Notes under the pieces: generated by a model
Told to the model about the DNA's origin: nothing
Databases searched by the model: none
What the model saw: only the letters and a program-made list of their open reading frames with translations
Origin: Pseudonocardia xinjiangensis
Lineage (GTDB): Bacteria; Actinomycetota; Actinomycetes; Mycobacteriales; Pseudonocardiaceae
Assembly: GCF_012911925.1 (NCBI RefSeq)
Contig: NZ_JAAXKY010000002.1
Coordinates: 62,001-126,000, forward strand
Direction: 5' to 3'
Length of the DNA stretch: 64,000 nucleotides
Shown: positions 1 to 64,000 of the stretch, in pieces
How positions within the stretch are numbered: position 1 is the stretch's first letter
Layout: every line of letters starts with the position of its first letter
Position numbers and translations under genes: made by a program

Positions 1-173
1 GATGCTGAAGGAGACCTGGCGATGACGTTGGTCGACAGTGACCCGGTCCGGCCCTTCTCGATCTACCTCGGGATTTACTACCTCCGCCACGTCGGCCCCG
101 ACTACGTCTCCTGCTCACCGTTCCGCATCCCCCTCGCCCGCCTCGAAGCCAGGCGCGGCGGCAGGAAGCGATG
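1..173 (+). CDS. C-terminal end of an unidentified protein (cut by window start)
   Basis: Frame 1 is open from the first base to a TGA at 171-173 and gives 56 residues with normal GC-rich codon use. The tail carries an aromatic stretch (FSIYLGIYYLRHVGPDYV) followed by a basic end. I do not recognise the family. The stop lies 8 bp before the folP start, so it is probably the upstream member of the same operon. Given folP and sdaA downstream, it may belong to folate-linked methylamine, betaine or sarcosine catabolism, but that is inference from neighbours only. Confidence 0.55.
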
Positions 174-181
174 AACACCCG

Positions 182-1153
182 ATGGCCGGACAGGTGATCG
201 GCAGCGCGGGCCGCACGGAGCTGGGCCGGCGCGGCAACCAGTCCGAGCGTGTGGACCGCGACGGACGCGGCTGGCTGCCCCTGCCGGCTACCGGGCCCCC
301 CTCGACCCGCGCTGCGGCGTCCACTCCGGCGGCTGCGGTGCTCGCCTCGTCGCGCGCTCTCGTGTGCGGGATTCTCAACGTCACCCCCGATTCCTTCTAC
401 GACGGCGGCCGCTACACCGATTACGCCGCGGCGGTGGAGCACGGCCGCCGAATCGCGGCCGAGGGAGCTGACCTGATCGATGTCGGAGGCGAGTCGACCC
501 GACCGGGTGCTCGGCCGCCGACCGTCGAGGACGAACTGGCCCGGGTGGTACCGGTCATCGAGTCGCTGTCCCGGTCCGTCGCTGTCCCGCTGTCGGTGGA
601 TACGTCCCGGCCGGAGGTGATGCGGGAAGCGGCACGGGCTGGAGCAACGATGATCAACGACGTGCGGGCACTGCGTCTGCCCGGCGCCCTCGCGGCGGCC
701 GCTGAGCTCGATTTACCGGTCTGCCTGATGCACATGCTGGGTGAGCCGGACCGCATGCAGCACCACCCCGTATACAACGATGTCGTCGTCGATGTCCAAC
801 AGTTCCTCGCCGAGCGGCTACGGGCCTGCGAGCGCGTCGGCATGGACCGCGGGCAGCTCGTGGTAGATCCCGGATTCGGGTTCGGCAAGACCCTCGATCA
901 CAATCTGCGGCTCCTCAGGGAGCTGCACGAACTGGTGGAACTCGGCGTCCGCATCATGGTCGGGCTGTCCCGCAAGGGAATGATCGGTGCAGTCACCGGG
1001 CGTCCCGTGGACGGACGGTCGACCGGTTCGGTGGCAGCCGCCATGATCGCCGCCCAGCGCGGCGCGAGCGTCTTCCGCGTCCACGACGTCGCCGCCACCC
1101 GCGACGTGCTGGCGGTGCTGGCCGCCGTCGAGCACCACGAGGAACCGCCGTAG
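182..1153 (+). CDS. folP: Dihydropteroate synthase (FolP-type, likely a paralogue)
   Basis: Condenses 6-hydroxymethyl-7,8-dihydropterin diphosphate with p-aminobenzoate to dihydropteroate in the folate pathway. Visible motifs are GILNVTPDSFYDGG, the DVGGESTRPGA pterin loop, SVDTSRPEV, DPGFGFGKT and GLSRKGMIG, ending in the usual RVHDV strand. The open frame runs back to 38, but that part overlaps the preceding gene. I place the start at ATG 182, preceded by AGGAAG; a GTG at 362 directly before the core is the alternative. An N-terminal extension of about 60 low-complexity residues before the barrel is odd for the family. Adjacency to sdaA rather than folB/folK suggests a second FolP serving one-carbon catabolism; that is inference. 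Confidence 0.85.
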   Translation: MAGQVIGSAGRTELGRRGNQSERVDRDGRGWLPLPATGPPSTRAAASTPAAAVLASSRALVCGILNVTPDSFYDGGRYTDYAAAVEHGRRIAAEGADLIDVGGESTRPGARPPTVEDELARVVPVIESLSRSVAVPLSVDTSRPEVMREAARAGATMINDVRALRLPGALAAAAELDLPVCLMHMLGEPDRMQHHPVYNDVVVDVQQFLAERLRACERVGMDRGQLVVDPGFGFGKTLDHNLRLLRELHELVELGVRIMVGLSRKGMIGAVTGRPVDGRSTGSVAAAMIAAQRGASVFRVHDVAATRDVLAVLAAVEHHEEPP

Positions 1154-1195
1154 CCCGCTCCGCGTACCAACCTGGCTCCTTTGGGGAAGGCAGAC

Positions 1196-2569
1196 ATGAC
1201 CATCAGCGCCTTCGACCTGTACAAGGTCGGCATCGGGCCATCAAGCTCCCACACGGTCGGACCGATGCGGGCCGCGCACTCGTTCGTCACTCGCCTGGAA
1301 TCCGACGGCCTGCTCGCCCACACCGCTCGGGTTCGGGCGGAGATGTTCGGCTCGCTCGGTGCCACCGGGCATGGGCATGGAACCGTGAAGGCCGTTGTGC
1401 TCGGCCTCGAAGGCGAGCAACCGGACTGCATCGACCCCACGGCCGCCGAGCCGCGGGTCGCGGTCGTGCGCGCCAACGGAGCACTGCGGTTGGGCGGAAA
1501 GCACGACATCGCCTTCGCCGTCGGCGACGACGTCGTCCTGCACCGGCGCAAGCGGCTCCTATTCCACACCAACGGAATGCTTTTCGCCGCAATGGACGGT
1601 GACGGGCGGACGCTCCTGGAACGCGAGTACTACTCGGTCGGTGGTGGGTTTGTTCTCGACCAGGACGAGGCGGGCCGTCCCGTCATCATTGAGAAGTCGA
1701 CGCCCGTACGATACCCGTTCACCACCGCTGGGCAGCTTCTGCAGCGCGCGCGGGAGACCGGGCTGAGCATCAGCGAGATCATGCTGGCCAACGAGGTGTC
1801 GTGGCGCAGCGAGGATGACGTCCGATCGGGGCTGCTGGCTATCTGGTCGGTGATGCAGGAGTGTGTGGAGCGCGGCACCCAGGAGACCGGGGTGCTGCCG
1901 GGCGGGCTGCGGGTCCGGCGGCGGGCAGCCGCCCTGCGGGAGAACCTGGAGTCCTGCGGCGACGAGCACGACCCGCTGCGGGCGATGGAGTGGGTCACCC
2001 TCTACGCGCTGGCCGTGAACGAGGAGAACGCGGCCGGTGGCCGCGTGGTCACCGCGCCCACAAACGGAGCCGCCGGCATCGTTCCCGCCGTCCTGCACTA
2101 CTACCGCGACTTCGTGGGCTCCTACTCCGAAGACGGCGTGGTCCGCTTTCTGCTCACCGCTGCGGCGGTCGCGCTGCTGTTCAAGGAAAACGCCTCGATC
2201 TCCGGTGCCGAGGTCGGCTGTCAGGGTGAGGTGGGCTCAGCCTGCTCGATGGCCGCCGGAGGGCTCGCCGAGGTTCTCGGAGGCACTCCGCAGCAGGTCG
2301 AGAACGCCGCCGAGATCGGTATCGAGCACAACCTGGGACTCACCTGCGACCCCGTCGGCGGCCTCGTGCAGATCCCCTGCATAGAGCGAAACGCCATCGC
2401 ATCCATCAAGGCGATCACCGCTGCTCGATTAGCCGTACGCGGTGACGGCAGTCACTACGTCTCCCTGGACAAGGCGATAAAGACAATGCGTGAGACCGGG
2501 GCTGACATGAAGGACAAGTACAAGGAGACGGCCCGGGGCGGCCTCGCTCTCAACATCGTCGAGTGCTGA
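1196..2569 (+). CDS. sdaA: L-serine ammonia-lyase (single-chain, iron-sulfur type)
   Basis: Deaminates L-serine to pyruvate and ammonia in the cytoplasm. The protein is 457 residues, normal for the one-chain bacterial form. The N-terminal beta domain begins with [14 protein letters not shown]. The C-terminal alpha domain holds the cluster-binding cysteines in [28 protein letters not shown] and the C-terminal cysteine. Start ATG 1196 follows GGGGAAGG at a good distance. It lies 42 bp behind folP in the same direction, so the two are probably co-transcribed. In actinobacteria and pseudomonads, serine dehydratase in such settings ends glycine-betaine/sarcosine degradation through glycine and serine; the earlier enzymes would be upstream of the window. 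Confidence 0.93.
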
Positions 2570-2644
2570 GGAACTCGGCGCGAAGGTCACGTTCGGAACT
2601 GCATGAGACCGTCTTGTAGTCTTTACCGCACGTCGACAGGCAAA

Positions 2645-2829
2645 GCGGGGCGGCCGCCGCCGAAGGAACTATTGGGACGGTCGATCTCGCGGAGGCTGGT
2701 CGCGCGATGCTCGACGAGGCCGCCGGGGTCAACGTCGCCGGCCTGGAGGTGAGGTTCGCCGACTTCAGTCCGCAGGACCTCGTAACCCTGAACGCACTGC
2801 TGGACCGGCTGCGCGCCCCCGCCCCGTAG
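2645..2829 (+). pseudogene. C-terminal remnant of a MarR-type regulator
   Basis: The stretch reads as VDLAEAGRAMLDEA and ends DLVTLNALLDRLRAPAP before a TAG at 2827-2829. This matches the wing and dimerisation tail of MarR proteins (L-T-x-x-G-R...; L-x-x-L-L-x-R-L). There is no start, no DNA-binding helix and no ribosome site, so only about 60 codons of a former gene are left. The call rests on a short motif and could be wrong about the family, but the coding-like codon bias stops sharply upstream. Confidence 0.45.
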
Positions 2830-2895
2830 GGGCGCGCCGGGAGTCCCCGAGACTTCCTGCTGTCGCCGAGGTGGCGCCGACGGATCGCCGGGCGC

Positions 2896-3480
2896 TCATT
2901 CCGGCCGGGGTGACTCCTGCAGGCCGGAGAACACCGCAGCGATCAGGCGTCGTCCCTGGGCCACGCCGTCGTCGTTGTTCGCGACGCGCCACAGGAAGCT
3001 CATCAACATGATGATGTCCGCCGGATCGTGCCCGCGAGCGATGGTGCCCTCGGCCACGCAGGCGTCGACCAGTTTCGCCACCGCGGCGGTGGTCGGCGCC
3101 CAGGAGGCGCTGATCACGTCCTGGGCCGCGGCGCTGTGCAGCGCGTCACCGAGGCCGTGCTTGATGCGGATGTAGGCCGACAGGGTCTCGAACCACTCGA
3201 CGAACGCGGCCTTGGCCGATGAGTGCCGCGCCAGTACCTCGTCGGCGGTGATGGTCATGCGTTCGATGTCGTGCTGGTAGGCCGCCAGGATCAGGTCCTC
3301 ACGGGTGGGGAAGTGGCGATACAGCGTCCCCGCGCCGACCCCGGCCCGCTTGGCGACCTCACTCAGCGGCACCAGCGGGTTGTCCGCGAACAGGTCGTGG
3401 GCGGCCTCGATGATCGCGACCCGGTTGCGCGCGGCGGCCTTGCGCTGCGTGCCGTAGGTGCTCGGCGTCTGGTCGGTCAT
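2896..3480 (-). CDS. TetR-family transcriptional regulator
   Basis: 194 residues. The N-terminal helix-turn-helix reads NRVAIIEAAHDLFADN, then VPLSEVAKRAGVGAGTLYRHFPTREDLI, a textbook TetR signature. The rest is the variable helical ligand domain. Start ATG 3480; a longer start at 3495 exists but adds only a few residues. It is divergent from a truncated aldo/keto reductase and the DUF998 gene, and the intergenic region holds two copies of a GCGGA-N6-TCCGC palindrome. Family knowledge therefore suggests autorepression and control of the rightward genes. The ligand is unknown; the truncated reductase was probably its main target. Confidence 0.9.
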   Translation of the reverse strand: MTDQTPSTYGTQRKAAARNRVAIIEAAHDLFADNPLVPLSEVAKRAGVGAGTLYRHFPTREDLILAAYQHDIERMTITADEVLARHSSAKAAFVEWFETLSAYIRIKHGLGDALHSAAAQDVISASWAPTTAAVAKLVDACVAEGTIARGHDPADIIMLMSFLWRVANNDDGVAQGRRLIAAVFSGLQESPRPE

Positions 3481-3507
3481 GGCCAGATAGTGCACCGCCT
3501 TTGACTC

Positions 3508-3555
3508 GCGGACAATCCTCCGCTAGTTTCGGGCAACTTGCGGAGAGTTCTCCGC
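3508..3555. promoter_or_regulatory. Tandem TetR-type operators between divergent genes
   Basis: Two 16-bp inverted repeats lie at 3508-3523 (GCGGACAATCCTCCGC) and 3540-3555 (GCGGAGAGTTCTCCGC), each followed by TAGT. Their centres are 32 bp apart, about three helical turns. They sit between the TetR start (3480) and the rightward start (3584), which fits dual repression by the adjacent TetR. Confidence 0.7.
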
Positions 3556-3583
3556 TAGTGGCGGACCGAGGGAGACACCCCCC

Positions 3584-3752
3584 ATGCGTTACGTGAAGCT
3601 CGGCACCAGCGGCTGGACGGGCGCCGAAGGACTTCGCGAACCGCGACGACGTGGTGCTCGCCACCACGGTGCGGCACCCGACGCGACCGGGACCGAACGG
3701 GAGGGGCCTGCCTCGCAAGGCGATCATGGTCACGGGAACGGCGCTGAAGTGA
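3584..3752 (+). pseudogene. Aldo/keto reductase with large internal deletion
   Basis: ATG 3584, behind GGGAG, starts MRYVKLGTSG, the standard opening of aldo/keto reductases. About 12 codons later the frame shifts and continues as DFANRDDVVLATTVRHP, then GPNGRGLPRKAIM, the family's segment around residue 90-120, before a TGA at 3750-3752. So the segment between the first strand and this point, and everything C-terminal, has been lost. The first frame stays open into the DUF998 gene, which makes that protein look N-terminally extended. Confidence 0.75.
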
Positions 3753-4450
3753 GCTCCATCGTTCGCCCCGGCGTTGCCGCCCGGGGCGGAGCGGTCCTGC
3801 TCTTCGTCGGCCCGCTGGTGGCGTGGGGCGCCGAGCTCATCACGGCCGCAGCCTGGCAGAATCCGCACTACTCGCCGTTCTACAACTGGGTCAGTCATCT
3901 GGGGCTGACCGGTCCGAGGCAGGTGGCGTTCGGGCAGGTGGCGGACTCCCCGCTGGGGGCCGTCATGGACACCGGTTGGGTGCTCTACGGCGTCCTGCTG
4001 ATCGTCGGCGCGTTGCTCGCCTTCGACCTGCGCCAGGGACTGCGGCCGATCACGATCGTCGTGCTGGCGATCTTGTCCGGTGTCGGCGTGTCGCTCGTGG
4101 GGATCGTCCAGGGATCGAACGCGAACGTCGCGAACGGCCTGATCGCCTTGCACAGCCTCGGTGCTCAGGGTGTGATGCTCGCCGGGAACATCATGGTGAT
4201 CGTCGTCGGCGTCAACGGTGCCGGAATCGGTTTGGGGCGTAGTCGCCGCATCGCGAGCATCGTGCTGGGGCTCTTCGGTCTGGTCGCGTTCCCGGTGTTC
4301 ATGGTCGACGTGTTCACCGGCTGGATGTGGAACATCGGTCTGCTCGAACGCGCCGTGATCTACCCGATCATGATCGGCCAGGTTCTCCTCGGCCGCGGTC
4401 TCATCGCTCGACACATCTCACACCGCCAGCCGGCCGCCGCCGGCCGGTAG
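3749..4450 (+). CDS. DUF998-type integral membrane protein
   Basis: About 233 residues from GTG 3749. The open frame extends back to 3584, but those codons belong to the aldo/keto reductase remnant. It has a DUF998-like layout of five or six hydrophobic helices: AVLLFVGPLVAWGAELITAA, GVLLIVGALLAF, ITIVVLAILSGVGVSLVGIV, VMLAGNIMVIVVGV, IASIVLGLFGLVAFPVFMV and VIYPIMIGQVLLG, with a NWVSHLG motif in the first loop. Function of the family is unknown. It is followed after 60 bp by the broken NAD-dependent reductase and may share the TetR-controlled promoter. Confidence 0.75.
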   Translation: MSSIVRPGVAARGGAVLLFVGPLVAWGAELITAAAWQNPHYSPFYNWVSHLGLTGPRQVAFGQVADSPLGAVMDTGWVLYGVLLIVGALLAFDLRQGLRPITIVVLAILSGVGVSLVGIVQGSNANVANGLIALHSLGAQGVMLAGNIMVIVVGVNGAGIGLGRSRRIASIVLGLFGLVAFPVFMVDVFTGWMWNIGLLERAVIYPIMIGQVLLGRGLIARHISHRQPAAAGR

Positions 4451-4510
4451 GAACTCGGTGGCCGGCGCCAGGCCGGTCACTCCACACGGCGAAAGGAGTG
4501 AGTGAAGGAC

Positions 4511-5524
4511 ATGGCTCAGGTACTGGTCACCGGGGGAACCGGCTACGTCGGGGGATGGGCGATCGTCGCCCTTCTCCAGCGCGGCCACGACGTGCGCACG
4601 ACCGTTCGCTCCTCGTCGCGGGAGCAGGCGGTGATCGACGCGGTATCCGCCGAGGTCGATCCGGGTGAGCGGCTGAGCTTCGCGCACGCCGACCTGACGA
4701 GGGACGACGGGTGGGATGCCGCGATGGCCGGTGTCGACTTCGTCCTGCACGTCGCGTCACCGCTGGGCAGTGGAGACGACAAGGATGCCGACGCGCTGAT
4801 CGTCCCCGCTCGCGACGGTGCGCTGCGCGTGCTGCGCGCGGCGACCCGTGCGCAGGTGAAACGTGTGGTGATGACCTCGGCCGCCAACGCGGCCAGTCCC
4901 ATGTCCTACCGGACTGAGGGTGTCACCGACGAGACGCTGTGGACCGTCGACGACCCGTCCCTGCCCGCTTACCGGCGTTCCAAGACGATCGCGGAGAAGG
5001 CGGCATGGGACTTCATGGCCGGCCACGAGGGTCTGACCGAACTCACCACGGTGCTGCCCGGTGCGGTGCTCGGCCCCGTCCTCACGCCGAATGACGTTGG
5101 CACGGCGTCGCTCATCTAGCGGATGCTCCGTGGAGAGATGCGTGGCTCCCCGAAGATCGGTCTGGAAGTCGTCGACGTCCGCGATCTCGTCGATCTCCAC
5201 ATCCGCGCCATGACCGCACCCGAGGCGGCAGGTCAACGGTTCCTCGGTAGCGGGCCGTTCATCTGGATGGCCGACATCGCCCGCGCTCTCAAGGCCGCAC
5301 TCGGGGACGATGCGGCGAAGGTCTCCGAGCGGGAACTGCCGAACGTCCTCGTCCGGCTGACGTCGCTGTTCGACCCGTCGTTGAAGGCGATCACCGTCTC
5401 GCTCGGCCGCCGGAACAGGCACACGACGCACAAGGCACAGCAGATCCTGGGCTGGACGCCACGCCCCGCCGAGAAGACCGTCGTCGAGTGCGCCGAAAGT
5501 CTCATCGGCCACGGACTCGGGTGA
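4511..5524 (+). pseudogene. NAD-dependent epimerase/dihydroflavonol-reductase-like protein, split by in-frame TAG
   Basis: An extended SDR reading MAQVLVTGGTGYVGGW (Rossmann GxxGxxG) with YRRSKTIAEKAAW (YxxxK catalytic pair). It stops at TAG 5117-5119, about residue 203. The same frame then continues without further damage to 5524 (LRGEMRGSPKIGLEVVDVRD ... ILGWTPRP), giving the normal family length of about 338 codons. A single CAG to TAG change, restoring IQRML, would repair it. Start ATG 4511 follows GAAGGAC. It would be inactive unless the amber codon is suppressed, or this could be a sequencing error; the downstream half keeps full codon bias, so any inactivation is recent. Confidence 0.85.
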
Positions 5525-5760
5525 GCAGCCGGCCGGGACCGGGGGAGCATGCACCGACACTCGTGACGGACATGCCGGTCGCCGCGGATCCGGAGCCGCG
5601 CTTCACGCGCTGACCGGTCCGCGGGAAGCGCGTTGCGGCCGCAGGCACCGCCGGGCTCGATCCAGCAGTCGCGGAGCAGCAGGCACGTCGACTGCCGTAG
5701 GCAAGCTCATCTTCGATGTTGGCAGCGCCGGGTGGTCGGCGCGGTCTTACCATTTGCGGC

Positions 5761-6852
5761 GTGCCCGTCGAGGTGGTGACGCGGCTTTCGCGGGGTGCGC
5801 GGGTGCTGCTGGTGGTGGCGTGTGTGGCGGCGGAGGGCCCGGCGCTGCTGCTGGACCCGGTTGTCGGCGCGCCGTGGTGGGGTCGCGCGGCCATGGTGGG
5901 GTTGCTCGCCGTGCAGGCGGGAGGGATGTGGTTCCTGGCCCGGGCACCGGTGCGGGCGGCGGCGGTGGTGATCACCGCCGGGGCGGGCATCCAGCTGTTG
6001 TACCCGGTGGTGGGTCCGGGGATCACGCTGGTCGCGCTGTGCACGGTGGCCTGGCTGTGCCGGCCTCGGTGGTCGCTGTGGGTGTTGGCCGGTACCGGGA
6101 TGCTGGCGGCGCTGGTGTGGCTGCTGGGGCGGAGCCCGACCGAGGCTCTGCTGTGGGCTGCCGGGGCGCTGCTGGCGTGGAGCTGGGGTGAGCTCGGCCG
6201 GACCCGGTCGGCGCGCCGGCGGGCGGAGACCCGGCGCGCGGTGCTGGAGGAGCGTGCGCGGATCGCCCGGGAGTTGCACGACGTGCTCGCGCACACGGTG
6301 TCGGTGATGGTGGTGCAGGCCGGGGCGGCTGCCGACGTGTTCGACGTCAGCCCGGAGCGGGCCCGCGCTGCGGTGGGCGCGATCGAGTCCTCGGGCCGGA
6401 ATGCGCAGGCCGAGCTGCGCCGGTTCCTGCGCACGGTGCGCCCGGACCCCGGCATGGACGACGAACCGCAGCCCGGGCTGGCCGACCTGACCGCGCTGGC
6501 GGCGTCGGTGACGCGGGCCGGGTTGCCGGTCGCGCTCGACGTCGACGTGCACACCGACGTGCAGGCGGGTGTCGCCCTGTCGGCCTACCGCATCGTGCAG
6601 GAGGCGCTGACCAACACCCTGCGCCACGCTCACGCGACCCGGGCGCAGGTCGCGGTGCGGCTGCTGGAGGGCGAACTGCTGGTCGACGTCCACGACGACG
6701 GCCGGGGAATGCCCGGGCGTTCCGCCGCCGGGCAGGGGCTGGTCGGGATGCGGGAACGTGCCGAGCTGCTGGGCGGCCGGCTCCGCACGGGCCCCGATCC
6801 CGACGGCGGGTTTCGGGTGTCCGCCCGGCTGCCGCTGCAGGAGCCCGCATGA
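5761..6852 (+). CDS. Sensor histidine kinase, NarL/DesK type
   Basis: About 363 residues. Five hydrophobic segments form a membrane sensor without a large extracellular loop. A linker follows, then the HisKA_3 dimerisation helix with phosphoacceptor His in ARIARELHDVLAHTVSVM, and a HATPase domain with DDGRGMPG and GLVGMRERAELLGG. GTG 5761 sits just before the first helix; ATG 5716 is an in-frame alternative with no better ribosome site. The stop overlaps the response regulator start by 4 bp (ATGA), so the two form a translationally coupled two-component system. The signal is unknown; membrane-embedded sensors of this type often read envelope stress. Confidence 0.9.
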   Translation: MPVEVVTRLSRGARVLLVVACVAAEGPALLLDPVVGAPWWGRAAMVGLLAVQAGGMWFLARAPVRAAAVVITAGAGIQLLYPVVGPGITLVALCTVAWLCRPRWSLWVLAGTGMLAALVWLLGRSPTEALLWAAGALLAWSWGELGRTRSARRRAETRRAVLEERARIARELHDVLAHTVSVMVVQAGAAADVFDVSPERARAAVGAIESSGRNAQAELRRFLRTVRPDPGMDDEPQPGLADLTALAASVTRAGLPVALDVDVHTDVQAGVALSAYRIVQEALTNTLRHAHATRAQVAVRLLEGELLVDVHDDGRGMPGRSAAGQGLVGMRERAELLGGRLRTGPDPDGGFRVSARLPLQEPA

Positions 6853-7511
6853 CCAGGGTGCTGCTGGCCGACGACCAGGAGCTCGTCCGCGCCGGCTTCC
6901 GGATGATCCTGGAGACGCGCGAGGACGTCGAGGTGGTCGGCGAGGCCGCGGACGGCGACGCGGCGGTGCGGCTGGTCGAGCAGCTGAACCCGGACGTCGT
7001 GCTGATGGACGTGCGGATGCCGGGGGTCGACGGGATCGCCGCCACCGAGCGGATCGTCGCGTCCGGCACGTCGTCCCGGGTGATCATCCTGACCACCTAC
7101 GACCTGGACGAGCCGCTCTACGCCGCGCTGCGGGCCGGGGCCAGCGGGTTCCTGCTCAAGGACGTGCGACCGGTCGACCTGGTCGAGGCGGTACGCGTGG
7201 TCGCCCGCGGCGACGCCCTGCTCGCCCCGGCGGTCACCCGCAGGCTGCTGGACCGTTTCGCCGAGGTGCTGCCCCGCGACGACCCGCGCCCGGAACGGCT
7301 CACCGCGCTCACCGAGCGGGAGGTGGACGTGCTCGCACTCGTGGCCCGCGCGGCGACCAACGCCGAGATCGCGCAGCGGCTCGTGATCACCGAGGCGACC
7401 GTCAAGACCCACGTGTCGTCCATCCTGCGCAAGCTCGGGGTGCGTGACCGGGTCCAGGCCGTCGTGTTCGCCTACGACGTCGGACTGGTCCGTCCTCGCG
7501 GCTCATCCTGA
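6849..7511 (+). CDS. Response regulator, NarL/LuxR type
   Basis: 220 residues. The receiver domain has the acidic pair in LADDQELVRAG, phosphoacceptor Asp in VLMDVRMPGVDG, Thr in ILTTYD and Lys in FLLKDVRP. The C-terminal LuxR helix-turn-helix reads LTEREVDVLALVARAATNAEIAQRL. It is coupled by a 4-bp overlap to the kinase upstream. The next gene downstream (membrane protein) starts 67 bp later in the same direction and may be read from the same transcript. Confidence 0.93.
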   Translation: MTRVLLADDQELVRAGFRMILETREDVEVVGEAADGDAAVRLVEQLNPDVVLMDVRMPGVDGIAATERIVASGTSSRVIILTTYDLDEPLYAALRAGASGFLLKDVRPVDLVEAVRVVARGDALLAPAVTRRLLDRFAEVLPRDDPRPERLTALTEREVDVLALVARAATNAEIAQRLVITEATVKTHVSSILRKLGVRDRVQAVVFAYDVGLVRPRGSS

Positions 7512-7578
7512 AGTCGCAGACCCAACACCATCCTGCGGACCGAGGACGTCCGCGCCGCCCACGCCTACCGTCTCGATC

Positions 7579-9129
7579 ATGGTGAAGCGGATTGCGGTGC
7601 TGCTGATCGCGAACCTCGCGCTCGGCGTGCTGTTCGCGGCGCTCACCGTGGCCTTCCGCGACAACGTGATCGACTACCAGCTGGCCCGAGGCAGCGACCA
7701 GACCCGCGAGCAGCTGGAGCTGACGGTGTGGATCCGGTCGGGCATCGTCGTCGTCCTCGCGGCCTGGTACGTCTGGATCGCCCGCCGGATGGTGCGCGGC
7801 CGCCGCGGCGCGTACCTGCGGGTGCGGTCGCTGGCGGTGCTCGGCGTCGTCGCGGTCGGCTATCTGCTGATCTCGGGCGCCTACCCGTCCTGGATGCGGG
7901 TGCTGCAGGCAGCGCAGCTGACGCTGCTCGTCGTGCTCGTCGTGGCCACGAACCTGCGCCCGGTGCGGGAGAGCTTCCCCCGCCGGACCCGTCCCGCGCG
8001 TCCGCCCGGAAACCGCAAGGCGGCGCTCGTGCTGGTCGTGCTCACCCCGGTGATCGCCGAGGTCCTGCTCGGCAACGTCTCGGTGGCCATGGCCTGGGTG
8101 GTCCTGCTCTACATCCCGATCTACGGGGCGGGCGCGTTGCTGATCCGCGAACTGGTGCGCCGCGCCGGCGGCGGATGGCCCAGCCTGGTGGCGATGGGCA
8201 TCGCCTACGGGTTGCTCGAGGAGGGCCTCGCGCTGCAGAGCCTGACCAGCCCGACCCTCTACGGGGCCGCCGGGTGGGCACCCCGCGTGTTCGGGATCAA
8301 CACCGCCTACACCGAGCTCAACCTGCCCTACCACGTCGTGTTCAGCGTCCTGATCCCGATCGCGCTGGTCGAGCTGCTGTTCCCCGGGCACGGCACCCGC
8401 CCCTACCTGCGCACCCCCGGGATCGTGGTCACCGCCGTCGTGACCCTGCTGGGCGCGGCACTGCTGCGCCTGTCGGTGCCGACCTCGATCGATCCCGGCT
8501 ACACCATCCCGCTGCCGGCCGCGCTCGCCATCCTGGGGCTGGAAGCCGTCCTGGTCGTGCTCGCCCTGCGGGTTCTGCCGAGGCTGCAGCCGTGGCGTCC
8601 GGCCCCGGTCCGCCCACCCGCACCCGCCCTGGTCGGGGTGACCATCGGAGTCGCCGTGGCCGGGTTCATGGGCCTGCTGTTCCCGTTCGGCGGGGCGACC
8701 CGGCCGGCCTTCACCCACGGACCGTGGGTCCTCGTCCCGATGGCCGTGGCGGCACTGCTCGGACTCGGCGCAGCGCAGCTGTTGCTGCGCTGGAGCGGCC
8801 ACGGGTCCTGGACGGTGCACCACCGGTGGGCCGCCCTCGGCGGCGCCGTGCTCGCCCACAGCGTGTTCGGCCTGGTTGCGAACGCGACCACGCCGAGCGA
8901 CCGGATAGCGGTCGCCCTGCTGATCGCGGTGACGGGCGCGCTCTTCGCCACAGGCGCTCGACGTCTTCGGGTGCGACCGATCCACCTTTGTCACCGTGGA
9001 TCGGGTACGGGAGTCCTTGCCCCGATCGCTGTGGCCGGGCCATGCTGGCGTCATGATCAGGATGGCCCGGTCTCGCCTGATGTTCTTCCGGCGCGCGACC
9101 ACGGCCTCCCGTCCGACGGCCCGAGAACG
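7579..9129 (+). CDS. Polytopic membrane protein, CPBP-like, without its own stop codon
   Basis: Starts MVKRIAVLLIANLALGVL at ATG 7579 and has about ten hydrophobic helices. A GLLEEGLALQSL motif in the fourth or fifth helix resembles the EE motif of CPBP intramembrane proteases, though the partner histidines are not obvious. Membrane-like sequence ends near 8970. No stop follows in frame: the ORF runs through about 50 low-complexity residues directly into the epoxide hydrolase, ending at 10302 (907 residues in all). The end coordinate given is the last base before the hydrolase start. A lost stop codon or deletion at the junction is likely. Function is unknown. Confidence 0.65.
8979..9002 (+). 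terminator. Short hairpin after the membrane protein
   Basis: GATCCAC and GTGGATC are separated by 10 bases. The hairpin lies exactly where membrane-like coding stops and before the epoxide hydrolase start. It has no T-run, so it is at best a weak terminator, but it suggests the two genes were once separate. Confidence 0.3.
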
Positions 9130-10302
9130 ATGACCCGGATTCGCCCCTACCGCGTGGAAGTGCCCGACCAGGAGCTCGCGGACCTGCGGAACCGACTCAC
9201 CGGAACACGCTGGGCGCCCGAACCGGCGGGCGGTGACAAGGGGTACGGCGTACCGGTCGCCGCTGTTCGTGAGCTCGCCACGTACTGGCTCGAAAGCTAC
9301 GACTGGCGCGGCTGGGAGGCGAGGATCAACGCCCACGACCAGTTCACGACCACGATCGACGGAACGAACGTCCACTTCGTTCACGTCCGTTCGCCGGAAC
9401 CGGACGCAGTGCCGCTGATCCTGACCCACGGTTGGCCCGGCACGCTGGTGGAGTACCTCGACGTGATCGGCCCGCTCACCGACCCACGAGCGCACGGGCT
9501 CGACCCGACAGTCGCGTTCGACGTGGTGATCCCGTCACTGCCGGGGTTCGCGTTCTCCGGGCCCACACCCGACACCGGCTGGGGCCCACGCCGGATCGCG
9601 CGAGCATGGGCAGTGCTGATGGAACGGCTGGGTTACCAGCAGTTCGGCGCAGCGGGGAACGACTGGGGTTCCTACATCAGCGCCGAGCTGGCCCACATCG
9701 CACCAGCGACGATGATCGGCGCGCACGTCACACAGGTCTGGGTGCCACCACCCGCCGACGATCCCGACTGGGCGAGCACGTTGTCCGGCCGCGACGCACG
9801 GACGCTGGCCGACTTCCGCGACCTCTTCGACAACCACGCCTCCTACGGCGCTGTCCACGGCCAACAGCCCCAGACGATCGCCCATGCCCTGTCCGACTCA
9901 CCGGTCGGGTTGCTCGGCTGGAACGCGCAGGTCATGGGTGGTCTGAACACCGACATCCTGCTCACGCACGTCGCCATCCACTGGTTGACCGGCACCGCGG
10001 GATCTGCCATCCGCATCTACGCCGAGCATTCGCGTGAACCGGCCCGGACCTCACCCTCGACGGTGCCGCTGGCCGTCGCGCAGTTCGCCGGTGACCTCGG
10101 CTCGATCCGCTACCTCGCCGAACGCGCACACTCACGGATCGTGTCCTGGAACGAGTACGACCGCGGCGGCCACTACGCCACCCACGACGCGCCCGACCTG
10201 TGGCTGAACGACCTCCGAACCTTCTTCGCCACGCTGACCGCCCGTCCCGGTTCCGACCTGACAACCCCCGACTTCCGCACCCCTGGCAGGACGACGACAT
10301 GA
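9130..10302 (+). CDS. Epoxide hydrolase (EHN-domain, juvenile-hormone-type fold)
   Basis: Opens epoxides to diols. The protein from ATG 9130 has the EHN lid segment at its N-terminus (RPYRVEVPDQELADLRNRL). The alpha/beta core follows, with oxyanion motif HGWPGTLVEYL, nucleophile Asp in AAGNDWGSYIS and catalytic His in GGHYATHDAP. About 390 residues, normal for the family. It is in frame with the upstream membrane protein, and a 26-codon ORF from ATG 9053 overlaps the start by ATGA. The stop overlaps the next hydrolase gene by 4 bp, so the two hydrolases are co-translated. The physiological epoxide is unknown. Confidence 0.85.
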   Translation: MTRIRPYRVEVPDQELADLRNRLTGTRWAPEPAGGDKGYGVPVAAVRELATYWLESYDWRGWEARINAHDQFTTTIDGTNVHFVHVRSPEPDAVPLILTHGWPGTLVEYLDVIGPLTDPRAHGLDPTVAFDVVIPSLPGFAFSGPTPDTGWGPRRIARAWAVLMERLGYQQFGAAGNDWGSYISAELAHIAPATMIGAHVTQVWVPPPADDPDWASTLSGRDARTLADFRDLFDNHASYGAVHGQQPQTIAHALSDSPVGLLGWNAQVMGGLNTDILLTHVAIHWLTGTAGSAIRIYAEHSREPARTSPSTVPLAVAQFAGDLGSIRYLAERAHSRIVSWNEYDRGGHYATHDAPDLWLNDLRTFFATLTARPGSDLTTPDFRTPGRTTT

Positions 10303-10835
10303 CCGGCAAGGCCATCATCTTCCACGGCACCGACGCACATCCGGACGTGGTGTGGCTTCCTTGGCTCCGTGAGCAGCTGACCAAGCGCGGATATGCCGTG
10401 GAAGCGCCGCACTACCCCGCCCTCAACGTCGAACCGATCAGCAGGTTCCTGCCGAAGGTGCTGGCCAACCACACGTTCGACGAGAACACCGTGCTGATCG
10501 GCCACTCCGGCGGAGCCGCCCTGCTGCTCGCGATCCTCCAGCACATCGACACCACGGTCAGACAAGCCATCCTCGTCGCCGGTTACTCCACCAAGCCGAA
10601 CACCAATGACGAGCCCGTCCTTCAGGACGACTACGACTGGGCGGCGATCAGGGGGCACGTCCGCGACATCTACTTCATCAACTCCCGCAACGACCCCAGC
10701 GGCTGCGACGACCGACAAGGTCGCGCAATGTTCGAACGAGCAGGGGGCACCCAGATCATCCGCGACGACGGCCACTTCGGCGACGAGAACCAGGCCTACC
10801 CAACATTTCCCCTGATCGACCGACTCATCGACTGA
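10299..10835 (+). CDS. RBBP9/YdeN-type serine hydrolase
   Basis: 178 residues, a small alpha/beta hydrolase. It starts KAIIFHGTDAHPD, has the nucleophile elbow GHSGGAALL near residue 70, an acidic residue in FINSRNDPSG and the His in DGHFGDENQAYP. This order (Ser-Asp-His) matches the RBBP9/YdeN family of small esterases. It overlaps the epoxide hydrolase by ATGA and is followed by the enolase-superfamily gene after 21 bp. Substrate unknown. Confidence 0.85.
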   Translation: MTGKAIIFHGTDAHPDVVWLPWLREQLTKRGYAVEAPHYPALNVEPISRFLPKVLANHTFDENTVLIGHSGGAALLLAILQHIDTTVRQAILVAGYSTKPNTNDEPVLQDDYDWAAIRGHVRDIYFINSRNDPSGCDDRQGRAMFERAGGTQIIRDDGHFGDENQAYPTFPLIDRLID

Positions 10836-10856
10836 GATTCCCGAGTGAGGAGTGGG

Positions 10857-12014
10857 ATGAAGATCACCGACGTGGTTCCGTGGCTGGTCGGGTCCGATGG
10901 CACGGGATGGGGCGAGTACCTGTTCGTGGAGGTGCGCACGGACGAGGGGATCAGCGGCTGGGGCGAGATCACCACGACCACGCCCACGGCCAACCGCGGC
11001 ATCGCGGCGATGGTCAGGCAGGTGAAGGACCTGCTCGCGGGCGACGACCCGGCGCGTATCGAGGACACCTGGCACAAGATCTTCCGGGCCTTCACCTACA
11101 TGGGCAGCCGCGGAGCGGGCACGAACGTCACGAGCGCGATCGACATCGCCCTGTGGGACATCCGCGGCAAGGTCCTCGGCCTGCCGGTCTTCGACCTGCT
11201 CGGCGGCCGGGTCCGGGACCACCTGCTGATCTACACGCACCCGAACCAGCGCCGGTTCGGCACCCGCGAGGGGGTGGTCGAGGAGATCCGCGCGATCGTC
11301 GACTCCGGCCACACCGGCATCAAGTTCGACCCGTTCCCGCACCAACCCGGGGTGGCGCTGGCCGACGACCGCTACCTCGGGGGCGGGATGAGCCGCGCCG
11401 AGGAGCGGCAGGCCATGGAGCTGACCGCGCTCATCCGGGAGACGGCCGGCCCCGACGTCGAACTCCTCATCGACGCGCACGGCCGGTTCGACGTGCCCAC
11501 CGCGATCCGGCTGGGCCAGGCACTGGACGACGTCGGCGACATCCACTGGTACGAGGAGCCGGTGCCGCCGGAGAGCTACCACGCCCTCCAGCAGGTGCGC
11601 GAGCGCGTGCGCGTGCCGATCTCGGTCGGCGAACGCCTGCACACCCGGTGGGACTTCGTCCCGGTCCTGGAGAAGAGGCTTGCCGACTTCGTCATGCCCG
11701 ACGTGACCTGGACCGGCGGAATCTCCGAGCTGAAGAAGATCGCCACCATGGCCGAGGCCTACTACGTGCCGGTCTCACCGCACGACGCGGCGGGCCCGGT
11801 CAACCTCGTGGCAGGCGGGCACGTGATGGCGACGGTGCCGAACTTCTACCGGATCGAGTCGAGCAGGCACGACCTGAGCAGCTACAACCAGTTCCTGACC
11901 ACGCCCCTGGACAACAGCGGCGGTCTGCTCAGGCTCCCCCCGGGACCAGGGCTGGGGGTCGACTTCGACACCGACCACATGCGCGCGAACGCACGGGACG
12001 GGTTCCACGGCTGA
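10857..12014 (+). CDS. Enolase-superfamily sugar-acid dehydratase (mandelate racemase/muconate lactonizing family)
   Basis: 385 residues, start ATG 10857 behind GAGGAG. It has the capping domain (DEGISGWGEI), then the barrel with GIKFDPF, metal ligands Asp in LIDAHGRFD, Glu in WYEEPVPPE and Glu in SVGERLH, and the general base His in VSPHDAAGP. This set fits galactonate/mannonate/gluconate dehydratase-like members that remove water from an aldonate or uronate. The sugar ABC transporter on the opposite strand begins 21 bp beyond its stop, so the pair is convergent; a shared sugar-acid substrate is plausible but not shown. Confidence 0.88.
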   Translation: MKITDVVPWLVGSDGTGWGEYLFVEVRTDEGISGWGEITTTTPTANRGIAAMVRQVKDLLAGDDPARIEDTWHKIFRAFTYMGSRGAGTNVTSAIDIALWDIRGKVLGLPVFDLLGGRVRDHLLIYTHPNQRRFGTREGVVEEIRAIVDSGHTGIKFDPFPHQPGVALADDRYLGGGMSRAEERQAMELTALIRETAGPDVELLIDAHGRFDVPTAIRLGQALDDVGDIHWYEEPVPPESYHALQQVRERVRVPISVGERLHTRWDFVPVLEKRLADFVMPDVTWTGGISELKKIATMAEAYYVPVSPHDAAGPVNLVAGGHVMATVPNFYRIESSRHDLSSYNQFLTTPLDNSGGLLRLPPGPGLGVDFDTDHMRANARDGFHG

Positions 12015-12035
12015 CCCGGGAGTGCCGGTTGTCCG

Positions 12036-12947
12036 TCACTTGGAGAAGCCGGCGGTCATCCCGGCCTGCAGGTGCCGCCGCCCGAGCACGTACAGCGCGA
12101 GGATCGGCAGTGTCGCGAGCACGACGGACGCCAGCACCGCGGGGACGTTGATCCCGTACTCGCCCTGGAACGCCCAGAGCGCGAGCGGGAGCACCCGCAG
12201 CTCTGAGCTCTGGGTGAGTACGAGCGGCAGCAGGAACGCGTTCCACACCTGCAGGCCCTGGTAGATCGACACCGTGATGAGCGCCGGTCGGGTCAGCGGG
12301 AACGCCAGCCGCCACATCGAGGCCCACTCGCTGGCCCCGTCCATCCGCATCGACTCGAACAGCTCGTTCGGCACGTCGCGGATGAAGTTGGCCAGGATCA
12401 GCACCGTCAGCGGGATGGCGAACGCGATCGAGGGCAGGATCAGCGCGAGGTGGCTGTCGTAGAGGCTCAGCCGGATGATGATCAGGTAGACCGGGATGAT
12501 CACGGCCTGCAGCGGGAAGGCCAGCCCCATCAGGAAGACGGTGTTGGTGAACCGCAGGAACCGGCCGCGGCCGCCGCGGACGATCGCGAACGCCGCCATG
12601 AACGAGACCAGCACCGCGGGCACCGTCGCGCCGACGGTCACGATCACGGAGTTCGCGAAGTACCTCATGAAGTCGGCCTCGAGCACCGCCTGGTAGTTCT
12701 CCAGGGTCGGCTCGGCGGGCAGCATCGGGTTGCTCGTGTAGTAGGCCGACTGCGGTTTGAAGCTCGTGATGACGACCCAGTAGATCGGGATGATGATGAT
12801 CGCGAGCAGCAGGAAGCTCCCGACGCCCGCGAGGTAGTTGGGCCGCTCCGCGGTCACGGAGCGCCGTTGCGGCGGCTGCGCCTTCCCCGGAGCGGGGACG
12901 GACGCCGCCGGGCGTGTGTCGGCGGTGGCGCTGGTCGGTGCGGCCAC
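12036..12947 (-). CDS. Sugar ABC transporter permease (MalG family)
   Basis: 303 residues, GTG start at 12947. After a proline-rich cytoplasmic N-terminus it has six helices. The EAA loop reads ESMRMDGASEWASMWRLAFPLTRPAL, where a nucleotide-binding subunit docks. It starts one base after the MalF-type permease stop, so the three transport genes form one operon. No ATPase is encoded nearby. Many actinobacterial sugar importers of this class borrow a shared MsiK-type ATPase, and this one probably does too. Confidence 0.92.
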   Translation of the reverse strand: MAAPTSATADTRPAASVPAPGKAQPPQRRSVTAERPNYLAGVGSFLLLAIIIIPIYWVVITSFKPQSAYYTSNPMLPAEPTLENYQAVLEADFMRYFANSVIVTVGATVPAVLVSFMAAFAIVRGGRGRFLRFTNTVFLMGLAFPLQAVIIPVYLIIIRLSLYDSHLALILPSIAFAIPLTVLILANFIRDVPNELFESMRMDGASEWASMWRLAFPLTRPALITVSIYQGLQVWNAFLLPLVLTQSSELRVLPLALWAFQGEYGINVPAVLASVVLATLPILALYVLGRRHLQAGMTAGFSK

Positions 12948-12948
12948 G

Positions 12949-13842
12949 TCAGGCCCCTTCCATCCGGCTCTCGTTCGCGTCCTTGCCGCCCAGGCGCTGG
13001 ATGCCCATTGCGAGCAGCACCGCGACCACGACGATGATCAGCGCGATCACGCTCGCCGGGCCCATCATGTTGCCGCGGAACCCCCGCAGGTACATGTCGA
13101 GCGCCAGCACCCGGGTGGCGTCGCTCGGGCCGCCCAGGGTGAGCACGAAGATCAGGTCGAACAGCGTCATCGACCCCGCCACGATCAGTGTCGAAGACGT
13201 GATCAACGTGTACTTCAGCTGCGGCAGCGTGATCGAGAAGAACTGCCGCACCCGCCCGGCGCCGTCGATCCGGGCCGCCTCGTAGAGCGACGCCGGGATC
13301 TGGCGCACCGCGCCCTGGTAGATCAGCGAGTGGAACGGGATGAACTGCCAGGAGATCACGAAGACCACGGTGGCGATCGCCAGCACGGGGTCGCCCAGCC
13401 AGTTCTGCACCAGCAGCGGGACCCCGAGCGAGGCACCGAGACCGAAGTTGGGGTCCAGCAGCGCCTTGTAGGTGATCGCGATCGCCGCCGAGCTCAGCAG
13501 CAGAGGGGTGAAGTACAGCACCGCGAGCACCGCGCGGTAGCGCTGCCCGCCCGCGAGGAACACGCCCACGAGGATGCTCATCGGGGTCTGCACCAGCCAG
13601 GACAGGGCCATGATCAGGAACGTGACGCCGAGCGCGTGCACCAGGGCGGGGTCGGCGAGCACCGACACCCAGTTGTCGAACCCGGCGGGCGTGATCTCGC
13701 CGATGCCGTTCCAGCTGGTGAAGCTCAGTACGAGAACGCCGATGAGCGGGATGATCCCGAACGCCGTGAAGAACAGCAGCGCCGGCAGCACCAGCCAGGT
13801 GAGCGACCCGTGCTGCCGGGCACCGATCGAACCGCTGGTCAC
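12949..13842 (-). CDS. Sugar ABC transporter permease (MalF family)
   Basis: About 297 residues from GTG 13842, which overlaps the binding-protein stop by 4 bp (GTGA). The open frame reaches to 14862, but the extra part is antisense-like and overlaps the binding protein. It has six membrane helices and the EAA loop EAARIDGAGRVRQFFSITLPQLK. Pairs with the following MalG-type protein to form the membrane channel. Confidence 0.92.
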   Translation of the reverse strand: MTSGSIGARQHGSLTWLVLPALLFFTAFGIIPLIGVLVLSFTSWNGIGEITPAGFDNWVSVLADPALVHALGVTFLIMALSWLVQTPMSILVGVFLAGGQRYRAVLAVLYFTPLLLSSAAIAITYKALLDPNFGLGASLGVPLLVQNWLGDPVLAIATVVFVISWQFIPFHSLIYQGAVRQIPASLYEAARIDGAGRVRQFFSITLPQLKYTLITSSTLIVAGSMTLFDLIFVLTLGGPSDATRVLALDMYLRGFRGNMMGPASVIALIIVVVAVLLAMGIQRLGGKDANESRMEGA

Positions 13843-15161
13843 GAGGAGGGGACCGCGTTCATGTTGGTGGCGAACTGCTCCGGGCTGATCGACAGCGAGA
13901 ACAGCTGCTCGATGTTGTTGAGCATCACGTCGGCGGGACCGGGCAGCAGCGCCTGGTCCCAGGAGTGCACCCACGACTGCGCCTGGGTGGCCGAGTCGTA
14001 GACGAACTTCTGGAACTGCGCGTCGGGTCCGGAGAACCTGCTGTCGACGCCGTTGACGATCGGCACGGCGCCGCTGGCGACCCACCCGTCGATGTCGGCG
14101 TCGGTGAGCAGACCGTTGGCGAAGTAGTCCCGGGCGATGGCTTTCTGCTCCTCGGAGGCCTGGGAGGACAGCGACAGGAACGAGGCCGGGTTGCCGACGC
14201 CGGTGGTCGGGTCGCCGGCGCCGCCCTCGATCGCCGGGAACTGGGTCCAGCCGAGCTTGCCGCTCGAGACGAAGTCGCCGCCCTCGTCCTTCATCGAGCC
14301 GTAGGTCCAGGCGCCGTGCAGCATCATCGCGGCCCGGCCCTGGTGCAGCAGCGCCTGGTCGGCGTTGGCGTCGGCGGCGATCGACTGGAATCCGTTGACG
14401 AAACCGCCGGCCCGCACGAGGTCCTGCACCTTCGTCAGGCCGGCGATCGCGGCCGGGTGCGACCAGGCGTTCGGCTCGCCCGCCGCGATGGCGTCGAAGA
14501 CCTCGGCGCCGCCCTGGCGGTCGAACAGGAACTCCAGCCACATCATGTTGGTCCAGCGGGACTGCCCAGCGAGCGAGAACGGCGCGACACCGGCGTTGTT
14601 GAACACCGGCACGAGCGCCATGAGCTCGCCCCACGTGGTGGGCGGCTGTGCGCCGACCCGCTCGAACAGCTCCTTGTTGTAGTACATGACGATCGGCGAC
14701 ACCTGCTCGCACGGCACCGCGTAGATCCGCCCGTCGACCGTCGCCGCGTCGAACGAGGTCTCGAAGCGCTTCGACTTGACCTCGGGGTTCTGGGCGAACC
14801 AGTCGGTGAGGTCGTCCACCTGGCCGTTGCGCACGTAGTCGCGCAGGCCACCGCCGCCCCACGTCCAGATGACCGTGGGCGCCTGGTTCGCGCCGACGGC
14901 CGTGCGGATCCGGGTCTTGTACGCGTCGTTCTCGAAGAACGTGGCCGCGAGCTGACCGTCGGGGTGCGCGGCGTTGAAGGCGTCGACAGAGGCCTTGCGA
15001 AGGCCTTCCTGAGGCTGGCCGGTGAGGTACCAGATACTGGCCTCACCAGCGGCAGCCTGGCCCGGGCCGGTGGTTCCGCACGAGGCCAGCGCGCTCGCAC
15101 CGAGCGGTGCGGCCATCGCCAGAGCCAGGAACGAACGTCGGGAAACCCGCTTCTGATCCAC
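13839..15161 (-). CDS. Sugar-binding lipoprotein of ABC transporter
   Basis: About 440 residues. I choose GTG 15161, six bases after GGAGA. The product then starts with a twin-arginine signal (VSRRSFLALAMAAPLG) ending in a lipobox (ALASCG), so it is exported and lipid-anchored. The mature part is a type-1 extracellular solute-binding protein (WYLTGQPQEGLRKASVDAFN near the start; YNKELFERVGAQPPTTWGEL typical of MalE/UgpB-like proteins). First gene of the importer operon. A GAAACTTTC palindrome lies 65 bp upstream of the start. Confidence 0.92.
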   Translation of the reverse strand: MDQKRVSRRSFLALAMAAPLGASALASCGTTGPGQAAAGEASIWYLTGQPQEGLRKASVDAFNAAHPDGQLAATFFENDAYKTRIRTAVGANQAPTVIWTWGGGGLRDYVRNGQVDDLTDWFAQNPEVKSKRFETSFDAATVDGRIYAVPCEQVSPIVMYYNKELFERVGAQPPTTWGELMALVPVFNNAGVAPFSLAGQSRWTNMMWLEFLFDRQGGAEVFDAIAAGEPNAWSHPAAIAGLTKVQDLVRAGGFVNGFQSIAADANADQALLHQGRAAMMLHGAWTYGSMKDEGGDFVSSGKLGWTQFPAIEGGAGDPTTGVGNPASFLSLSSQASEEQKAIARDYFANGLLTDADIDGWVASGAVPIVNGVDSRFSGPDAQFQKFVYDSATQAQSWVHSWDQALLPGPADVMLNNIEQLFSLSISPEQFATNMNAVPSS

Positions 15162-15227
15162 GTCGATCTCCGTTGCTGCGGGTCGCCTCGTTCCGGCCTC
15201 TCGGGAGGGGCCGTCGGACGACAGTGT

Positions 15228-15240
15228 CGGAAACTTTCGA
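15228..15240. promoter_or_regulatory. LacI-type operator upstream of the sugar importer
   Basis: The core GAAACTTTC is a perfect odd palindrome within CGGAAACTTTCGA, close to the CGAAA-N-TTTCG sites bound by LacI-family sugar repressors in actinobacteria. Its place upstream of the binding-protein gene fits. No LacI gene is present in the window. Confidence 0.5.
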
Positions 15241-16229
15241 AACATCAATGCGCGGACCGGACCCTAGTGAGAGCGCGATCACAGCGTCAAGAGCCGACCT
15301 TCCGGACAGATTTTCCTCGAAATTCTCGATGACCGTCGCCGGGGCCGAGCCCTGCGGGCAGCCTGGGCAGGACCCGCAAGGGCTCAGGCAGCTCGTCCGC
15401 GGTGGGCAGCGTGGGTGATCGACGATGACCGCCACGGCGGCCCGGCGACTGGCCAGTCCTGCGTCCACTCCGGGCGCGGGCGGCGGCGGGCGACCGAGCG
15501 CTCGTCGGCACCGGGGATTTGCCTCACATGATCGCTGCGGTCGTCACTCCAACGGTTCGCCATGCTCGGCATTACCGCCGCACCCGGCGTGGGAGGCACG
15601 GACTGCGCCGCGACCCGGATACGTCCGCAGCCACGGGGAGATGTCACGTCAACCCGATCAGGAGGGTCTGGGTGGGGGAGATCGAGTCGGTTTTGTCAGT
15701 GTCCGGTATGGGTGGAGCAAATGTGGAGCGCGGCATTGTGCCGACCTGGCCCGCGCGACGCCGAGATGCGTTGTACTGCGCAACGTCAAGCCGCGAATTC
15801 TCTGTTTTCGCAGGGCAGCGCGACGTGTTGACCGTACGGGGGTAAGAGGGCCGTGTACGTACCTCTAGTGCGCTGATGTGCTCTGACCTGCGCTTACTCC
15901 GTTGTGTCCGATCTTCGAGCTAACGATCCCAGGAAAGCGCAGGGCCGACGGGCCCGAGCCGACGGGCGGTGGTGCGATCGTGGAGGTTTGCGCCGTTGGG
16001 ACTGCTCTCGGTTCGACAGGCAGGCTCATCTGCTGAGCGGTCCGCGGCGCTGTCGAACGATTGCCGATAGCGCCGTGGCGCAATCCACGGCATCGATCCG
16101 GGACACTGCGTTGAATCACCCTCGGCTGCACGGAAGACAGCAGTGAGGTCGCCGGCCGGGCTGCGGGGGACCTCATACATGCCGTCGAGGAACTGCCCGC
16201 GAGCGCTCATCCGCTGAGCGGTCGTTGCG
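15241..16229. other. Long intergenic region without a convincing gene
   Basis: About 990 bases between the importer and a TetR gene. Short ORFs exist on both strands (for example 15519-15845 + and 15920-16210 -), but none shows a recognisable motif, good ribosome site and sustained codon bias together. The segment 15660-15900 is less GC-rich than its surroundings. It probably holds promoters and gene debris. I see no tRNA or repeat here. Confidence 0.5.
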
Positions 16230-16820
16230 TCACGGGCGGGGCAGCGCAGTGAAGTCCACCGCGCCCAGGCTGGCGGCGAGGTCGGCGGCTGCCTCCCGGA
16301 TGCGGGTGGGCAGGGCGAGGTCGTCCGGCTGGTCGGTCCAGCGCTCGAACGCGGTGCGGAATATGGCGACGCCGACTTCCGCGAGGAGCGTCGCCTCTGA
16401 CTCGGCGGTGCCTCGTTCCCGCAGCGCGTCCGCTACTGCGTCGGTCGCGGCGGCAAGCTTGGTCCGCCCCCTTTCCTGCAGCTCCGGGCTGGCCCGTACG
16501 ACCGCGCGCCGTTGCGCGGCGAGCGGGGCCTGGTCGGCCAGCGCGCCGGCGACGTCGACGAGAGCGGTCAGGACGGCCTCGCAGGGCGAGAGGGTGCCGT
16601 CGGCGCGCCGGACGGAGTCGGCGAGGGCGACCGGAAGTTGTTCGGATCCGGCAAACAGCACGTCCCGCTTGTCCGCGAAGTAGCGGGAGAACGAGCGCCG
16701 GGTCAACCCGGCCCGCTCGGTGATCTCCGCGACGGTGACGTTCTCGTACCCACGCTCGAGGAACAACTCCACCGCTGCCGCGCGGAGCCGGTCCTCGGCA
16801 TTCGGGTTCCAGCGCGGCAT
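16230..16820 (-). CDS. TetR-family transcriptional regulator
   Basis: 196 residues from ATG 16820. DNA-binding domain: RLRAAAVELFLERGYENVTVAEITERAGLTRRSFSRYFADKRDVLF. The C-terminal half resembles the MftR-like class with hydrophobic helices. It is divergent from an SDR gene; the 96-bp gap holds an inverted pair of CAGTGATGACTCA motifs, so it most likely represses both itself and the SDR gene until an unknown ligand binds. Confidence 0.9.
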   Translation of the reverse strand: MPRWNPNAEDRLRAAAVELFLERGYENVTVAEITERAGLTRRSFSRYFADKRDVLFAGSEQLPVALADSVRRADGTLSPCEAVLTALVDVAGALADQAPLAAQRRAVVRASPELQERGRTKLAAATDAVADALRERGTAESEATLLAEVGVAIFRTAFERWTDQPDDLALPTRIREAAADLAASLGAVDFTALPRP

Positions 16821-16834
16821 GTCTGCCAACATAC

Positions 16835-16894
16835 CAGTGATGACTCAGTGCGTCATCGCTGGTGCTACGCTGACGGCTCAGTGAGTCATCACTG
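16835..16894. promoter_or_regulatory. Inverted operator pair between TetR and SDR genes
   Basis: CAGTGATGACTCA at 16835-16847 recurs in inverted form as TGAGTCATCACTG at 16882-16894. Within the left copy, GATGAC and GTCATC also form a local palindrome (16840-16857). The repeats lie across the divergent promoter region, as expected for the neighbouring TetR protein. Confidence 0.7.
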
Positions 16895-16916
16895 TCCGAG
16901 GCGGAGGAGCGGCACC

Positions 16917-17642
16917 ATGGCCCTTTCAGGCCAGCGCATCGTCATCATCGGCGGCAGTTCAGGGATGGGGCTGGCTTCGGCGCGCGCCGCCTCGGCGGCG
17001 GGGGCGGCAGTCACGATCGCGTCGAGCGACCAAGGGCGTCTGGAGGCCGCGCTCGCGGGGTTGCCGGGCAGCTGTGAGGGGGTGGTCGTCAACACCCGCA
17101 ACGAGGCTGACGTCGCCGCCCTGTTCGCCGGCGTCGGGGAGCTCGACCACATGGTTTACACAGCCGGTGACACAGCGCGCCCGCAGCCGCTGGGGGACCT
17201 GCCGCTCGACGCCGCCCGGGAGCTGTTCGAGGTCCGCTTCTGGGGGGCGGTCACCGCGGTCAAACACGCGGCACGGCGGGTCCGGCCGGGAGGATCGATC
17301 GTGCTGACGTCCGGGACGGTCGCTGTTCGCCCCGCGCCTGGAACCGCGCTCGCGGCCGGCAACGCCGCAGCCGTGGAGGGACTGACGCGAGGGCTGGCCG
17401 CCGAGCTCGCCCCAGTTCGCGTCAATGCGGTCCGGCCGGGAGCAATTCGGACGTCGCTGTGGGACCCGGTACCGGAGTCCCAGCGTGCCGCGCTGTTCGC
17501 GACTCTCGCCGATCGGACACTCACCAAGTCGATCGGTGAAGCGGACCAGATCGCCGCGGCGCACCTGTACCTGATGGAGAACGGCTTCGTCACCGGAACC
17601 GTGCTCACCGTTGACGGAGGCGCCGTCCTCGCCGGGAGTTAG
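16917..17642 (+). CDS. SDR-family oxidoreductase lacking the usual catalytic Tyr/Lys
   Basis: 241 residues from ATG 16917, behind GGAGGAG. The Rossmann motif is present (IIGGSSGMGLASA), as are the DHMVYTAG segment and C-terminal VDGGAVL. Where classical SDRs have Y-x-x-x-K, this protein reads GTALAAGNAAAVEGL, so both residues are missing; the Ser of the triad is in VLTSGTVA. It could use another mechanism, be a binding protein, or belong to a divergent SDR subgroup with such replacement. Divergent from the TetR gene at 16230-16820 and probably its target. Confidence 0.85.
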   Translation: MALSGQRIVIIGGSSGMGLASARAASAAGAAVTIASSDQGRLEAALAGLPGSCEGVVVNTRNEADVAALFAGVGELDHMVYTAGDTARPQPLGDLPLDAARELFEVRFWGAVTAVKHAARRVRPGGSIVLTSGTVAVRPAPGTALAAGNAAAVEGLTRGLAAELAPVRVNAVRPGAIRTSLWDPVPESQRAALFATLADRTLTKSIGEADQIAAAHLYLMENGFVTGTVLTVDGGAVLAGS

Positions 17643-17793
17643 CCCGCTCCCTGTCCGGCTCAGTCCGGATGACCAGACGTAGGCACGACCATCGGGGGCG
17701 GCCGTGAGCTCACGTCTTCGTCCTGCTGACTTGCCGACCGTCCGCGCCGTGGAGCCGCGTGCGGACGGCACCCTCACCACGAAGGAGCAGTAC

Positions 17794-18324
17794 ATGAGCG
17801 CAGTGTCGGAGCTCGCCGCGGTTCTCGATCAGGTCGTAGGGCTGGTCGATTCTGTCGACGAGCAGGAGTGGTCGGCACCGACGCCGTGCGAGGAGTGGGA
17901 TGTGCGCGCCGTCGTCGAACACCTCCTCGACGTGCAGCAGCGGTTCCTCGCCAACCTGACCGCGCAACCCGTCCGAACTCAGCCCAGCTTCGGGGAGAAC
18001 GCTCAGCTGCTGGTGAGCGCGTTCTCGGAGGAGGGCGCCCTCGAGCGCCTTGTCCCGGACCGCTTGGGCGAGATCACCGGTCTCACGCTTCTGAAGATCC
18101 TCATGATGGAGCATCTGGCGCACGGCTGGGACCTGGGGCAGGCGCTCGCCCACCCTCCGGCGTTCGACGAGGAGGTGGTGGACCGGACCATCGACTTCGT
18201 ACAGCAGATGAGCCCCAAGGTGCCCCCGGCCCTGCGTCGCTTCGACGACCCGCAGCCCGTCGCCCCCGATGCACCGGCCATCGACCGCCTCGCCGCCCGT
18301 CTCGGGCGGAGAGTGTCCGCCTGA
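17794..18324 (+). CDS. TIGR03086-type metal-binding protein (mycothiol-dependent isomerase fold)
   Basis: 176 residues, ATG 17794 directly behind AAGGAG. It has the DinB/MDMPI four-helix fold marks: PTPCEEWDVRAVVEHLLD (first His ligand) and MMEHLAHGWDLGQAL (further His). Members of this group use or are related to enzymes using mycothiol, which supports an actinobacterial host. Substrate unknown. It stands alone between the SDR gene and a TetR gene, with a hairpin just after its stop. Confidence 0.85.
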   Translation: MSAVSELAAVLDQVVGLVDSVDEQEWSAPTPCEEWDVRAVVEHLLDVQQRFLANLTAQPVRTQPSFGENAQLLVSAFSEEGALERLVPDRLGEITGLTLLKILMMEHLAHGWDLGQALAHPPAFDEEVVDRTIDFVQQMSPKVPPALRRFDDPQPVAPDAPAIDRLAARLGRRVSA

Positions 18325-18341
18325 ACGACCAGAGCCCGTGG

Positions 18342-18367
18342 CTGCCGGCAAAGGAGCTGCCGGGCAG
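18342..18367 (+). terminator. Hairpin after the MDMPI-like gene
   Basis: CTGCCGGCA pairs with TGCCGGGCAG across a 7-base loop, with one bulged base, starting 18 bp after the stop codon. There is no T-run, which is common in high-GC actinobacteria. Confidence 0.4.
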
Positions 18368-18536
18368 GTGACAGCTTCCGGGAGGGTCCGACGGACGGCG
18401 CGTCCTGCTTCGGCCTCCCGCATCGGCCGTGAGCGCCGGTCGGCGTTGAGGGGGGAGAGGAGGAGGCCACGACGCGTGTTCCGACTGTCTTGCGGTGGCC
18501 GCCCGGGCGGTCGGACAGGGCGGGCGCCCCGGCATG

Positions 18537-18571
18537 TTGGTACGCTGCACCAAGTTGGCACGTTGTGCCAA
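18537..18571. promoter_or_regulatory. Two tandem 17-bp operators before a TetR gene
   Basis: TTGGTAC-GCT-GCACCAA (18537-18553) and TTGGCAC-GTT-GTGCCAA (18555-18571) are inverted repeats of the form TTGGYRC-N3-GYRCCAA, separated by one base. They end 19 bp before the GTG start, so a bound regulator would cover the promoter and ribosome site. Autoregulation by the TetR protein is the simplest reading. Confidence 0.75.
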
Positions 18572-18590
18572 ACGTGCCATCATCGGATGT

Positions 18591-19289
18591 GTGACAGCGG
18601 CGGCGCGCCGGACTCGGCGGCGTAATCAGGTGCTCTCCCGGGAGCAGATCATCGAGGCCGCGATCGGGCTGCTCGACGCGGGCGGCGAGAGCGTGCTGAC
18701 CGTCCGGGCGCTGAGTGAGCGTCTGGCCACCGGGTCCGGTGCGATCTCCTACCACGTCGGCAAGCGGGACGATCTCCTGGACGCGGCGACCGAGATGGTC
18801 GTCACCGGCGCGCTGGCGACGAAGTCCGGCCGGGCGGGGAAAGCGCCCGAGGATGAGATCCGCGTCGTCGCGCTGGCGCTGTTCGACGCGATCGCGGAGC
18901 ATCGATGGCTCGCTACGCGGCTGACGCTGCAGATCGTCCGTAACCCGGTGGGTCCGGTGACGGTGGGGATCTTCGAGAGGATCGGTCGGCAGCTGGCCGC
19001 GCTGGGGGTGCCGCAAGCCTCGTGGTTCGACGCGGCCTCGACGCTCGTCCACTACATCCTCGGTGCGATCAGCCAGAACGCTCGCATCGAAGGGGACACC
19101 TCCGATGTCGAGCCGGGCGCGGAGCGCGAGGAGTTCCTGGGCGCCGCGTCCGCGGCGTGGCGGGAGCTCGCCCCCGAGGACTACCCGTTCATGCACGCCA
19201 TCGTCGGCCAGATGGCGGATCACGACGACCGTGAACAGTTCCTCACCGGGATCGCCATCGTCCTCGACGGCCTCACCCACCTCGGCTGA
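18591..19289 (+). CDS. TetR-family regulator with TetR_C-type ligand domain
   Basis: 232 residues from GTG 18591; upstream codons of the open frame overlap the operators and are unlikely to be translated. DNA-binding part: LSREQIIEAAIGLLDAGGESVLTVRALSERL, then AISYHVGKRDDLLDAA. The C-terminal domain, with EHRWLATRL and a SWFDAASTLVHYILG helix, resembles the tetracycline-repressor-like C domain. It is followed after 54 bp by an FAD monooxygenase in the same direction, a classic TetR/TetX-like arrangement, so it likely controls that gene through the tandem operators. Confidence 0.9.
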   Translation: MTAAARRTRRRNQVLSREQIIEAAIGLLDAGGESVLTVRALSERLATGSGAISYHVGKRDDLLDAATEMVVTGALATKSGRAGKAPEDEIRVVALALFDAIAEHRWLATRLTLQIVRNPVGPVTVGIFERIGRQLAALGVPQASWFDAASTLVHYILGAISQNARIEGDTSDVEPGAEREEFLGAASAAWRELAPEDYPFMHAIVGQMADHDDREQFLTGIAIVLDGLTHLG

Positions 19290-19343
19290 CCCGCCTCATC
19301 CGGCGGCTCGGCCCGCACACGTCCGTTCCAGGAGGAAACGTTC

Positions 19344-20867
19344 ATGCACGACGTCATCATCGCGGGGGGCGGTCCGGTCGGCCTGTTCCTGGCGAGCGAG
19401 CTCGCCATGTCCGGCTGCTCGGTCCTGGTCGTGGAACGGGACGGGGAACCCGGCGCGCCGCTGAAGGCGCTCCCACTCGGGTTGCGGGGCCTGAACGCCG
19501 GTTCCACCGAGACGTTCTACCGTCGCGGTCTGCTGGCCGCTCTGGCAAAGGCTTCGGGTGTCGACGCGGAGACGGTCGGTGCGGACCCTGAAGCCGTCCG
19601 CGCGTCGGCTCCCCGCAGTGTGAGCCACTTCGCGGGCATGACGCTCGACGCGGCCGATGTCGACGTGACCGCCTTCCCCCACCGACTGCCCGGCGCGCCC
19701 ATGGAGGGCTTCTTGACGAGCCTGGAAGCGGTCGTCTCGGTGCTGTCCGAGCGGGCCGTCGTCCTTGGCGCGGAGATCCTCCGGGGTACGCCCGTCACGG
19801 CCGTGAGCCAGGACGGTCAGACGGTCACCGTGGTCGCGGGCGGGAGCGAGTTCCGGGCGCGGTGGCTGGTGGGATGTGACGGGGGGCGCAGCACGGTGCG
19901 CAGGCTCGCCGGCTTCGACTTCGCCGGCACCGAGCCGCTGCTCACCGGCTACATCGCCCAGGTCGCTTTCACCGATCCCGAGCAGTTGTCGCTCGGATTC
20001 AACGTGACCGCGAACGGCATGTACGTGCGGACGCCGTTGGAGGGGTATCTGGGCATGTTGGACTTCGACGGCGGTGAGTTCGACCGCTCCCGGTCCTTGA
20101 CCCGTGAGCACCTCCAGTCGGTCCTGCGCCGCATCACGGGCACGGACGTGACACTGACCCACGTGCGTCTGGCCTCCAGCTTCACCGACCGCGCCATGCA
20201 GGCGACCACCTATCGCGAGGGGCGCGTGCTGCTCGCAGGCGACGCGGCGCACATCCATTCCCCTCTCGGCGGTCAGGGCCTCAACCTCGGTATCGGCGAC
20301 GCCGTGAACCTCGGCTGGAAGCTCGCGGCGGCCGTCCACGGCCACGTTTCCGACGAGCTGCTCGACACCTACACCAGTGAGCGCCACCCCGTCGGCGCCT
20401 CCGTACTGGACTGGTCGCGCGCTCAGGTGGCGACGATGAAGCCGGGCCCCAACGCCCCCGCGCTCCGGCGGCTGGTCTTCGACCTGATGAGCACTCCCGC
20501 CGGTACGACGCACGTCTACCGGAGGACGTCTGGGCTGTTCAACCGGTACGACCTGGGAAGCGAGCAGCCGCTCGTCGGGTGTTCTGCCCCGGACTTCCGC
20601 TTCGAGGGCGGCACGCGCCTCGGTGACCTGATGCAGGAGGGCCAGGGCGTGGTGCTCGATTTCAGCGGCATCGGCGTCCTGCGGGCCGCCGCCGAGGGCT
20701 GGCGGGGACGGATCCGATACGCGTCCGGTCCGGTACGCGACGGCCTCGGGCTGGAGGCGCTACTGGTGCGGCCTGACGGTGTCGTGGCCTGGGCCGCCGA
20801 GCACGTCCCCGATCGCGACGCGTTCGAAGAGGTCGCAGCCCGGTGGTTCGGGAGCCCGAAGTGGTAG
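19344..20867 (+). CDS. FAD-dependent aromatic monooxygenase (PHBH/RdmE family)
   Basis: 507 residues, ATG 19344 behind AGGAGGAAACG, the best ribosome site in this region. Motifs: GxGxxG as IAGGGPVGLFLASELA, the DG motif in GCDGGRSTVRR, the GD motif in LLAGDAAHIHSP, then GGQGLNLGIGDAVNLGWKLA. A thioredoxin-like C-terminal domain follows. The family hydroxylates aromatic or polyketide substrates (RdmE, MhpA, TetX relatives). The start of the next gene overlaps its stop, so an esterase-like protein is made with it. Substrate unknown. Confidence 0.9.
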   Translation: MHDVIIAGGGPVGLFLASELAMSGCSVLVVERDGEPGAPLKALPLGLRGLNAGSTETFYRRGLLAALAKASGVDAETVGADPEAVRASAPRSVSHFAGMTLDAADVDVTAFPHRLPGAPMEGFLTSLEAVVSVLSERAVVLGAEILRGTPVTAVSQDGQTVTVVAGGSEFRARWLVGCDGGRSTVRRLAGFDFAGTEPLLTGYIAQVAFTDPEQLSLGFNVTANGMYVRTPLEGYLGMLDFDGGEFDRSRSLTREHLQSVLRRITGTDVTLTHVRLASSFTDRAMQATTYREGRVLLAGDAAHIHSPLGGQGLNLGIGDAVNLGWKLAAAVHGHVSDELLDTYTSERHPVGASVLDWSRAQVATMKPGPNAPALRRLVFDLMSTPAGTTHVYRRTSGLFNRYDLGSEQPLVGCSAPDFRFEGGTRLGDLMQEGQGVVLDFSGIGVLRAAAEGWRGRIRYASGPVRDGLGLEALLVRPDGVVAWAAEHVPDRDAFEEVAARWFGSPKW

Positions 20868-22072
20868 CGCGGGCAGAGCATGCCTGGGGCACCACTCGAC
20901 CCGCACACGCCGAGCACTGGGTCCGCACCTGGGGCGCCTCGCCGCAAGCGCCGGACAACTCCGTCAGCTTCGTTGGGCCCCTGGAGAACGCGACGCTGCG
21001 CCAAGTCGTACGCATCAGCGGGGGCGGACACCGCATCCGCGTGCGTATCAGCAACGAGTACGGGAGGACTCCTCTGACCATCGGCGCCGCCCGCGTCGCC
21101 GTTGCGGACTGCGGCGCCGGGGCCGAGGGGACAGACCATCGGGCGGTGACGTTCAGCAGCCTGCCGATCACCACCGTCCCGGCGGGAGCGCCCGTCCTCA
21201 GTGATCCCATCGACATACCGGTCGCCGCTCTGTCGCGGCTGGTGGTCAGCCTCTACCTGACCGACCGGGTCGATACTGTCACCTGTCACGGAACCTTCAA
21301 CGCACTGGGCTGGATCATCCCGGGCGACGCGACCGCACTCACCTCGACTCCCGCCGGTGCCACCCCCATGCCGGCGGGGGCGCTGATCACGGCGGTGGAG
21401 GCCGAGGCCGCCCTGCCGTCGAAGGCCGTCGCCGTCCTCGGTGACTCCCGCGTCGACGGCATCGGCTCCACGCCGGGCGCGGATCGACGCTGGACCGATG
21501 TGCTCGCCGAGCGACTGGTGGCCCGCGGCGGGTCGACGCTCTGCGTGATCAATCAGGGCATCGGAGGCAATCGCCTCCTCAGCGACGGCATCGGCACCGC
21601 CGCTCTCGCCCGCTTCGACCGCGACATCCTCGCGACCCCCGGCCTGGGCCATGTGGTGATCGCCGTGGGCAACGACCTTGTCTTCTCCTTCGCCCCGCGC
21701 ACCGGGGAGGCGGCCGGATTCCTCGACATGTTTCCCGGCGCGCCCGTCACCGTGGACGATGTCATCGCAGCTCACCTCCAGTTGGCCTCCCGAGCCCGCG
21801 CACACGGCGCCAAGGTGCACGCCGCGACCATCGCCCCCTACGGGGGCTCGGAGATGTACTCACCCCAGGGTGACAAGGCGCGCGAGCAGGTGAACGCTTG
21901 GATCCGCACCAGCGGCGCCTTCGACGGCCTGCTCGACTTCGACGCCGTCTGGCGCGACCCCGCCGACCGGACGCGCATCCGCGACGGGCTGCACATGGGC
22001 GACCACCTGCACGGCAGTGACGCGGGCTACGCGGCTCTCGCCGAGGCCGTCGACCTCTCGCTCTTCGACTGA
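20861..22072 (+). CDS. SGNH/GDSL-type hydrolase
   Basis: About 403 residues from GTG 20861, eight bases after GGGAG; GTG 20843 is the longer alternative. An N-terminal beta-sandwich (WVRTWGASPQAPD, ATLRQVVRISGGGHRIRVRISN) precedes the catalytic domain with block I VAVLGDSRVDG, block II NQGIGGNRLL, block III VAVGNDL and block V DHLHGSDAGY. Usual family members read GDSITDG; here RVDG replaces ITDG. No signal peptide is visible. It overlaps the monooxygenase gene and is probably co-translated. Confidence 0.88.
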   Translation: MVARAEHAWGTTRPAHAEHWVRTWGASPQAPDNSVSFVGPLENATLRQVVRISGGGHRIRVRISNEYGRTPLTIGAARVAVADCGAGAEGTDHRAVTFSSLPITTVPAGAPVLSDPIDIPVAALSRLVVSLYLTDRVDTVTCHGTFNALGWIIPGDATALTSTPAGATPMPAGALITAVEAEAALPSKAVAVLGDSRVDGIGSTPGADRRWTDVLAERLVARGGSTLCVINQGIGGNRLLSDGIGTAALARFDRDILATPGLGHVVIAVGNDLVFSFAPRTGEAAGFLDMFPGAPVTVDDVIAAHLQLASRARAHGAKVHAATIAPYGGSEMYSPQGDKAREQVNAWIRTSGAFDGLLDFDAVWRDPADRTRIRDGLHMGDHLHGSDAGYAALAEAVDLSLFD

Positions 22073-22745
22073 CCCCTGCTCCGGGACTTGCTTTCACCCG
22101 CGCCCATCGGCGTGCTCATCAGCCCTGCGCGAGAACACGGCCCGGTCCGGGTCGGCGGGGTCGGGGGGTGCTTGGCCTCGCCGGCCGGACGGCTTCCTCC
22201 GGCGCAACGCGGCGCTCGCCGCGGCACTGGCGGGTGCGTGTGGGCGGACGCGCGGATTCAGTACCGCCTTCGGCGACCTTCCGGTCGAACAGCAGGAGCA
22301 GTTGCTCGTGATCACGCCGGTCCTCACGCAGATTCTGCGCAACCGCTCTCGCTTGGGCGCGGGGAATGACTAGGCGCGCCATGCCCAGGCCGACGCACGG
22401 AGTCGCATTATCGGCAGCTCACGATCAGCCGGGTCATGCCGCCGGCCGTGGGCTACAGCCTGATCGAGGCCGTCCAGTAGGCAATCGGCACCTTCTTCTT
22501 ACGTTTCCGTGACGACGCATCGCTGTCGGAGATTCAGTGCATCAATCCGTGCGCGAGGTGAGCTCGCCATGATGTACGTCCATGCCGGCGTCAAGGTTCA
22601 GGTGACAGATGACACCGGCTGAATCGCCGGGATCGGGCCGGAGGGCGTGGGCCACGGGCCTAGACTTGCCGCAGGACGGCACGGACGCCGTGCTCGTCAC
22701 GATCTCCAGCCAGTCGATGATCACCTGGGACTGCGGCTCTGCCAG
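22073..22745. other. Gene-poor stretch with a possible regulator remnant
   Basis: No intact gene. The plus frame ending at TAG 22373 carries FLRRNAALAAALAG and then FGDLPVEQQEQLLVITPVL, which looks like the C-terminal helix pair of a MarR-type regulator, but no DNA-binding part is present. Other short frames, such as a 17-codon ORF at 22570, carry nothing recognisable. Base composition drops towards 22480-22600. Together with the tRNA-like scar at 23.3 kb this may be the rubble of an excised element. Confidence 0.4.
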
Positions 22746-22967
22746 GTGGACCGGCCGGATCAGATCGAGGTGGTCGAAGCTCCGGCGCTGACCGAGGCCG
22801 ATCTGGGCCTGACGGATGGCGACGCGCTCATGCGCATCGGCGACGCAGCCGACCTGGCAGAGAAGCCGGGCTACCCGGGCTTTGACGCTGTGTTCGAAGG
22901 CATTGAAGTGGCGCTGACGCCCGGCTCCGCGCTCGTCCCCATCCTCGGCAAGCTGATCAAGGACTGA
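22746..22967 (+). CDS. Small hypothetical protein
   Basis: 73 residues from GTG 22746 (DRPDQIEVVEAPALTEADL ... LVPILGKLIKD), acidic and soluble, with no motif I recognise. Codon bias is that of a real gene. A coding-like stretch in another frame just upstream (22609-22740, reading TDAVLVTISSQSMITWDCG) may be its true N-terminal part, separated by a frameshift. Its stop overlaps the next small gene (TGATGA). Confidence 0.4.
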   Translation: MDRPDQIEVVEAPALTEADLGLTDGDALMRIGDAADLAEKPGYPGFDAVFEGIEVALTPGSALVPILGKLIKD

Positions 22968-23194
22968 TGAAGATGCAGATGACCTACCTCGGCAATCGGA
23001 CCGAAGGCATCGTCGGCAAACTGGTTGGACCGAACAAGGACGGCCACCTCTACGAGGCTGTGCGGACCGAGTACATGTCCTTGTCCGACCAGACGGTGGT
23101 GAGCTTCGAGTTGGTCACCGCCGATGATTCACGCGCGGCGAAGCGGATTGGGCTCGGAGAGGCGTTGGTCCTCCCCGAAGCAATAGCGTCGTAG
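22967..23194 (+). CDS. Small hypothetical protein
   Basis: 75 residues from ATG 22967, reading KMQMTYLGNRTEGIVGKLV. Mixed beta/alpha pattern, no signal peptide, no membrane helix, no known motif. It overlaps the previous small gene by one base, which argues that the two are translated together. Function unknown. Lies between a degraded stretch and the tRNA-Pro-like scar, so it may be cargo of a former mobile element. Confidence 0.5.
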   Translation: MKMQMTYLGNRTEGIVGKLVGPNKDGHLYEAVRTEYMSLSDQTVVSFELVTADDSRAAKRIGLGEALVLPEAIAS

Positions 23195-23297
23195 GCGCTG
23201 GAGCGGGTCCCGCCGGCCGGACCGGGGCGACGAGCAGCACGCCAGATCAGGTCCACCGACGTCGAGGCCGCGCGCGTCCTGTCCCGACCAGGGGGAG

Positions 23298-23325
23298 GCG
23301 CAGGTTCAGATCCTGTCGTCCCGAC
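23298..23325 (+). other. 3' end of a tRNA-Pro-like gene (possible att site)
   Basis: GCAGG-TTCAGAT-CCTGT forms a 5-bp T-arm with a 7-base loop, followed by CGTCCCGAC. From memory, actinobacterial tRNA-Pro genes end GCAGGTTCAAATCCTGTCACCCCGAC, so this is a diverged 3' third of one; the loop A58 is changed to G. No D-arm or anticodon arm lies upstream. A partial second copy, TCCTGTCCCGACCA, is at 23278-23291. Such 3' fragments are the usual product of element integration into tRNA genes, and tRNA-Pro is the known site of pSAM2. Confidence 0.5.
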
Positions 23326-23330
23326 GGCAT

Positions 23331-23366
23331 GATGGGCGGTTCCCTCTCGTGGGGGAGCCGCCCATC
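23331..23366 (+). terminator. Strong hairpin downstream of the tRNA-like fragment
   Basis: GATGGGCGGTTCCC pairs with GGGAGCCGCCCATC over 14 positions (one G-T pair) with an 8-base loop, followed by AGCATTTCT. It has the form expected for a tRNA-gene or operon terminator, and separates the small genes from the vWA cassette. Confidence 0.65.
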
Positions 23367-23567
23367 AGCATTTCTACCTGCGGAAACTTGCCGAAGCCGG
23401 GTTCCCCACCGCAGAGCAGGTTGCGATACACCCACCGCCGAGCACCGCCGACCGCGGCGGGCGAGAATTCCGCCGGACGGGGGAGCGCCTCACTGCGTAA
23501 CAGGTAGCATCGATCTTGCGACCGTGCGTATGACGTTGCCCGACTGACCTGCGGGGGAACGAACAGG

Positions 23568-24800
23568 GTGTCCGCGTCCGAGCCGACGGCGTCTGAACCA
23601 CCGGCGCTCGAACCGGCGTTGAGGGTCTGTCCTCGGCCTGCCCCTTTCTACCGACGGCGCTCGTTCCTGTGGCGATTCGTTCCCGTGTCGGTGCTCGCGA
23701 TCGTCGGGATCGTCGCGCTGATCGCGTCGGGCACGGTGGCCCTCCCGTTCCAGCGGCTGGTGACGCTCGTGGGCGTCGGCGGTTCCAAGATCGAGTACCT
23801 CGACGACCCCGTCGTTCGTGCCCAGCTCCTGCGTCATCACATGGCGGTGCGGTTGACCGCGCTCGGCTCCCGGGAGGCGGCGCGGGTGCCGCTCGACGGC
23901 GTCGACTTCGTGTTCCCGTCGGGTCAGCCCGCCGCGGAGCTGGTCGCCGAGCGCCGGGTCGCTGCCCAGGAGTACTCCTCGCCCCACCGGGTCTTCGTGA
24001 GTCCCATCGTGCTTGCCACCTATCGGGAGTACGCGGAGACGCTGCGGGCGGCGGGGGTCGCGAGACCGCAGGCGAACCAGGACCCGGAGCAGCCGTACTA
24101 CTACGACCTCGACCTCGCCGGGTTCCTCGAGCTGGCGCGGGCCGGCCAATCGTGGGACGCACTGGGTATCGGCGGTTGGGGTTTCACGAATGGCAACACC
24201 GTTCTCGCGCAGACCACCGACGTGTGCGCGGCCAACAGTGCGGCCACCTATCTCGGGCTGGTCGCCTACGTCACCCGCGGCGGCGTGCCCGTGTCGGTGC
24301 AGGACGCGGTCGATCTGGCGCTCCAGATCAAACCGCTGTTCCGCGAGCAGGGCCTGCCCACCCGCAATCCCGACGGGATCTACTTCGTCCCCGAGGGGCG
24401 GGGGATCCTCCCGATCGTCGTGATCTACGAGCACCAGTACCTCGCTTACCAGTTGCAGCGCGTCGGCAGAGGCGGGGAGCCGGACCAGGACCGCGTGCTG
24501 CTCTACCCGGACGTCGAGTTCCAGAGCGAGCCGACGATGGTGGCGCTCAACGCGGATGCCCAGTCGCTGGCAGTGCTCCTGGGCACGGACTCGGTGCTGC
24601 GCAGGCGGGCCCTGGAACTGGGCTATCGAGTGCTCGACTCGAGCCTCGAGGACTCCAGCGCGGAACTGCCCCGGTTCCTCGCCGAGCGAGGGGTGCCCGC
24701 ACCGGCGATCTCGACCAGCTACACCCGGGGGCTGTTGCCGGACGTGCCGATGCTGGAGGCGATGATCACGACCGTCGGCGACTGCCGACCGATGCCGTGA
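23568..24800 (+). CDS. Membrane-anchored substrate-binding-like protein of vWA cassette
   Basis: 410 residues, GTG start. A short Glu/Pro-rich cytoplasmic N-terminus and YRRRSFLWR precede one membrane helix (FVPVSVLAIVGIVALIASGTVAL); the rest is extracellular. The outer part shows alternating alpha/beta structure like a periplasmic-binding-protein fold (KIEYLDDPVVRAQL; FVFPSGQPAAELVAE; VFVSPIVLATYREY; GGWGFTNGNTVLAQTTDV). No name can be given. Its stop overlaps the next gene (TGATG), and the third gene overlaps in turn, so the three proteins are made together and probably form one complex at the cell surface. Confidence 0.7.
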   Translation: MSASEPTASEPPALEPALRVCPRPAPFYRRRSFLWRFVPVSVLAIVGIVALIASGTVALPFQRLVTLVGVGGSKIEYLDDPVVRAQLLRHHMAVRLTALGSREAARVPLDGVDFVFPSGQPAAELVAERRVAAQEYSSPHRVFVSPIVLATYREYAETLRAAGVARPQANQDPEQPYYYDLDLAGFLELARAGQSWDALGIGGWGFTNGNTVLAQTTDVCAANSAATYLGLVAYVTRGGVPVSVQDAVDLALQIKPLFREQGLPTRNPDGIYFVPEGRGILPIVVIYEHQYLAYQLQRVGRGGEPDQDRVLLYPDVEFQSEPTMVALNADAQSLAVLLGTDSVLRRRALELGYRVLDSSLEDSSAELPRFLAERGVPAPAISTSYTRGLLPDVPMLEAMITTVGDCRPMP

Positions 24801-26344
24801 TGATCTCGACGATCGTGCGTCCGCTGGCCGCGCTCTGCGCAGCGCTCGCCGTGCTGTCCGGTTGCACCGCGACCCCGCAGGTTCCGGTCACGCTGCGGGT
24901 GCTGGCGACACCCGAGCTGGCCGACCTGGCGCCCCTGCTGCCCGACCTCCGAGCGGACACCGGCGTCGACCTGCAGCTCGACATGGACCACGGTCTCGAC
25001 GCGGTCGGCGCGCTCCGGCCCGGCCAGTACCGGCACGACGCGGCCTGGCTGTCGTCCGACCGCTACTTCCAGCTCGAGCTCACTGCCTCGGGCTATACCG
25101 GGCCGCGGCCGCCGAGCACGTCGATCATGCTGTCGCCGGTGGTCGTGGGGATGAAGCGGGCCACGGCCGAGCGGCTGCGGGCCGGCGGGCCGATCTCCTG
25201 GGCCGACATCGCCGCGAGTGCGGCGGCGGGCGAGCTGCGGTTCGGAATGGCCGAGCCGCGGCGCTCGGGGAGCGGGCTCGCAGCGCTCGTCGGGGTTGCC
25301 ACGGCGGCCGCTGACACCAGGCGTGCGCTGCAGCTGGAGGACGTCACCTGCAACCGCGTCCGCGGCCTTTTCGCCGGGCACACACTGCGTGCCGACACAT
25401 CCGCTGCGCTCGTCGACGGCTTCATGACCCGCGAGTCCGAGCTGGACGCGCTGGTGGCGCCGGAGTCCACGCTGTTGTCACTCAACGGCAGCGGTCGGCT
25501 GGCGGAGCCGCTGGAGATCGTGTATCCGACCGACGGGATCATCCAGTCCGACTTCCCGTTCCTGCTTCTGGACCCGGCGCAGCGCGACGCGTACGACCGG
25601 GTCGTCGACTGGCTGCTGACGGAGCCGGTGCAGCGGCGGATCATGGAGCAGACCGCGCGACGGCCGATCGACCCGAACGTCCCGCGTCCGCCGCAGCTGC
25701 CGGTGACAACGGGCAACGCGCTGTACTTCCCGGACCGACTGGAGGTCGTCGATGCGCTGCTCGCAGAATACGAGGCGGTTGACACCCCTACCCATGTGAT
25801 CTTCGTGCTCGATTTCTCCGGCTCGATGCGCGGCGACCGGATCGCGGCCCTCCGAGCGGCGTTCGTCCAGCTCAGCGGTGAAGGCGAGGCGTCGTTCGTG
25901 CGGTTCCACGCGGGGGAGCGGATCACCGTGGTCCGCTTCGGCGGCGAGGTTCTCGCGGAGCGCGAGTTCGCCGCCGGCGACCCCGCCGAGCTGGCGGCAC
26001 TGCGCGAGTTCGTCGACGTGGATTCCTTCGACGGTCGAACGGCGGTGTGGAGTGCCACCGAGCACGCGTACGGCATTGCGGCGCGGGTGCTCGCCACGGA
26101 CGCCGCCCGGCCCGTGTCGATCGTCCTGATGACCGACGGGATCAACAACGCCGGCCTCACCGCGGACGAGTTCCTGGAGCGCCTCGATGTTCCGGGTCGG
26201 CCACCCGTGCCGGTCTTCACCATCCGGTTCGGCGAGGCTGACGCGGCCGAACTGGCCAGGGTCGCGACGGCCACCGGCGGCCGGTCGGTCGACGCCGACA
26301 TCGACCTCACCTCCGCGTTCGAGGAGTTCCGTGGCTGTCATTGA
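24800..26344 (+). CDS. Lipoprotein with substrate-binding and von Willebrand A domains
   Basis: 514 residues from ATG 24800. Signal peptide and lipobox (LAALCAALAVLSGC) make it a surface lipoprotein. Residues about 30-310 resemble a type-2 solute-binding protein (VTLRVLATPELADLAPLLPDL; SIMLSPVVVGMKR; YPTDGIIQSDFPFLLLD). From about residue 330 a vWA domain follows with an intact MIDAS: DFSGSMRGDR, a Thr in FDGRTAVW and MTDGINNAG. MIDAS sites bind a metal and protein ligands. Middle gene of a three-gene overlapping set; role unknown, but a surface sensor or adhesion/assembly factor is plausible. Confidence 0.85.
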   Translation: MISTIVRPLAALCAALAVLSGCTATPQVPVTLRVLATPELADLAPLLPDLRADTGVDLQLDMDHGLDAVGALRPGQYRHDAAWLSSDRYFQLELTASGYTGPRPPSTSIMLSPVVVGMKRATAERLRAGGPISWADIAASAAAGELRFGMAEPRRSGSGLAALVGVATAAADTRRALQLEDVTCNRVRGLFAGHTLRADTSAALVDGFMTRESELDALVAPESTLLSLNGSGRLAEPLEIVYPTDGIIQSDFPFLLLDPAQRDAYDRVVDWLLTEPVQRRIMEQTARRPIDPNVPRPPQLPVTTGNALYFPDRLEVVDALLAEYEAVDTPTHVIFVLDFSGSMRGDRIAALRAAFVQLSGEGEASFVRFHAGERITVVRFGGEVLAEREFAAGDPAELAALREFVDVDSFDGRTAVWSATEHAYGIAARVLATDAARPVSIVLMTDGINNAGLTADEFLERLDVPGRPPVPVFTIRFGEADAAELARVATATGGRSVDADIDLTSAFEEFRGCH

Positions 26345-27083
26345 CGAGTCATGGCTGGCGGTGTGGTGGCCGTGGCTGCTGGTGTGGGGTGCCACGGCGG
26401 CGCTGCTCGCGGCATCGGTGGCCATCGTGTTCCGCTACCGGACCTACTACAGGTCCCCGCCCCGCCAGGACATCTGCGTCTACCTCGACGCCGGCTCCGT
26501 CATGGACCTTTACCACCGGTACGGAGGCGTTTACGCGGCGGCGCTGAGCCGTCAGGTGGAGAAGAGGGTCAGCAGGAGCCGGAGGTTCGCGGGGTCGGCC
26601 AACCTCGACCCGCTGAGCGTAGACGCAGAACGCGGTGTCACCAGCGAGGTCTTCGAGAAGTACGTGGTCAACGACTCGCCGATCTCGATCATCTCGATCG
26701 TCCTCGGGGTCCTGGACAAGGCGCACGACATCGTCGACGTGAACCTGATCAGCCAGGAGGTGGAGGCGAGCGATGCGTTGGACAAGGCATTCAGTCGTCG
26801 ACCGCTGACTGAACACGTCCGGCTCGGTCGGATCAACGCCTTCCTGTTGATCCAGGGCGAGTTCCGGGTCGTCGACCGGACCGCCAGGGCCGTCACGCTC
26901 CAGGCCCCTTTCGGTGAGCCTGCCGATCCCGGCCAGGGACCACAGGTCCGACTCGTCTGCGCGGCGGCCGGCCTGCGCACGCACGAGCTCTTCTCCGGGA
27001 CGTTCCGGTGCCTCGGCCGAGGCGCGAGTTGGGACGCGACGACACAGACGCTGGAGGTGCGTCCTATCGCGGTCTTCCACTGA
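26331..27083 (+). CDS. Membrane-anchored protein of vWA cassette
   Basis: About 250 residues from GTG 26331, behind GAGGAG and overlapping the end of the vWA gene. One N-terminal membrane helix (WPWLLVWGATAALLAASVAIVF) is followed by RYRTYYRS and a cytoplasmic domain with DICVYLDAGSVMDLYHRYGG. This YLD...V..LY start recalls DUF6414-type proteins, but the match is by eye and uncertain. Much of the rest is beta-rich (GRINAFLLIQGEFRVVD; TLQAPFGEPADPGQGPQVRLVC). With two surface partners it may pass a signal inward. Confidence 0.65.
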   Translation: MAVIDESWLAVWWPWLLVWGATAALLAASVAIVFRYRTYYRSPPRQDICVYLDAGSVMDLYHRYGGVYAAALSRQVEKRVSRSRRFAGSANLDPLSVDAERGVTSEVFEKYVVNDSPISIISIVLGVLDKAHDIVDVNLISQEVEASDALDKAFSRRPLTEHVRLGRINAFLLIQGEFRVVDRTARAVTLQAPFGEPADPGQGPQVRLVCAAAGLRTHELFSGTFRCLGRGASWDATTQTLEVRPIAVFH

Positions 27084-27226
27084 CCACTCATACGGACTGC
27101 CGTGTTCGGGCGGCAGGCCGATTCCGTTGGCTTCCAGATGCAGGTAGCGGAAGCCGCACCGATGATCGAGACGGCCGAGCTGCACGTCTGTCGCGCTGCT
27201 CACCGGGTTGACCTGCGATCAGGCTG

Positions 27227-28477
27227 TCATCGGGCGGTTGCTGTGTCGCCGTCGCGAGTGCGGGTGATGACGGCGACGGCGAGCGCGGTGGTGAGGGGAA
27301 CCGATGCGACGAGCCCGATGCTGCCGACCAGGGTGCGGACCACCTCGGTGGCGATCACCTGGGTCGTGAGTGTGTCGGTGAGTCCACGTTCGGCGACGCT
27401 GAACAGCAGCAGGAGGGGGAGCGCGGCCCCGGCGTAGGCGAGTACGAGGGTGTTCACCGCGGATGCGACGTGGTCGCGACCGATGCGCATGGCGGCGCCG
27501 AAGAGTGCGATCGGGCGTAGGTGTGGGTCGGCGCGGTGTAGTTCCCAGACGGCGCTGGTCTGGGTGACGGTGACGTCGTCCAGCGCGCCGAGGGCGCCGA
27601 TCATGAGGCCGGCGAGTACGAGACCGCGTCCGTCGAGGTCGCTACCGAGGGCGTTGGCGAGGTTGGCGGTGTCCTCGTCTGCGCCGGTCAGTGACGCCGC
27701 GGCGGCGAATGCCGCACCGAGCAGACCGATGAGCAAGAGGCTGAGCAGTGTGCCGAGCGCGGCGGTCGAGGTGCGCGCAGAGAACCCGTGGGCGAGGTAG
27801 AGGACGCCGAACATGATGGTGCAGCATCCGACGACGGCGACGGCAAGTGGATCGCGGCCGGCGAGGATCGCGGGAAGCATGAACGCGAGCAACACCACGC
27901 CGGTCAGTCCCAGGCCGACGAGCGCCGCGAGGCCGCGCCAGCGTCCGAGCGCCAGCACGGCTGCGGCGAAGACGAGTGCGAGAACCAGCAGCGGCTGGTC
28001 GCGTTGGAAGTCGACGATCTGGAACGACTCGGGGTCAGCGGGGTTCTCGCCGGACCAGAGCATGATCACGTTGTCGCCGACGCCGAACGCGGCCTCGCCC
28101 CGCACGATCGACACCAGGGTGACGATGCTCTGACCGGGCCGTGGCCCGTCGGACATCTGGGTGGTGAGCGCGAGGCAGCCCCTGCCGCCCGGCCTCCCGT
28201 CGGCGCAGTCCACCTCGGCCGCGGCGGTGACGTGTGCGGACAGCCGTGTGGATTGATCGTTCGCCGAGTGCTGTCGGTTCTCGAGGGGGTAGAGCACGAT
28301 CAAGCCGACCAGGGTGGCGAGAAGGGCCGGCACGAGCAACGCTGAGATCGCGATCCGGACGCGTCGGCCGGCGGGCGCGGCAGGCCCGTGCCCGTGCCCG
28401 TGCTCCATCTCGATCCCGGCGGGTCGGCGCCGGTGTCGGGCGCCGACGTACTGCGGGGACGGATTGTCAGGATGCAC
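27227..28477 (-). CDS. YibE/F-family membrane protein
   Basis: Family of integral membrane proteins of unknown function, common in Gram-positives. A His-rich N-terminus (MEHGHGHG) and one helix are followed by an extracytoplasmic region with cysteines (VDCADGRPGGRGC) and then seven or more helices, with GALGALDDVTVTQTSAVWEL, the family's conserved segment. The frame is open to 28597. I choose GTG 28477 because GGGAGG lies nine bases before it; ATG 28408 is the short alternative. Alone on the minus strand, convergent with the vWA cassette. Confidence 0.85.
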   Translation of the reverse strand: MHPDNPSPQYVGARHRRRPAGIEMEHGHGHGPAAPAGRRVRIAISALLVPALLATLVGLIVLYPLENRQHSANDQSTRLSAHVTAAAEVDCADGRPGGRGCLALTTQMSDGPRPGQSIVTLVSIVRGEAAFGVGDNVIMLWSGENPADPESFQIVDFQRDQPLLVLALVFAAAVLALGRWRGLAALVGLGLTGVVLLAFMLPAILAGRDPLAVAVVGCCTIMFGVLYLAHGFSARTSTAALGTLLSLLLIGLLGAAFAAAASLTGADEDTANLANALGSDLDGRGLVLAGLMIGALGALDDVTVTQTSAVWELHRADPHLRPIALFGAAMRIGRDHVASAVNTLVLAYAGAALPLLLLFSVAERGLTDTLTTQVIATEVVRTLVGSIGLVASVPLTTALAVAVITRTRDGDTATAR

Positions 28478-28887
28478 CGGCAGATCCTCCCGCGCCGGAG
28501 TCCCGTCGTAGCGAAGCGTCCCGATCTCGACGGAGAACGGTGGGGGTCCGGGCTCATCCACCAGCAACACATTCACGTCCCCCGCCGTCCCGATCACCGC
28601 GGGACAGACCTACGGGGCCGACACCTGGATCACCTTCGTCGACCCACCGAGCCCGGGGTGGATTCAGACCGCGGTCAACGAGTGGACCCCGTGAGTCTGC
28701 CGCGCACCGCGTGATGCCACGGCAGCACATCCTTGCCGCTCAGGAACACCCTTTCAGTTGTTTGACACCCCACTACGGATCTACATCGTGAGGACCCCGC
28801 GGCACGACATGGACAATGGGAAGTCCGCCCCAGATTGGCGGCCCAGGTCTGATGGGTTGGCGCGCCGGTCGGTCAACAGGAGTACCG
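28478..28887. other. Intergenic region with a coding remnant
   Basis: Plus-strand codons ending at TGA 28694 read TYGADTWITFVDPPSPGW, then IQTAVNEWTP, which looks like the tail of a lost gene; I do not recognise it. The rest is probably promoter sequence for the glycosyltransferase: TTGACA occurs at 28758-28763, but no clear -10 box follows at the right distance. Confidence 0.35.
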
Positions 28888-30063
28888 ATGGACCACATCC
28901 TCATGTCCACCTCCGCGGCGCACGGCCACGTGCACCCCAACCTGCCTGTGATGGCCGAACTGGTCGCCCGCGGCCACCGCGTCACCTACCCCGTCCCGGA
29001 CCGTTTCGGCCACGCCGTCGCCGCCACCGGCGCAACCCCGCTGCCGATCCATACCGACCTTCCCGACCCGGCGAAGGGTGAGCAGTGGCCCGAGGGCGGG
29101 GTCGAGGCGATGCGGTTGTTCTCCGACGAGGCCCGTAGCGCTTACGCGCAGATCAGCGCGGCGCTGGAGCACGACCTGCCCGACATCGTGTGCTATGACG
29201 GCAGCGGCTGGGCCGGGCATGCGCTGTCTCGGGTGCACGGTATGCCGCGGGTTGAGCTGGCCCCACACATGATCGCCTGGGACACCTTCGAGGAGGACTT
29301 CGCCGAGGCCTACGCGTTCTATGAGACTCCGGAGGGTCTGGCCTGGCAGTCCGAGATGGACGCCTGGCTGGACGAAGTCGGCGTCGGGCTCGGGAACCGG
29401 GAATTCCTCGGCCCACCGGACCGGTCGGTGGTGCTGATCCCCGAGGCGATGCAGCCACACCTCGACCGCGTCGACCGGACCCGCTACACGTTCGTCGGGC
29501 CGGTGATCGGCGACCGCTCCCACGAGGGATCGTTCGCCGACCTCGGAACGAGGTCGGACCGGCCGCTGTTGCTGGTCTCGCTCGGGTCGGCCTACAACGA
29601 CCGGCCGGCGTTCTGGCGGGACTGCATCACCGCCATGCACGACACCGGCTGGACGACCGTGCTGGCCCTCGGCCCCTACGTCGACGTGACCAGGCTCGGG
29701 GACATCCCTGACGACGTCATCGTCCGGGAGTGGGTGCCACAACTCGCGGTGCTCGCGCACGCGTCGGCGTTCGTCACGCACGCCGGGATGGGCGGCTGCT
29801 CGGAGGGGCTCTGGCACGGCGTCCCGATGGTCGCCGTGCCGCAGGCGGCCGACCAGTTCGTCAACGGCCCACGGCTCGCCGAGCTCGGTGTCGGCGAGCA
29901 TCTTCCGGCTGACGAGGTCACCCCGGAGCGACTGCGCGCGACAGTGCTGCGGGTCGCCTCGTCACAGGACGTCGCGGATCGATGCGTCGAGCAGAAGAAG
30001 ATCGCCAGGGCCGCCGGCGGGGCTCCGGCCGCGGCCGACGTGATCGAGTCCCTGATCGGGTAA
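28888..30063 (+). CDS. Macrolide-type glycosyltransferase (GT1, MGT family)
   Basis: 391 residues, ATG 28888 behind ACAGGAG. It has the GT-B fold marks: HGHVHPNLPVMAELVARGHRVTY at the acceptor-binding N-terminus, LLLVSLGSAYND, and a C-terminal nucleotide-sugar motif VREWVPQLAVLAHASAFVTHAGMGGCSEGLWHGVPMV. These enzymes inactivate macrolides or decorate small hydrophobic molecules with UDP- or dTDP-sugars. No sugar-biosynthesis genes are nearby, so a resistance or detoxification role with UDP-glucose is more likely than antibiotic assembly. Stop is followed at once by a hairpin. Confidence 0.9.
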   Translation: MDHILMSTSAAHGHVHPNLPVMAELVARGHRVTYPVPDRFGHAVAATGATPLPIHTDLPDPAKGEQWPEGGVEAMRLFSDEARSAYAQISAALEHDLPDIVCYDGSGWAGHALSRVHGMPRVELAPHMIAWDTFEEDFAEAYAFYETPEGLAWQSEMDAWLDEVGVGLGNREFLGPPDRSVVLIPEAMQPHLDRVDRTRYTFVGPVIGDRSHEGSFADLGTRSDRPLLLVSLGSAYNDRPAFWRDCITAMHDTGWTTVLALGPYVDVTRLGDIPDDVIVREWVPQLAVLAHASAFVTHAGMGGCSEGLWHGVPMVAVPQAADQFVNGPRLAELGVGEHLPADEVTPERLRATVLRVASSQDVADRCVEQKKIARAAGGAPAAADVIESLIG

Positions 30064-30107
30064 CCAGGGCGGACGGATTCGGCCGGAGCTCGGCTCAGGC
30101 GCCCTGG
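30064..30107 (+). terminator. Inverted repeat after the glycosyltransferase
   Basis: CCAGGGCG (30064-30071) and CGCCCTGG (30100-30107) form an 8-bp stem directly after the TAA, with a 28-base GC-rich loop that can pair internally. No T-run. Confidence 0.4.
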
Positions 30108-30260
30108 TCGCGATGTGCCGGTGCACGACGTCGATCTGGACCGCGTGCTGGTTGCGATCTGGCCCTCGGGCCAACTGCTCACGGCGCTCGCCCGTGCCTT
30201 GATGGACGTCGCGTTGCGTAGTAGAGAATCATTGAGCGGATCTGGTCATCGGGAGGGGCG

Positions 30261-31013
30261 ATGCTGGTCACGGTGGTCGGGAGCGGGGATGCGTTCGGGT
30301 CCGGCGGCCGGTTTCAGACCTGCATCGCGCTGGCCGGTGAAGGCCCTGCCGCTCCAGTACACACGCTCGTTGACTGCGGGGCCACCAGCCTTGTTGCGCT
30401 GCGGAAGGCCGACGTCGATCTGGCGGCGATTGAGACGGTGTTGGTCAGCCATCTGCACGGCGACCACTTTGGTGGTCTGCCGTTCCTGATCCTCGACGGC
30501 CAGTTTCGGCGCCGCACCAAGGACCTGACTGTCGTCGGGCCGCCGGGCACAAACGTCCGGCTTGCCGAAGTTATGGAGATCCTGTTCCCGGGGTCGAGCA
30601 CGGTACGGCGTCGGTTCAACGTCCGGGTGATTGAGCACGCCGACGGTGATGTCTTGAACCTCGAGCGGATGACCGTCACGGCATTCGAGGTGCGCCACGC
30701 CTCCGGCGCACCCGCATACGCGCTGCGCGTCCGTGACCGCGAGGCGGGCAGCAGTGTTGCCTACTCGGGAGACACCGAGTGGACCGAAGCGCTGGTGCGG
30801 GTCGCAGACGGTGCCGACGTTTTCCTCTGCGAGGGGTATGCACCACAGCCGGTGCGTTGGCACCTCGACCTCGACTCTCTCGCCCGCAACGCCGATCGGC
30901 TCGCCTGCCGCAGGCTCGTGCTGACGCACATGTCACCGGCAACCCTCGGACTGAACCGGCTCGACTGGGAGGCTGCCCACGACGGCATGGTCATCAACCC
31001 GTCTGGCGGATAG
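30261..31013 (+). CDS. Metallo-beta-lactamase-fold hydrolase (RNase Z-like)
   Basis: 250 residues, ATG 30261 behind GGGAGGGG. Starts VTVVGSGDAFGSGGRFQTC, the RNase Z/ElaC opening, with VSHLHGDHFGGLPFL (HxHxDH zinc ligands), VAYSGDTEW (Asp ligand) and VLTHMSP (His ligand). It lacks the long tRNA-binding exosite arm of true RNase Z, so it is more likely one of the small-molecule or arylsulfatase/phosphodiesterase-like members. Isolated gene; the AraC-derived repeat begins about 80 bp after its stop. Confidence 0.88.
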   Translation: MLVTVVGSGDAFGSGGRFQTCIALAGEGPAAPVHTLVDCGATSLVALRKADVDLAAIETVLVSHLHGDHFGGLPFLILDGQFRRRTKDLTVVGPPGTNVRLAEVMEILFPGSSTVRRRFNVRVIEHADGDVLNLERMTVTAFEVRHASGAPAYALRVRDREAGSSVAYSGDTEWTEALVRVADGADVFLCEGYAPQPVRWHLDLDSLARNADRLACRRLVLTHMSPATLGLNRLDWEAAHDGMVINPSGG

Positions 31014-31092
31014 GCCTGGCACTCCACGGGCGTGGGCAAGCTGCGGTGGCGGTCGCCGGCTGCGACCCGCGCCTGTCACACAACCAGCAGCA

Positions 31093-31364
31093 GAAACCGT
31101 CGCGACGGCGTGAGGCGACCGGCACGAATACCTTCTCAGGTCCAACCGGGTTGCCCCAGTTGGCCGAACCGGGCCGGCTCGAGGCGGACGTTTTCTTGTC
31201 AGCTGGAAGACATTTCATCTTCGAAGGTTGCGGGAGCAGATCCGGAGTGGCAATGCTCAGGACGTCAGCAGCCGCGCGTCATTCCGCATGGCAGCAATCT
31301 CCGCTCGAACATCCTGCGGGCGCGGAACCCGCCGCAGCAGCGGTCGACGCCCGAGTCATGAATC
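31093..31364. repeat. AraC-flank repeat, copy E (inverted partner of 43676-43937)
   Basis: This 272-bp stretch matches the reverse complement of 43676-43937 from GAAACCGTC to CATGAATC, with scattered substitutions and small indels. On its minus strand it encodes a degenerate tail of an AraC-family protein (MFERRLLPCGMTRG, compare [13 protein letters not shown] in the partner). It also holds the GTTGCGGGAGCAGATCCGGA core that occurs beside the AraC genes at 33.9, 41.2 and 48.0 kb. It sits immediately before the GMC oxidoreductase gene and contains that gene's possible upstream start, ATG 31358. Confidence 0.8.
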
Positions 31365-31405
31365 AACTTCCGAGGCCCGGTTTTGCTCGGAGAGGAGCTA
31401 CAGAG

Positions 31406-32923
31406 GTGCGTGAGAACAACGGCGCGGAGACGGTCGACGTCGTGATCGTCGGAGGTGGGTCGGCGGGCGCGGTGCTTGCCAACCGGTTGTCGGCCGACCC
31501 GGAACGTACGGTCCTCCTGGTCGAGGGCGGCCCCGCCTACACACCCGACGAGTACCCCGCCGTCCTGCGGGACCCCGCGAGGGTCGGCGGTGACGAGCAC
31601 GACTGGGGCCTGACGGCGACGATCGACGACACCGGGCGGGTTATCCCGACGCCCAGGGGCAAGGTGCTCGGAGGCAGTTCCGCGGTGAACGCGGCGGTCG
31701 CCCTGCGCGCCCGCGCCGACGACTTCGAGAAGTGGGCGGCGCACGGGGTCACCGGGTGGTCCTTCGAGGAGGTGCTCGAGACCTACCGGGCGCTCGAGAA
31801 CACGACCGATGGCGACCCGCGGCTGCGCGGGCGGACCGGGCCGTTCCCCATCCGCCAGCGGACTCGCGCCGAGCTGACGCCGTCGCTGCGGGCGTTCATC
31901 GACGCGTCAGCGGCACAAGGGCTCGCGAGGATCGACGACCCGAACGGCACGCAGCAGAACGGCGTGACCCCTTACCCGCTGAACGTCGTGAACGAGGTAC
32001 GGCAGAACACCGGCCTGGTCTACCTGAGCGATGAGGTCCGCAGGCGGCGCAACCTCACGATCCGGGGCAGGACGACGGTCGACCGTGTGCTGTTCGACGG
32101 AACGGCCGCGACCGGGATCGTCACGCTCGACGGGCAGGTGCTGCGGGCGGGCGAGGTGATCCTCTCCGCCGGCACCTACGGGAGCGCGGGGATCCTGATG
32201 CGTTCCGGGATCGGCCCGGCCACCGACCTCGGGCGGTACGGCATCGAGGTCGTGAGCGACCTGCCCGTCGGCCGCCGGCTCCAGGACCACCCCTTCTACT
32301 ACAACATCTACACACTGAAGCCGGACGCGAACGCGATGTCGCCCGCAGCAGGTGCCATCGTGTGGACGCGAAGCAGCGAGGCGGTCGGTGACGAGCTCGA
32401 TCTGCACATCTCGGCGACCCACCTCGCCGACCCGAGCATCAGCCCGACGGGGGGAGCGATCGTGCTCGCTACCGCCGTCACGCAGCCCGACTCGATCGGT
32501 TCCGTCGCGCTGCGCAGCCGTGACCCCAAGGACGGCCTGGCCATCGACCTCAACTTCCTCGCCGAGCCTCGCGACCGCCGTCGCATGTTGGAGGGTGTGC
32601 AGCTCAGCCGCCGGATCGGCCGCGAAGCAGCGATGGCCGCGGTTGTCGACAGCGAGCTGACCCCCGGGCCCGGGATACGCGACGACACTGCTCTGGAACA
32701 GGTGATCCGCCAGCAGCTCGACACCTACCAGCACCCCACCTCGACTGCTCCGATGGGGGCCGAGAACGATCCGTGGGCCGTGGTCGACAGCGTGGGCAAC
32801 GTCCGGGGCATGAGCCGCCTCCGGGTCGTCGACGCCTCGATCATGCCTCGCGCGCTGTCGACGGCCCCGAACGTCACGACGATCATGCTGGCCGAGCACA
32901 TCGCCCGCACCAGCCTGCTCTGA
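31406..32923 (+). CDS. GMC-family FAD oxidoreductase
   Basis: About 505 residues. FAD-binding motif VDVVIVGGGSAGAVLANRLS, the GMC signatures GKVLGGSSAVNAAVALR and LSAGTYGSAGILMRSGIG, and the C-terminal active-site region YQHPTSTAPMG...VVDASIMP; the first catalytic His is in the HPTS segment. Relatives oxidise alcohols (choline or alkanol dehydrogenase-like). I prefer GTG 31406, with GGAGAGGAG upstream; ATG 31358 lies within the repeat and is the alternative. The open frame upstream to 30779 is not coding. Probably part of the accessory catabolic set. Confidence 0.88.
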   Translation: MRENNGAETVDVVIVGGGSAGAVLANRLSADPERTVLLVEGGPAYTPDEYPAVLRDPARVGGDEHDWGLTATIDDTGRVIPTPRGKVLGGSSAVNAAVALRARADDFEKWAAHGVTGWSFEEVLETYRALENTTDGDPRLRGRTGPFPIRQRTRAELTPSLRAFIDASAAQGLARIDDPNGTQQNGVTPYPLNVVNEVRQNTGLVYLSDEVRRRRNLTIRGRTTVDRVLFDGTAATGIVTLDGQVLRAGEVILSAGTYGSAGILMRSGIGPATDLGRYGIEVVSDLPVGRRLQDHPFYYNIYTLKPDANAMSPAAGAIVWTRSSEAVGDELDLHISATHLADPSISPTGGAIVLATAVTQPDSIGSVALRSRDPKDGLAIDLNFLAEPRDRRRMLEGVQLSRRIGREAAMAAVVDSELTPGPGIRDDTALEQVIRQQLDTYQHPTSTAPMGAENDPWAVVDSVGNVRGMSRLRVVDASIMPRALSTAPNVTTIMLAEHIARTSLL

Positions 32924-33047
32924 GGGGACGAAACCGGCACCTCACACAGCCCCTCCCTGAGGCGACGGTGTCCATCGACCGGATCGACCGGTCGACCGCA
33001 TCGACTGTTTGTCCGGGTTCGAGCGTGGCTAGTTCGCACCACGTCAG

Positions 33048-33212
33048 CGCGGGCTCCGCGAGGCCGCAACACCCTTCCTGGCGGATCCCTTCGAAGCCAC
33101 CCGCGAAACCGTGCACCTCGCCGTCCCGGAGGACATCGAGGTGGGGACCGATGAGCTCACAGCCAACGATCGAGACCGACTCCGAGAATCAGTGCCGGTC
33201 AGCTGGGGCTGA
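33048..33212 (+). pseudogene. Fragment of an IclR-type regulator
   Basis: The plus frame ending at TGA 33212 reads LREAATPFLADPFEATRETVHLAVPEDIEV, which matches the beginning of the IclR effector domain (L-R-x-x-A-x-P-x-L-x-x-L...G-E-T-V-H-L-A-V). The winged-helix part and the last two thirds are missing. It lies between the GMC gene and the AraC gene, so a former regulator of this area has been deleted. Confidence 0.6.
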
Positions 33213-33589
33213 TAGGACTGGGCGGATCGCGGGGACTCGGTCTGGCCCGGCTTGTTCACGCCGAAGACCGTAACCCTCGGATATGGCGATCGCGGTGGCG
33301 GCGCCAAGGAACCCGGAGCCGTTTCCGCCGTTGATCCGGGTGGCGGAGCAGACGAAGAACTTCAGCAATACCGGCATCCGATCACGGGAGCAGCATGATC
33401 CGGTGATTGTCGTCGGCCTGCTACCGCCTTCAGCCGCGCTCGGGGAGGACAGGTAGGAGAAGTCGATGTAAGAAGTGAGTATCGTGCGGCACGTGGGGCC
33501 GAGGACCATCTCCACCATCTCGGCGAAGCGAAGTGCCGGCCGGTCCGGCCCGGCGCCGCCGCGGAGCGCGTCTCGCAATCGGCGCCCGT

Positions 33590-33770
33590 GGAGGAGGTCG
33601 TACTCTGCCGCTGCAGTGCGTGAGTCCTGCGGTCACGGTTGCCCCACGGAACTTATCCATCACGAGCATCACCAACGCGACCCGGTTGACCCTGTGCAGG
33701 TCGTCGAGCACGACAACGATGGGTCCGGTCCTCGCGGCCGGGACGACGAATGGTGGTCAGTGCGTCCAGG
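33590..33770 (-). pseudogene. Fragment of a LAL-type (LuxR family) ATPase regulator
   Basis: On the minus strand the sequence reads FRLLDALTTIRRPG and, in a shifted frame, GPIVVVLDDLHRVNRVALVML. The second is the Walker B region of large ATP-binding LuxR regulators (VVVLDDLHWAD). Neighbouring pieces are out of frame and the rest of the roughly 900-residue protein is absent. Confidence 0.5.
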
Positions 33771-33895
33771 AGCCGGAACGCGGTGTGTCAGATGCGGCCC
33801 CAAACGGAGTAAAAATGGTGTCTCGGATGCCGCGACCTACGCAAATGGTATAAACATAACACCGATATAAAGCGCTAGGCGCTAACCTCGCGTGG

Positions 33896-34885
33896 GTGCA
33901 GATCTGCGAGTTCCCCGCTGGAGAATTCGAGGGCGTCATCCGTCAGTTCTTCATTCCGACGATCTCCCGAGGTGGGTGCAACGTTCCGGTGCGGGCGGCG
34001 CTGCAGACGCTGGGTGAGGGCCTCGCACTCTCGCGGTCGCGCTGGGGGCCGAGATCGTCGATCCGGACGGACAAGATGGCAGCGAACTCGTCGGAAGACA
34101 ACCGGATGCTCTTCACCGTGCAGGTGGCCGGCCAGGGCCAAATGTTGCAGCGCGGCCGTTTCGCCGAGACGGCGGCCGGTGCAGGGATTCTGATCGAGGC
34201 GCGCAGTCCCTTCGAGCGGGTCACGCCGACCGAGTCCCAGTACTTGACATTGTCTTTCTCCCGTGAGTTGCTGCCGCTGCGTGTCGCTGAGATCACCGAG
34301 GCGTGCGCACGCACGCTGGATCCGGCGGCCCCGGCCATGCAGGTGCTGGGCGCCTACCTCGGTCGGTTGTTCGGGATCGCGGACCGCCTCACCGCGCCGC
34401 AGCGGCTGGACGCTGGGCAAGCTGCGATCGATCTGCTCGCCATGGCGTTGCGGGACGTCGTGCCCTCGGTGCCGGGCGGGGACGGTTCCGCGGAGGTGTT
34501 GCTCGAGATGATGCTGATGCACGTGCGCGAGCACCTGGCCGATCCGCGTCTGCAGGTCGAGGAGCTGGCGCGGCGGCACCACGTCTCGGTCAGCCACGTG
34601 TACACCCTGTTCGAACGGCTCGGGACCACGCCCGGCGCGTACCTGCGCGAGCAGCGGCTGCTCGCGGCACAGGGGATGCTGTCCGACCCGCGGTACGCCC
34701 GGCTCAGCACCTCGGACATCGCGGCTGCGGTGGGATTCCTCGAACCCAGGACGTTCCTGCGGGCGTTCCGCCGGCAGTACGCGACGACGCCCAGCAACTG
34801 GCGCCGGGAACATCTCCACTCCGGATCCGCACCCACAGCCCTCGAGGAGGATGTGCCTGCCCGTGCGGGTGTGCCGCTTCGATAG
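33896..34885 (+). CDS. AraC-family transcriptional regulator (copy A)
   Basis: 329 residues from GTG 33896. The N-terminal half is an AraC-binding-like-domain regulator of the NitR/FeaR type (FPAGEFEGVIRQFFIPTI). The C-terminal half has both helix-turn-helix units: VEELARRHHVSVSHVYTLFE, then TSDIAAAVGFLEPRTFLRAFRRQYATTPSNW. The promoter region is markedly AT-rich (33810-33880) and holds AGCGC-TAG-GCGCT. It is convergent with the HyuA-HyuB-zinc-ribbon operon and likely regulates a neighbouring catabolic unit. From 34251 on it is almost identical in DNA to copy B on the other strand. Confidence 0.93.
   Translation: MQICEFPAGEFEGVIRQFFIPTISRGGCNVPVRAALQTLGEGLALSRSRWGPRSSIRTDKMAANSSEDNRMLFTVQVAGQGQMLQRGRFAETAAGAGILIEARSPFERVTPTESQYLTLSFSRELLPLRVAEITEACARTLDPAAPAMQVLGAYLGRLFGIADRLTAPQRLDAGQAAIDLLAMALRDVVPSVPGGDGSAEVLLEMMLMHVREHLADPRLQVEELARRHHVSVSHVYTLFERLGTTPGAYLREQRLLAAQGMLSDPRYARLSTSDIAAAVGFLEPRTFLRAFRRQYATTPSNWRREHLHSGSAPTALEEDVPARAGVPLR
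34251..34828 (+). repeat. Near-identical 578-bp block shared with 41273-41849 (inverted)
   Basis: The coding sequence from the middle of AraC copy A (TTTCTCCCGTGAGTTGCTG) to the end of its second helix-turn-helix (CTCCACTCCGGATCC) is nearly identical to AraC copy B. I see only isolated changes, for example those giving V/M, G/A and T/I in the protein. On both sides, similarity falls abruptly. Confidence 0.85.
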
Positions 34886-34952
34886 AGGTGGATCCCAGCT
34901 TGACACCTCGGTCGGGTTGCCGCCCTTGTGCGGTCCGGCGGATTCCACCTCT
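34884..34952. terminator. Inverted repeat between convergent AraC and zinc-ribbon genes
   Basis: AGAGGTGGATCC (34884-34895) pairs with GGATTCCACCTCT (34940-34952) with one bulged base. It overlaps the AraC stop and lies just before the end of the minus-strand zinc-ribbon gene, which is the position expected of a bidirectional terminator. Confidence 0.45.
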
Positions 34953-34964
34953 CCTCCGGTGTGC

Positions 34965-35228
34965 TCAGCCCGCGCGCGACGCAACCCAGTCCAGGGTCGC
35001 GGAGCGCCACGGCGGCCAGTGGTCGTCGACCGTGGGCACGTCCGTGGCCAGGTGGTGGAAGCAGTCCTGGCACTTCGTCACCATGCGCGGCCCGATGTGG
35101 TTGGCCACCGGGTAGCGCCGGACGTCCTTCGACCCGCACTTCGGGCAGGTCTCGTCGACGGGCGTGCGCTCGACAACGATCTTGTCCGCGGCGGGCGGGG
35201 GGAACAGGAGACGGTCGACGCCGCTCAT
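34965..35228 (-). CDS. Small zinc-ribbon protein (acetone/acetophenone carboxylase gamma-like)
   Basis: 87 residues from ATG 35228. A single zinc ribbon, ETCPKCGSKD...MVTKCQDCFHH (CxxC-x18-CxxC), followed by a Trp-rich tail. Its start overlaps the HyuB stop by 4 bp. Acetone carboxylase and related HyuA/HyuB-type carboxylases carry a small zinc-binding subunit, which suggests this operon encodes such a carboxylase or a hydantoinase variant with an extra subunit. This assignment is by context and motif only. Confidence 0.75.
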   Translation of the reverse strand: MSGVDRLLFPPPAADKIVVERTPVDETCPKCGSKDVRRYPVANHIGPRMVTKCQDCFHHLATDVPTVDDHWPPWRSATLDWVASRAG

Positions 35229-37219
35229 GCTGATGCCTCCACAGTGATCCGGGGCAGGCCTGTCCAGTCGAGGGAGCAGGCGCTGGGCACCGTCCAGCTC
35301 CCGTTGTCCCGGTCGCGTGCCATGGTGGCGCGGCGTTCCCGGGTGGCGTCCTCGTCGATGGTGCCGCCGTCGATGACGACGCCGAATGCCTTCTCGACGA
35401 ACGCGGCGCTGTAGACACCGTCCTCGACGTCGAGCAGCACCTTGGCGGTGGCCCGTTCCAGCGGGTCGCCCCAGCCGCCACCGCCGCCGACCACCAGACG
35501 GATGCCCTGGCCCGGTTGCAGCACGATCTGCGCGATCTTGCCGGTCTGGTGGGCGGTGCCCTGGCCGAACTCGCCGTCGTCCGGGCTGGGGTGGCCGTCG
35601 GAGTCGAAGACCCCGAAGAGGGGCTCGGCGTTCGTCTGGTCGAGCGGGTCGAGCCCGGTGGAGCTGCCGAGGTCGTGCAGGCGCCACGCGTAGAACGGCA
35701 TCCCGCGGCCGCCGCCCTGCACGCCGGGTGCGCCCGCGCGGGAACGGTCCCCGGTCACTGTGACCACGGTCGTGGAGTGGGCGCCGATCGTGTACACCGC
35801 GCCGGCGCCGCCGCGGTTCTCACCGACGCCCGCGGAGTCGGGCATCAGCTCGTGCTCCCACACGATGAGCGGGTTCTCCCGCTCCACGTGCTCCTGGACC
35901 GACGAGCGGCAGTTGCCCATCGAGACGAGGCAGAGGCTCAGCCCGTCGCCGGCCCAGGTCCCGCCCCAGCCGCCGCCGGGCAGGGAGAAGGCAGCCCAGG
36001 GGGTCCCTTCCCTGCCGGTGCGGGTGTCGATTCCGCTGATGTTGATCATTCCGGCGGTTCCCGAGTCGCAGGCGATGGCGCGCTCGCTCAGGGCCTCGGC
36101 CATCGCCTGGGTCATCATGTTGACGACCCGGCTGCCGGTGTCGACGTGGTTGGAGCAGCTCGACGGCGGCAGCACGCAGACCGCGCTGCCCGGCGGCATG
36201 ATCGCCTCCACCGGCCGCAGGGTCCCGCTGTTCACCGGCGAGCTCGGGTCGAGGATGAACTTGGCTCCGATGATCGCGCGGGTGGACTCGATCCAGGCGG
36301 TGCCGACGTTGCCGTCCGGCTGCCGGGAGGTGCCCGAGTAGTCGATCTCCATCGAGTCACCGCGGACCTTGACGGTCATGACGAGCTCGATCGGCTCCGG
36401 GGTGAGGGAGTCGTCGTCGAGGAAGTCGGTGACCTTGTAGTCCCCGTCTGGAACCCGGGCGATGCCCGCACGCATGGCGGCCTCGGTCATGTCCATGCCG
36501 TAGTTGCCGCCTGCCTTGACCTTGTCCAGGCCGTAGCGCTCGACGACGTCCTCGAGCCGGAGGGCACCGACCTGCAGGCTGCCGGACAGTGCCCGGACGT
36601 CACCGAGTACGAGGTGCGGGACGCGGTTGTTCTCCAGCAGGTGGTTGAAGGCAGGCCGCACCGGGACGCCCTCGGCGTAGAGCAGCGTCGGCGGGAACTT
36701 GAGCTGCTCCTCGAAACTGGTCCGCGTGCCGTTGGCGAAGCCACCGGGGATCGGGCCCCCCAGGTCCGCGACGTGGGAGGTGGTGTGCAGGACGAACTCT
36801 GCGCGGCCGTCGATGATCACCGGCCGAAGCACGTTGATGTCGCTGCAGTGGATCGCGCCGCGCCACGGGTCGTTGACCATGATCACGTCGCCGTCCCGCA
36901 GCGTGGACTCGTCCCACTCGGACATCGTGAAGTTCACGATGTGCGGTGAGGTGAAGGCGTGTTGTACGCAGCCCTCCCAGGACGAGATCATCTGCCAGCC
37001 CTCGTCCGTGCGCATGTGGATGCACGCCGTGCAGTCCCGCACGTCCCGGACGATGGGGGAGAAGCCGCCGCGCATCAGTGTCTCGTGCATGTCGCGCGCG
37101 ACCTCGATCAGGCCGTAGCGCAGGGTCTCCAGGTCGACGACGTCGAACCCGTAGCGGGCGACGGCCTGGGTGGCGTCGAGGCCGTGCTGCTCCGTTCCGG
37201 TCGGTTCCATGGGCGTCAT
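35225..37219 (-). CDS. Hydantoinase B/oxoprolinase-family subunit
   Basis: 664 residues from ATG 37219 (GGAGGTGCCCG upstream), overlapping the HyuA stop by ATGA. HyuB features: an N-terminal segment (LETLRYGLIEVARDMHETLMRGGFSPIVRDVRDC), HTTSHVADLGGPIPGGF, the DYSGTSRQ segment and a C-terminal GAGAVYTIGAHSTT and VVGGGGGWGDPLER. HyuA/HyuB pairs use ATP to open hydantoins or oxoproline, or to carboxylate ketones in the acetone-carboxylase branch. The zinc-ribbon partner favours the latter, but sequence reading alone cannot decide. Confidence 0.92.
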   Translation of the reverse strand: MTPMEPTGTEQHGLDATQAVARYGFDVVDLETLRYGLIEVARDMHETLMRGGFSPIVRDVRDCTACIHMRTDEGWQMISSWEGCVQHAFTSPHIVNFTMSEWDESTLRDGDVIMVNDPWRGAIHCSDINVLRPVIIDGRAEFVLHTTSHVADLGGPIPGGFANGTRTSFEEQLKFPPTLLYAEGVPVRPAFNHLLENNRVPHLVLGDVRALSGSLQVGALRLEDVVERYGLDKVKAGGNYGMDMTEAAMRAGIARVPDGDYKVTDFLDDDSLTPEPIELVMTVKVRGDSMEIDYSGTSRQPDGNVGTAWIESTRAIIGAKFILDPSSPVNSGTLRPVEAIMPPGSAVCVLPPSSCSNHVDTGSRVVNMMTQAMAEALSERAIACDSGTAGMINISGIDTRTGREGTPWAAFSLPGGGWGGTWAGDGLSLCLVSMGNCRSSVQEHVERENPLIVWEHELMPDSAGVGENRGGAGAVYTIGAHSTTVVTVTGDRSRAGAPGVQGGGRGMPFYAWRLHDLGSSTGLDPLDQTNAEPLFGVFDSDGHPSPDDGEFGQGTAHQTGKIAQIVLQPGQGIRLVVGGGGGWGDPLERATAKVLLDVEDGVYSAAFVEKAFGVVIDGGTIDEDATRERRATMARDRDNGSWTVPSACSLDWTGLPRITVEASA

Positions 37220-39312
37220 CGGGCACCTCCGGCAGGGGTGGTCAGGGCGACGGTGAGGTTGCCGCTGCCGTCGAGGCAGGCAGTGGAGCCGTCGTCGATC
37301 GCGGTGGTCGCGTAGGACTCGACGATGATCGCCGGGCCGTTCACGACCTCGTCGGCGCCGAGCTTGTCCCGGTCGTACACACCAGCGTCCGGGTATTCCT
37401 CGCCCGCCAGGCGCATCGACGTGCGGCGGATCAGGCTGTCGCCCGCACCGGCTGTGGGCCGCCATGACGGCAGGATCGGGCGGGACGCGGCGGCGGTGAC
37501 CTCGATCGTGGTCAGCATGATCGGGATCTCTTCGGCTGTGAACCCGTAGCGGGACAGGTAGAACTCGTGCACCTGCGCCGCGATGCCGTTGAGACGGGCG
37601 TCGTCGATCAGGCCTGGTTCCAGGGCGATGCGGTTGTCCCACGTCTGGCCCGCGTACATGGCGAAGATCTCGCGGCTCACGCCGATGCGGGACTCCGCCA
37701 CGCCCTGGTGGACCAGGTCGGCCGTGGCTGCGTCCTCGAGCGCGACGAACCCCGCCTCCAGCTCGTCCGGGCCGATCGCCAGCAGGGGCGCAAGCGGGGA
37801 CTGCGCCCTGGTGACGCGCAGGTCGCTCGCCACCAGCCCGTACGCGGAGAACTCGCCGGGGTGGCCCGGGACGATGACCGAGCCGATGCCCAGCCCCCTG
37901 GCCACCTGGACGGCCATCATCGGGCCCGCCGCGCCGAAGGCGAGCAACGAGAACTCCCGCAGGTCCAGGCCGCGGAAGGTGGAGATCGACCGCAGTGCCC
38001 CGGCCATGTTCGAGCAGGCCAGCCGGTAGGCGCCGTCGGCGAGCTCGGTCGGGGTCATGCCCAGCTGGTCCGCGACGGCCTCGAGCGCGGATTCGGCGAG
38101 GGTCGGGTCGAGCCGGATCGCGCCGCCTGCGAACAGATCCGGTTGCAGGATCCCGAGGTGCACGCAGGCGTCAGTGATCGTCGGGCGCGCGCCGCCGCGG
38201 CCGTAGCAGGCCGGTCCCGGCTGGGAGCCGGCGGATTCGGGGCCGACCCGCAGGGTGCTGAGCGAGTCGAGGTGGATGAGGCTGCCTGCTCCCGAGCCAA
38301 CGCTCCGGACGTCGACCGCTGGCATGGTCATGACCAGCCCGTGCTCAACCGTCCACAGGTCGGTCAGCGGGGTCTGCCCGCGACGGACCGCGGCGACGTC
38401 GGTGCTGGTGCCGCCGACGTCCATCGTGAGGAAGTTGCCGTTACCGCCGGTTCCGTCCCCGTCGAGGGTGCGGGCCAGCTGGACGGCCCCCGCGACGCCG
38501 CCGACCGGGCCGGAGACGAGCTGGAAGACCGGAGCCTTCGAGGTCTCGGGGACCGAGCCGACGCCGCCGTTCATCGTCATGACCCACAGCGCGCCACCGA
38601 AGCCGATCCCGGCCAGCTCCTCCTCGAGCCGGTGCAGGTAGCCGGTGACGGTCGGGCCCACGTAGGCGTCGAAGACGACGGTCGTGGTGCGTTCGTGCTC
38701 CTTGGTGACCGGGTAGAGCGCGGAGGTCTGGACGTAGACGTCCGGGTACTCCTCGCGCAGTAGCTCCGCCGCCCGGATCTCGTGCGCCTGGTCGAGGTAG
38801 GAGTTCATGAAGCAGACCGCGACGGAACCGATGCCCCGGTCCCGCACCTCGCGGGCAATCGTGCGGACCTGGTCCTCGTCGAGCGCGATGATCTCGGCAC
38901 CGTCGGAACCGATGCGCTCGCGCACGCCGTAGCGGTCCCGGCGCCGGACGATCGGGTGCTCCTGGTGGGGCCGCAGCCATGTCGGGTCGTACAGCCTGGG
39001 GCCGAACTCGCGGTCCATGCGGCCCAGGTCCAGCAGGTCCCGGTGGCCCGCCGTGGCCAGCAGGGCGGTCTTCGCGCCCTGCCGGCTCAGCACGGCGTTG
39101 ATGCCGGTCGTGTGGCCGTGGACGATCTCGTCGATCTGGTCGATCGGAATGCCGCTCCCGCGCACGGCCTCGAGCACCCCCTCTTCCTGGCGGGGCCGGG
39201 TCGTGAGGACCTTGAGGTCGCGAATCTCCCCGGTTTTCCGGTTCACCGCCACCAGATCGGTGAAGGTGCCACCGATGTCGATCCCCATCCACCAGCGTTC
39301 GTCCGACGCCAT
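37216..39312 (-). CDS. Hydantoinase A/oxoprolinase-family subunit
   Basis: 698 residues, ATG 39312. Sugar-kinase-like ATPase fold: GIDIGGTFTDLVAVN phosphate-binding loop, HGHTTGINAVLSR, TMDVGGTSTDVAAV, and GSGAGSLIHLD. First gene of a three-gene operon with HyuB and the zinc ribbon, all coupled by 4-bp overlaps. It supplies the ATP-dependent activation step. The upstream 230 bp separate it from a SnoaL-like gene read the other way, so the divergent region 39313-39541 should carry both promoters; it also holds AraC-flank repeat F. Confidence 0.93.
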   Translation of the reverse strand: MASDERWWMGIDIGGTFTDLVAVNRKTGEIRDLKVLTTRPRQEEGVLEAVRGSGIPIDQIDEIVHGHTTGINAVLSRQGAKTALLATAGHRDLLDLGRMDREFGPRLYDPTWLRPHQEHPIVRRRDRYGVRERIGSDGAEIIALDEDQVRTIAREVRDRGIGSVAVCFMNSYLDQAHEIRAAELLREEYPDVYVQTSALYPVTKEHERTTTVVFDAYVGPTVTGYLHRLEEELAGIGFGGALWVMTMNGGVGSVPETSKAPVFQLVSGPVGGVAGAVQLARTLDGDGTGGNGNFLTMDVGGTSTDVAAVRRGQTPLTDLWTVEHGLVMTMPAVDVRSVGSGAGSLIHLDSLSTLRVGPESAGSQPGPACYGRGGARPTITDACVHLGILQPDLFAGGAIRLDPTLAESALEAVADQLGMTPTELADGAYRLACSNMAGALRSISTFRGLDLREFSLLAFGAAGPMMAVQVARGLGIGSVIVPGHPGEFSAYGLVASDLRVTRAQSPLAPLLAIGPDELEAGFVALEDAATADLVHQGVAESRIGVSREIFAMYAGQTWDNRIALEPGLIDDARLNGIAAQVHEFYLSRYGFTAEEIPIMLTTIEVTAAASRPILPSWRPTAGAGDSLIRRTSMRLAGEEYPDAGVYDRDKLGADEVVNGPAIIVESYATTAIDDGSTACLDGSGNLTVALTTPAGGAR

Positions 39313-39481
39313 CGCACTCCTCTCGCAGCGTTCGTGCGAGCCGTATCGTCGAGCCTTTCAGTCCGAGCTGTCGGGTATCGGAAGATGATGGAGAAATGAA
39401 ATTCAGTAGGGTCAGCAAAGCATGTGAGGGCGCCGGTCTCGAATCTATTGTGACAGTGGCCACACTCCCTCGGCGTGATGG

Positions 39482-39612
39482 ATGTTTTCTGGTCAGCGTG
39501 TGACTTTTTTTCCTCGAGGGTTGCAGGGGCGGGCCGGAGTGATGAACGTGGAATTCGTGAATGACATGCCGGAGAGTCGGCCGACCACGGATCCCCTGTC
39601 CACTGCGAGCGC
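39482..39612. repeat. AraC-flank repeat, copy F
   Basis: GTTTTCTGGTCAGCGTG, then TTCCTCGAGGGTTGCAGGGGCGGGCCGGAGTG, is a variant of the core seen beside the AraC genes. From 39543 it continues as GAATTCGTGAATGACATG...GTCGGCC, which recurs at 50.9 kb (copy G) but not in the other copies. It supplies the start codon region of the SnoaL-like gene. Confidence 0.7.
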
Positions 39613-40006
39613 AGTTCCGTATCCAGCCCTGACCCGGGCGGCGCGCGAGCTGTTCCGCAGTATCGACGCGATGGACGTCGCGGCGGTACTCGAAATGTTT
39701 GCCGAGGACTGCGCTTTGCGTTTCGCCAACCAGGAACGCGTTCTGGGCAGGTCAGGGGTACGGCAGGTCATCGAGGCGTTGTTCTCGGGGATTCGCGCGC
39801 TGAACCACTCGATCACCGGGCTGTGGTCGGGCACCTGGGAGCGAGGTGCGGTCGTGAGCGTGGAGAGCGAGGTCACCTACACGGGCCTCGACGGGGTGCG
39901 GCTGGAGCCTCTTCCCGCTACGAGCACGTTGCGTATCGAACGGGGCCTGATCCAGGACTTCCGGGTGTTCATGGACCCCTCGCCACTGTTCCCGACCGAG
40001 ACCTGA
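39542..40006 (+). CDS. SnoaL-like / NTF2-fold protein
   Basis: 154 residues from ATG 39542; ATG 39566 (MPESRPTT) is an alternative that would leave out the repeat-derived codons. The core fits a cone-shaped NTF2/SnoaL fold: ALTRAARELFRSIDAMDVAAVLEMFAEDCALRFANQE, RQVIEALFSGIRALNHSI, VVSVESEVTYTGLDG, LRIERGLIQDFRVFMD. Members act as isomerases, hydrolases or small-ligand binders. It precedes the luciferase-type oxidoreductase by 61 bp in the same direction, so the pair may handle one substrate. Confidence 0.8.
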   Translation: MNVEFVNDMPESRPTTDPLSTASAVPYPALTRAARELFRSIDAMDVAAVLEMFAEDCALRFANQERVLGRSGVRQVIEALFSGIRALNHSITGLWSGTWERGAVVSVESEVTYTGLDGVRLEPLPATSTLRIERGLIQDFRVFMDPSPLFPTET

Positions 40007-40067
40007 GACGACCGGGACCTGACGCGGGGCACCACTCGGTTCGACACGGAGACACCGGAGGATTCAC

Positions 40068-41174
40068 GTGCGGTTCGGCTATGCCATCTGCAGCCAGAAC
40101 TACTGGGACTGGAAGCGTTTCACGTCGGGCGTCGATCAAGCCGTCGACTATCCCGACCACCAGTTGACGTCCGAGGCGGTGAAGCTTGCGGTGCTCGCCG
40201 ACGATCTGGGCTTCGACACACTGTGGAGCACGGAGCACCACTTCAGCCCCTACCTCATGACGCCGTCACCGATCCAGATGCTGAGCTACCTGGCCGGCCG
40301 CACCAGGAACGCCGACGTCGGGTCCGCCGTGATCGTCCTCCCGTGGCACGACCCGGTGCGGTTGGCCGAGGAGATCGCGATGATGGACATCATGCTGGGT
40401 GACCGCATGCTCTTCCTCGGCTTCGGCCGGGGCGCCTCCGCAGACGAGTTCGACGGACTACGGATTCCGATGAGTCAGTCACGCGCACGGTTCGCTGAAT
40501 GTCTGGAGATCATCCGTCGGGGCCTCAGCGAGACCAGATTCTCCTTCGAAGGTGAATACTATCAAATCCCAGAAATCGAGATCCGGCCCAAGTCTCGCAG
40601 GGATGTCGCCGGGCGGATGTACTGTGCGTGGATGAGTCCGGAGACGCTCGAGATTGCGGCGAAGCAGCGGCTGGGTCCGTTGTTCGCTGTCTCCCGGGAC
40701 CTGGAGGACTATCCGAAGGAGACCGCTTCCTTCAACGAGGCCCGAGCTGGGGTGGGGCTCGGTCCGTCGGCTCCCATCGTCATCAACGCCGTAGCTTGCG
40801 CTGAGAGTGAGCAGGAGGCCTACGAGCGAGCGCTGCACTACCAAGAATACCAGGAAAGCGTCGCCCTGCACTACAACTGGATCGACGCCGAACGATACAA
40901 GAAGATCGGTGGTTACGACTACTACATCGCGAAGGGCCAAGAGCTCGGCGCCGAACAGGTGCGGCACGACAAGGTTGCGAAGATTCTATGGGGCACACCG
41001 GATCAGTTGATCGAGAAGATCAAGGCGCTCCAGGAGGCGGCGTCGGCCGGTGAGATCGCCGCGTTCTTCCGGTACGGCGGCATGTCCTTCGAGACCGCGG
41101 AACGAAACATGCGACTGTTCGCAGAAAAAGTTCTGCCAGCCGTGCACGGATTCTCGTGCCCCGTACCCGGGTGA
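40068..41174 (+). CDS. LLM-class flavin-dependent oxidoreductase
   Basis: 368 residues, GTG start. A bacterial-luciferase barrel: RFGYAICSQNYWDW, DLGFDTLWSTEHHFSPYLMTPSP, VGSAVIVLPWHDPVRLAEEIAMMD, FGRGASADEFDGL, RFAECLEIIRRG. Such enzymes use reduced FMN and oxygen to cleave or hydroxylate alkane sulfonates, amines, cyclic ketones or hydrocarbons. It follows the SnoaL-like gene and is convergent with AraC copy B, a likely regulator. No flavin reductase gene is adjacent, so FMNH2 must come from elsewhere. Confidence 0.9.
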   Translation: MRFGYAICSQNYWDWKRFTSGVDQAVDYPDHQLTSEAVKLAVLADDLGFDTLWSTEHHFSPYLMTPSPIQMLSYLAGRTRNADVGSAVIVLPWHDPVRLAEEIAMMDIMLGDRMLFLGFGRGASADEFDGLRIPMSQSRARFAECLEIIRRGLSETRFSFEGEYYQIPEIEIRPKSRRDVAGRMYCAWMSPETLEIAAKQRLGPLFAVSRDLEDYPKETASFNEARAGVGLGPSAPIVINAVACAESEQEAYERALHYQEYQESVALHYNWIDAERYKKIGGYDYYIAKGQELGAEQVRHDKVAKILWGTPDQLIEKIKALQEAASAGEIAAFFRYGGMSFETAERNMRLFAEKVLPAVHGFSCPVPG

Positions 41175-41239
41175 TCCCTGATCGAATGATCGTTTTTCTC
41201 AGACCCGACCGAGTTACCCGGGTTGACCGACGTTTCTCG

Positions 41240-42205
41240 TCACGGGGAGGCATCTCTTGAGGGTGCGGGAGGGGATCCGGAGTGGAGATGTTCCCGGCGC
41301 CAGTTGCTGGGCGTTATCGCGTACTGCCGGCGGAACGCCCGCAGGAACGTCCTGGGTTCGAGGAATCCCACCGCAGCCGCGATGTCCGAGGTGCTGAGCC
41401 GGGCGTACCGCGGGTCGGACAGCATCCCCTGTGCCGCGAGCAGCCGTTGCTCGCGCAGGTACGCGCCGGGCGTGGTCCCGAGCCGTTCGAACAGGGTGTA
41501 CACGTGGCTGACCGAGACGTGGTGGCGCCGCGCGAGCTCCTCGACCTGCAGACGCGGATCGGCCAGGTGTTCGCGCACGTGCATCAGCATCATCTCGAGC
41601 AACACCTCCGCGGAACCGTCCGCGCCCGGCACCGAGGGCACGACGTCCCGCAACGCCATGGCGAGCAGATCGATCGCAGCTTGCCCAGCGTCCAGCCGCT
41701 GCGGCGCGGTGAGGCGGTCCGCGATCCCGAACAACCGACCGAGGTAGGCGCCCAGCATCTGCATGGCCGGGGCCGCCGGGTCCAGCGTGCGTGCGCACGC
41801 CTCGGTGATCTCAGCGACACGCAGCGGCAGCAACTCACGGGAGAAAGACAGGGTCAGCTGCCGGTTCTCGGCCGGTGATGCCCATTTGTAGGGACTGCGC
41901 GCCTCGGCCAGAACTCCCGTACCGACCGCCAGTTCGGCGAGACGGCCGCGCTGCAACATTTGGCCCTGGCCAGCCACCTGTACGGCGAAGAGCATCCGTC
42001 TGGCTTCGGATGTGCTCGCTGCCATCCGGTCGGTCCGGTCCGCCGACCTCGGTCCCCAGCGTGTCAGCGAGAGGGTCAGATCCTGGCCGAGCTCCTGCAA
42101 CGCCACCCGTCCGCGAAAGTCGGGGCCGCTCCGGACCATCACCGGGATGAAGAAGTGACTGACAATGTCTTCGAACTCCTCGCTGGAGAACTCGTGAATC
42201 TGCAC
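41240..42205 (-). CDS. AraC-family transcriptional regulator (copy B)
   Basis: 321 residues from GTG 42205, the position equivalent to the start of copy A; the open frame upstream is not conserved. N-terminal half: FSSEEFEDIVSHFFIPVMVRSG, only moderately similar to copy A, so it may bind another ligand. From SFSRELLPLRVAEITE to PSNWRREHLHSG it is virtually the same as copy A. Just upstream of the start, CCCGCA-GGAT-TGCGGG (42219-42234) forms a hairpin that would lie in the leader. Convergent with the luciferase-type gene. Confidence 0.93.
   Translation of the reverse strand: MQIHEFSSEEFEDIVSHFFIPVMVRSGPDFRGRVALQELGQDLTLSLTRWGPRSADRTDRMAASTSEARRMLFAVQVAGQGQMLQRGRLAELAVGTGVLAEARSPYKWASPAENRQLTLSFSRELLPLRVAEITEACARTLDPAAPAMQMLGAYLGRLFGIADRLTAPQRLDAGQAAIDLLAMALRDVVPSVPGADGSAEVLLEMMLMHVREHLADPRLQVEELARRHHVSVSHVYTLFERLGTTPGAYLREQRLLAAQGMLSDPRYARLSTSDIAAAVGFLEPRTFLRAFRRQYAITPSNWRREHLHSGSPPAPSRDASP
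41273..41849 (-). repeat. Near-identical block shared with 34251-34828
   Basis: Reverse-complement partner of the block in AraC copy A, 6.4 kb away. The pair forms large inverted repeats around the hydantoinase, SnoaL-like and luciferase-type genes, so recombination between them could invert that whole segment. Confidence 0.85.
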
Positions 42206-42381
42206 GCACGCGAGGCTACCCGCAGGATTGCGGGTCGCATTATCCACATTCCGATTTGTGTAGGTAGTGCCATCTGGGAAGGACCATTTGCACGATGTCC
42301 GGGACAGCGCCGCGCGTCGTGGACGAGCTGGTGACACTCCTCGTCGGGGCCCGCGAGGACCAGGCCCCATCGCTGCGCCGA

Positions 42382-42474
42382 CCCGTGCGTGGTCGGGGCT
42401 CCGACCACGCACGGGTGGTAGCGCGACAGCCTCCCCCCACAGGCTGTCGTGGTCCCGCCCTGGATCGCAGGGCG
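42382..42474. terminator. Three consecutive perfect hairpins downstream of dps
   Basis: First: CCCGTGCGTGGTCGG / CCGACCACGCACGGG, 15 bp, loop GGCT (42382-42415). Second: CGACAGCCT / AGGCTGTCG, 9 bp (42424-42449). Third: CGCCCTG / CAGGGCG, 7 bp (42456-42474). They lie 28-120 bp beyond the dps stop on its transcribed side and between it and the AraC gene. A tandem terminator is the plain reading; a structured RNA is possible. Confidence 0.6.
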
Positions 42475-42501
42475 AGGACGCGTTCGGTCGATCGCAAGGT
42501 G

Positions 42502-43017
42502 CTAAATCTTGCGATTCTCCGCTTTGACCATCCAGGCCAGCTTCTCGAGCGTGTCGGTGATCGCGTGCAGGAGATCCGACGTGCTCGGGTCCACGGCATC
42601 GACCGCATCGTGGACGGCCCGGATCGTGTAGACCGCGGTGTAAATGCGGGTGGTGATCAGTCCGACGACCTCGGCCGTGTCGTGTTCGCCTGCCGGGAAC
42701 TGAGGAAGGCTGGTGGTCGCCGCGATCGTGTCGGACCGCCCGTCGGGAACCCCGTCGAGGGAGCGCATCCGCTCGGCGATCGTGTCGCTGGCCTCACGCG
42801 CGGCGTCGACGAGTTCGTCCAGCTGCAGGTGAAGGTCGCGGAAGTTCTTTCCGACGACGTTCCAATGAGCCTGCTTGCCCTGCAGATGCAGTTCGATCAG
42901 GTCCGCGAGGACCCGCTGCAAATTGGCGGCCAGCTGTGGCGATGCCTGGAAGTTGCCGACGGCGCCCTCACCTCGACGGGTGGTGCGCTGTTCGCTCAGA
43001 GGCGCTGGGGTGTTCAC
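42502..43017 (-). CDS. dps: Dps-family ferritin-like DNA-protection protein
   Basis: 171 residues, GTG 43017. Forms 12-mers that oxidise and store iron using peroxide. The intersubunit ferroxidase ligands are present in KQAHWNVVGKNFRDLHLQLDELVD (H51, H63, D67), and the four-helix pattern is complete. The Arg-rich N-terminal tail (EQRTTRRGEGA) could bind DNA. The start overlaps the stop of the isochorismatase-type hydrolase by 4 bp (GTGA), so both are made from one message, an unusual partnership for Dps. Confidence 0.93.
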   Translation of the reverse strand: MNTPAPLSEQRTTRRGEGAVGNFQASPQLAANLQRVLADLIELHLQGKQAHWNVVGKNFRDLHLQLDELVDAAREASDTIAERMRSLDGVPDGRSDTIAATTSLPQFPAGEHDTAEVVGLITTRIYTAVYTIRAVHDAVDAVDPSTSDLLHAITDTLEKLAWMVKAENRKI

Positions 43018-43655
43018 CCTGCTTCCCCTGAGCTCTTGGTCAGGCCCTGGGCGATCTGGCCGACCAGTACGACGAAGGACATGTCGAGCGCCGCGTAGAC
43101 CTCGCCGGCGAGTGGGTCGGCGTTGTCACCGAGGATCTCGACGATTGCGGTGGAGTAATCGATCGGGGTGATGCCGGACTTCTGCATACGCAGGAGCCCC
43201 GCCTCGCGCTTGGTCTGGGAGAACGTGCCGGCGGCGTCGATCACGGCGTAGGCGTCGAAGCCCTCCGCGGTCGTGCTCAGTGCAGCGAAGGCGAGACAGA
43301 CCTCGGTCGAGATTCCCGCGATGAGAAGTTTCGTGCGACCCGTTGCGCGGACCGCCTCGGCGACCCGCGGGTCGTCCCAGGCGTTGACGGTGGTGCGGTC
43401 GGGCACGGCGAGATCGGCGGGTAGCGCCGCGGCGAGCTCGGGGATCATCGGCCCCCACATGCTGTCGGTTGCCGTGGTGGTGGCGACGATCGGCAGGCCC
43501 AGGACCTGCGCTGCCTTGGTCAGGGCGACCACGTTGTGCTTCAGCTCGGCGAGCGGGATGTCGACGATTCCGCTGTAGAGGCCGACCTGGTGGTCGATCA
43601 GCAGGAGCGCCGCATTGTCACGGGTAAGTCGCTCGCTGCACTTGGGGTCGCTCAC
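43014..43655 (-). CDS. YcaC-like isochorismatase-superfamily hydrolase
   Basis: About 213 residues from GTG 43655, five bases after GGAGGAACT; ATG 43682, inside the repeat, is the alternative. Motifs: [13 protein letters not shown] (catalytic Asp), [12 protein letters not shown] as in E. coli YcaC, and the nucleophile Cys in [15 protein letters not shown], followed by [13 protein letters not shown]. YcaC-type proteins are Cys hydrolases of uncertain substrate. Co-translated with dps, so it may share an oxidative or stationary-phase stress regulon. Confidence 0.9.
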
Positions 43656-43675
43656 AGTTCCTCCGGAGATGTTTC

Positions 43676-43937
43676 GATTCATGGGCTCGGACGTCGATCG
43701 CGGCTGCGGCGGGCGCTCGCCGGAATGATGTTCGAGCGGGCGTTCCGGCGGCAGCACGGAATGACGCCTGACACGAGCTTTGGCACCCCGGATCTGCTCC
43801 CGCAACCGTCAACGAGGAAATGTCTCTCAGCCGACGAGAAAACGTCCGCCCCGAGCTGGCCCGGTGCGGTCAACTGGGGTAGCTCGGTCGGACCGAAAGT
43901 ATTCGTCCCGGTCGCCTCAAGCCGTCGTGACGGTTTC
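43676..43937. repeat. AraC-flank repeat, copy D (inverted partner of 31093-31364)
   Basis: Contains, on the plus strand, the last helix of an AraC-family protein ([17 protein letters not shown]) and the conserved 3' flank (CGGATCTGCTCCCGCAACCGTC...). It lies between the YcaC-like gene (minus) and the SDR gene (plus). No N-terminal part of the regulator is left. Confidence 0.8.
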
Positions 43938-44795
43938 ATGATCGGCGATCGCGAGTCAGCTGAACAGGACGAGGGGAAATCGACATGGCAGGACGTCTCG
44001 AGGGCAAGGTCCGCTCTGGTCTCCGGCGCGGCGCGGGGGCAGGGCCGGTCGCATGCGGTGCGGCTGGCGCAGGAGGGTGCGGACATCATCGCGTTCGACG
44101 TGTGCCGCCAGCTCGACACGGTGCACTACCCGCTGGCCACGCCGGAGGACCTCGCGGAGACGGTGAAGCTGGTGGAGGAGCTGGGCCGCGGGATCGTGGC
44201 GGGTGAGGCGGACGTGCGGGACTCGGCTGCGGTGCAGGCGCTGGTCGATGGGGGAGTGCGCGAGTTCGGGCGTCTGGACGTGGTGTGTGCGAACGCGGGT
44301 ATCGGCGGGGTCGTGGAGAACACCTGGTCGATCACCGAGGAGGAGTGGGAGGAGATGATCGCGGTCGACCTCACGGGGGTGTGGAAGACCGTGAGGGCGG
44401 CGGTGCCGGCGATGGTCCAGGCCGGCACCGGCGGCTCGATCGTCATCACCAGCTCGGCCGCCGGCCTCAAGGGCATGCCGGGCGCGGCTCACTACGTGTC
44501 GGCGAAGCACGGCCTGGTCGGTCTGATGCGCACCCTGGCCAACGAGTTGGCTCCCTACTTCATCCGCGTGAACTCGGTGCACCCGACAGGTGTCAACACG
44601 CCGATGATCGTGAACGAGTTCATGGCGCAGGCGCTGTCGAGCGCGGATGGGTCGTTCAATCTGCAGAACGCGCTGCCGGTGGAGATGGTCGAGCCGGTGG
44701 ACGTCTCGAATGCGATCGTGTGGCTCGCTTCCGAGGAGGCCCGCTACGTCACCGGGGTGTCGCTGCCGGTGGACGCCGGGTTCCTGCAACGGTGA
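43938..44795 (+). CDS. Mycofactocin-type SDR oxidoreductase, frameshifted near its start
   Basis: The body reads [58 protein letters not shown] (Ser-Tyr-x3-Lys), typical of the SDR subfamily that holds NAD tightly and works with mycofactocin. The natural start should be ATG 43985 (MAGRLEGKV, behind GAGGGGAAA), but one extra base at about 44009-44015 puts it out of frame. The frame that encodes the body can start at ATG 43938, giving an odd N-terminus without the first Rossmann strand residues [10 protein letters not shown]. Either a sequencing error or a recently damaged gene. Substrate unknown, probably an alcohol. Confidence 0.75.
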
Positions 44796-45012
44796 CCACG
44801 CCGGCAGCAGCTGTCACCCCGAGCGCAACGCACCACCTTCCGGGGCCGCCACTCTGGTCCGCCTCTCGCATCGGGGGCGGCGTGTGGCACATACTGGCTG
44901 TCCCGAAGGCCACGGCGGGCCTCGAAACGGCTGTCACCCGGTGGCTGTTCGGAACCTGTTGGTCCGAACAGGGCATGTGGGGGCGCGTGGCACTGGACAC
45001 GAGGACTTCCAA

Positions 45013-46116
45013 GTGACGACAGCTGAGCAGGTGGTATCCCGCATCCTGCAGGACGTTCCACAGCCGATCTGGGTGGTCGACACCGACGGGCGCATCACGT
45101 TCGCCAACCCCGCGGCGGTCGCGGCATTGGGTTATCAGGACAACAGCGAGTTCCTCGGTAAGCCGAGCCACACGACCGTCCACTACTGCCCGCCCGACCG
45201 ACCGGCGGGTGATGAGAACTGCGCCCTCCTCGCACCGGCGCGGACCGGCAGAGCTGCGCACGGTGAGAGCGAGCACTTCATCCGGCGCGACGGCTCACTG
45301 TTCCCGATCGCCTGGTGGTCCTCGCCGATCGACCTGCCGGCCGGTCGCGGTGTGGTCCTGGCGTTCACCGACATCACCGAACGCAGATGTGCTGAGCAGA
45401 CAGATCGGGAGCGCGACGCGGCCACCATTCGTGCCGCGGAGGCCAAGGCGGCGCAGCGCCGCATCATGGAGCAGACCACGGAGATCCGCCGTCAGACTGC
45501 CCGGAACCTGCACGACGGGGCACAACAGCGGCTCGTCGCGTTGATGGTCAGTATGGAGCTCGCCCGCGGCGAGCTCGCCCCCGGAGACTCCGACCTGCGG
45601 GTGTTCCTCGACAGCGCCGTGACCGAGACCCAGAGCGCGATCGACGAGCTCCGCGAGCTGGTCGCCGGACTCCATCCACCGACGCTCCAGTGCTACGGGC
45701 TCATGGCTGCCGTCCAGGGACTCGCCGACCGGATGCCGATACCGAGCCGGATCACGAGCAACCTCGGGAAGCGAATGTCGGAGTCCGTCGAGGCGAGTGC
45801 GTACTACGCGGTTGCCGAGGCGATGGCGAACGCGGTGAAACACGCGCGGGCGAACCGCGTGACCGTCTCCGTGGAGTTCGACGGCAAGGCGCTCGACATC
45901 GGTGTCAGCGACGACGGGATCGGTGGTGCCCGGGTCGGTGCAGGTTCCGGGCTCGTCGGGCTCATCGACCGGATCGGCGCTCACGACGGCGCTGTCGAGG
46001 TGGACTCTCCGCCTGGCGGTGGCACCACCGTCCGGATCACGATCCCGGTGGATCCGGGGAGCGCGGGGAGGCGGAAACCGGTGAAACCCGGTGCTCACCC
46101 CTCTCGGGAGGCGTAG
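45013..46116 (+). CDS. PAS-domain sensor histidine kinase (NarL type)
   Basis: 367 residues from GTG 45013. Soluble: no membrane helix. The N-terminal PAS domain (ILQDVPQPIWVVDTDGRITFANPAAVAALGY; ending VVLAFTDITERR) has an inserted Cys pair (HYCPP...ENCALL), which could bind a metal or sense redox state. HisKA_3 with phosphoacceptor His in TARNLHDGAQQRLVALM, then HATPase with SDDGIGGARVGAGSGLVGLIDR. Its 3' end overlaps the convergent response regulator by 22 bp; the two are probably cognate. Confidence 0.9.
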   Translation: MTTAEQVVSRILQDVPQPIWVVDTDGRITFANPAAVAALGYQDNSEFLGKPSHTTVHYCPPDRPAGDENCALLAPARTGRAAHGESEHFIRRDGSLFPIAWWSSPIDLPAGRGVVLAFTDITERRCAEQTDRERDAATIRAAEAKAAQRRIMEQTTEIRRQTARNLHDGAQQRLVALMVSMELARGELAPGDSDLRVFLDSAVTETQSAIDELRELVAGLHPPTLQCYGLMAAVQGLADRMPIPSRITSNLGKRMSESVEASAYYAVAEAMANAVKHARANRVTVSVEFDGKALDIGVSDDGIGGARVGAGSGLVGLIDRIGAHDGAVEVDSPPGGGTTVRITIPVDPGSAGRRKPVKPGAHPSREA

Positions 46117-46781
46117 GGCGTCCGCTGGTTGCGGAGGTAGGCCAGCACGGCGAGCACGCGGCGGTGCTGGGTCCGGTCGGCCCTCTGCAGGCCGAGCTTG
46201 GTGAAGATCCCCGTGACGTGCCGCTCGACGGCCGGGACGGTCACGACCAGGCGCTCGGCGATCCCGGCATTGGTGTGGCCTTCGGCCATCAGAGTCAGGA
46301 CCTCGTGCTCTCGACGAGTCAGCTGGGCGACCGGACCGGGCCCGCCGCGCCGGTTGACGAGTTGGGCGATCACGTCGGGATCCAGGGCGGATTCGCCGGC
46401 CGCGACACGGCGGACGGCGTCGAGCAGGGCCGCCGTGTCGGCGACCTTTTCCTTGAGGAGGTAGCCGGCTCCTTCGGGATGCGTGCCGATCAGCTCGAGC
46501 GCGTAGTCGGCGTCGAGGAACTGTGAGAGGAGGATGACCCCGATCTCCGGCTGTGCCGCGCGCAGTTCGAGGGCTGCTCGCAGGCCGTCGTCGTCGTGAT
46601 CCGGGGGCATCTCGATGTCCGCCACCACGACGTCGGGCTTCAGATCCAGTGCTGACCGCCGCAGGTCGTCCGCGTTGTCGACGGCGTCGACCACGTCGAC
46701 GCCGCCGTGTTCCAGGATCCGGACGATGCCCTCGCGGACGAGGGCGTTGTCCTCGCCGACGACGACCCGCAGTGCGGCCAC
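46095..46781 (-). CDS. Response regulator, NarL/LuxR type
   Basis: About 228 residues from GTG 46781. Receiver: VVVGEDNALVREGIVRIL (acidic pair as E-D), phosphoacceptor in VVVADIEMPPDHDDDG, Lys in YLLKEKVAD. LuxR helix-turn-helix: LTRREHEVLTLMAEGHTNAGIAERL. The typical MMDLRMP is replaced by ADIEMPP, as in a known subgroup paired with PAS kinases. Tail-to-tail overlap with the kinase gene. Its promoter and first codons are duplicated 990 bp further right. Confidence 0.92.
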   Translation of the reverse strand: MAALRVVVGEDNALVREGIVRILEHGGVDVVDAVDNADDLRRSALDLKPDVVVADIEMPPDHDDDGLRAALELRAAQPEIGVILLSQFLDADYALELIGTHPEGAGYLLKEKVADTAALLDAVRRVAAGESALDPDVIAQLVNRRGGPGPVAQLTRREHEVLTLMAEGHTNAGIAERLVVTVPAVERHVTGIFTKLGLQRADRTQHRRVLAVLAYLRNQRTPYASREG

Positions 46782-46927
46782 TGCCTCAGCGTACGGAGGC
46801 CGGTACCGGCTGTCTGTGGGGTTCGCCCTACACCTGCCCTCGGGTGTGCATCGCTTCAATTCTGGTGGACACGCAATGGGCGCGAAAGGCTGCCGGCGCC
46901 ACACTCGCCTGTACGGACGCGGTAGGG
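46587..46927. repeat. Direct repeat, left copy (response regulator start plus promoter)
   Basis: From CGTCGTGATCCGGGGGCATCTCG to CACACTCGCC-GTACGGACG the sequence recurs at 47578-47868 in the same orientation, with few changes; the right copy lacks about 50 bp inside the coding part. The promoter-side 150 bp, with CCTACACCTGCCCTCGGGTGTGCATCG, is best conserved. Confidence 0.85.
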
Positions 46928-47077
46928 CATACCGGGACTCTCCGGGTCTATCTACCTTATCGCGCAGTCAGGCGCGAACGAGTGAAACGGCACGTCGGGG
47001 ATTTGCGCGGACTGGAGATCCGGACCACCAGACGACCCCGCGTGATCCGACATTCGGACACGGACCCAAGGACGCCC

Positions 47078-47515
47078 ATGACGACCCCACGAAGGCCCTA
47101 CCGAGCCCTCCTCGTCCTCACCGCAGCCCCGCCGGACGACGCCCACGGCAACAAGCCCTGGTCCGTCTTGACGACGGAGGGCTGGACGGTGGACGTGACC
47201 TGCATCGGAGACCGGTCCCCGGGACCGCAGATCCCGCGGGCACCGGTCCGCGCAGCCCGGCTGGAGCAGCTCGATACCGCGGGCCAACCCGGTCTCGGAG
47301 ATCACGACAGCGCCGACTCCGGCCAGGCCGATTGCGACTGCACCGACTACGACATCGTCTGTTTCGTCGACTCCCACACCACCACGTGGCTCTCGCCCCG
47401 GAGCCCCGACCTGTCGCTGCTCATGGGCCGGTTCTCCGAATACGGCGAGATCATCGCGGTTGTCCGGCCCGCCGCGTTCGACTTGCTCGAAGAATTCTGC
47501 CTGCGCGAGTGCTGA
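47078..47515 (+). CDS. DJ-1/PfpI-like protein, shortened
   Basis: 145 residues from ATG 47078. The opening RALLVLTAAPPDDAHGNKPWSVLTTEGWTVDVTCIGD and the segment DYDIVCFVDSHTTTWLSPRSPDLSLLMGRFSEYGEIIAVV follow the layout of DJ-1/PfpI proteins (GHKTG...; DYDA...GGHG...; KPVAAVCHG). The nucleophilic Cys elbow and the C-terminal third are absent; it ends FDLLEEFCLREC. It is enclosed by the two direct repeats. It may be a decayed or re-purposed member. Confidence 0.5.
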   Translation: MTTPRRPYRALLVLTAAPPDDAHGNKPWSVLTTEGWTVDVTCIGDRSPGPQIPRAPVRAARLEQLDTAGQPGLGDHDSADSGQADCDCTDYDIVCFVDSHTTTWLSPRSPDLSLLMGRFSEYGEIIAVVRPAAFDLLEEFCLREC

Positions 47516-47577
47516 CGCAGGCGCCCGGGCTTGTTGTTTCTCGGCGTGGCCGGCGGACTTCTCGAGCGCCGTCAGCG

Positions 47578-47868
47578 GGCCGCCGTCGTGATTTCGGGGG
47601 CATCTCGATGTCCGCCACCATGGCGTCGGGGGTCGACCACGTCGACGCCGCCGTGTTCCAGGATCCGGACGATGCCCTCGCGGACGAGGGCGTTGTCCTC
47701 GCCGACGACGACCCGCAGTGCGGCCACTGCCTCAGCGTACGGAGGCCGGTAGGGGCTGTCCGTGGGGTTCTCCCTACACCTGCCCTCGGGTGTGCATCGC
47801 TTCAATTCTGGTGGACACGCAATGGGCCCGAAAGGCTGCCGGCGCCACACTCGCCCGTACGGACGACA
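47578..47868 (-). pseudogene. Truncated response regulator within direct repeat, right copy
   Basis: Minus-strand codons from GTG 47727 read AALRVVVGEDNALVREGIVRILEHGGVDVVD, the same as the intact regulator at 46781, then run into an internal deletion and unrelated sequence (RRHGGGHRDAPE). The whole 291-bp stretch, including the promoter side to 47868, is the second copy of the direct repeat at 46587-46927. Confidence 0.8.
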
Positions 47869-48029
47869 TCCGGAAAGGACTCAGATGGACGGCACAACCG
47901 GGATACGTCGCAGGACGACCACCGATTGGTCCGAGGACTCCGACTCGGCGGCCCCGGCCTCACTTCGCGGGCGCGGGAATCTCTTGTTAGTCCGGCACCT
48001 CCCCAGTCCGAGATCCCCGGGGTCGGTCG
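47869..48029. other. Junction between response-regulator repeat and AraC remnant
   Basis: Between the right direct repeat and the point where AraC homology begins (TTCTCGACCTCATGCTGATGCACGT, about 48030) lie 160 bases with no recognisable coding motif. This is where the N-terminal half of the AraC gene was lost. Confidence 0.5.
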
Positions 48030-48469
48030 ATCGCCTTCTCGACCTCATGCTGATGCACGTACGCGAACATCTGGCCGATCCGCGTCTGCAGGTCGGGCAG
48101 CTGGCGCGGCGGCACCACGTCTCGGTCAGCCACGTGTACACCCTGTTCGAACGGATCGGGACCACGCCCGGTGCGTACGTGCGCGAGCAACGGCTGCTCG
48201 CGGCACAGGGGATGCTGTCCGACCCGCGGTACGCCCGGCTCAGCACCTCGGACATCGCGGCTGCGGTGGGGTTCGCCGAACCCAGGACGTTCCTGCGGGC
48301 GTTCCGGCGGCAGTACGCGACGACGCCAGGCAGCTGGCGCCGTGCGCATTGCCCCGGATCCGCTCCCGCATCCTCAAGAAAGAAATGCCGCCGAAGCCAG
48401 TTGGCAACAGGTCTGAACGCCTCGACGGAACGCCGCCGACAATTCACCGGAAGGAAGACAATTCAATGA
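48030..48469 (+). pseudogene. AraC-family regulator, DNA-binding half only (copy C)
   Basis: Encodes MLMHVREHLADPRLQVGQLARRHHVSVSHVYTLFERIGTTPGAYVREQ and on to FLRAFRRQYATTPGSWRRAHC, matching copies A and B from their residue 200 on. The N-terminal ligand domain is gone. The frame upstream is open to 47762, so a short DNA-binding protein could still be made and interfere with the full regulators. Past the normal end it runs on through the repeat flank to a TGA that overlaps the esterase start. Confidence 0.8.
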
Positions 48470-49413
48470 GCAAACCCGTTCTGGAACCAGCGGCCCAGGA
48501 GATCGCCGACGCCACCTCGAAGCCGCCGTTGCTGTACGAGCTGGGCCCCGACGGCGCCCGGAAGGCGTTGGACGACATCCAGGCCGCGCCGATCGACAAG
48601 CCCGAGGTCGAGGAGAAGTGGATCACCGTGTCGGCCGAGGTCGGTGAGGTGCGGGTCCGCATCGTCAAGCCCGTCGGCGCGACGGGTGTGCTGCCGACAG
48701 TGCTCTACGTGCACGGCGGTGGCTGGATCCTGGGCAACGCCGGGACGCACGACCGGCTGGTCCGTGAGCTGGCCGTGGGAGCCGACGCGGCGCTCGTGTT
48801 CGTCGAGTACGACCGTTCGCCGGAGGCGCGGTATCCGGTGGCGATCGAGCAGGCCTACGCCACGGCCCGATGGATCACCCGCGAGGGTGCCGCGGAGGGG
48901 CTGGACGCGTCGAACCTCGTCGTGGCCGGTGACTCGGTCGGCGGCAACATGACTGCGGTGCTCGCGATCCTCGCGAAGCAGCGCGGCGACGTGACATTCC
49001 TGCACCAGTCGCTCTACTACCCCGTGACCGACGCGGGGCAGGACACCGAGAGCTACCGCACCTACGCCGACGGCCCGTACCTGACCGCCAAGGCGATGGC
49101 GTGGTTCTGGGACGCCTACCTGCCTGAGAAGGACAAGCGCGGTGACATCACCGCGTCACCGCTGCGCGCGAGCCTCGACGACCTCGCCGGCCTGCCACCG
49201 GCGTTCGTGATCGTGGACGAGAACGATGTGCTGCGTGACGAGGGCGAGGCCTACGCCCGCCGGCTCATCGAAGCCGGCGTGCCGACCACGAGCGTTCGTT
49301 ACAACGGAACCATCCACGACTTCATGATGCTCAACCCCCTCCGCAGCACCAACGCGGTGACGGGGGCCGTCGAGCAGGCGATAGCGGTGCTGCGCAAGGC
49401 TCTCGGCCACTGA
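48466..49413 (+). CDS. Alpha/beta hydrolase of hormone-sensitive-lipase family
   Basis: 315 residues from ATG 48466, with GGAAGGAAG upstream. HSL signature HGGGW (VLYVHGGGWILGN), nucleophile GDSVGGNMTAV, Asp in FVIVDENDVLRDEGE and His in NGTIHDFMML. Relatives are carboxylesterases or lipases acting on small acyl esters; no signal peptide, so cytoplasmic. The frame upstream is open, but the segment before 48466 is AraC debris. It may be a catabolic enzyme of the accessory set. Confidence 0.93.
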   Translation: MSKPVLEPAAQEIADATSKPPLLYELGPDGARKALDDIQAAPIDKPEVEEKWITVSAEVGEVRVRIVKPVGATGVLPTVLYVHGGGWILGNAGTHDRLVRELAVGADAALVFVEYDRSPEARYPVAIEQAYATARWITREGAAEGLDASNLVVAGDSVGGNMTAVLAILAKQRGDVTFLHQSLYYPVTDAGQDTESYRTYADGPYLTAKAMAWFWDAYLPEKDKRGDITASPLRASLDDLAGLPPAFVIVDENDVLRDEGEAYARRLIEAGVPTTSVRYNGTIHDFMMLNPLRSTNAVTGAVEQAIAVLRKALGH

Positions 49414-49459
49414 CGGCACGAGTTTCGAGATACACGGCGCGGACGAGCCACAGCCCGTG

Positions 49460-50641
49460 TGGACAGCGCCCCACCGTGTCCAACGGTGTGCTGGTCGGAG
49501 GCCGTCCGAGGGGTGACGGTCTCCGGCACGGTCGTCCACGCCGGGTGCGGGGCCGGGCGGGTCTTCGCTCGGCATGACGGGGTCGAGATCACGCACGTGT
49601 TCGAGACTCATATTCACGGTGACTACGTCACCGGTGGTTACGCGCCGGCTCGCGCGGCCGGCGCGGAGTACCTGGTCAACGCCGAGGACCCGGTGTCCTT
49701 CGCGCGCACGCCTCTACGCGATGGCGATGACATCGACGTCGGACGGACGACCGTGCGCGTACTGCATACCCCCGGCCACACGTTCACCCACCTCTCCTAC
49801 GCGGTGGCCGTGGACGGCGCACCGGTCGTGGTGTTCACCGGCGGTTCGCTTCTTCACGGCGCCGTCGGGCGTCCCGAGCTCGTCTGTCCCGAGCACGCGC
49901 GGGCGCTGGCACCCGCCCAGTGGAACTCCGTGCACAGGCTGGTGAACACCTTGCCCGAGTTTCACGCCGATCTATCCGACCCACGGCGTCGGCAGTGTCT
50001 GCCCAGCGGCGCCGCCGGGTCGGACGCTCGCCACGGCGCAGTTGCGCAGGCGCATCGACGCCGGCGAATGGGTCGTGGACCTGCGCGAGCACAGGGCGTT
50101 CGCAGCAGGGCATGTGGCCGGCAGCGCCAACGTCGAGCTCAACGAGCGACTCGCCACCTACCTGGGATGGCTCGTGCCCTGGAACGCCTCGGTAACCCTC
50201 CTGGGGGTTACCGAGGGTGAGGTCGATCAGGCCCAACGAGAGCTGGTGCGTATCGGTATCGAACGCCCCGTCGCCGTGGCCACTGGCGGCCCGCACGACT
50301 GGGCTGGTCTCGAACCGCTGGTCCGCTACCCGCGAGCGACCTTCCACGATCTCGCCGATGCGCTCGCCGGACCCGATCCGCCCACAGTCCTCGACGTCCG
50401 CCTGCCCTCCGAACGCATCGGCTGGCATATCCGCGGTTCGCTGCGCGTGCCGATTCCCGAGGTCCTCGGTCGCATCGACCAGATCCCCGAGCGCCCGCTG
50501 TGGATTCTCGGCCGCGGCCGTCAGGTCGGTGTCGCCGCCGCTCTGCTGCACGCCCACGGTCGCGACGTCACCGCGGTCGACGACGACTTCGCGAACGCAG
50601 CCGATGCCGGCCTTCCGCTGACCAATTCGGCGCGGCGCTGA
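49460..50641 (+). pseudogene. Persulfide dioxygenase-rhodanese fusion, frameshifted and deleted
   Basis: The first part reads ITHVFETHIHGDYVTGGYAPARAAGAEYLVNAEDPVSF and VLHTPGHTFTHLSYAV, the ETHE1-like glyoxalase-fold persulfide dioxygenase. It ends in the wrong frame near 49970. One base over, the sequence continues IYPTHGVGSVCPAAPP and then two rhodanese-like modules (RRIDAGEWVVDLREHRAFAAGHVAGS; PTVLDVRLPSERIGWHIRGS). The dioxygenase N-terminus and the usual linker are missing, and neither rhodanese loop has an obvious Cys. Remnant of a sulfide-detoxifying enzyme. Confidence 0.75.
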
Positions 50642-50825
50642 TGGGAAGTACGGCGTGCCGGATTGATGCCGGTCGAAGACCTGTGCGCGCCATGTCGCTC
50701 CCAGTGGCCTGATCGGAAGTCGGTCCGATACATGCTCGGGGCCGTGGAACATCACAGTACTGCTGTCGGCATCCCCGGCCAGCTGGTCGGAGTGGGCGTG
50801 TGGCTGCGCCGAGTCACCTCCCGGG

Positions 50826-50960
50826 ACGTTTTCTCGTCGGCATGGGATAGTTCCTTTTCAAGGGTTGTGGAAGCAGATGTGGAGTGGCAACGTTTTGAAT
50901 TCGTGAACGACATGTTAGGGCGTCGGCCCAGCGCGGAACACCTGTGGAATGCGGGCCCCG
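50826..50960. repeat. AraC-flank repeat, copy G (partner of copy F)
   Basis: GTTTTCTCGTCGGCATG, then AAGGGTTGTGGAAGCAGATGTGGAGTGGCAACG, and GAATTCGTGAACGACATG...GTCGGCC match 39482-39580. The similarity continues weakly into what in copy F are the first codons of the SnoaL-like gene, so this is the truncated start of a second such unit whose gene has been lost. Confidence 0.65.
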
Positions 50961-51720
50961 GACTCCGGGATTTCCGGATGACTGAATGTTCCGGCATGAG
51001 AGGAGACGCCCCTATCGCCGTGCAGATAAAGCGCCCGCAGGAACTGCGCGATCCCGGTCGATAGTCGCGTATGAAGGGCGATTCAGGCCGCGCTAGCGAC
51101 GGCGGCTGGAGCGACCTCGATCGCGAGGATGGGCGTCAGCGCGCCGGAAGCGTCGGACGAACGAAGAGTCGCGCCAGGCTGATCGAGCCCAACACGAACA
51201 AGCACACCATGCCGTAGTCGAAAATGACGTGGCCCACCGCCGTGCACTCGCTGATGTTGCGGAAGATGGCGGGCGAGTGCGGCCATTCCCAGCGCCGCGC
51301 TCGACGGCGGTGAGCGAGCACACCCGGGTGTTGCCAGCGAGGGGGTCACAAGGCCGGAACCGCACCCTGCTCGCCCCGGAACTGAGCGGCCCGATCACCC
51401 GCTACCGGTTCGACATCACGCTACGGATCAGTGGTGAAACGATTTTCTTTCTCGTCTGACCAGGAGGGAGACCTCCTTCCGAGGAGTGTGATCCCGCATC
51501 TGTTCGAGCCTCCGCGCGGTCTGGTTGGACGTCTACTCGCTGACTATCGACACTTCGTAAGGACCACGATGATGCACTGGAGCGGCGACCCGTTCGACGC
51601 GGATCTGGAACTCTCCCGATTGCAGCGGGTAACGAGCAGAGTGGCAGGGGCAGGGGCAGCCAGGCTCGCGAAGAACTGCGCCGGCTTGTGGATCGACTAC
51701 GAGTGTGCCGGTCGTCGAGC
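50961..51720. other. Gene-poor stretch with minor ORFs
   Basis: No convincing gene. A minus frame at 51136-51321 encodes NISECTAVGHVIFDYGMVCLFVLGSISLARLFV, which looks like one membrane helix of a lost protein. A plus ORF at 51431-51724 (97 codons, MHWSGDPFDADLELSRLQRV) overlaps the next gene and has no known motif. Codon bias is weak and base composition lower than in the neighbours. Confidence 0.45.
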
Positions 51721-52575
51721 GTGATCTCGTCCCAGAGCGGGTTCCGTCGTCACGAGTTGGGTGAGTTCCTCAAGGCGCGGCGTCGGCAACTGGTGCGCGC
51801 TGAGCTGGGTCTGCCCCCCGTCTTGGGGAGGGGTGTTTCCCGGGTGCGCCGTGAGGAGGTTTCCTGCCTCTCTGGGGTGAGTGTCACCTGGTACACGTGG
51901 CTGGAGCAGGGCCGTCAGATCAAGCCGTCCCGGCAGGTGCTGGACGCGCTGGCCCGGACCCTGCGCCTGTCGCCCGCCGAGCACGGCTACATCCTGTCGC
52001 TGGCCGGGTACTCCGCCCCCCAGTCGATCCCCGAGCCGAGCGCTGAGGCTGCCCCGCCACACGTGCAGCGGTTGCTTGAGTCACTCGATGGGTTCCCGGC
52101 CTATGTGATCGCCCCACACTGGGCGATATGGGGTTGGAACGCGGCCTATACGGCCTTGTACCGGGACCTGGCGCGAGTTCCGCCGGCGGACCGAAATTTG
52201 CTGTGGTTGATCTTCACCGATCCATACCTGCGCGAGTTGATGCCGGACTGGGGGTTCATGAGTCGCCGTCACGTTGCCCAGTTCCGGGCCGAGGCCGGAC
52301 CCCGGCTGGGCCATCCGTCGTTCTCCCGTCTGGTGCAGCGGCTTCTGCAGGCCAGTGAGGCGTTTCGCGCGGCCTGGGAGAGCCACGACATCGAGGGATT
52401 CGCCTCGCGGGAACGGCTCTTCCGACATCCGGTCGTCGGCGACCTTCATCTGGAGCACTACCGTCTGGCGCCATCGGATCATCCGCATCTGCGCCTGGTG
52501 ATCTACACGCCGGTGCTCACCACCGACTCTCCGCAACGCCTGAGGCGCCTGGTCGGCGAGGAGTCCCACACGTGA
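51721..52575 (+). CDS. MmyB-like XRE-family transcriptional regulator
   Basis: 284 residues from GTG 51721. N-terminal HTH_31 domain: LGEFLKARRRQL, VSRVRREEVSCLSGVSVTWYTWLEQGR, SRQVLDALARTLRLSPAEHGYILSLAG. The C-terminal PAS-like MmyB ligand domain follows (YVIAPHWAIWGWNAAYTALYRD, LLWLIFTDPYLRELMPDW, LFRHPVVGDLHLEHYRL), known to bind fatty-acyl or other hydrophobic ligands in relatives. It stands directly beside the 3' end of the lipid operon, convergent with it, and could sense its product; that is inference. Confidence 0.92.
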   Translation: MISSQSGFRRHELGEFLKARRRQLVRAELGLPPVLGRGVSRVRREEVSCLSGVSVTWYTWLEQGRQIKPSRQVLDALARTLRLSPAEHGYILSLAGYSAPQSIPEPSAEAAPPHVQRLLESLDGFPAYVIAPHWAIWGWNAAYTALYRDLARVPPADRNLLWLIFTDPYLRELMPDWGFMSRRHVAQFRAEAGPRLGHPSFSRLVQRLLQASEAFRAAWESHDIEGFASRERLFRHPVVGDLHLEHYRLAPSDHPHLRLVIYTPVLTTDSPQRLRRLVGEESHT

Positions 52576-52615
52576 GCCCACACGACGGACGCTCGAGGGA
52601 AGCGGGCGCTGCTGC

Positions 52616-53626
52616 TCAGCCCGATGGCGGAAGCTCCGGCCACACCAGGGCAGCTGATCCCCACGTGGCACCGCCGCCGAAGGCGGCGACTGCGAGCTTG
52701 TGGCCGGCCCGCAGGTCCCCGGCTGCCGCCGCTTCGGCCAGAGCGATCGGGATCGACGCGGCGGCCGTGTTGCCGACCCGGTCGAGGTTGACGAGGGTGC
52801 GTTCGGCGGGGATGCCGAGCCGGGCGGCGGTGGCCTCGAGGATGCGCCGGTTGGCCTGGTGGCCGACGAACCAGTCGACGTCCCGCACCGACCAGCCGAC
52901 CCTGGAGAGCACGGTGGCGGTGGAGGCGGTCATGTGCGCGACCGCGTGCCGGTAGACGGCCTGGCCCTGCATCGCGAAGAAGCCGTCCGCGGGGTCCGCG
53001 CTGATGGGTTGCCTTGACCCGCCGCTGCGGACCTGGATCAGCTGCTGCAGGCCCCCGTCACTCCCGAGCTCGACGTCGAGGATGCCGCAGCCACCGGGCT
53101 CCGCCCGCAGCACGACCGCGCCCGCCCCGTCACCGAAGAGGAACGCGGTCGCCCGGTCCGCGGGGTCGACGATCGTCGAGAACGTGTCCACGCCGATCAG
53201 GAGGGCCGAGCCGGCTGCCCCGGACCGAAGCATGCCGGTGGTCACCGCGAGCCCGTAGACGAACCCGGAGCAGACGGCGTTCAGGTCGAACGCGGGAACC
53301 GCGCCGAGCCCGAGCCGGCTGCTCACCGCAGGTGCCGAGGCGGGGCAGGGATGGTCCGGCGTCGTGGTCGCGAGGACCACGAGGTCGACCGCCTGCATCC
53401 CGGCCGATGCCAGCGCTCTCGCTCCGGCCTCGACGGCGAGGTCCGATGTCGCCGTCCCGGGGTCGACGACGTGCCGCTGCCGGATGCCCGTGCGGGTCCT
53501 GATCCACTCGTCGGACGTGTCGAGGTGCTGGGCCAGCTCGGCGTTCGTGACCACTCGCGGGGGCAGGGCGTGGCCGATGCCGGCCACCACGACACCCTGC
53601 GCCGCCGTCTCGGGGGTGCCCGTCAT
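52616..53626 (-). CDS. FabH-like beta-ketoacyl-ACP synthase III
   Basis: 336 residues, ATG 53626. The thiolase-fold triad is complete: C119 in FDLNAVCSGFVYGL, H256 in VGHQANRRILE, N286 in DRVGNTAAASIP. KAS III enzymes condense an acyl-CoA or acyl-ACP with malonyl-ACP, or in secondary metabolism form esters or transfer acyl groups. As the last gene of a ten-gene operon and its only ketosynthase, it would do a single condensation or an acyl-transfer step, not iterative elongation. Overlaps the FAD enzyme stop by 4 bp. Confidence 0.92.
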   Translation of the reverse strand: MTGTPETAAQGVVVAGIGHALPPRVVTNAELAQHLDTSDEWIRTRTGIRQRHVVDPGTATSDLAVEAGARALASAGMQAVDLVVLATTTPDHPCPASAPAVSSRLGLGAVPAFDLNAVCSGFVYGLAVTTGMLRSGAAGSALLIGVDTFSTIVDPADRATAFLFGDGAGAVVLRAEPGGCGILDVELGSDGGLQQLIQVRSGGSRQPISADPADGFFAMQGQAVYRHAVAHMTASTATVLSRVGWSVRDVDWFVGHQANRRILEATAARLGIPAERTLVNLDRVGNTAAASIPIALAEAAAAGDLRAGHKLAVAAFGGGATWGSAALVWPELPPSG

Positions 53627-54987
53627 CGTGCCCTCGTTCCGGCGTGATCTCGCGCAGCAGGCAGCGGGGCCGTCGCGCCGGGTCGCAGCACGGCGGCGAG
53701 GACGGCCGGCGCGAGGAGGGCCGCCGGCGGGTCCACCAGGTTGGCCACGCGCAGGAACGCCCGCGCGACGGCAGGACTGCGATGGGCGGCCAGCTGCACG
53801 CGGCGGACGTAGGTGTCCAGTACCCGTGCGAGCAGCGGCCGGGTGCCGTCGACCTCGGGAAGGGCGAGGTCGGACCGGGTGGCGATGTCCCACACCCTCC
53901 GGCAGACGGGCGCGAGCGCGCGATAGTAGCTCCCGGCGTCGAGGGGTCCGGGTGCGGCGAGCCACTCCCGCAGCACCAGCGCCTGCTGGGCGGCGAGCGA
54001 CATGCCCTGCGCGTAGAGCGGGTTGACGCTGCACACGGCGTCCCCGATCGCCACGACGCCCGCCGCCGGCGCGGGCAGCCGGTCGTAGCGCCGCCACCGG
54101 GACCCGCGGAACCGGAAGGGCACCGGGTCGGTGACCGGCTCGGCGTCCGCGATGAGCTCTGCGATGTCGGGGACGGGCAGGGTCGCGGCCCACGCCGTGA
54201 ACCCGGCGGCGTCGGCGGGTGGCGCGTCGCCGAGGATCCCCGCGAGGGTCACCTGCCACCGGTCACCCTCCACGGCGAGGGCTCCGCCGCCGCGGGAGCG
54301 AGGGATCGTGGACACGATGACGCTGAGCCGGCCGCCGAGCTGGTCCGTGCGCCGCCGGTAGAGCCGCGTGGCGTAGGCGAGGTCGACGTCGACGCGGTCC
54401 TCGACGGGTGCCGGTTCGCCCAGCGTGGTGAGCCAGGCCGGCAGCCGGGAGCTGCGGCCGGAGGCGTCGACGACCAGCCGGGCGTCGATCGTCTGCTCGC
54501 CGGTCGCCCGGCGTACCCGCACTCCTCCGACGGCTCCGTGGGGTCCGCGCACGAGCCCGACGGCGGTGGCAGGCGGCGCGAACGCGACGCCGGGCAGGGC
54601 TGCCGTGCGGGCCCGGAGCACCTGCTCGAGCAACGGCCGGGTGGACAGCACCGACCGCAGGCCGGTGGACGTGGCGTGGAGCCGGCGGCCGTGCAGGTAC
54701 CAGCTCGTGTCGCGCAGCGGCTCGCCGTCCGCTGCGCCCGCCGCCACCAGCTCGTCGGTGAGGCCGGGGTGCAGCTCCTCGATGATCCGCCTGCCGCCGT
54801 CGAGCAGTCCGTGCAGGTGCGCCCCCTGCGGCACTCCGCGCCGCACCAGGCCGACCGTGGTGTCGCCGTCCCGCTCCACGATTGTCACGCCGTCGAACGC
54901 GCCGCTGAGCACTCGGGCCGACAGGAGCCCGGCGATCCCGGCGCCCAGCACCACGGCGTGGCCCCGTCCCGCCGCCGTCCTGGTCAC
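53623..54987 (-). CDS. FAD-dependent oxidoreductase (geranylgeranyl-reductase/halogenase-like fold)
   Basis: 454 residues from GTG 54987. Dinucleotide motif AVVLGAGIAGLLSARVLS, Glu-binding VTIVERD, LVVDASGRSSRLPAWL and the GD motif GVVAIGDAVCSVNPLYAQGMSLAAQQALVL. Lacks the WxWxIP motif of tryptophan halogenases. This subgroup appears as epoxidases, reductases or halogenase-like enzymes in lipid and polyketide loci. Coupled by 4-bp overlaps on both sides, so certainly part of the operon. The reaction is unknown; epoxidation or reduction of an unsaturated acyl chain would fit the two desaturases. Confidence 0.85.
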   Translation of the reverse strand: MTRTAAGRGHAVVLGAGIAGLLSARVLSGAFDGVTIVERDGDTTVGLVRRGVPQGAHLHGLLDGGRRIIEELHPGLTDELVAAGAADGEPLRDTSWYLHGRRLHATSTGLRSVLSTRPLLEQVLRARTAALPGVAFAPPATAVGLVRGPHGAVGGVRVRRATGEQTIDARLVVDASGRSSRLPAWLTTLGEPAPVEDRVDVDLAYATRLYRRRTDQLGGRLSVIVSTIPRSRGGGALAVEGDRWQVTLAGILGDAPPADAAGFTAWAATLPVPDIAELIADAEPVTDPVPFRFRGSRWRRYDRLPAPAAGVVAIGDAVCSVNPLYAQGMSLAAQQALVLREWLAAPGPLDAGSYYRALAPVCRRVWDIATRSDLALPEVDGTRPLLARVLDTYVRRVQLAAHRSPAVARAFLRVANLVDPPAALLAPAVLAAVLRPGATAPLPAARDHAGTRAR

Positions 54988-56660
54988 GGGTACAGCCCCT
55001 CGACCTGCGCCCGGAACGCGTCCTCGATGACGTCGCGGCGCATCTTGAGTGTTGGTGTCAGGTGTCCGGCGGTGACGGTGAAGTCCTCCGTCAGGACCGC
55101 GAACCGGCGGATCGACTCGGCCCGCGACACGAGCTCGTTCGCGGCGTCGACGGCGCTCGTGAGCTCGGCGCGCAGCTCGGGATCGGCGACGAGCGAGGCC
55201 GGATCGGCGGCCCGGTGGTGGCGTCGCGCCCAGGCCAGCACCGCCGCGTGGTCCAGGGCCAGCAACGCGGTGACGTAGGGGCGGCCCTCGGCCACGACCA
55301 TGGCGCTCGCGACGAGCGGGTGCAGCCGCAGCCGGTCCTCCAGCGGCACGGGCGCCACGTTCTTGCCGCCCGTGGTCACGAGGATCTCCTTGCGCCGCCC
55401 CGTGATCCGCAGGAACCCGTCGGGGTCGAGTGCGGCGAGGTCTCCGGTGTGGAGCCACCCGTCCTCGGCGGGCTGCGGGTCGGGCCAGTAACCGGGGGAG
55501 ACCTGCCGGCCACGGACGAGCAGCTCGCCGTCCTCGGCGATCGCGACGGTCGTGCCCGGCACCGGGCGCCCCACCGTCCCGATCCGGTTGGTCGCGGGGA
55601 TGTTGACCGACACGGCGGTGGCCGACTCCGTCAGCCCGTAGGCCTGCAGGACGGTGACACCGTGACCGGCGAAGAACTCGGCGATCGGTGCGTCGAGCCG
55701 GGCGCCCCCACAGATGACGTGGCGCAACGCCGTGCCGAGCATGGGGTGCCGGCCCGGAGGCCCGCCTGCCGCGACGATGCCCTTGCGCAGCTTCTCCAGC
55801 GCGTAGGGCACCACGGCGAGCCAGGTCGGCTCGAACGCGGCGAGCTGACCGACCATCTCCGGCACGCCGGGGGCGAGCGCGGTGCGGGAACCGCTGTAGA
55901 GGCCTGCCTGCAGGACGGTGCGTCCGAAGACATGGGCGAGCGGGAGCCCGACGATGGTCGCGGGCTGTCCTGCGTCCCGGTCGGCGAACAGTTCCGTGCA
56001 GTGCTCCACCACCGCAGCGGCGGCCGCGAACAGGTTGCGGTGGGTCAGGACGCAGCCCTTGGGCAGAGCCGTCGTGCCCGAGGTGTAGACGATGCTCGCG
56101 ACGGAGGAGGCGCGCACCGCTGCCCGTGCCGCGGTGGGGTCGGCGGGTTCCACGGCCCCCCAGCCGCCGGGGTCGCGGTCCGGCTCGACGAGCCCGTCCA
56201 GCGAGAGCAGCGCGACGCCGCCGCGTACCTCGCCGGGAACATCGCCCTCCCGTCCGTCCTCGGCCAGGCAGGCGGTCGCCCCGCTGTCGGTGAGGATATG
56301 GCGCATCTGCGCGGGCGAGGACGTCGGGAAGATCGGCACGGTGATCAGGCCGACCAGCGCGGCGGCCAGGTCGGCGACCGCCCACGCGTAGCTCGTGCGG
56401 CCGAGGATCGCCACCCGGTCGCCGGGGCGCAGGCCCCGGCCGAGCAGCCGGGCCGCGGAGGCGGCGACGTCGTCGTGCAGCTGGGCCCAGGTCCGGTCCT
56501 CCCATCCGTCGGGCCCGAGCCGGGACAGCGCGACCGCATCAGGGTCGCGGGCGAGCCCGAGGTCGAGCAGGTGGGCCAGACCGACGTCGTCGGGCAGGTC
56601 GGGCCCGCCCGGGTTCGTGGAGGTCAGGGCGGCCGGGGCGGCCTGCACGGGAGTGCTCAC
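54984..56660 (-). CDS. Long-chain acyl-CoA synthetase
   Basis: About 558 residues from GTG 56660 (GAGG eight bases before); GTG 56678, overlapping the thioesterase stop, is the alternative. ANL-family motifs: IVYTSGTTALPKGCVLTHRN (A3), QAYGLTESA (A5), LHTGDLAALDPDGFLRITGRRKEI (A7/A8) and LTPTLKMRRDVI with the late Lys (A10). Similar to FadD15-type enzymes. Two acid-activating enzymes in one operon (this and the fatty acyl-AMP ligase) suggest two different acyl inputs, or one for import and one for loading the ACP. Confidence 0.9.
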   Translation of the reverse strand: MSTPVQAAPAALTSTNPGGPDLPDDVGLAHLLDLGLARDPDAVALSRLGPDGWEDRTWAQLHDDVAASAARLLGRGLRPGDRVAILGRTSYAWAVADLAAALVGLITVPIFPTSSPAQMRHILTDSGATACLAEDGREGDVPGEVRGGVALLSLDGLVEPDRDPGGWGAVEPADPTAARAAVRASSVASIVYTSGTTALPKGCVLTHRNLFAAAAAVVEHCTELFADRDAGQPATIVGLPLAHVFGRTVLQAGLYSGSRTALAPGVPEMVGQLAAFEPTWLAVVPYALEKLRKGIVAAGGPPGRHPMLGTALRHVICGGARLDAPIAEFFAGHGVTVLQAYGLTESATAVSVNIPATNRIGTVGRPVPGTTVAIAEDGELLVRGRQVSPGYWPDPQPAEDGWLHTGDLAALDPDGFLRITGRRKEILVTTGGKNVAPVPLEDRLRLHPLVASAMVVAEGRPYVTALLALDHAAVLAWARRHHRAADPASLVADPELRAELTSAVDAANELVSRAESIRRFAVLTEDFTVTAGHLTPTLKMRRDVIEDAFRAQVEGLYP

Positions 56661-56670
56661 TCCGGCCGCC

Positions 56671-57138
56671 TCAGACACCGAGCAGCTCGGGCGCGACGGC
56701 CAGCTCGCGCAGCCGCTCACGCGGACGCTCCACCAGCCGGCGCCGGGACAGGTCGAGCAGCCCGGAGACGCTGGTGACCTCGGCGGCGAGCACCCCGTCG
56801 GTCCGGGTCACGCGCTGGACGATGCGGGCGGTCTTGCGCTCGCCCCAGTGGAACTCGCAGCCGACGTCGACGACGTCTCCGTAGCGCAGCTCGTGCCGGT
56901 AGCTGATCGTGGTCTCCAGCATCGCGGGCATGACGCCCGCGGTGAGCAGGCGGTCGACCGTGAGCCCGGCCTCGGCCAGGCACTCCCAGCGGGCCTGCTC
57001 CGCGTACTGCATGTACACGGTGTGCGCGACGTGGCCGAGCGCGTCGATCTCGTAGCCGCGCACGGCGAAGCGGGACAGGTGAGGGTGCTCCGCACCGGCG
57101 AGCTTCTGCGGGGCGGCGGTCTCAGGGTCAGCGGTCAT
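56671..57138 (-). CDS. Hotdog-fold acyl thioesterase (4HBT type)
   Basis: 155 residues, ATG 57138. 4-hydroxybenzoyl-CoA-thioesterase-like pattern: RGYEIDALGHVAHTVYMQYAEQARWECLAEAG (the Asp-x-x-G-H-V-x-x-x-x-Y segment) and ETTISYRHELRYGDVVDVGCEFHWGERKTARI. Such proteins hydrolyse acyl-CoA or acyl-ACP. Coupled to the desaturase gene above it by 4 bp. It could release the finished acid or proofread the ACP; a second hotdog protein is five genes upstream. Confidence 0.88.
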   Translation of the reverse strand: MTADPETAAPQKLAGAEHPHLSRFAVRGYEIDALGHVAHTVYMQYAEQARWECLAEAGLTVDRLLTAGVMPAMLETTISYRHELRYGDVVDVGCEFHWGERKTARIVQRVTRTDGVLAAEVTSVSGLLDLSRRRLVERPRERLRELAVAPELLGV

Positions 57139-58040
57139 CGCGGGCCTCCGGTGGGAACGGCGAGGGTGCGGCAGGAGTCGACGAAGCGGACGAGCTCGTC
57201 GAGCGGATCCGTACGGACGTCGACGGCGCGGTCGATCACGGAGATGAGGTGCTCGTAGGCGTCGGTGTGGTCGTAGCGGGCCACGTCGGCGATCCGCAGG
57301 GCCCATCGCCAGTAGCCCCGGACCGTGCCGGCAAGGGGCATCCGGAAGTCGGCGATCACGTCGCGGACCGGCCCGGCGACGCGGTCGCCGTGCACACGCA
57401 GGTACCTGCTCACCACGTCGGCGAAGAACGTGAAGTGGCGGGCCTCGTCCCGCGAGAGCCGCGTGAGCAGGTCGGCGAGCACCGGATCGGCGACGTCCGC
57501 CCGCAGCTGCTGGTAGTAGATCTGGGTCGCCTTCTCCTGCACCAGCGCGTAGGTGAAGAACTGCACCGGGTGCTCGAACGGCAGGGTGAACGGCGCCCGG
57601 CCGTATCCGGTGAGGTCGGCGCGCAGCGCATCGCGCTCGCGCATCCCGGCCGCCCGCTGGTAGCGGGCCAGCGCGCGGGCGTGCGTGTCCTCCTCGGCGG
57701 CCCACCGCACCGTGAAGTGGTAGAGCTCGCGGTGGTGGGTGAAGACGGCGGGGTCGACGCGGGAGTCCAGCGGGAAGTGCCGGTGGTAGATGTCGAAGTA
57801 GCCGGGCAGGTGGTCCTCGATCACCGTGACGAACTCGACGGCCGAGCGCTGGCCGTCGGTCAGGCGGTCGGCGTCCGCCGATGCCCAGTCCAGGCTTCGT
57901 TCGGCGTCCCAGCGCCGCTCGGGCGGCAGGGCGGCGAGGAAGGTGTCCACCGCTTCGCCGAGCTGGTCGGTGGTGATCAGCTCCGCGCGCCAGCGCTCCG
58001 GCTCGTGATGCGCCGCGGCCGGCCGGTCCTCGACGGTCAT
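57135..58040 (-). CDS. Diiron acyl-ACP desaturase-like enzyme (ferritin fold)
   Basis: 301 residues, ATG 58040. It has the complete diiron ligand set of soluble acyl-ACP desaturases: E75 in VIEDHL, E117-x-x-H120 in WAAEEDTHARAL, E169 in VQEKATQ and E199-x-x-H202 in SRDEARHFTFF. Spacing matches plant and mycobacterial (DesA) desaturases. It would introduce a double bond, or another oxidative change, in a chain bound to the operon's ACP, using ferredoxin from elsewhere. A second, diverged copy of the fold lies in the same operon. Confidence 0.88.
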   Translation of the reverse strand: MTVEDRPAAAHHEPERWRAELITTDQLGEAVDTFLAALPPERRWDAERSLDWASADADRLTDGQRSAVEFVTVIEDHLPGYFDIYHRHFPLDSRVDPAVFTHHRELYHFTVRWAAEEDTHARALARYQRAAGMRERDALRADLTGYGRAPFTLPFEHPVQFFTYALVQEKATQIYYQQLRADVADPVLADLLTRLSRDEARHFTFFADVVSRYLRVHGDRVAGPVRDVIADFRMPLAGTVRGYWRWALRIADVARYDHTDAYEHLISVIDRAVDVRTDPLDELVRFVDSCRTLAVPTGGPR

Positions 58041-58891
58041 CGCCCGTTCCGCAGCGTCAGGCCGTAGTGCTTCGTCGTGAAGCCCCATCCGGCGTTCGCG
58101 ATCTCCAGGTAGTGGGTGAGCCGCGTGGCCAGGCCGTCCTCCAGCGCGTCCAGCCGGTCGGCCGCCGCGGCCACGTTCGCGATCCAGGCGTCGATGGTGC
58201 GCCGGTAGTGATCGGTGAGGTCGTCGACGGCCACCACCGCGAAGCCGGCGGTCTCCGCCGCCGCCACCAGCTCCGACAGCGGCCGCAGCCGGCCGTTGCC
58301 GAAGATCGTGTTCCGGACGTAGTCCGTGCCCGGACGGGCGTCGAACTCGGCCTGGACCGCCGGGGTGCGGAAGCAGCTCTCGGAGACGTAGAAGCGGCCA
58401 CCGCGGCGCAGCATCCGGCGGGTGCGCGTGAACACCGCGGGCAGGTCGGTCATGTGGATCACGGACCCGAGTGCGGCCGCGGCGTCGAAGCTGCCGGCGG
58501 GCGCGTCGAACTCCTCGAACACGCCGTGGTGCACCCGGACCCGGTCGGCGAGCCCCCGCCCCGCCGCCGTGGCGACGATGTGGTCGCGCTGCCGGGCCGC
58601 GGGCGTGACTCCGGTGACCGTGCAGTCGTAGCGGCCCGCCAGGAACAGCGTGAGGGCGCCCCAGCCGCACCCGATGTCGAGCACGCGTCCGCCGTCGCTG
58701 ATGCCGATCCGGTCGGCGACGAAGCGGAGCTTGTGCCGCTGCGCGGCGGCGAGGTCGTCGCCGTCCCGCAGGTACAGCCCGGAGCTGTACTTGCGCATCG
58801 GGTCGAGGAACTGCTCGAACACGGCGGGGTCGAGGTCGTAGTGCTGGTTCGTCGCGTGGGCGGGTCCCTCTGCCGCGACCGTCGCAGTCAC
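58037..58891 (-). CDS. SAM methyltransferase of cyclopropane-fatty-acid synthase type
   Basis: 284 residues, GTG 58891. Starts with HYDLDPAVFEQFLDP and YSSGLYLRDGDDLAAAQRHKL, as CFA/mycolic-acid cyclopropane synthases do, then the SAM motif VLDIGCGWGALTLFLAG and GVTPAARQRDHI. The first loop, the MFEHVG-like segment that usually holds the bicarbonate-binding Glu/His, reads AALGSVIHMTDL here. It may therefore methylate or cyclopropanate a double bond made by the desaturases, or act on a hydroxyl. Tightly coupled within the operon, next to the ACP. Confidence 0.88.
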   Translation of the reverse strand: MTATVAAEGPAHATNQHYDLDPAVFEQFLDPMRKYSSGLYLRDGDDLAAAQRHKLRFVADRIGISDGGRVLDIGCGWGALTLFLAGRYDCTVTGVTPAARQRDHIVATAAGRGLADRVRVHHGVFEEFDAPAGSFDAAAALGSVIHMTDLPAVFTRTRRMLRRGGRFYVSESCFRTPAVQAEFDARPGTDYVRNTIFGNGRLRPLSELVAAAETAGFAVVAVDDLTDHYRRTIDAWIANVAAAADRLDALEDGLATRLTHYLEIANAGWGFTTKHYGLTLRNGR

Positions 58892-59157
58892 GACGGGCCG
58901 CCATCGAGCGCGGCGGACACCACGTCACTGACCTGCTCGACGGTGCTGACCCCGAAGACGTCCTCGTCCTCCAGCTCGATGTCGTAGCGCTGCTCGATCT
59001 TCGCGATGATCCGCAGGACCTTGATCGAGTCGGCGCCCTCGACCGTTCGCAGGTCGGTGTCGGTGCGGAGGTCGGCAGCGGCGACCCCGAGCACCTCGGC
59101 GACGATCTCGACGACGGATCCGGTGATCTCGGCACGGGCGATTTCGGACGTGGTCAT
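58888..59157 (-). CDS. Acyl carrier protein
   Basis: 89 residues, ATG 59157. Acidic four-helix ACP with the phosphopantetheine site S44 in VEGADSIKVLRII; the usual DSL is DSI here, as in several dedicated secondary-metabolism carriers. Helix III ends DVFGVSTVEQVSDVV. It is the expected substrate carrier for the fatty acyl-AMP ligase, both desaturase-like enzymes, methyltransferase and FabH-like enzyme. A dedicated ACP separates this pathway from general fatty acid synthesis. Confidence 0.93.
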   Translation of the reverse strand: MTTSEIARAEITGSVVEIVAEVLGVAAADLRTDTDLRTVEGADSIKVLRIIAKIEQRYDIELEDEDVFGVSTVEQVSDVVSAALDGGPS

Positions 59158-59645
59158 GTCGGGTCCTCTCCTCGGGGGCTGGTGCGGGGAAGCCCGGCGT
59201 CGTCGGCGGGCACCGGCCGGTAGCCGGCGGTGGCGGTGGCCATGAGCTCGCCGTGCACGTCACGGACCTCGGCCCGGCCGGCGATCGTCCCGTCCGGGGC
59301 ACCGGTGATCCAGGCGTGGCAGCTGTAGCGGCCGCCGATGGCGACGACGCCGACGTAGCGCATGCGCAGGCTGGTGGTCACCGCCACCGTGCCGTGGCGC
59401 AGCACCACGAGATTGCCCATCGTCTCGTCGCAGACCAGCGCGACGATCCCGCCGTGCAGGACCCCCGGATAGGACTCGAAGCGCCGGTCCAGGCACAGGT
59501 CCGTGACGATGCCGCTGTCGCTGCCGGGGCGGAAGCGCAGCCCGAGACCGACGGGGTTGGCCGGCGCGCAGCCGAAGCAGTGGGAGTCGGCGCGACCGGC
59601 CCACGGCAGCGTCAGCTCGGCGCCGGGTGCGGCGAGATCCGTCAT
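59154..59645 (-). CDS. PaaI-type hotdog thioesterase
   Basis: 163 residues, ATG 59645. DSHCFGCAPANPVGLGLRF at the N-terminus and YPGVLHGGIVALVCDETMGNLVV in the hotdog helix (the HGG motif) identify the PaaI/UPF0152-like group, which hydrolyses CoA or ACP thioesters. With the 4HBT protein it gives the operon two hotdog enzymes of different subclasses. It could alternatively act as a dehydratase-like hotdog, but no such motif is visible. Confidence 0.88.
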   Translation of the reverse strand: MTDLAAPGAELTLPWAGRADSHCFGCAPANPVGLGLRFRPGSDSGIVTDLCLDRRFESYPGVLHGGIVALVCDETMGNLVVLRHGTVAVTTSLRMRYVGVVAIGGRYSCHAWITGAPDGTIAGRAEVRDVHGELMATATAGYRPVPADDAGLPRTSPRGEDPT

Positions 59646-60463
59646 CCGAGAGCCCCCGCGAGCGCCCGGCGCACCTTGCCGTTGCTGCCCAGGTCGAGCC
59701 CGGTGAGGCTGCCGAAGGTCTTGCGGATCTTGGCCTGCAGCTCGTCCAGCTCGCCCTGGGCGGCCATGCGGTCGAGGAACAGCTGGAACCCGGTGTCGAT
59801 CGTCTCGTGGCCGGACAGCGCGTCGAGACCCGACTTGAACACGCTCACCGGATGCTTGATCTTCTCGTCGGCGGTGTAGAAGTACAGCGTCTCCAGCACG
59901 GAGGCGAGCTCCTCGGGGTGCGCAGCGAGGCGAACGGCGGCGAAGTGCCGGAACTCGCGAGCATGCCCCGCCTCGTCCCGGCTGGCCCGCAGCAGCAGGT
60001 CGGCCAGCACCGGTTCCCGCACCCATGCCGACACCGAGCGGTACACGTGGTTGACGGTCAGTTCGGAGATGATGTTGGTGGCGAGCGTGGCCGACCGCGT
60101 GCTGCCGGGTTCGTAGGGCGCCCGCATGGCTGCCACCGCCCGCGAGTCCACGCTCTCCCCGACGGCCTGCAGATACGAGGTGAACCCGTAGTGGTGCTGC
60201 ACCTCCTGGTATCCCCAGATCACCGCGAAGGCCGAGAAGTCGTAGTCGTCGATGAACTCGTTCATGAATCCGTGCACCGCTGCGATCACGTTCGACTCGC
60301 CCATCACGGCGCTCTTCACGAGCGTGATGTACTCCGGCCGCACAAGACCGCGGTCGATGTCGTCGAGCGCGATCTCGGAGAAGCGCCAATGGCTCCGGTC
60401 GTAGTGCCGGAACACTCCGAGGCTGTGCATCTCCTGCATCGTGGGGACGGTCTCGGTCGTCAT
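59642..60463 (-). CDS. Second ferritin-fold diiron oxygenase/desaturase
   Basis: 273 residues, ATG 60463. Ligands: E56 in VMGESNVI, E87-x-x-H90 in WGYQEVQHHYGF, E134 in IISELTVNH, E164-x-x-H167 in SRDEAGHAREF, again the full set. Sequence around the second and fourth helices differs clearly from the 57.1-kb enzyme, so it is not a recent duplicate and likely attacks another position or makes another change, for example a second double bond, triple bond, hydroxylation or decarboxylation. Second gene in the operon, directly after the fatty acyl-AMP ligase. Confidence 0.85.
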   Translation of the reverse strand: MTTETVPTMQEMHSLGVFRHYDRSHWRFSEIALDDIDRGLVRPEYITLVKSAVMGESNVIAAVHGFMNEFIDDYDFSAFAVIWGYQEVQHHYGFTSYLQAVGESVDSRAVAAMRAPYEPGSTRSATLATNIISELTVNHVYRSVSAWVREPVLADLLLRASRDEAGHAREFRHFAAVRLAAHPEELASVLETLYFYTADEKIKHPVSVFKSGLDALSGHETIDTGFQLFLDRMAAQGELDELQAKIRKTFGSLTGLDLGSNGKVRRALAGALG

Positions 60464-62169
60464 CTCTTCACCGTGTCCTCGGTCCGGAGCGCGGCGCGCA
60501 TATCGAGCCGGCGCAGTTTTCCGCTGGTGGTTCGGGGAATGGCGCGGGGCGCCACCAGATGAACGGCGATGCCGGCCGCGTCCGTCACAGCAGCCACCCG
60601 GGCGCGCAACCGCCGGACGAGCTCTGCCCTGAGGCCGTCGTCGGTGACGGTGGTCTCGGCGACGAGGACGATCCGCTCGCGGTCCGGCGATCCGTCGGCG
60701 AACGCGACGCATCGTCCCTTGTGGACGCCGGACACCTGCCGGGCCGCGTCCTCGACGTCGAGCGGGTACACGTTCCGCCCGGCGACCGTGATCATCTCCT
60801 TGAGGCGGCCGGTGAAGAACAGCTCGCCGTCGCGCAGGTAACCCAGGTCCCCGCTGCGCAGCCACCCGTCGGCGGTGAACAGGTCCCTGCCGTCGGCCCC
60901 GGCGAGGTAGCCGGTGGTCGACATCGCCCCGCGCAGCTGGATCTCGCCGACCACGCCGTCCGGCCGGACGCGCTCGCCGTCGGCGATGCGGACCTGCATG
61001 TCGGCGACAGCCCGTCCCAGCCCCACGAGACCACGGGCGCCCGGCGCCTCGGCCGCCACCGGGACGGCCTCGCCGTGTTCCGCGAGCGCGTCGCGGTCCA
61101 CCCATTCGACCAGCGGGGCCCGGCCCGCCGGCGGCAGCGTGGCCACCAGCGTCACCTCGGCCATGCCGTAGGCGGGGACCATGGTCGGAGCCCGGAAACC
61201 GGCCGGAGCGAACCGCTCCAGGAACGCGGCCACCGATGCGGGCGACACCGCCTCCGCCCCGTTGAACGCCACCCGCCACGCCGACAGGTCCAGCCCGGCG
61301 GCATCCGCCGGCGGCACGGCCGCCAGCAGCGCGTCGTAGCCGAAGTTCGGCATCGTGGCGATCGTGCCCCTGACCTGGGCGAACTGCGCCAACCACCGCC
61401 CCGGGCGGCGAACGAAGCCGGCCGGGGACCACAGGTGCAGCGGGATCCCCCTGAACAGCCCGGTCAGCGCACCGAACAGGCCCATGTCGTGGAACAGGGG
61501 CAGCCACGAGCCGTGCACGTCGGCGGGCCCGAGCCGGATGCCGGCGGTGATGGCACGGGCGCAGTGCCAGACGTTGGCGTGGCTGAGCACGACTCCCTTG
61601 GGGTCGGCCGTGCTGCCGGACGTGAACTGGACGATCGCTGCTGACGAGGTGTCGACGGCCGAGGGTGCCGCGCCGTCGGGGACGTCCCGGGCGAGGAGCT
61701 CCCCGCTGTCGAGGACGGCCGGCCCGAGGTGGGCGAGCGCGGGGCGCATCCGGGCCGCGATGCGGTGGGAGAGCACGACGTGGGTCATCCCGGCGGCCTC
61801 GACCACCCGCTGGGTGCGGCGGACGTAGTCGGCGAGATCGGTGCCCATCGGCAGGGCGAGCGGCGCGGCGGCGGCCCCGGTGCGGACGATGCCGAAGAGG
61901 GACTGCAGGAACTCCGGGGCGTTCGGAGAGAGGATCCCGACCCGGTCTCCCGGCCGGACACCCCGCCGGGCCAGCGCGGCGGAAAGCCTCCGGGACGCCG
62001 TGGCCAGCTCGTCGTAGCGCAGCCGCTCGTCCTCGTCGGGGAAGTGCACCTGCTGCCCGGGATGCTGGGCGGCCACGATGTCCAGCGCGTCGTGCAGCGT
62101 CAGGGGGATGGTGCGGCCGGGGTCGCAGGGTGTCGTACCGGGCGTCGCCAGATATGGCGCTGTCGGCAT
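60460..62169 (-). CDS. Fatty acyl-AMP ligase (FAAL-type)
   Basis: About 569 residues from ATG 62169 (GAGGACGAG upstream); longer starts up to 62274 are open but unlikely. Motifs: VQFTSGSTADPKGVVLSH, SWLPLFHDMGLFG typical of FAALs, FNGAEAV, PAYGMAEVTLVATL, and LRSGDLGYLRDGELFFTGRLKEMITVAGRNVYP, with the PRTTSGKLRR Lys loop at the end. FAALs activate free fatty acids as adenylates and pass them to an ACP without CoA. First gene of the operon, so this step defines the starter chain. Divergent from the P450. Confidence 0.92.
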   Translation of the reverse strand: MPTAPYLATPGTTPCDPGRTIPLTLHDALDIVAAQHPGQQVHFPDEDERLRYDELATASRRLSAALARRGVRPGDRVGILSPNAPEFLQSLFGIVRTGAAAAPLALPMGTDLADYVRRTQRVVEAAGMTHVVLSHRIAARMRPALAHLGPAVLDSGELLARDVPDGAAPSAVDTSSAAIVQFTSGSTADPKGVVLSHANVWHCARAITAGIRLGPADVHGSWLPLFHDMGLFGALTGLFRGIPLHLWSPAGFVRRPGRWLAQFAQVRGTIATMPNFGYDALLAAVPPADAAGLDLSAWRVAFNGAEAVSPASVAAFLERFAPAGFRAPTMVPAYGMAEVTLVATLPPAGRAPLVEWVDRDALAEHGEAVPVAAEAPGARGLVGLGRAVADMQVRIADGERVRPDGVVGEIQLRGAMSTTGYLAGADGRDLFTADGWLRSGDLGYLRDGELFFTGRLKEMITVAGRNVYPLDVEDAARQVSGVHKGRCVAFADGSPDRERIVLVAETTVTDDGLRAELVRRLRARVAAVTDAAGIAVHLVAPRAIPRTTSGKLRRLDMRAALRTEDTVKR

Positions 62170-62430
62170 CTCGTCCTCGCTGCTCGGGCTTGCTCGGGCG
62201 GTTCGCACGGCTTTTCCGCTGTCGAGCACACCGCCGATCGGCATATCGGTCAAGTGCGCCGCGCTCCAATTCATCGCCCCATCGCTGACGCCAATCGCCG
62301 ATTGTTCACCGACGCCGTCCGCGCTCAGATTTCACGAGCGATTCACGATACGGACGAACACCCGTACACCGTGCTCGGGAGAAGCTGGTCGCCTCTTTGC
62401 AGCGCCGACCGCCGACGACGAGGAAGTGTG
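62170..62430. promoter_or_regulatory. Divergent promoter region of lipid operon and P450
   Basis: 261 bp between the two starts, less GC-rich in 62280-62370. A near-direct repeat TTTCACGA-GCG-ATTCACGA lies at about 62326-62346, and CCGATCGG/CCGAT elements at 62233-62248. A single regulator could control both sides. No regulator gene is adjacent on this end. The P450 start has AGGAAGTGTG directly before it. Confidence 0.4.
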
Positions 62431-63642
62431 ATGAGCGCTACTGCGAGTCCGCCCGTGTTCGATGCGTTCGCTCCCGAGCACCGAGCCGATCCCTATCCGC
62501 GCTACGCCATTGTGCGGGAGGCCGTTCCGTTCCTCGACAGCGGATTCGGCGTCGAGTTCGTGACCCGTCACGCCGAGTGCAGCGCAGTGCTGAGCGAGAC
62601 GCTGTGGAGCCACCGCGACGAGGCCGAGCTCTTCCACCCCGACGCCGATCGCACCGACCTGCCCACGTCGTTCCTGTGGATGGACCCGCCCGACCACACA
62701 CGGCTGCGGGGTCTCGTCAGCAAGGCCTTCACCCCGAAGCGGGTGGTCGAGCTGCGGCCGCGGATCCTCGAGCTGGTCACGGGCATGCTCGACGCCGTGC
62801 TGGCCGCGGACGAGGTGGAGGCCATCGAGGCGATCGCCTACCCGTTGCCGCTGATCGTCATCTGCGAGCTGCTCGGCGTGCCGGACGCCGACCAGGCCAT
62901 GGTGCACCGGCTCGGGCCGGGGCTCGCCCGCGGCTTCGACCCCGACCCGGTGCTCTCCCCGGAGGAGCGCCGGGCGCGGGACGAGGGCTCCCGCGAGCTG
63001 ATCGCCTACTTCCGCGCGCTGATCGCCGAGCGCCTGCGCGACCCGCGTAGCGACCTGGTGAGCGCGCTCGGTGCCGTCCACGAGCGGGGTGACACGCTCA
63101 CCGAGCACGAGATGCTCACCACCTGCATCACGTTGCTCATCGCCGGGCACGAGACCACGGTCAACATGGTCGGCAACGGACTGCTCGCGCTGATGCGCAA
63201 CCCTGGGCAGCTGGCCCTGCTGCGGGAGCGTCCCGAGCTCGCCGGGCCCGCTGTGGACGAGATCCTGCGGTACGACTCGCCGGTGCACATGACGACGCGC
63301 ACCGCCCGCGAGGACCTCGTCGTCGGCGGCCGCACGTTCCGCGAAGGCGACAACGTCTGCGTCCTCGTCGGCTCCGCCAACCGTGACCCGCGCGCCTACG
63401 ACCGGCCCGACGAGTTCGACGTGACCCGGTACGCGAGTGGCACCGCAACACCGCGGCACCTGGGCTTCGCACTCGGCATCCACTACTGCATGGGCGCGGC
63501 ACTGGCCCGGCTGGAGGGAGAGGTCCTCCTGGCCGAGCTCGCGCGCCGGGTCCGCACGCTGGAGCAGGCGGGCGATCCGGTCTACCGGCCCAACCTGCTC
63601 ATCCGCGGGCTGCGCGAGCTGCCGCTGCGGTTCACGGCCTGA
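62431..63642 (+). CDS. Cytochrome P450
   Basis: 403 residues, ATG 62431. Class I bacterial P450: I-helix AGHETTVNM (acid-alcohol pair), K-helix EILRYDSP, heme loop FALGIHYCMGAALARLE with the Cys ligand at residue 353. Soluble, so it needs ferredoxin and reductase supplied in trans. Divergently transcribed from the lipid operon with a shared promoter region, so probably a tailoring hydroxylase or epoxidase of the ACP-bound or released lipid. Confidence 0.93.
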   Translation: MSATASPPVFDAFAPEHRADPYPRYAIVREAVPFLDSGFGVEFVTRHAECSAVLSETLWSHRDEAELFHPDADRTDLPTSFLWMDPPDHTRLRGLVSKAFTPKRVVELRPRILELVTGMLDAVLAADEVEAIEAIAYPLPLIVICELLGVPDADQAMVHRLGPGLARGFDPDPVLSPEERRARDEGSRELIAYFRALIAERLRDPRSDLVSALGAVHERGDTLTEHEMLTTCITLLIAGHETTVNMVGNGLLALMRNPGQLALLRERPELAGPAVDEILRYDSPVHMTTRTAREDLVVGGRTFREGDNVCVLVGSANRDPRAYDRPDEFDVTRYASGTATPRHLGFALGIHYCMGAALARLEGEVLLAELARRVRTLEQAGDPVYRPNLLIRGLRELPLRFTA

Positions 63643-63660
63643 CGCAGGCCTGTGGTGCCG

Positions 63661-64000
63661 CTACGGGGCGGGGGCCCGGGCACCGGCGGCGGCCGTCAGG
63701 GCCACTGCATCGGTGTCGACGAGCACGGCGGCGTCGTCCAGCGGCTCGGCGGCGGCCACCACGGCGTCGGCGTAGACGTCGATCCGGCTCAGTGCCACCC
63801 CCGCCCGGCCGCGCGCCCGGCCGGGCGGGGACAGCAGCTCGGCGCGGTGCGCCGTGGCAGGCCCGATCCACACCGGCACCCCGGCCAGCGCGGAGGCCCC
63901 GGCGTGGTGGGTGTGCCCGCACACCACCATCCGCACGTCCGTGCCGGTGACGACGCGAGCCAGCCCCGCGGGGTCGCGCAGGTCGTTGCCGCGCATCGGG
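63661..64000 (-). CDS. Metallophosphoesterase, C-terminal part (cut by window end)
   Basis: The minus frame is open from the window edge to a TAG at 63661-63663. It contains MRGNDLRDPAGLARVVTGTDVRMVVCGHTHHAGASALAGVPVWIGPATAHRAE, whose GHTHH is the last metal-binding block of calcineurin-like phosphoesterases of the CpdA (3',5'-cyclic nucleotide or glycerophosphodiester) type. The N-terminal blocks with D-x-H and GDxxD lie beyond the edge. It ends 18 bp from the P450 stop and is convergent with it; not obviously part of the lipid locus. Confidence 0.8.
   Translation of the reverse strand, partial: PMRGNDLRDPAGLARVVTGTDVRMVVCGHTHHAGASALAGVPVWIGPATAHRAELLSPPGRARGRAGVALSRIDVYADAVVAAAEPLDDAAVLVDTDAVALTAAAGARAPAP

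Follow-up and report, generated by a model that had tools for sequence, protein, structure and literature searches.

A conserved, probable acyl-tailoring gene block in Pseudonocardia xinjiangensis is tied to a PUFA-synthase-type system

We analyzed a stretch of 64,000 nucleotides from Pseudonocardia xinjiangensis (the window) and found that a gene block at 52616-63642 probably encodes an ACP-tethered acyl-tailoring arm of a specialized-lipid cluster, the backbone of which would be made by a PUFA-synthase-type PKS (Type M). The observations behind this reading are the block's conservation, its joint occurrence with PfaA and linkage to it, the accompanying PfaC-like, PfaD and carboxylase genes, intact diiron ligands, and the relationship of one enzyme to fatty acyl-AMP ligases (FAALs). 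The enzyme activities, the product and the order of steps are proposed from the genes. The block and its linked synthase are common to Frankia (nitrogen-fixing plant symbionts) and other soil bacteria, and the block apparently forms one arm of an uncharacterized, larger lipid cluster. A strongly conserved, compact acyl-tailoring block is now tied to an orphan lipid synthase.

The ten minus-strand genes and divergent P450 described in an earlier sequence-only reading are all present and open, with coding-type codon-position GC, and Pfam, NCBIfam and PDB matches and predicted folds support their identities. The core comprises a FAAL-like enzyme (60460-62169; AMP-binding), a divergent diiron ferritin-fold enzyme recognized by its ligand set and predicted fold (DI1, 59642-60463), a PaaI-type hotdog thioesterase-like protein (HD1, 59154-59645; Pfam 4HBT, with TIGR00369 under its cut-off), a dedicated acyl carrier protein (58888-59157; PP-binding, with a GADS motif), a CFA/CMAS-superfamily methyltransferase (CMT, 58037-58891; PF02353) and an acyl-ACP desaturase-like diiron enzyme (DI2, 57135-58040). 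These are followed by a second hotdog thioesterase-like protein (HD2, 56671-57138; 4HBT_2), an acyl-CoA synthetase-like protein (54984-56648; AMP-binding with AMP-binding_C_3), a FAD oxidoreductase of the Trp_halogenase/FAD_binding_3 type in Pfam (53623-54987) and a FabH-like ketosynthase III (52616-53626; ACP_syn_III/ACP_syn_III_C, with NCBIfam beta-ketoacyl-ACP synthase 3 above its cut-off). Stop and start codons overlap by 4 bp at eight of the nine minus-strand junctions, as the proposed coupling of these genes had it. With the ligase start taken as 56648, the exception, HD2/CoA ligase, shows a 22-bp gap; this start is uncertain, and a start at the GTG upstream (56720) would make the two genes overlap. 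Gene calls came from an in-house ORF scorer, so ORF starts are approximate. A 261-bp region (62170-62430) separates the FAAL start at 62169 from the ATG of the plus-strand P450 (62431-63642; PF00067) and may serve as a shared promoter. A minus-strand metallophosphoesterase gene (63661-64000; L014:162-1022) begins in the window, runs past its end, and lies in line with a binding-protein ABC transporter. Pseudonocardia and Frankia loci have the same set close to the block.

A PUFA-synthase-type system (PfaA, PfaC-like and PfaD) lies on the same contig, 11 kb beyond the end of the window. The sequence-only reading had seen no modular PKS or NRPS, which is true of 52616-63642 but not of the contig, where the PUFA-type PKS starts at window-equivalent coordinate 75046. 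PfaA (2143 aa) has a KS-AT-ACP-ACP-KR arrangement with a partial DH in Pfam and scores 1479 bits against TIGR02813 (cut-off 1010). The PfaC-like protein contains a FabA-type dehydratase (8e-35), and a Pfam search found no KS or CLF domain in it. PfaD matches PfaD_N (1.5e-6), FabD_helical_ins and NMO. The cluster thus has the PfaA-type KS-AT-ACP(n)-KR protein, FabA-type dehydratase and PfaD enoyl reductase of PUFA-type secondary lipid synthases. The system is accompanied by its own acetyl-CoA carboxylase (AccA/carboxyltransferase, biotinyl domain and biotin carboxylase) and a further two P450s. PfaA has the PfaC-like, PfaD and carboxylase genes as its neighbors both in the window's genome and in two Frankia genomes. 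In the window's genome, an ABC transporter operon separates the block from the PKS half. The idea of a compact, PKS-free pathway is not supported by these findings: a PUFA-synthase-type PKS, an ABC transporter, P450s and a carboxylase of its own accompany the block, and since PfaA adjoins it in relatives, we reject a self-contained pathway of that kind as the main reading.

The core genes are kept together in other genomes, contrary to one of the outcomes that would have refuted the earlier reading. Of the 37 gene-called loci with DI1 (window included), 25 show the order FAAL-DI1-HD1-ACP-CMT-DI2 on one strand; the HD1 missing from L072 was checked separately. At least one P450 is found in 29 of the 37 loci, a group that includes 23 of the 25 loci where the block is exact. 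FAD oxidoreductase homologs are present in 16 of 37 (window included), and also in L080 and L082. Thirteen of the 36 other gene-called loci have relatives of the acyl-CoA synthetase (45-68% identity), two of which are truncated at the end of the locus. In four loci from Amycolatopsis and two from Frankia, DI2 is followed, directly or one gene on, by LysR, CoA ligase, FAD, GDSL and PfaA genes. HD2 is present in four of five named Pseudonocardia loci and in none of six from Amycolatopsis (flanks covered). A FabH homolog sits beside the block in one of the 11 named loci (L003), and L032 has one of 36% identity (flanks covered); FabH is therefore placed outside the conserved core, and we reject a single FabH condensation as a defining step. 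FabH and HD2 are variable extras. The relatives search detects close relatives only, and long regions from 10 of the 29 DI1 genomes of family f32 were gene-called.

We compared the distributions of DI1 and PfaA. At a threshold of E<=1e-150, PfaA is present in 32 of 38 DI1-positive genomes. In 25 it lies on the same contig within 45 kb, and these span three families (both figures were tallied by eye from tables). Among 394 genomes of the class, 24 carry both genes, seven DI1 only, two PfaA only and 361 neither, on the assumption that the two surveys sampled the same genomes. Three of the seven DI1-only genomes (G601, G640 and G668) carry a shorter PfaA piece, and two genomes without DI1 have a 55-57% identical PfaA. 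The six DI1-positive genomes that lack PfaA at this threshold, together with G479, where the two genes are 1.2 Mb apart, indicate that the arm can occur where the PKS is absent or distant. Along with G479, the four of 29 DI1-positive Frankiaceae genomes that lack PfaA, and loci L065 and L066, which come from PfaA-lacking genomes and have P450s and an SDR-like gene around the block, would suit a stand-alone free-fatty-acid pathway. In such a pathway the FAAL would load a cellular or external acid, which would be tailored on the ACP and then released or condensed once by FabH, and the nearby PKS would be separate. We consider this unlikely: the linkage in three families, the presence of DI1 in all 25 PfaA-positive genomes among 35 Frankiaceae, and a FabH that is not conserved beside the block all argue against it.

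The Frankia loci connect the block to a known synthase. Shulse and Allen (2011, PMC3098273) assigned a secondary lipid (Pfa-like) synthase, Type M, to F. alni ACN14a, CcI3 and EAN1pec; they list its products as uncharacterized and note that all three finished Frankia genomes retain it. In F. alni ACN14a, the locus with the block contains the genome's only PfaA match at E<=1e-150, and the coordinates of FRAAL3196 (3475554) and FRAAL3211 (3491576) agree exactly with those in PMC10252897. This PfaA matches the uncharacterized Type M synthase, an assignment based on genome and coordinates. Six genes of the locus are in the 108-row list, seen in part, of genes that symbiotic Frankia retain and non-symbiotic Frankia lack (PMC10252897). 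Among the 35 Frankiaceae genomes, 22 have PfaA and a nifH over the cut-off, three have nifH only (G555, G661 and G716), three PfaA only (G578, G689 and G695) and seven neither (Fisher p 0.0016, from counts entered by hand and uncorrected for shared ancestry). The link to nitrogen fixation in Frankiaceae is imperfect, and the survey weakens the case for the cluster as a strict symbiosis marker.

Literature searches on the gene set or the synthase returned no description of the set and no product for the synthase. An hglE-KS cluster is mentioned without detail in an Amycolatopsis (PMC12282000), and counts of such clusters are given in PMC10134820; the sections of PMC5745019 that we could consult hold no gene that can be placed in this cluster. 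Frankia is described as lacking genetic tools in the abstract of PMC8951365, a paper in which our search found no FRAAL318-320 tag, and the Pseudonocardia and Amycolatopsis copies therefore offer a route to the molecule.

Both diiron enzymes retain full sets of ligands, as had been read from the window. In DI2, E75, E117, H120, E169, E199 and H202 are invariant in 20 of 20 aligned sequences, and a Thr follows E169 by three residues in all of them. DI2 is the only PF03405 (FA_desaturase_2) match in the genome at E<=0.001, and its best PDB match is mycobacterial DesA2. With its E/ExxH/E/ExxH ligands and the Thr near the third Glu, DI2 looks like a soluble acyl-ACP desaturase. No Pfam or NCBIfam family, PF03405 included, matches DI1 at E<=0.001. 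Its ligands (E56, E87, H90, E134, E164 and H167) are invariant in 23 of 23 sequences, and the catalytic-pocket Thr is replaced by Val in 22 of them and by Ala in one. The AlphaFold model (pLDDT 92) best matches plant acyl-ACP desaturases (TM 0.61-0.66, rmsd 5-9), with R2-like oxidases close behind. By sequence, DI1 is divergent though all diiron ligands are kept. The two oxidative steps suggested earlier are putative, since DI1 lacks the desaturase Thr.

CMT has a predicted CFA/CMAS fold, with TM scores (query) of 0.82-0.87 to UmaA, CmaA1, CmaA2, MmaA2 and PcaA. We take the bicarbonate-binding residues of CFA synthase to be Cys, Glu, His and Tyr. Only Tyr229 is kept in CMT; the other positions are replaced, although the two aligners, phmmer and mafft, disagree on where: the column of the Glu differs by three, which makes it Gly or Ile in the window protein, and the His falls on a different Ser in each. 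L088, a CFA synthase of the same genome, retains all four when aligned with CMT (L089 and L090 fall outside the alignment). With that caution on placement, we reject an ordinary CFA synthase because of the replacements, and the methylene or methyl addition proposed for CMT is likewise putative. DI1 and CMT define two enzyme subfamilies with altered yet conserved active sites and may hold new chemistry.

The resemblance of DI2 to DesA2, and of CMT most closely to UmaA, CmaA1, MmaA2 and PcaA, recalls the mycobacterial DesA and CMAS families, which act on carrier-bound long chains. A meromycolate-like route to an envelope lipid is nevertheless improbable. The bicarbonate Glu, His and Cys of CMAS and CFA synthases are absent from CMT, the linked synthase is of the PfaA type, and we know of no mycolates in Frankia, Amycolatopsis or Pseudonocardia.

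The best PDB match of the FAAL is 3pbk, a fatty acyl-adenylate ligase (3.7e-84), and FadD32, FadD23 and FadD28 are among its 18 PDB matches at E<=1e-30. Residues 24-558 of 569 align to 3pbk with no long gaps, across what we presume to be the FAAL insertion, and its nearest solved relatives are thus FAALs. No curated FAAL model in NCBIfam reaches its cut-off (PRK09192, 371 of 600 bits; MbtM, 280 of 621; FadD32, 237 of 975); the top score, also below cut-off, is for PRK07768, named long-chain-fatty-acid--CoA ligase (389 of 572). A FAAL beside a dedicated ACP supports the ACP-tethered logic that had been proposed. FAAL, desaturase and ACP are also the minimal set of a JamABC-type route, and two diiron enzymes could desaturate twice in succession to an alkyne or terminal alkene on the ACP-bound acid; this is the least probable alternative, and we reject the cassette itself, since JamB-type enzymes belong to the membrane desaturases and both diiron enzymes here are soluble ferritin-fold proteins, and to our knowledge its set includes no methyltransferase or hotdog enzymes.

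We propose the following scheme for a tailoring arm that serves the PUFA-type synthase. PfaA, PfaC and PfaD would build a long acyl chain, and the FAAL would adenylate a free acid and load it onto the small ACP. DI2 would introduce a double bond, and DI1 could use O2 for a second step on that ACP-bound chain, either further desaturation or hydroxylation. CMT may then add a methyl group at the unsaturation or close to it, without the use of bicarbonate. The hotdog enzymes would release the product, and P450s, FAD enzymes and a Fer2 reductase might oxidize it further. It is possible, if doubtful, that this combination of a Type M synthase with a non-canonical DI1 and a bicarbonate-independent, CFA-fold CMT makes an undescribed class of long-chain, oxygenated, C-methylated lipid that serves the symbiotic or vesicle state in nitrogen-fixing Frankia, with Pseudonocardia and Amycolatopsis relatives as culturable systems. 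We know of no vesicles in carriers other than Frankia.

The cluster can be compared with described systems at several levels. Heterocyst glycolipid (hgl, Type F) synthases belong to the same broad PfaA-type class and are likewise found in nitrogen fixers (PMC3098273, in part), but three of the 25 PfaA-positive Frankiaceae genomes lack a nifH over the cut-off, and the likeness seen is one of synthase class. The Type M synthase corresponds, by genome and coordinates, to the F. alni ACN14a PfaA locus; the portion of PMC3098273 at hand describes no FAAL, diiron, ACP or methyltransferase arm for it, and the word "methyltransferase" is absent from its main text. Among individual enzymes, DI2 shares its Pfam family, six ligands and Thr with castor stearoyl-ACP desaturase and DesA2, whereas DI1 shares the ligands and fold and differs in its missing Pfam match and its Val or Ala. 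CMT has the fold, SAM-binding domain and conserved Tyr of CFA synthase, CmaA1, PcaA, MmaA1 and UmaA, but the invariant motifs SESCFR and NAGWGxTTKHY instead of the bicarbonate Glu, His and Cys. The window FAAL resembles E. coli FAAL 3pbk, FadD32 and FadD28 across the 3pbk alignment and is distinguished by its partners, the diiron enzymes and a small ACP.

The ten minus-strand genes that the sequence-only reading had called at window 52616-63642 are all open, with codon GC of the coding type. The source genome is an assembly of 7.76 Mb in 308 contigs, and the window occupies G000:C221:62001-126000 (genome and contig handles). Eight of the nine gene junctions in the block are 4-bp overlaps, and 261 bp separate the FAAL gene from a divergent P450 gene. 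Pfam agreed with the proposed gene names. Searching Pfam and NCBIfam at E<=0.001 returned no match for the divergent diiron ferritin-fold protein (DI1). The FabH gene adjoins a convergent regulator gene (window 51688-52575) with an MmyB-like (MLTR) ligand-binding domain, a domain type that can bind fatty acids.

We used DI1 to trace the locus in other genomes. A DI1 pattern scan across named bacterial genomes found 11 loci, all from Pseudonocardia or Amycolatopsis. DI1 identity to the window is 81-84% in the five Pseudonocardia relatives and 78-81% in the six Amycolatopsis loci, and two Pseudonocardia loci are nearest to the window in the CFA/CMAS-type methyltransferase (CMT, 80%) and the P450 (80-83%); on these identities the source genome probably belongs to Pseudonocardia. 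Whole-genome searches detected DI1 in 9 of 397 genomes of the order (E<=1e-20) and in 31 of 394 genomes of the class (E<=1e-15). All but two of those 31 (29/31) belong to family f32, the family containing Frankia alni, which we call Frankiaceae here. Genes were called in the window, the 11 named loci and fetched regions that included 10 of the 29 Frankiaceae genomes, giving 37 loci with DI1. The exact single-strand order FAAL-DI1-HD1-ACP-CMT-DI2 (HD1, PaaI hotdog; DI2, acyl-ACP desaturase-like enzyme) is present in 25 of the 37: the window, the 11 named loci, six from Frankiaceae, and seven from the window's family and one other family of the order. The 12 remaining loci comprise two contig-end pieces of one genome's block (L031, L032), two with DI1 moved (L063, L074), one block whose lack of HD1 was confirmed by tblastn (L072), six second copies with a smaller gene set (L062, L064, L068, L070, L073, L076), and the lone DI1 copy of genome G695, which is of an approximately 50% type (L071). 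An additional DI1, about 50% identical, occurs in many Frankiaceae genomes, accompanied by an ACP and in some cases by HD1 or DI2, and with no close FAAL or CMT adjoining.

The genes flanking this core vary. P450s are present at 29 of the 37 loci (23 of the 25 with exact order), the FAD enzyme at 16 and the CoA ligase at 14, counting the window. The 4HBT_2 hotdog (HD2) occurs at four of the five named Pseudonocardia loci, the fifth being a 4.4-kb contig. FabH was found at one named locus (L003), and a 36% relative is present in L032.

The locus is real and strongly conserved, but its reading as a compact, PKS-free unit is not supported: the cluster is wider than first reported and includes a PfaA-type PKS past the window end. 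The first genes past that end encode a metallophosphoesterase, a binding-protein ABC transporter, a Fer2 reductase and a LysR regulator, followed by a metallo-beta-lactamase-fold protein, a DUF4442 hotdog, an FAD enzyme and a GDSL hydrolase. Window-equivalent positions 75046-91459 then hold the PfaA-type PKS (2143 aa; KS-AT-ACP-ACP-KR and a partial DH), a FabA-bearing PfaC-like protein, PfaD, AccA/carboxyltransferase, a biotinyl protein, biotin carboxylase and two P450s. Four Amycolatopsis loci (L008, L010, L011, L012) and two Frankia loci (L061, L067) have the block and then LysR, CoA ligase, FAD, GDSL and PKS genes, directly or one gene on. The ABC transporter set lies near the block in Pseudonocardia (L003, L005, L007, L013), in Frankia (L080, L082) and in L065, L066 and L072. 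At L014:162-5501, a metallophosphoesterase gene in line with a sugar-type ABC transporter accompanies the cluster, as it does in several genera. Right after the P450s on the window's contig (G000:C221; regions L077:17217-19901 and L078) lie more large proteins of PKS-like and FAAL/adenylation-like type, one transporter-like protein and small ACP-like ones. These PKS-like proteins show only ~30-36% identity to Frankia PfaA, comparison of the other proteins with the Frankia regions gave no match, and the genes probably represent a second cluster.

We compared the distributions of DI1 and PfaA. A PfaA KS-AT match (E<=1e-150) was found in 32 of the 38 DI1-positive genomes from the order and class searches; the two genes share a contig within 45 kb in 25 genomes and are on different contigs in six, and in G479 they are 1.2 Mb apart. 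Six DI1-positive genomes had no PfaA at this threshold (G076, G338, G490, G519, G617, G709). In the class sample at E<=1e-250, where only two PfaA candidates were scored per genome, 24 genomes had both genes, 7 DI1 only, 2 PfaA only and 361 neither (Fisher 5e-30, kinship ignored). Three of the seven DI1-only genomes (G601, G640, G668) yielded shorter PfaA pieces in the E<=1e-150 search, and PfaA identity in the two PfaA-only genomes (G717, G748) is 55-57%. Among 200 genomes of the order, ten had a PfaA match at E<=1e-200; three of these also carry DI1 (G000, G132, G192), and the seven DI1-negative carriers have identities of 44-57%. Within 35 Frankiaceae genomes, 25 had both genes, 4 DI1 only, none PfaA only and 6 neither. 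These counts indicate that close PfaA proteins accompany DI1, whereas more distant relatives do not. Two loci from Frankiaceae genomes lacking PfaA (L065, L066) keep the FAAL-DI2 block, with an SDR-like gene, P450s and the ABC transporter set next to it; the arm may therefore be supplied with a chain from another source.

All six DI1 ligands (E56, E87, H90, E134, E164, H167) are kept in 23 of 23 aligned sequences, and the closest structural matches of the predicted fold (pLDDT 92) are to plant acyl-ACP desaturases (TM 0.61-0.66), followed by R2-like oxidases. DI2, the sole FA_desaturase_2 match in the source genome, also keeps all six ligands (20/20). Three residues after the third Glu, DI1 has Val (22) or Ala (1) and DI2 has Thr (20/20). 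We take this Thr to be position 199 of castor desaturase, as supported by the DI2 alignment and a T199D entry title; Thr199 matters for desaturation in the castor enzyme. Comparison of the predicted CMT model places it in the CFA/CMAS fold. CMT keeps the Tyr but lacks the Cys, Glu and His, presumably bicarbonate ligands, that the genome's own CFA synthase (L088) retains; SESCFR and other motifs are invariant (19/19). FAAL residues 24-558 aligned with E. coli FAAL, although no NCBIfam FAAL model reached its cut-off and the top-scoring model is named for a CoA ligase.

A pathway can be proposed in which PfaA/C/D would make the backbone from locally supplied malonyl-CoA and FAAL would load the small ACP. 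DI2 would desaturate the chain, DI1 would carry out a second oxygen-dependent step and CMT would methylate it; the hotdog enzymes may then release the product for finishing by the P450 and FAD enzymes. We infer both the step order and the product.

We also compared the cluster with nitrogen fixation genes. In the 35 Frankiaceae genomes, 22 carry PfaA and nifH, 3 nifH only, 3 PfaA only and 7 neither; the three nifH-only genomes also lack DI1. DI1 is present in seven Frankiaceae genomes without nifH over the cut-off. The PfaA-nif association is only suggestive. Cluster carriers outside Frankiaceae are not known symbionts. PMC10252897 tabulates genes that symbiotic clusters 1-3 retain at 50% identity and that two cluster-4 strains lack. 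Six of these (FRAAL3189, 3191, 3194, 3195, 3196 and 3211) fall inside the F. alni locus by coordinate, two of them exactly. The FAAL-DI2 block was not found in the available portion of that table, which fits the presence of DI1 in the seven genomes without above-cut-off nifH. In the accessible text, its authors single out accA and do not discuss the cluster itself. The same symbiosis list, in this portion, includes another desaturase/methyltransferase neighbourhood, formed by FRAAL3449, FRAAL3451 and FRAAL3453, which are annotated respectively as a putative fatty acid desaturase, a CFA synthase and a putative peptide synthetase. Shulse and Allen (PMC3098273) classify the Frankia pfa-type cluster as Type M, kept in the three finished Frankia genomes and with an uncharacterised product. 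We conclude that the system is probably a secondary-lipid cluster of the PUFA type, distinguished by an ACP-tethered tailoring arm.
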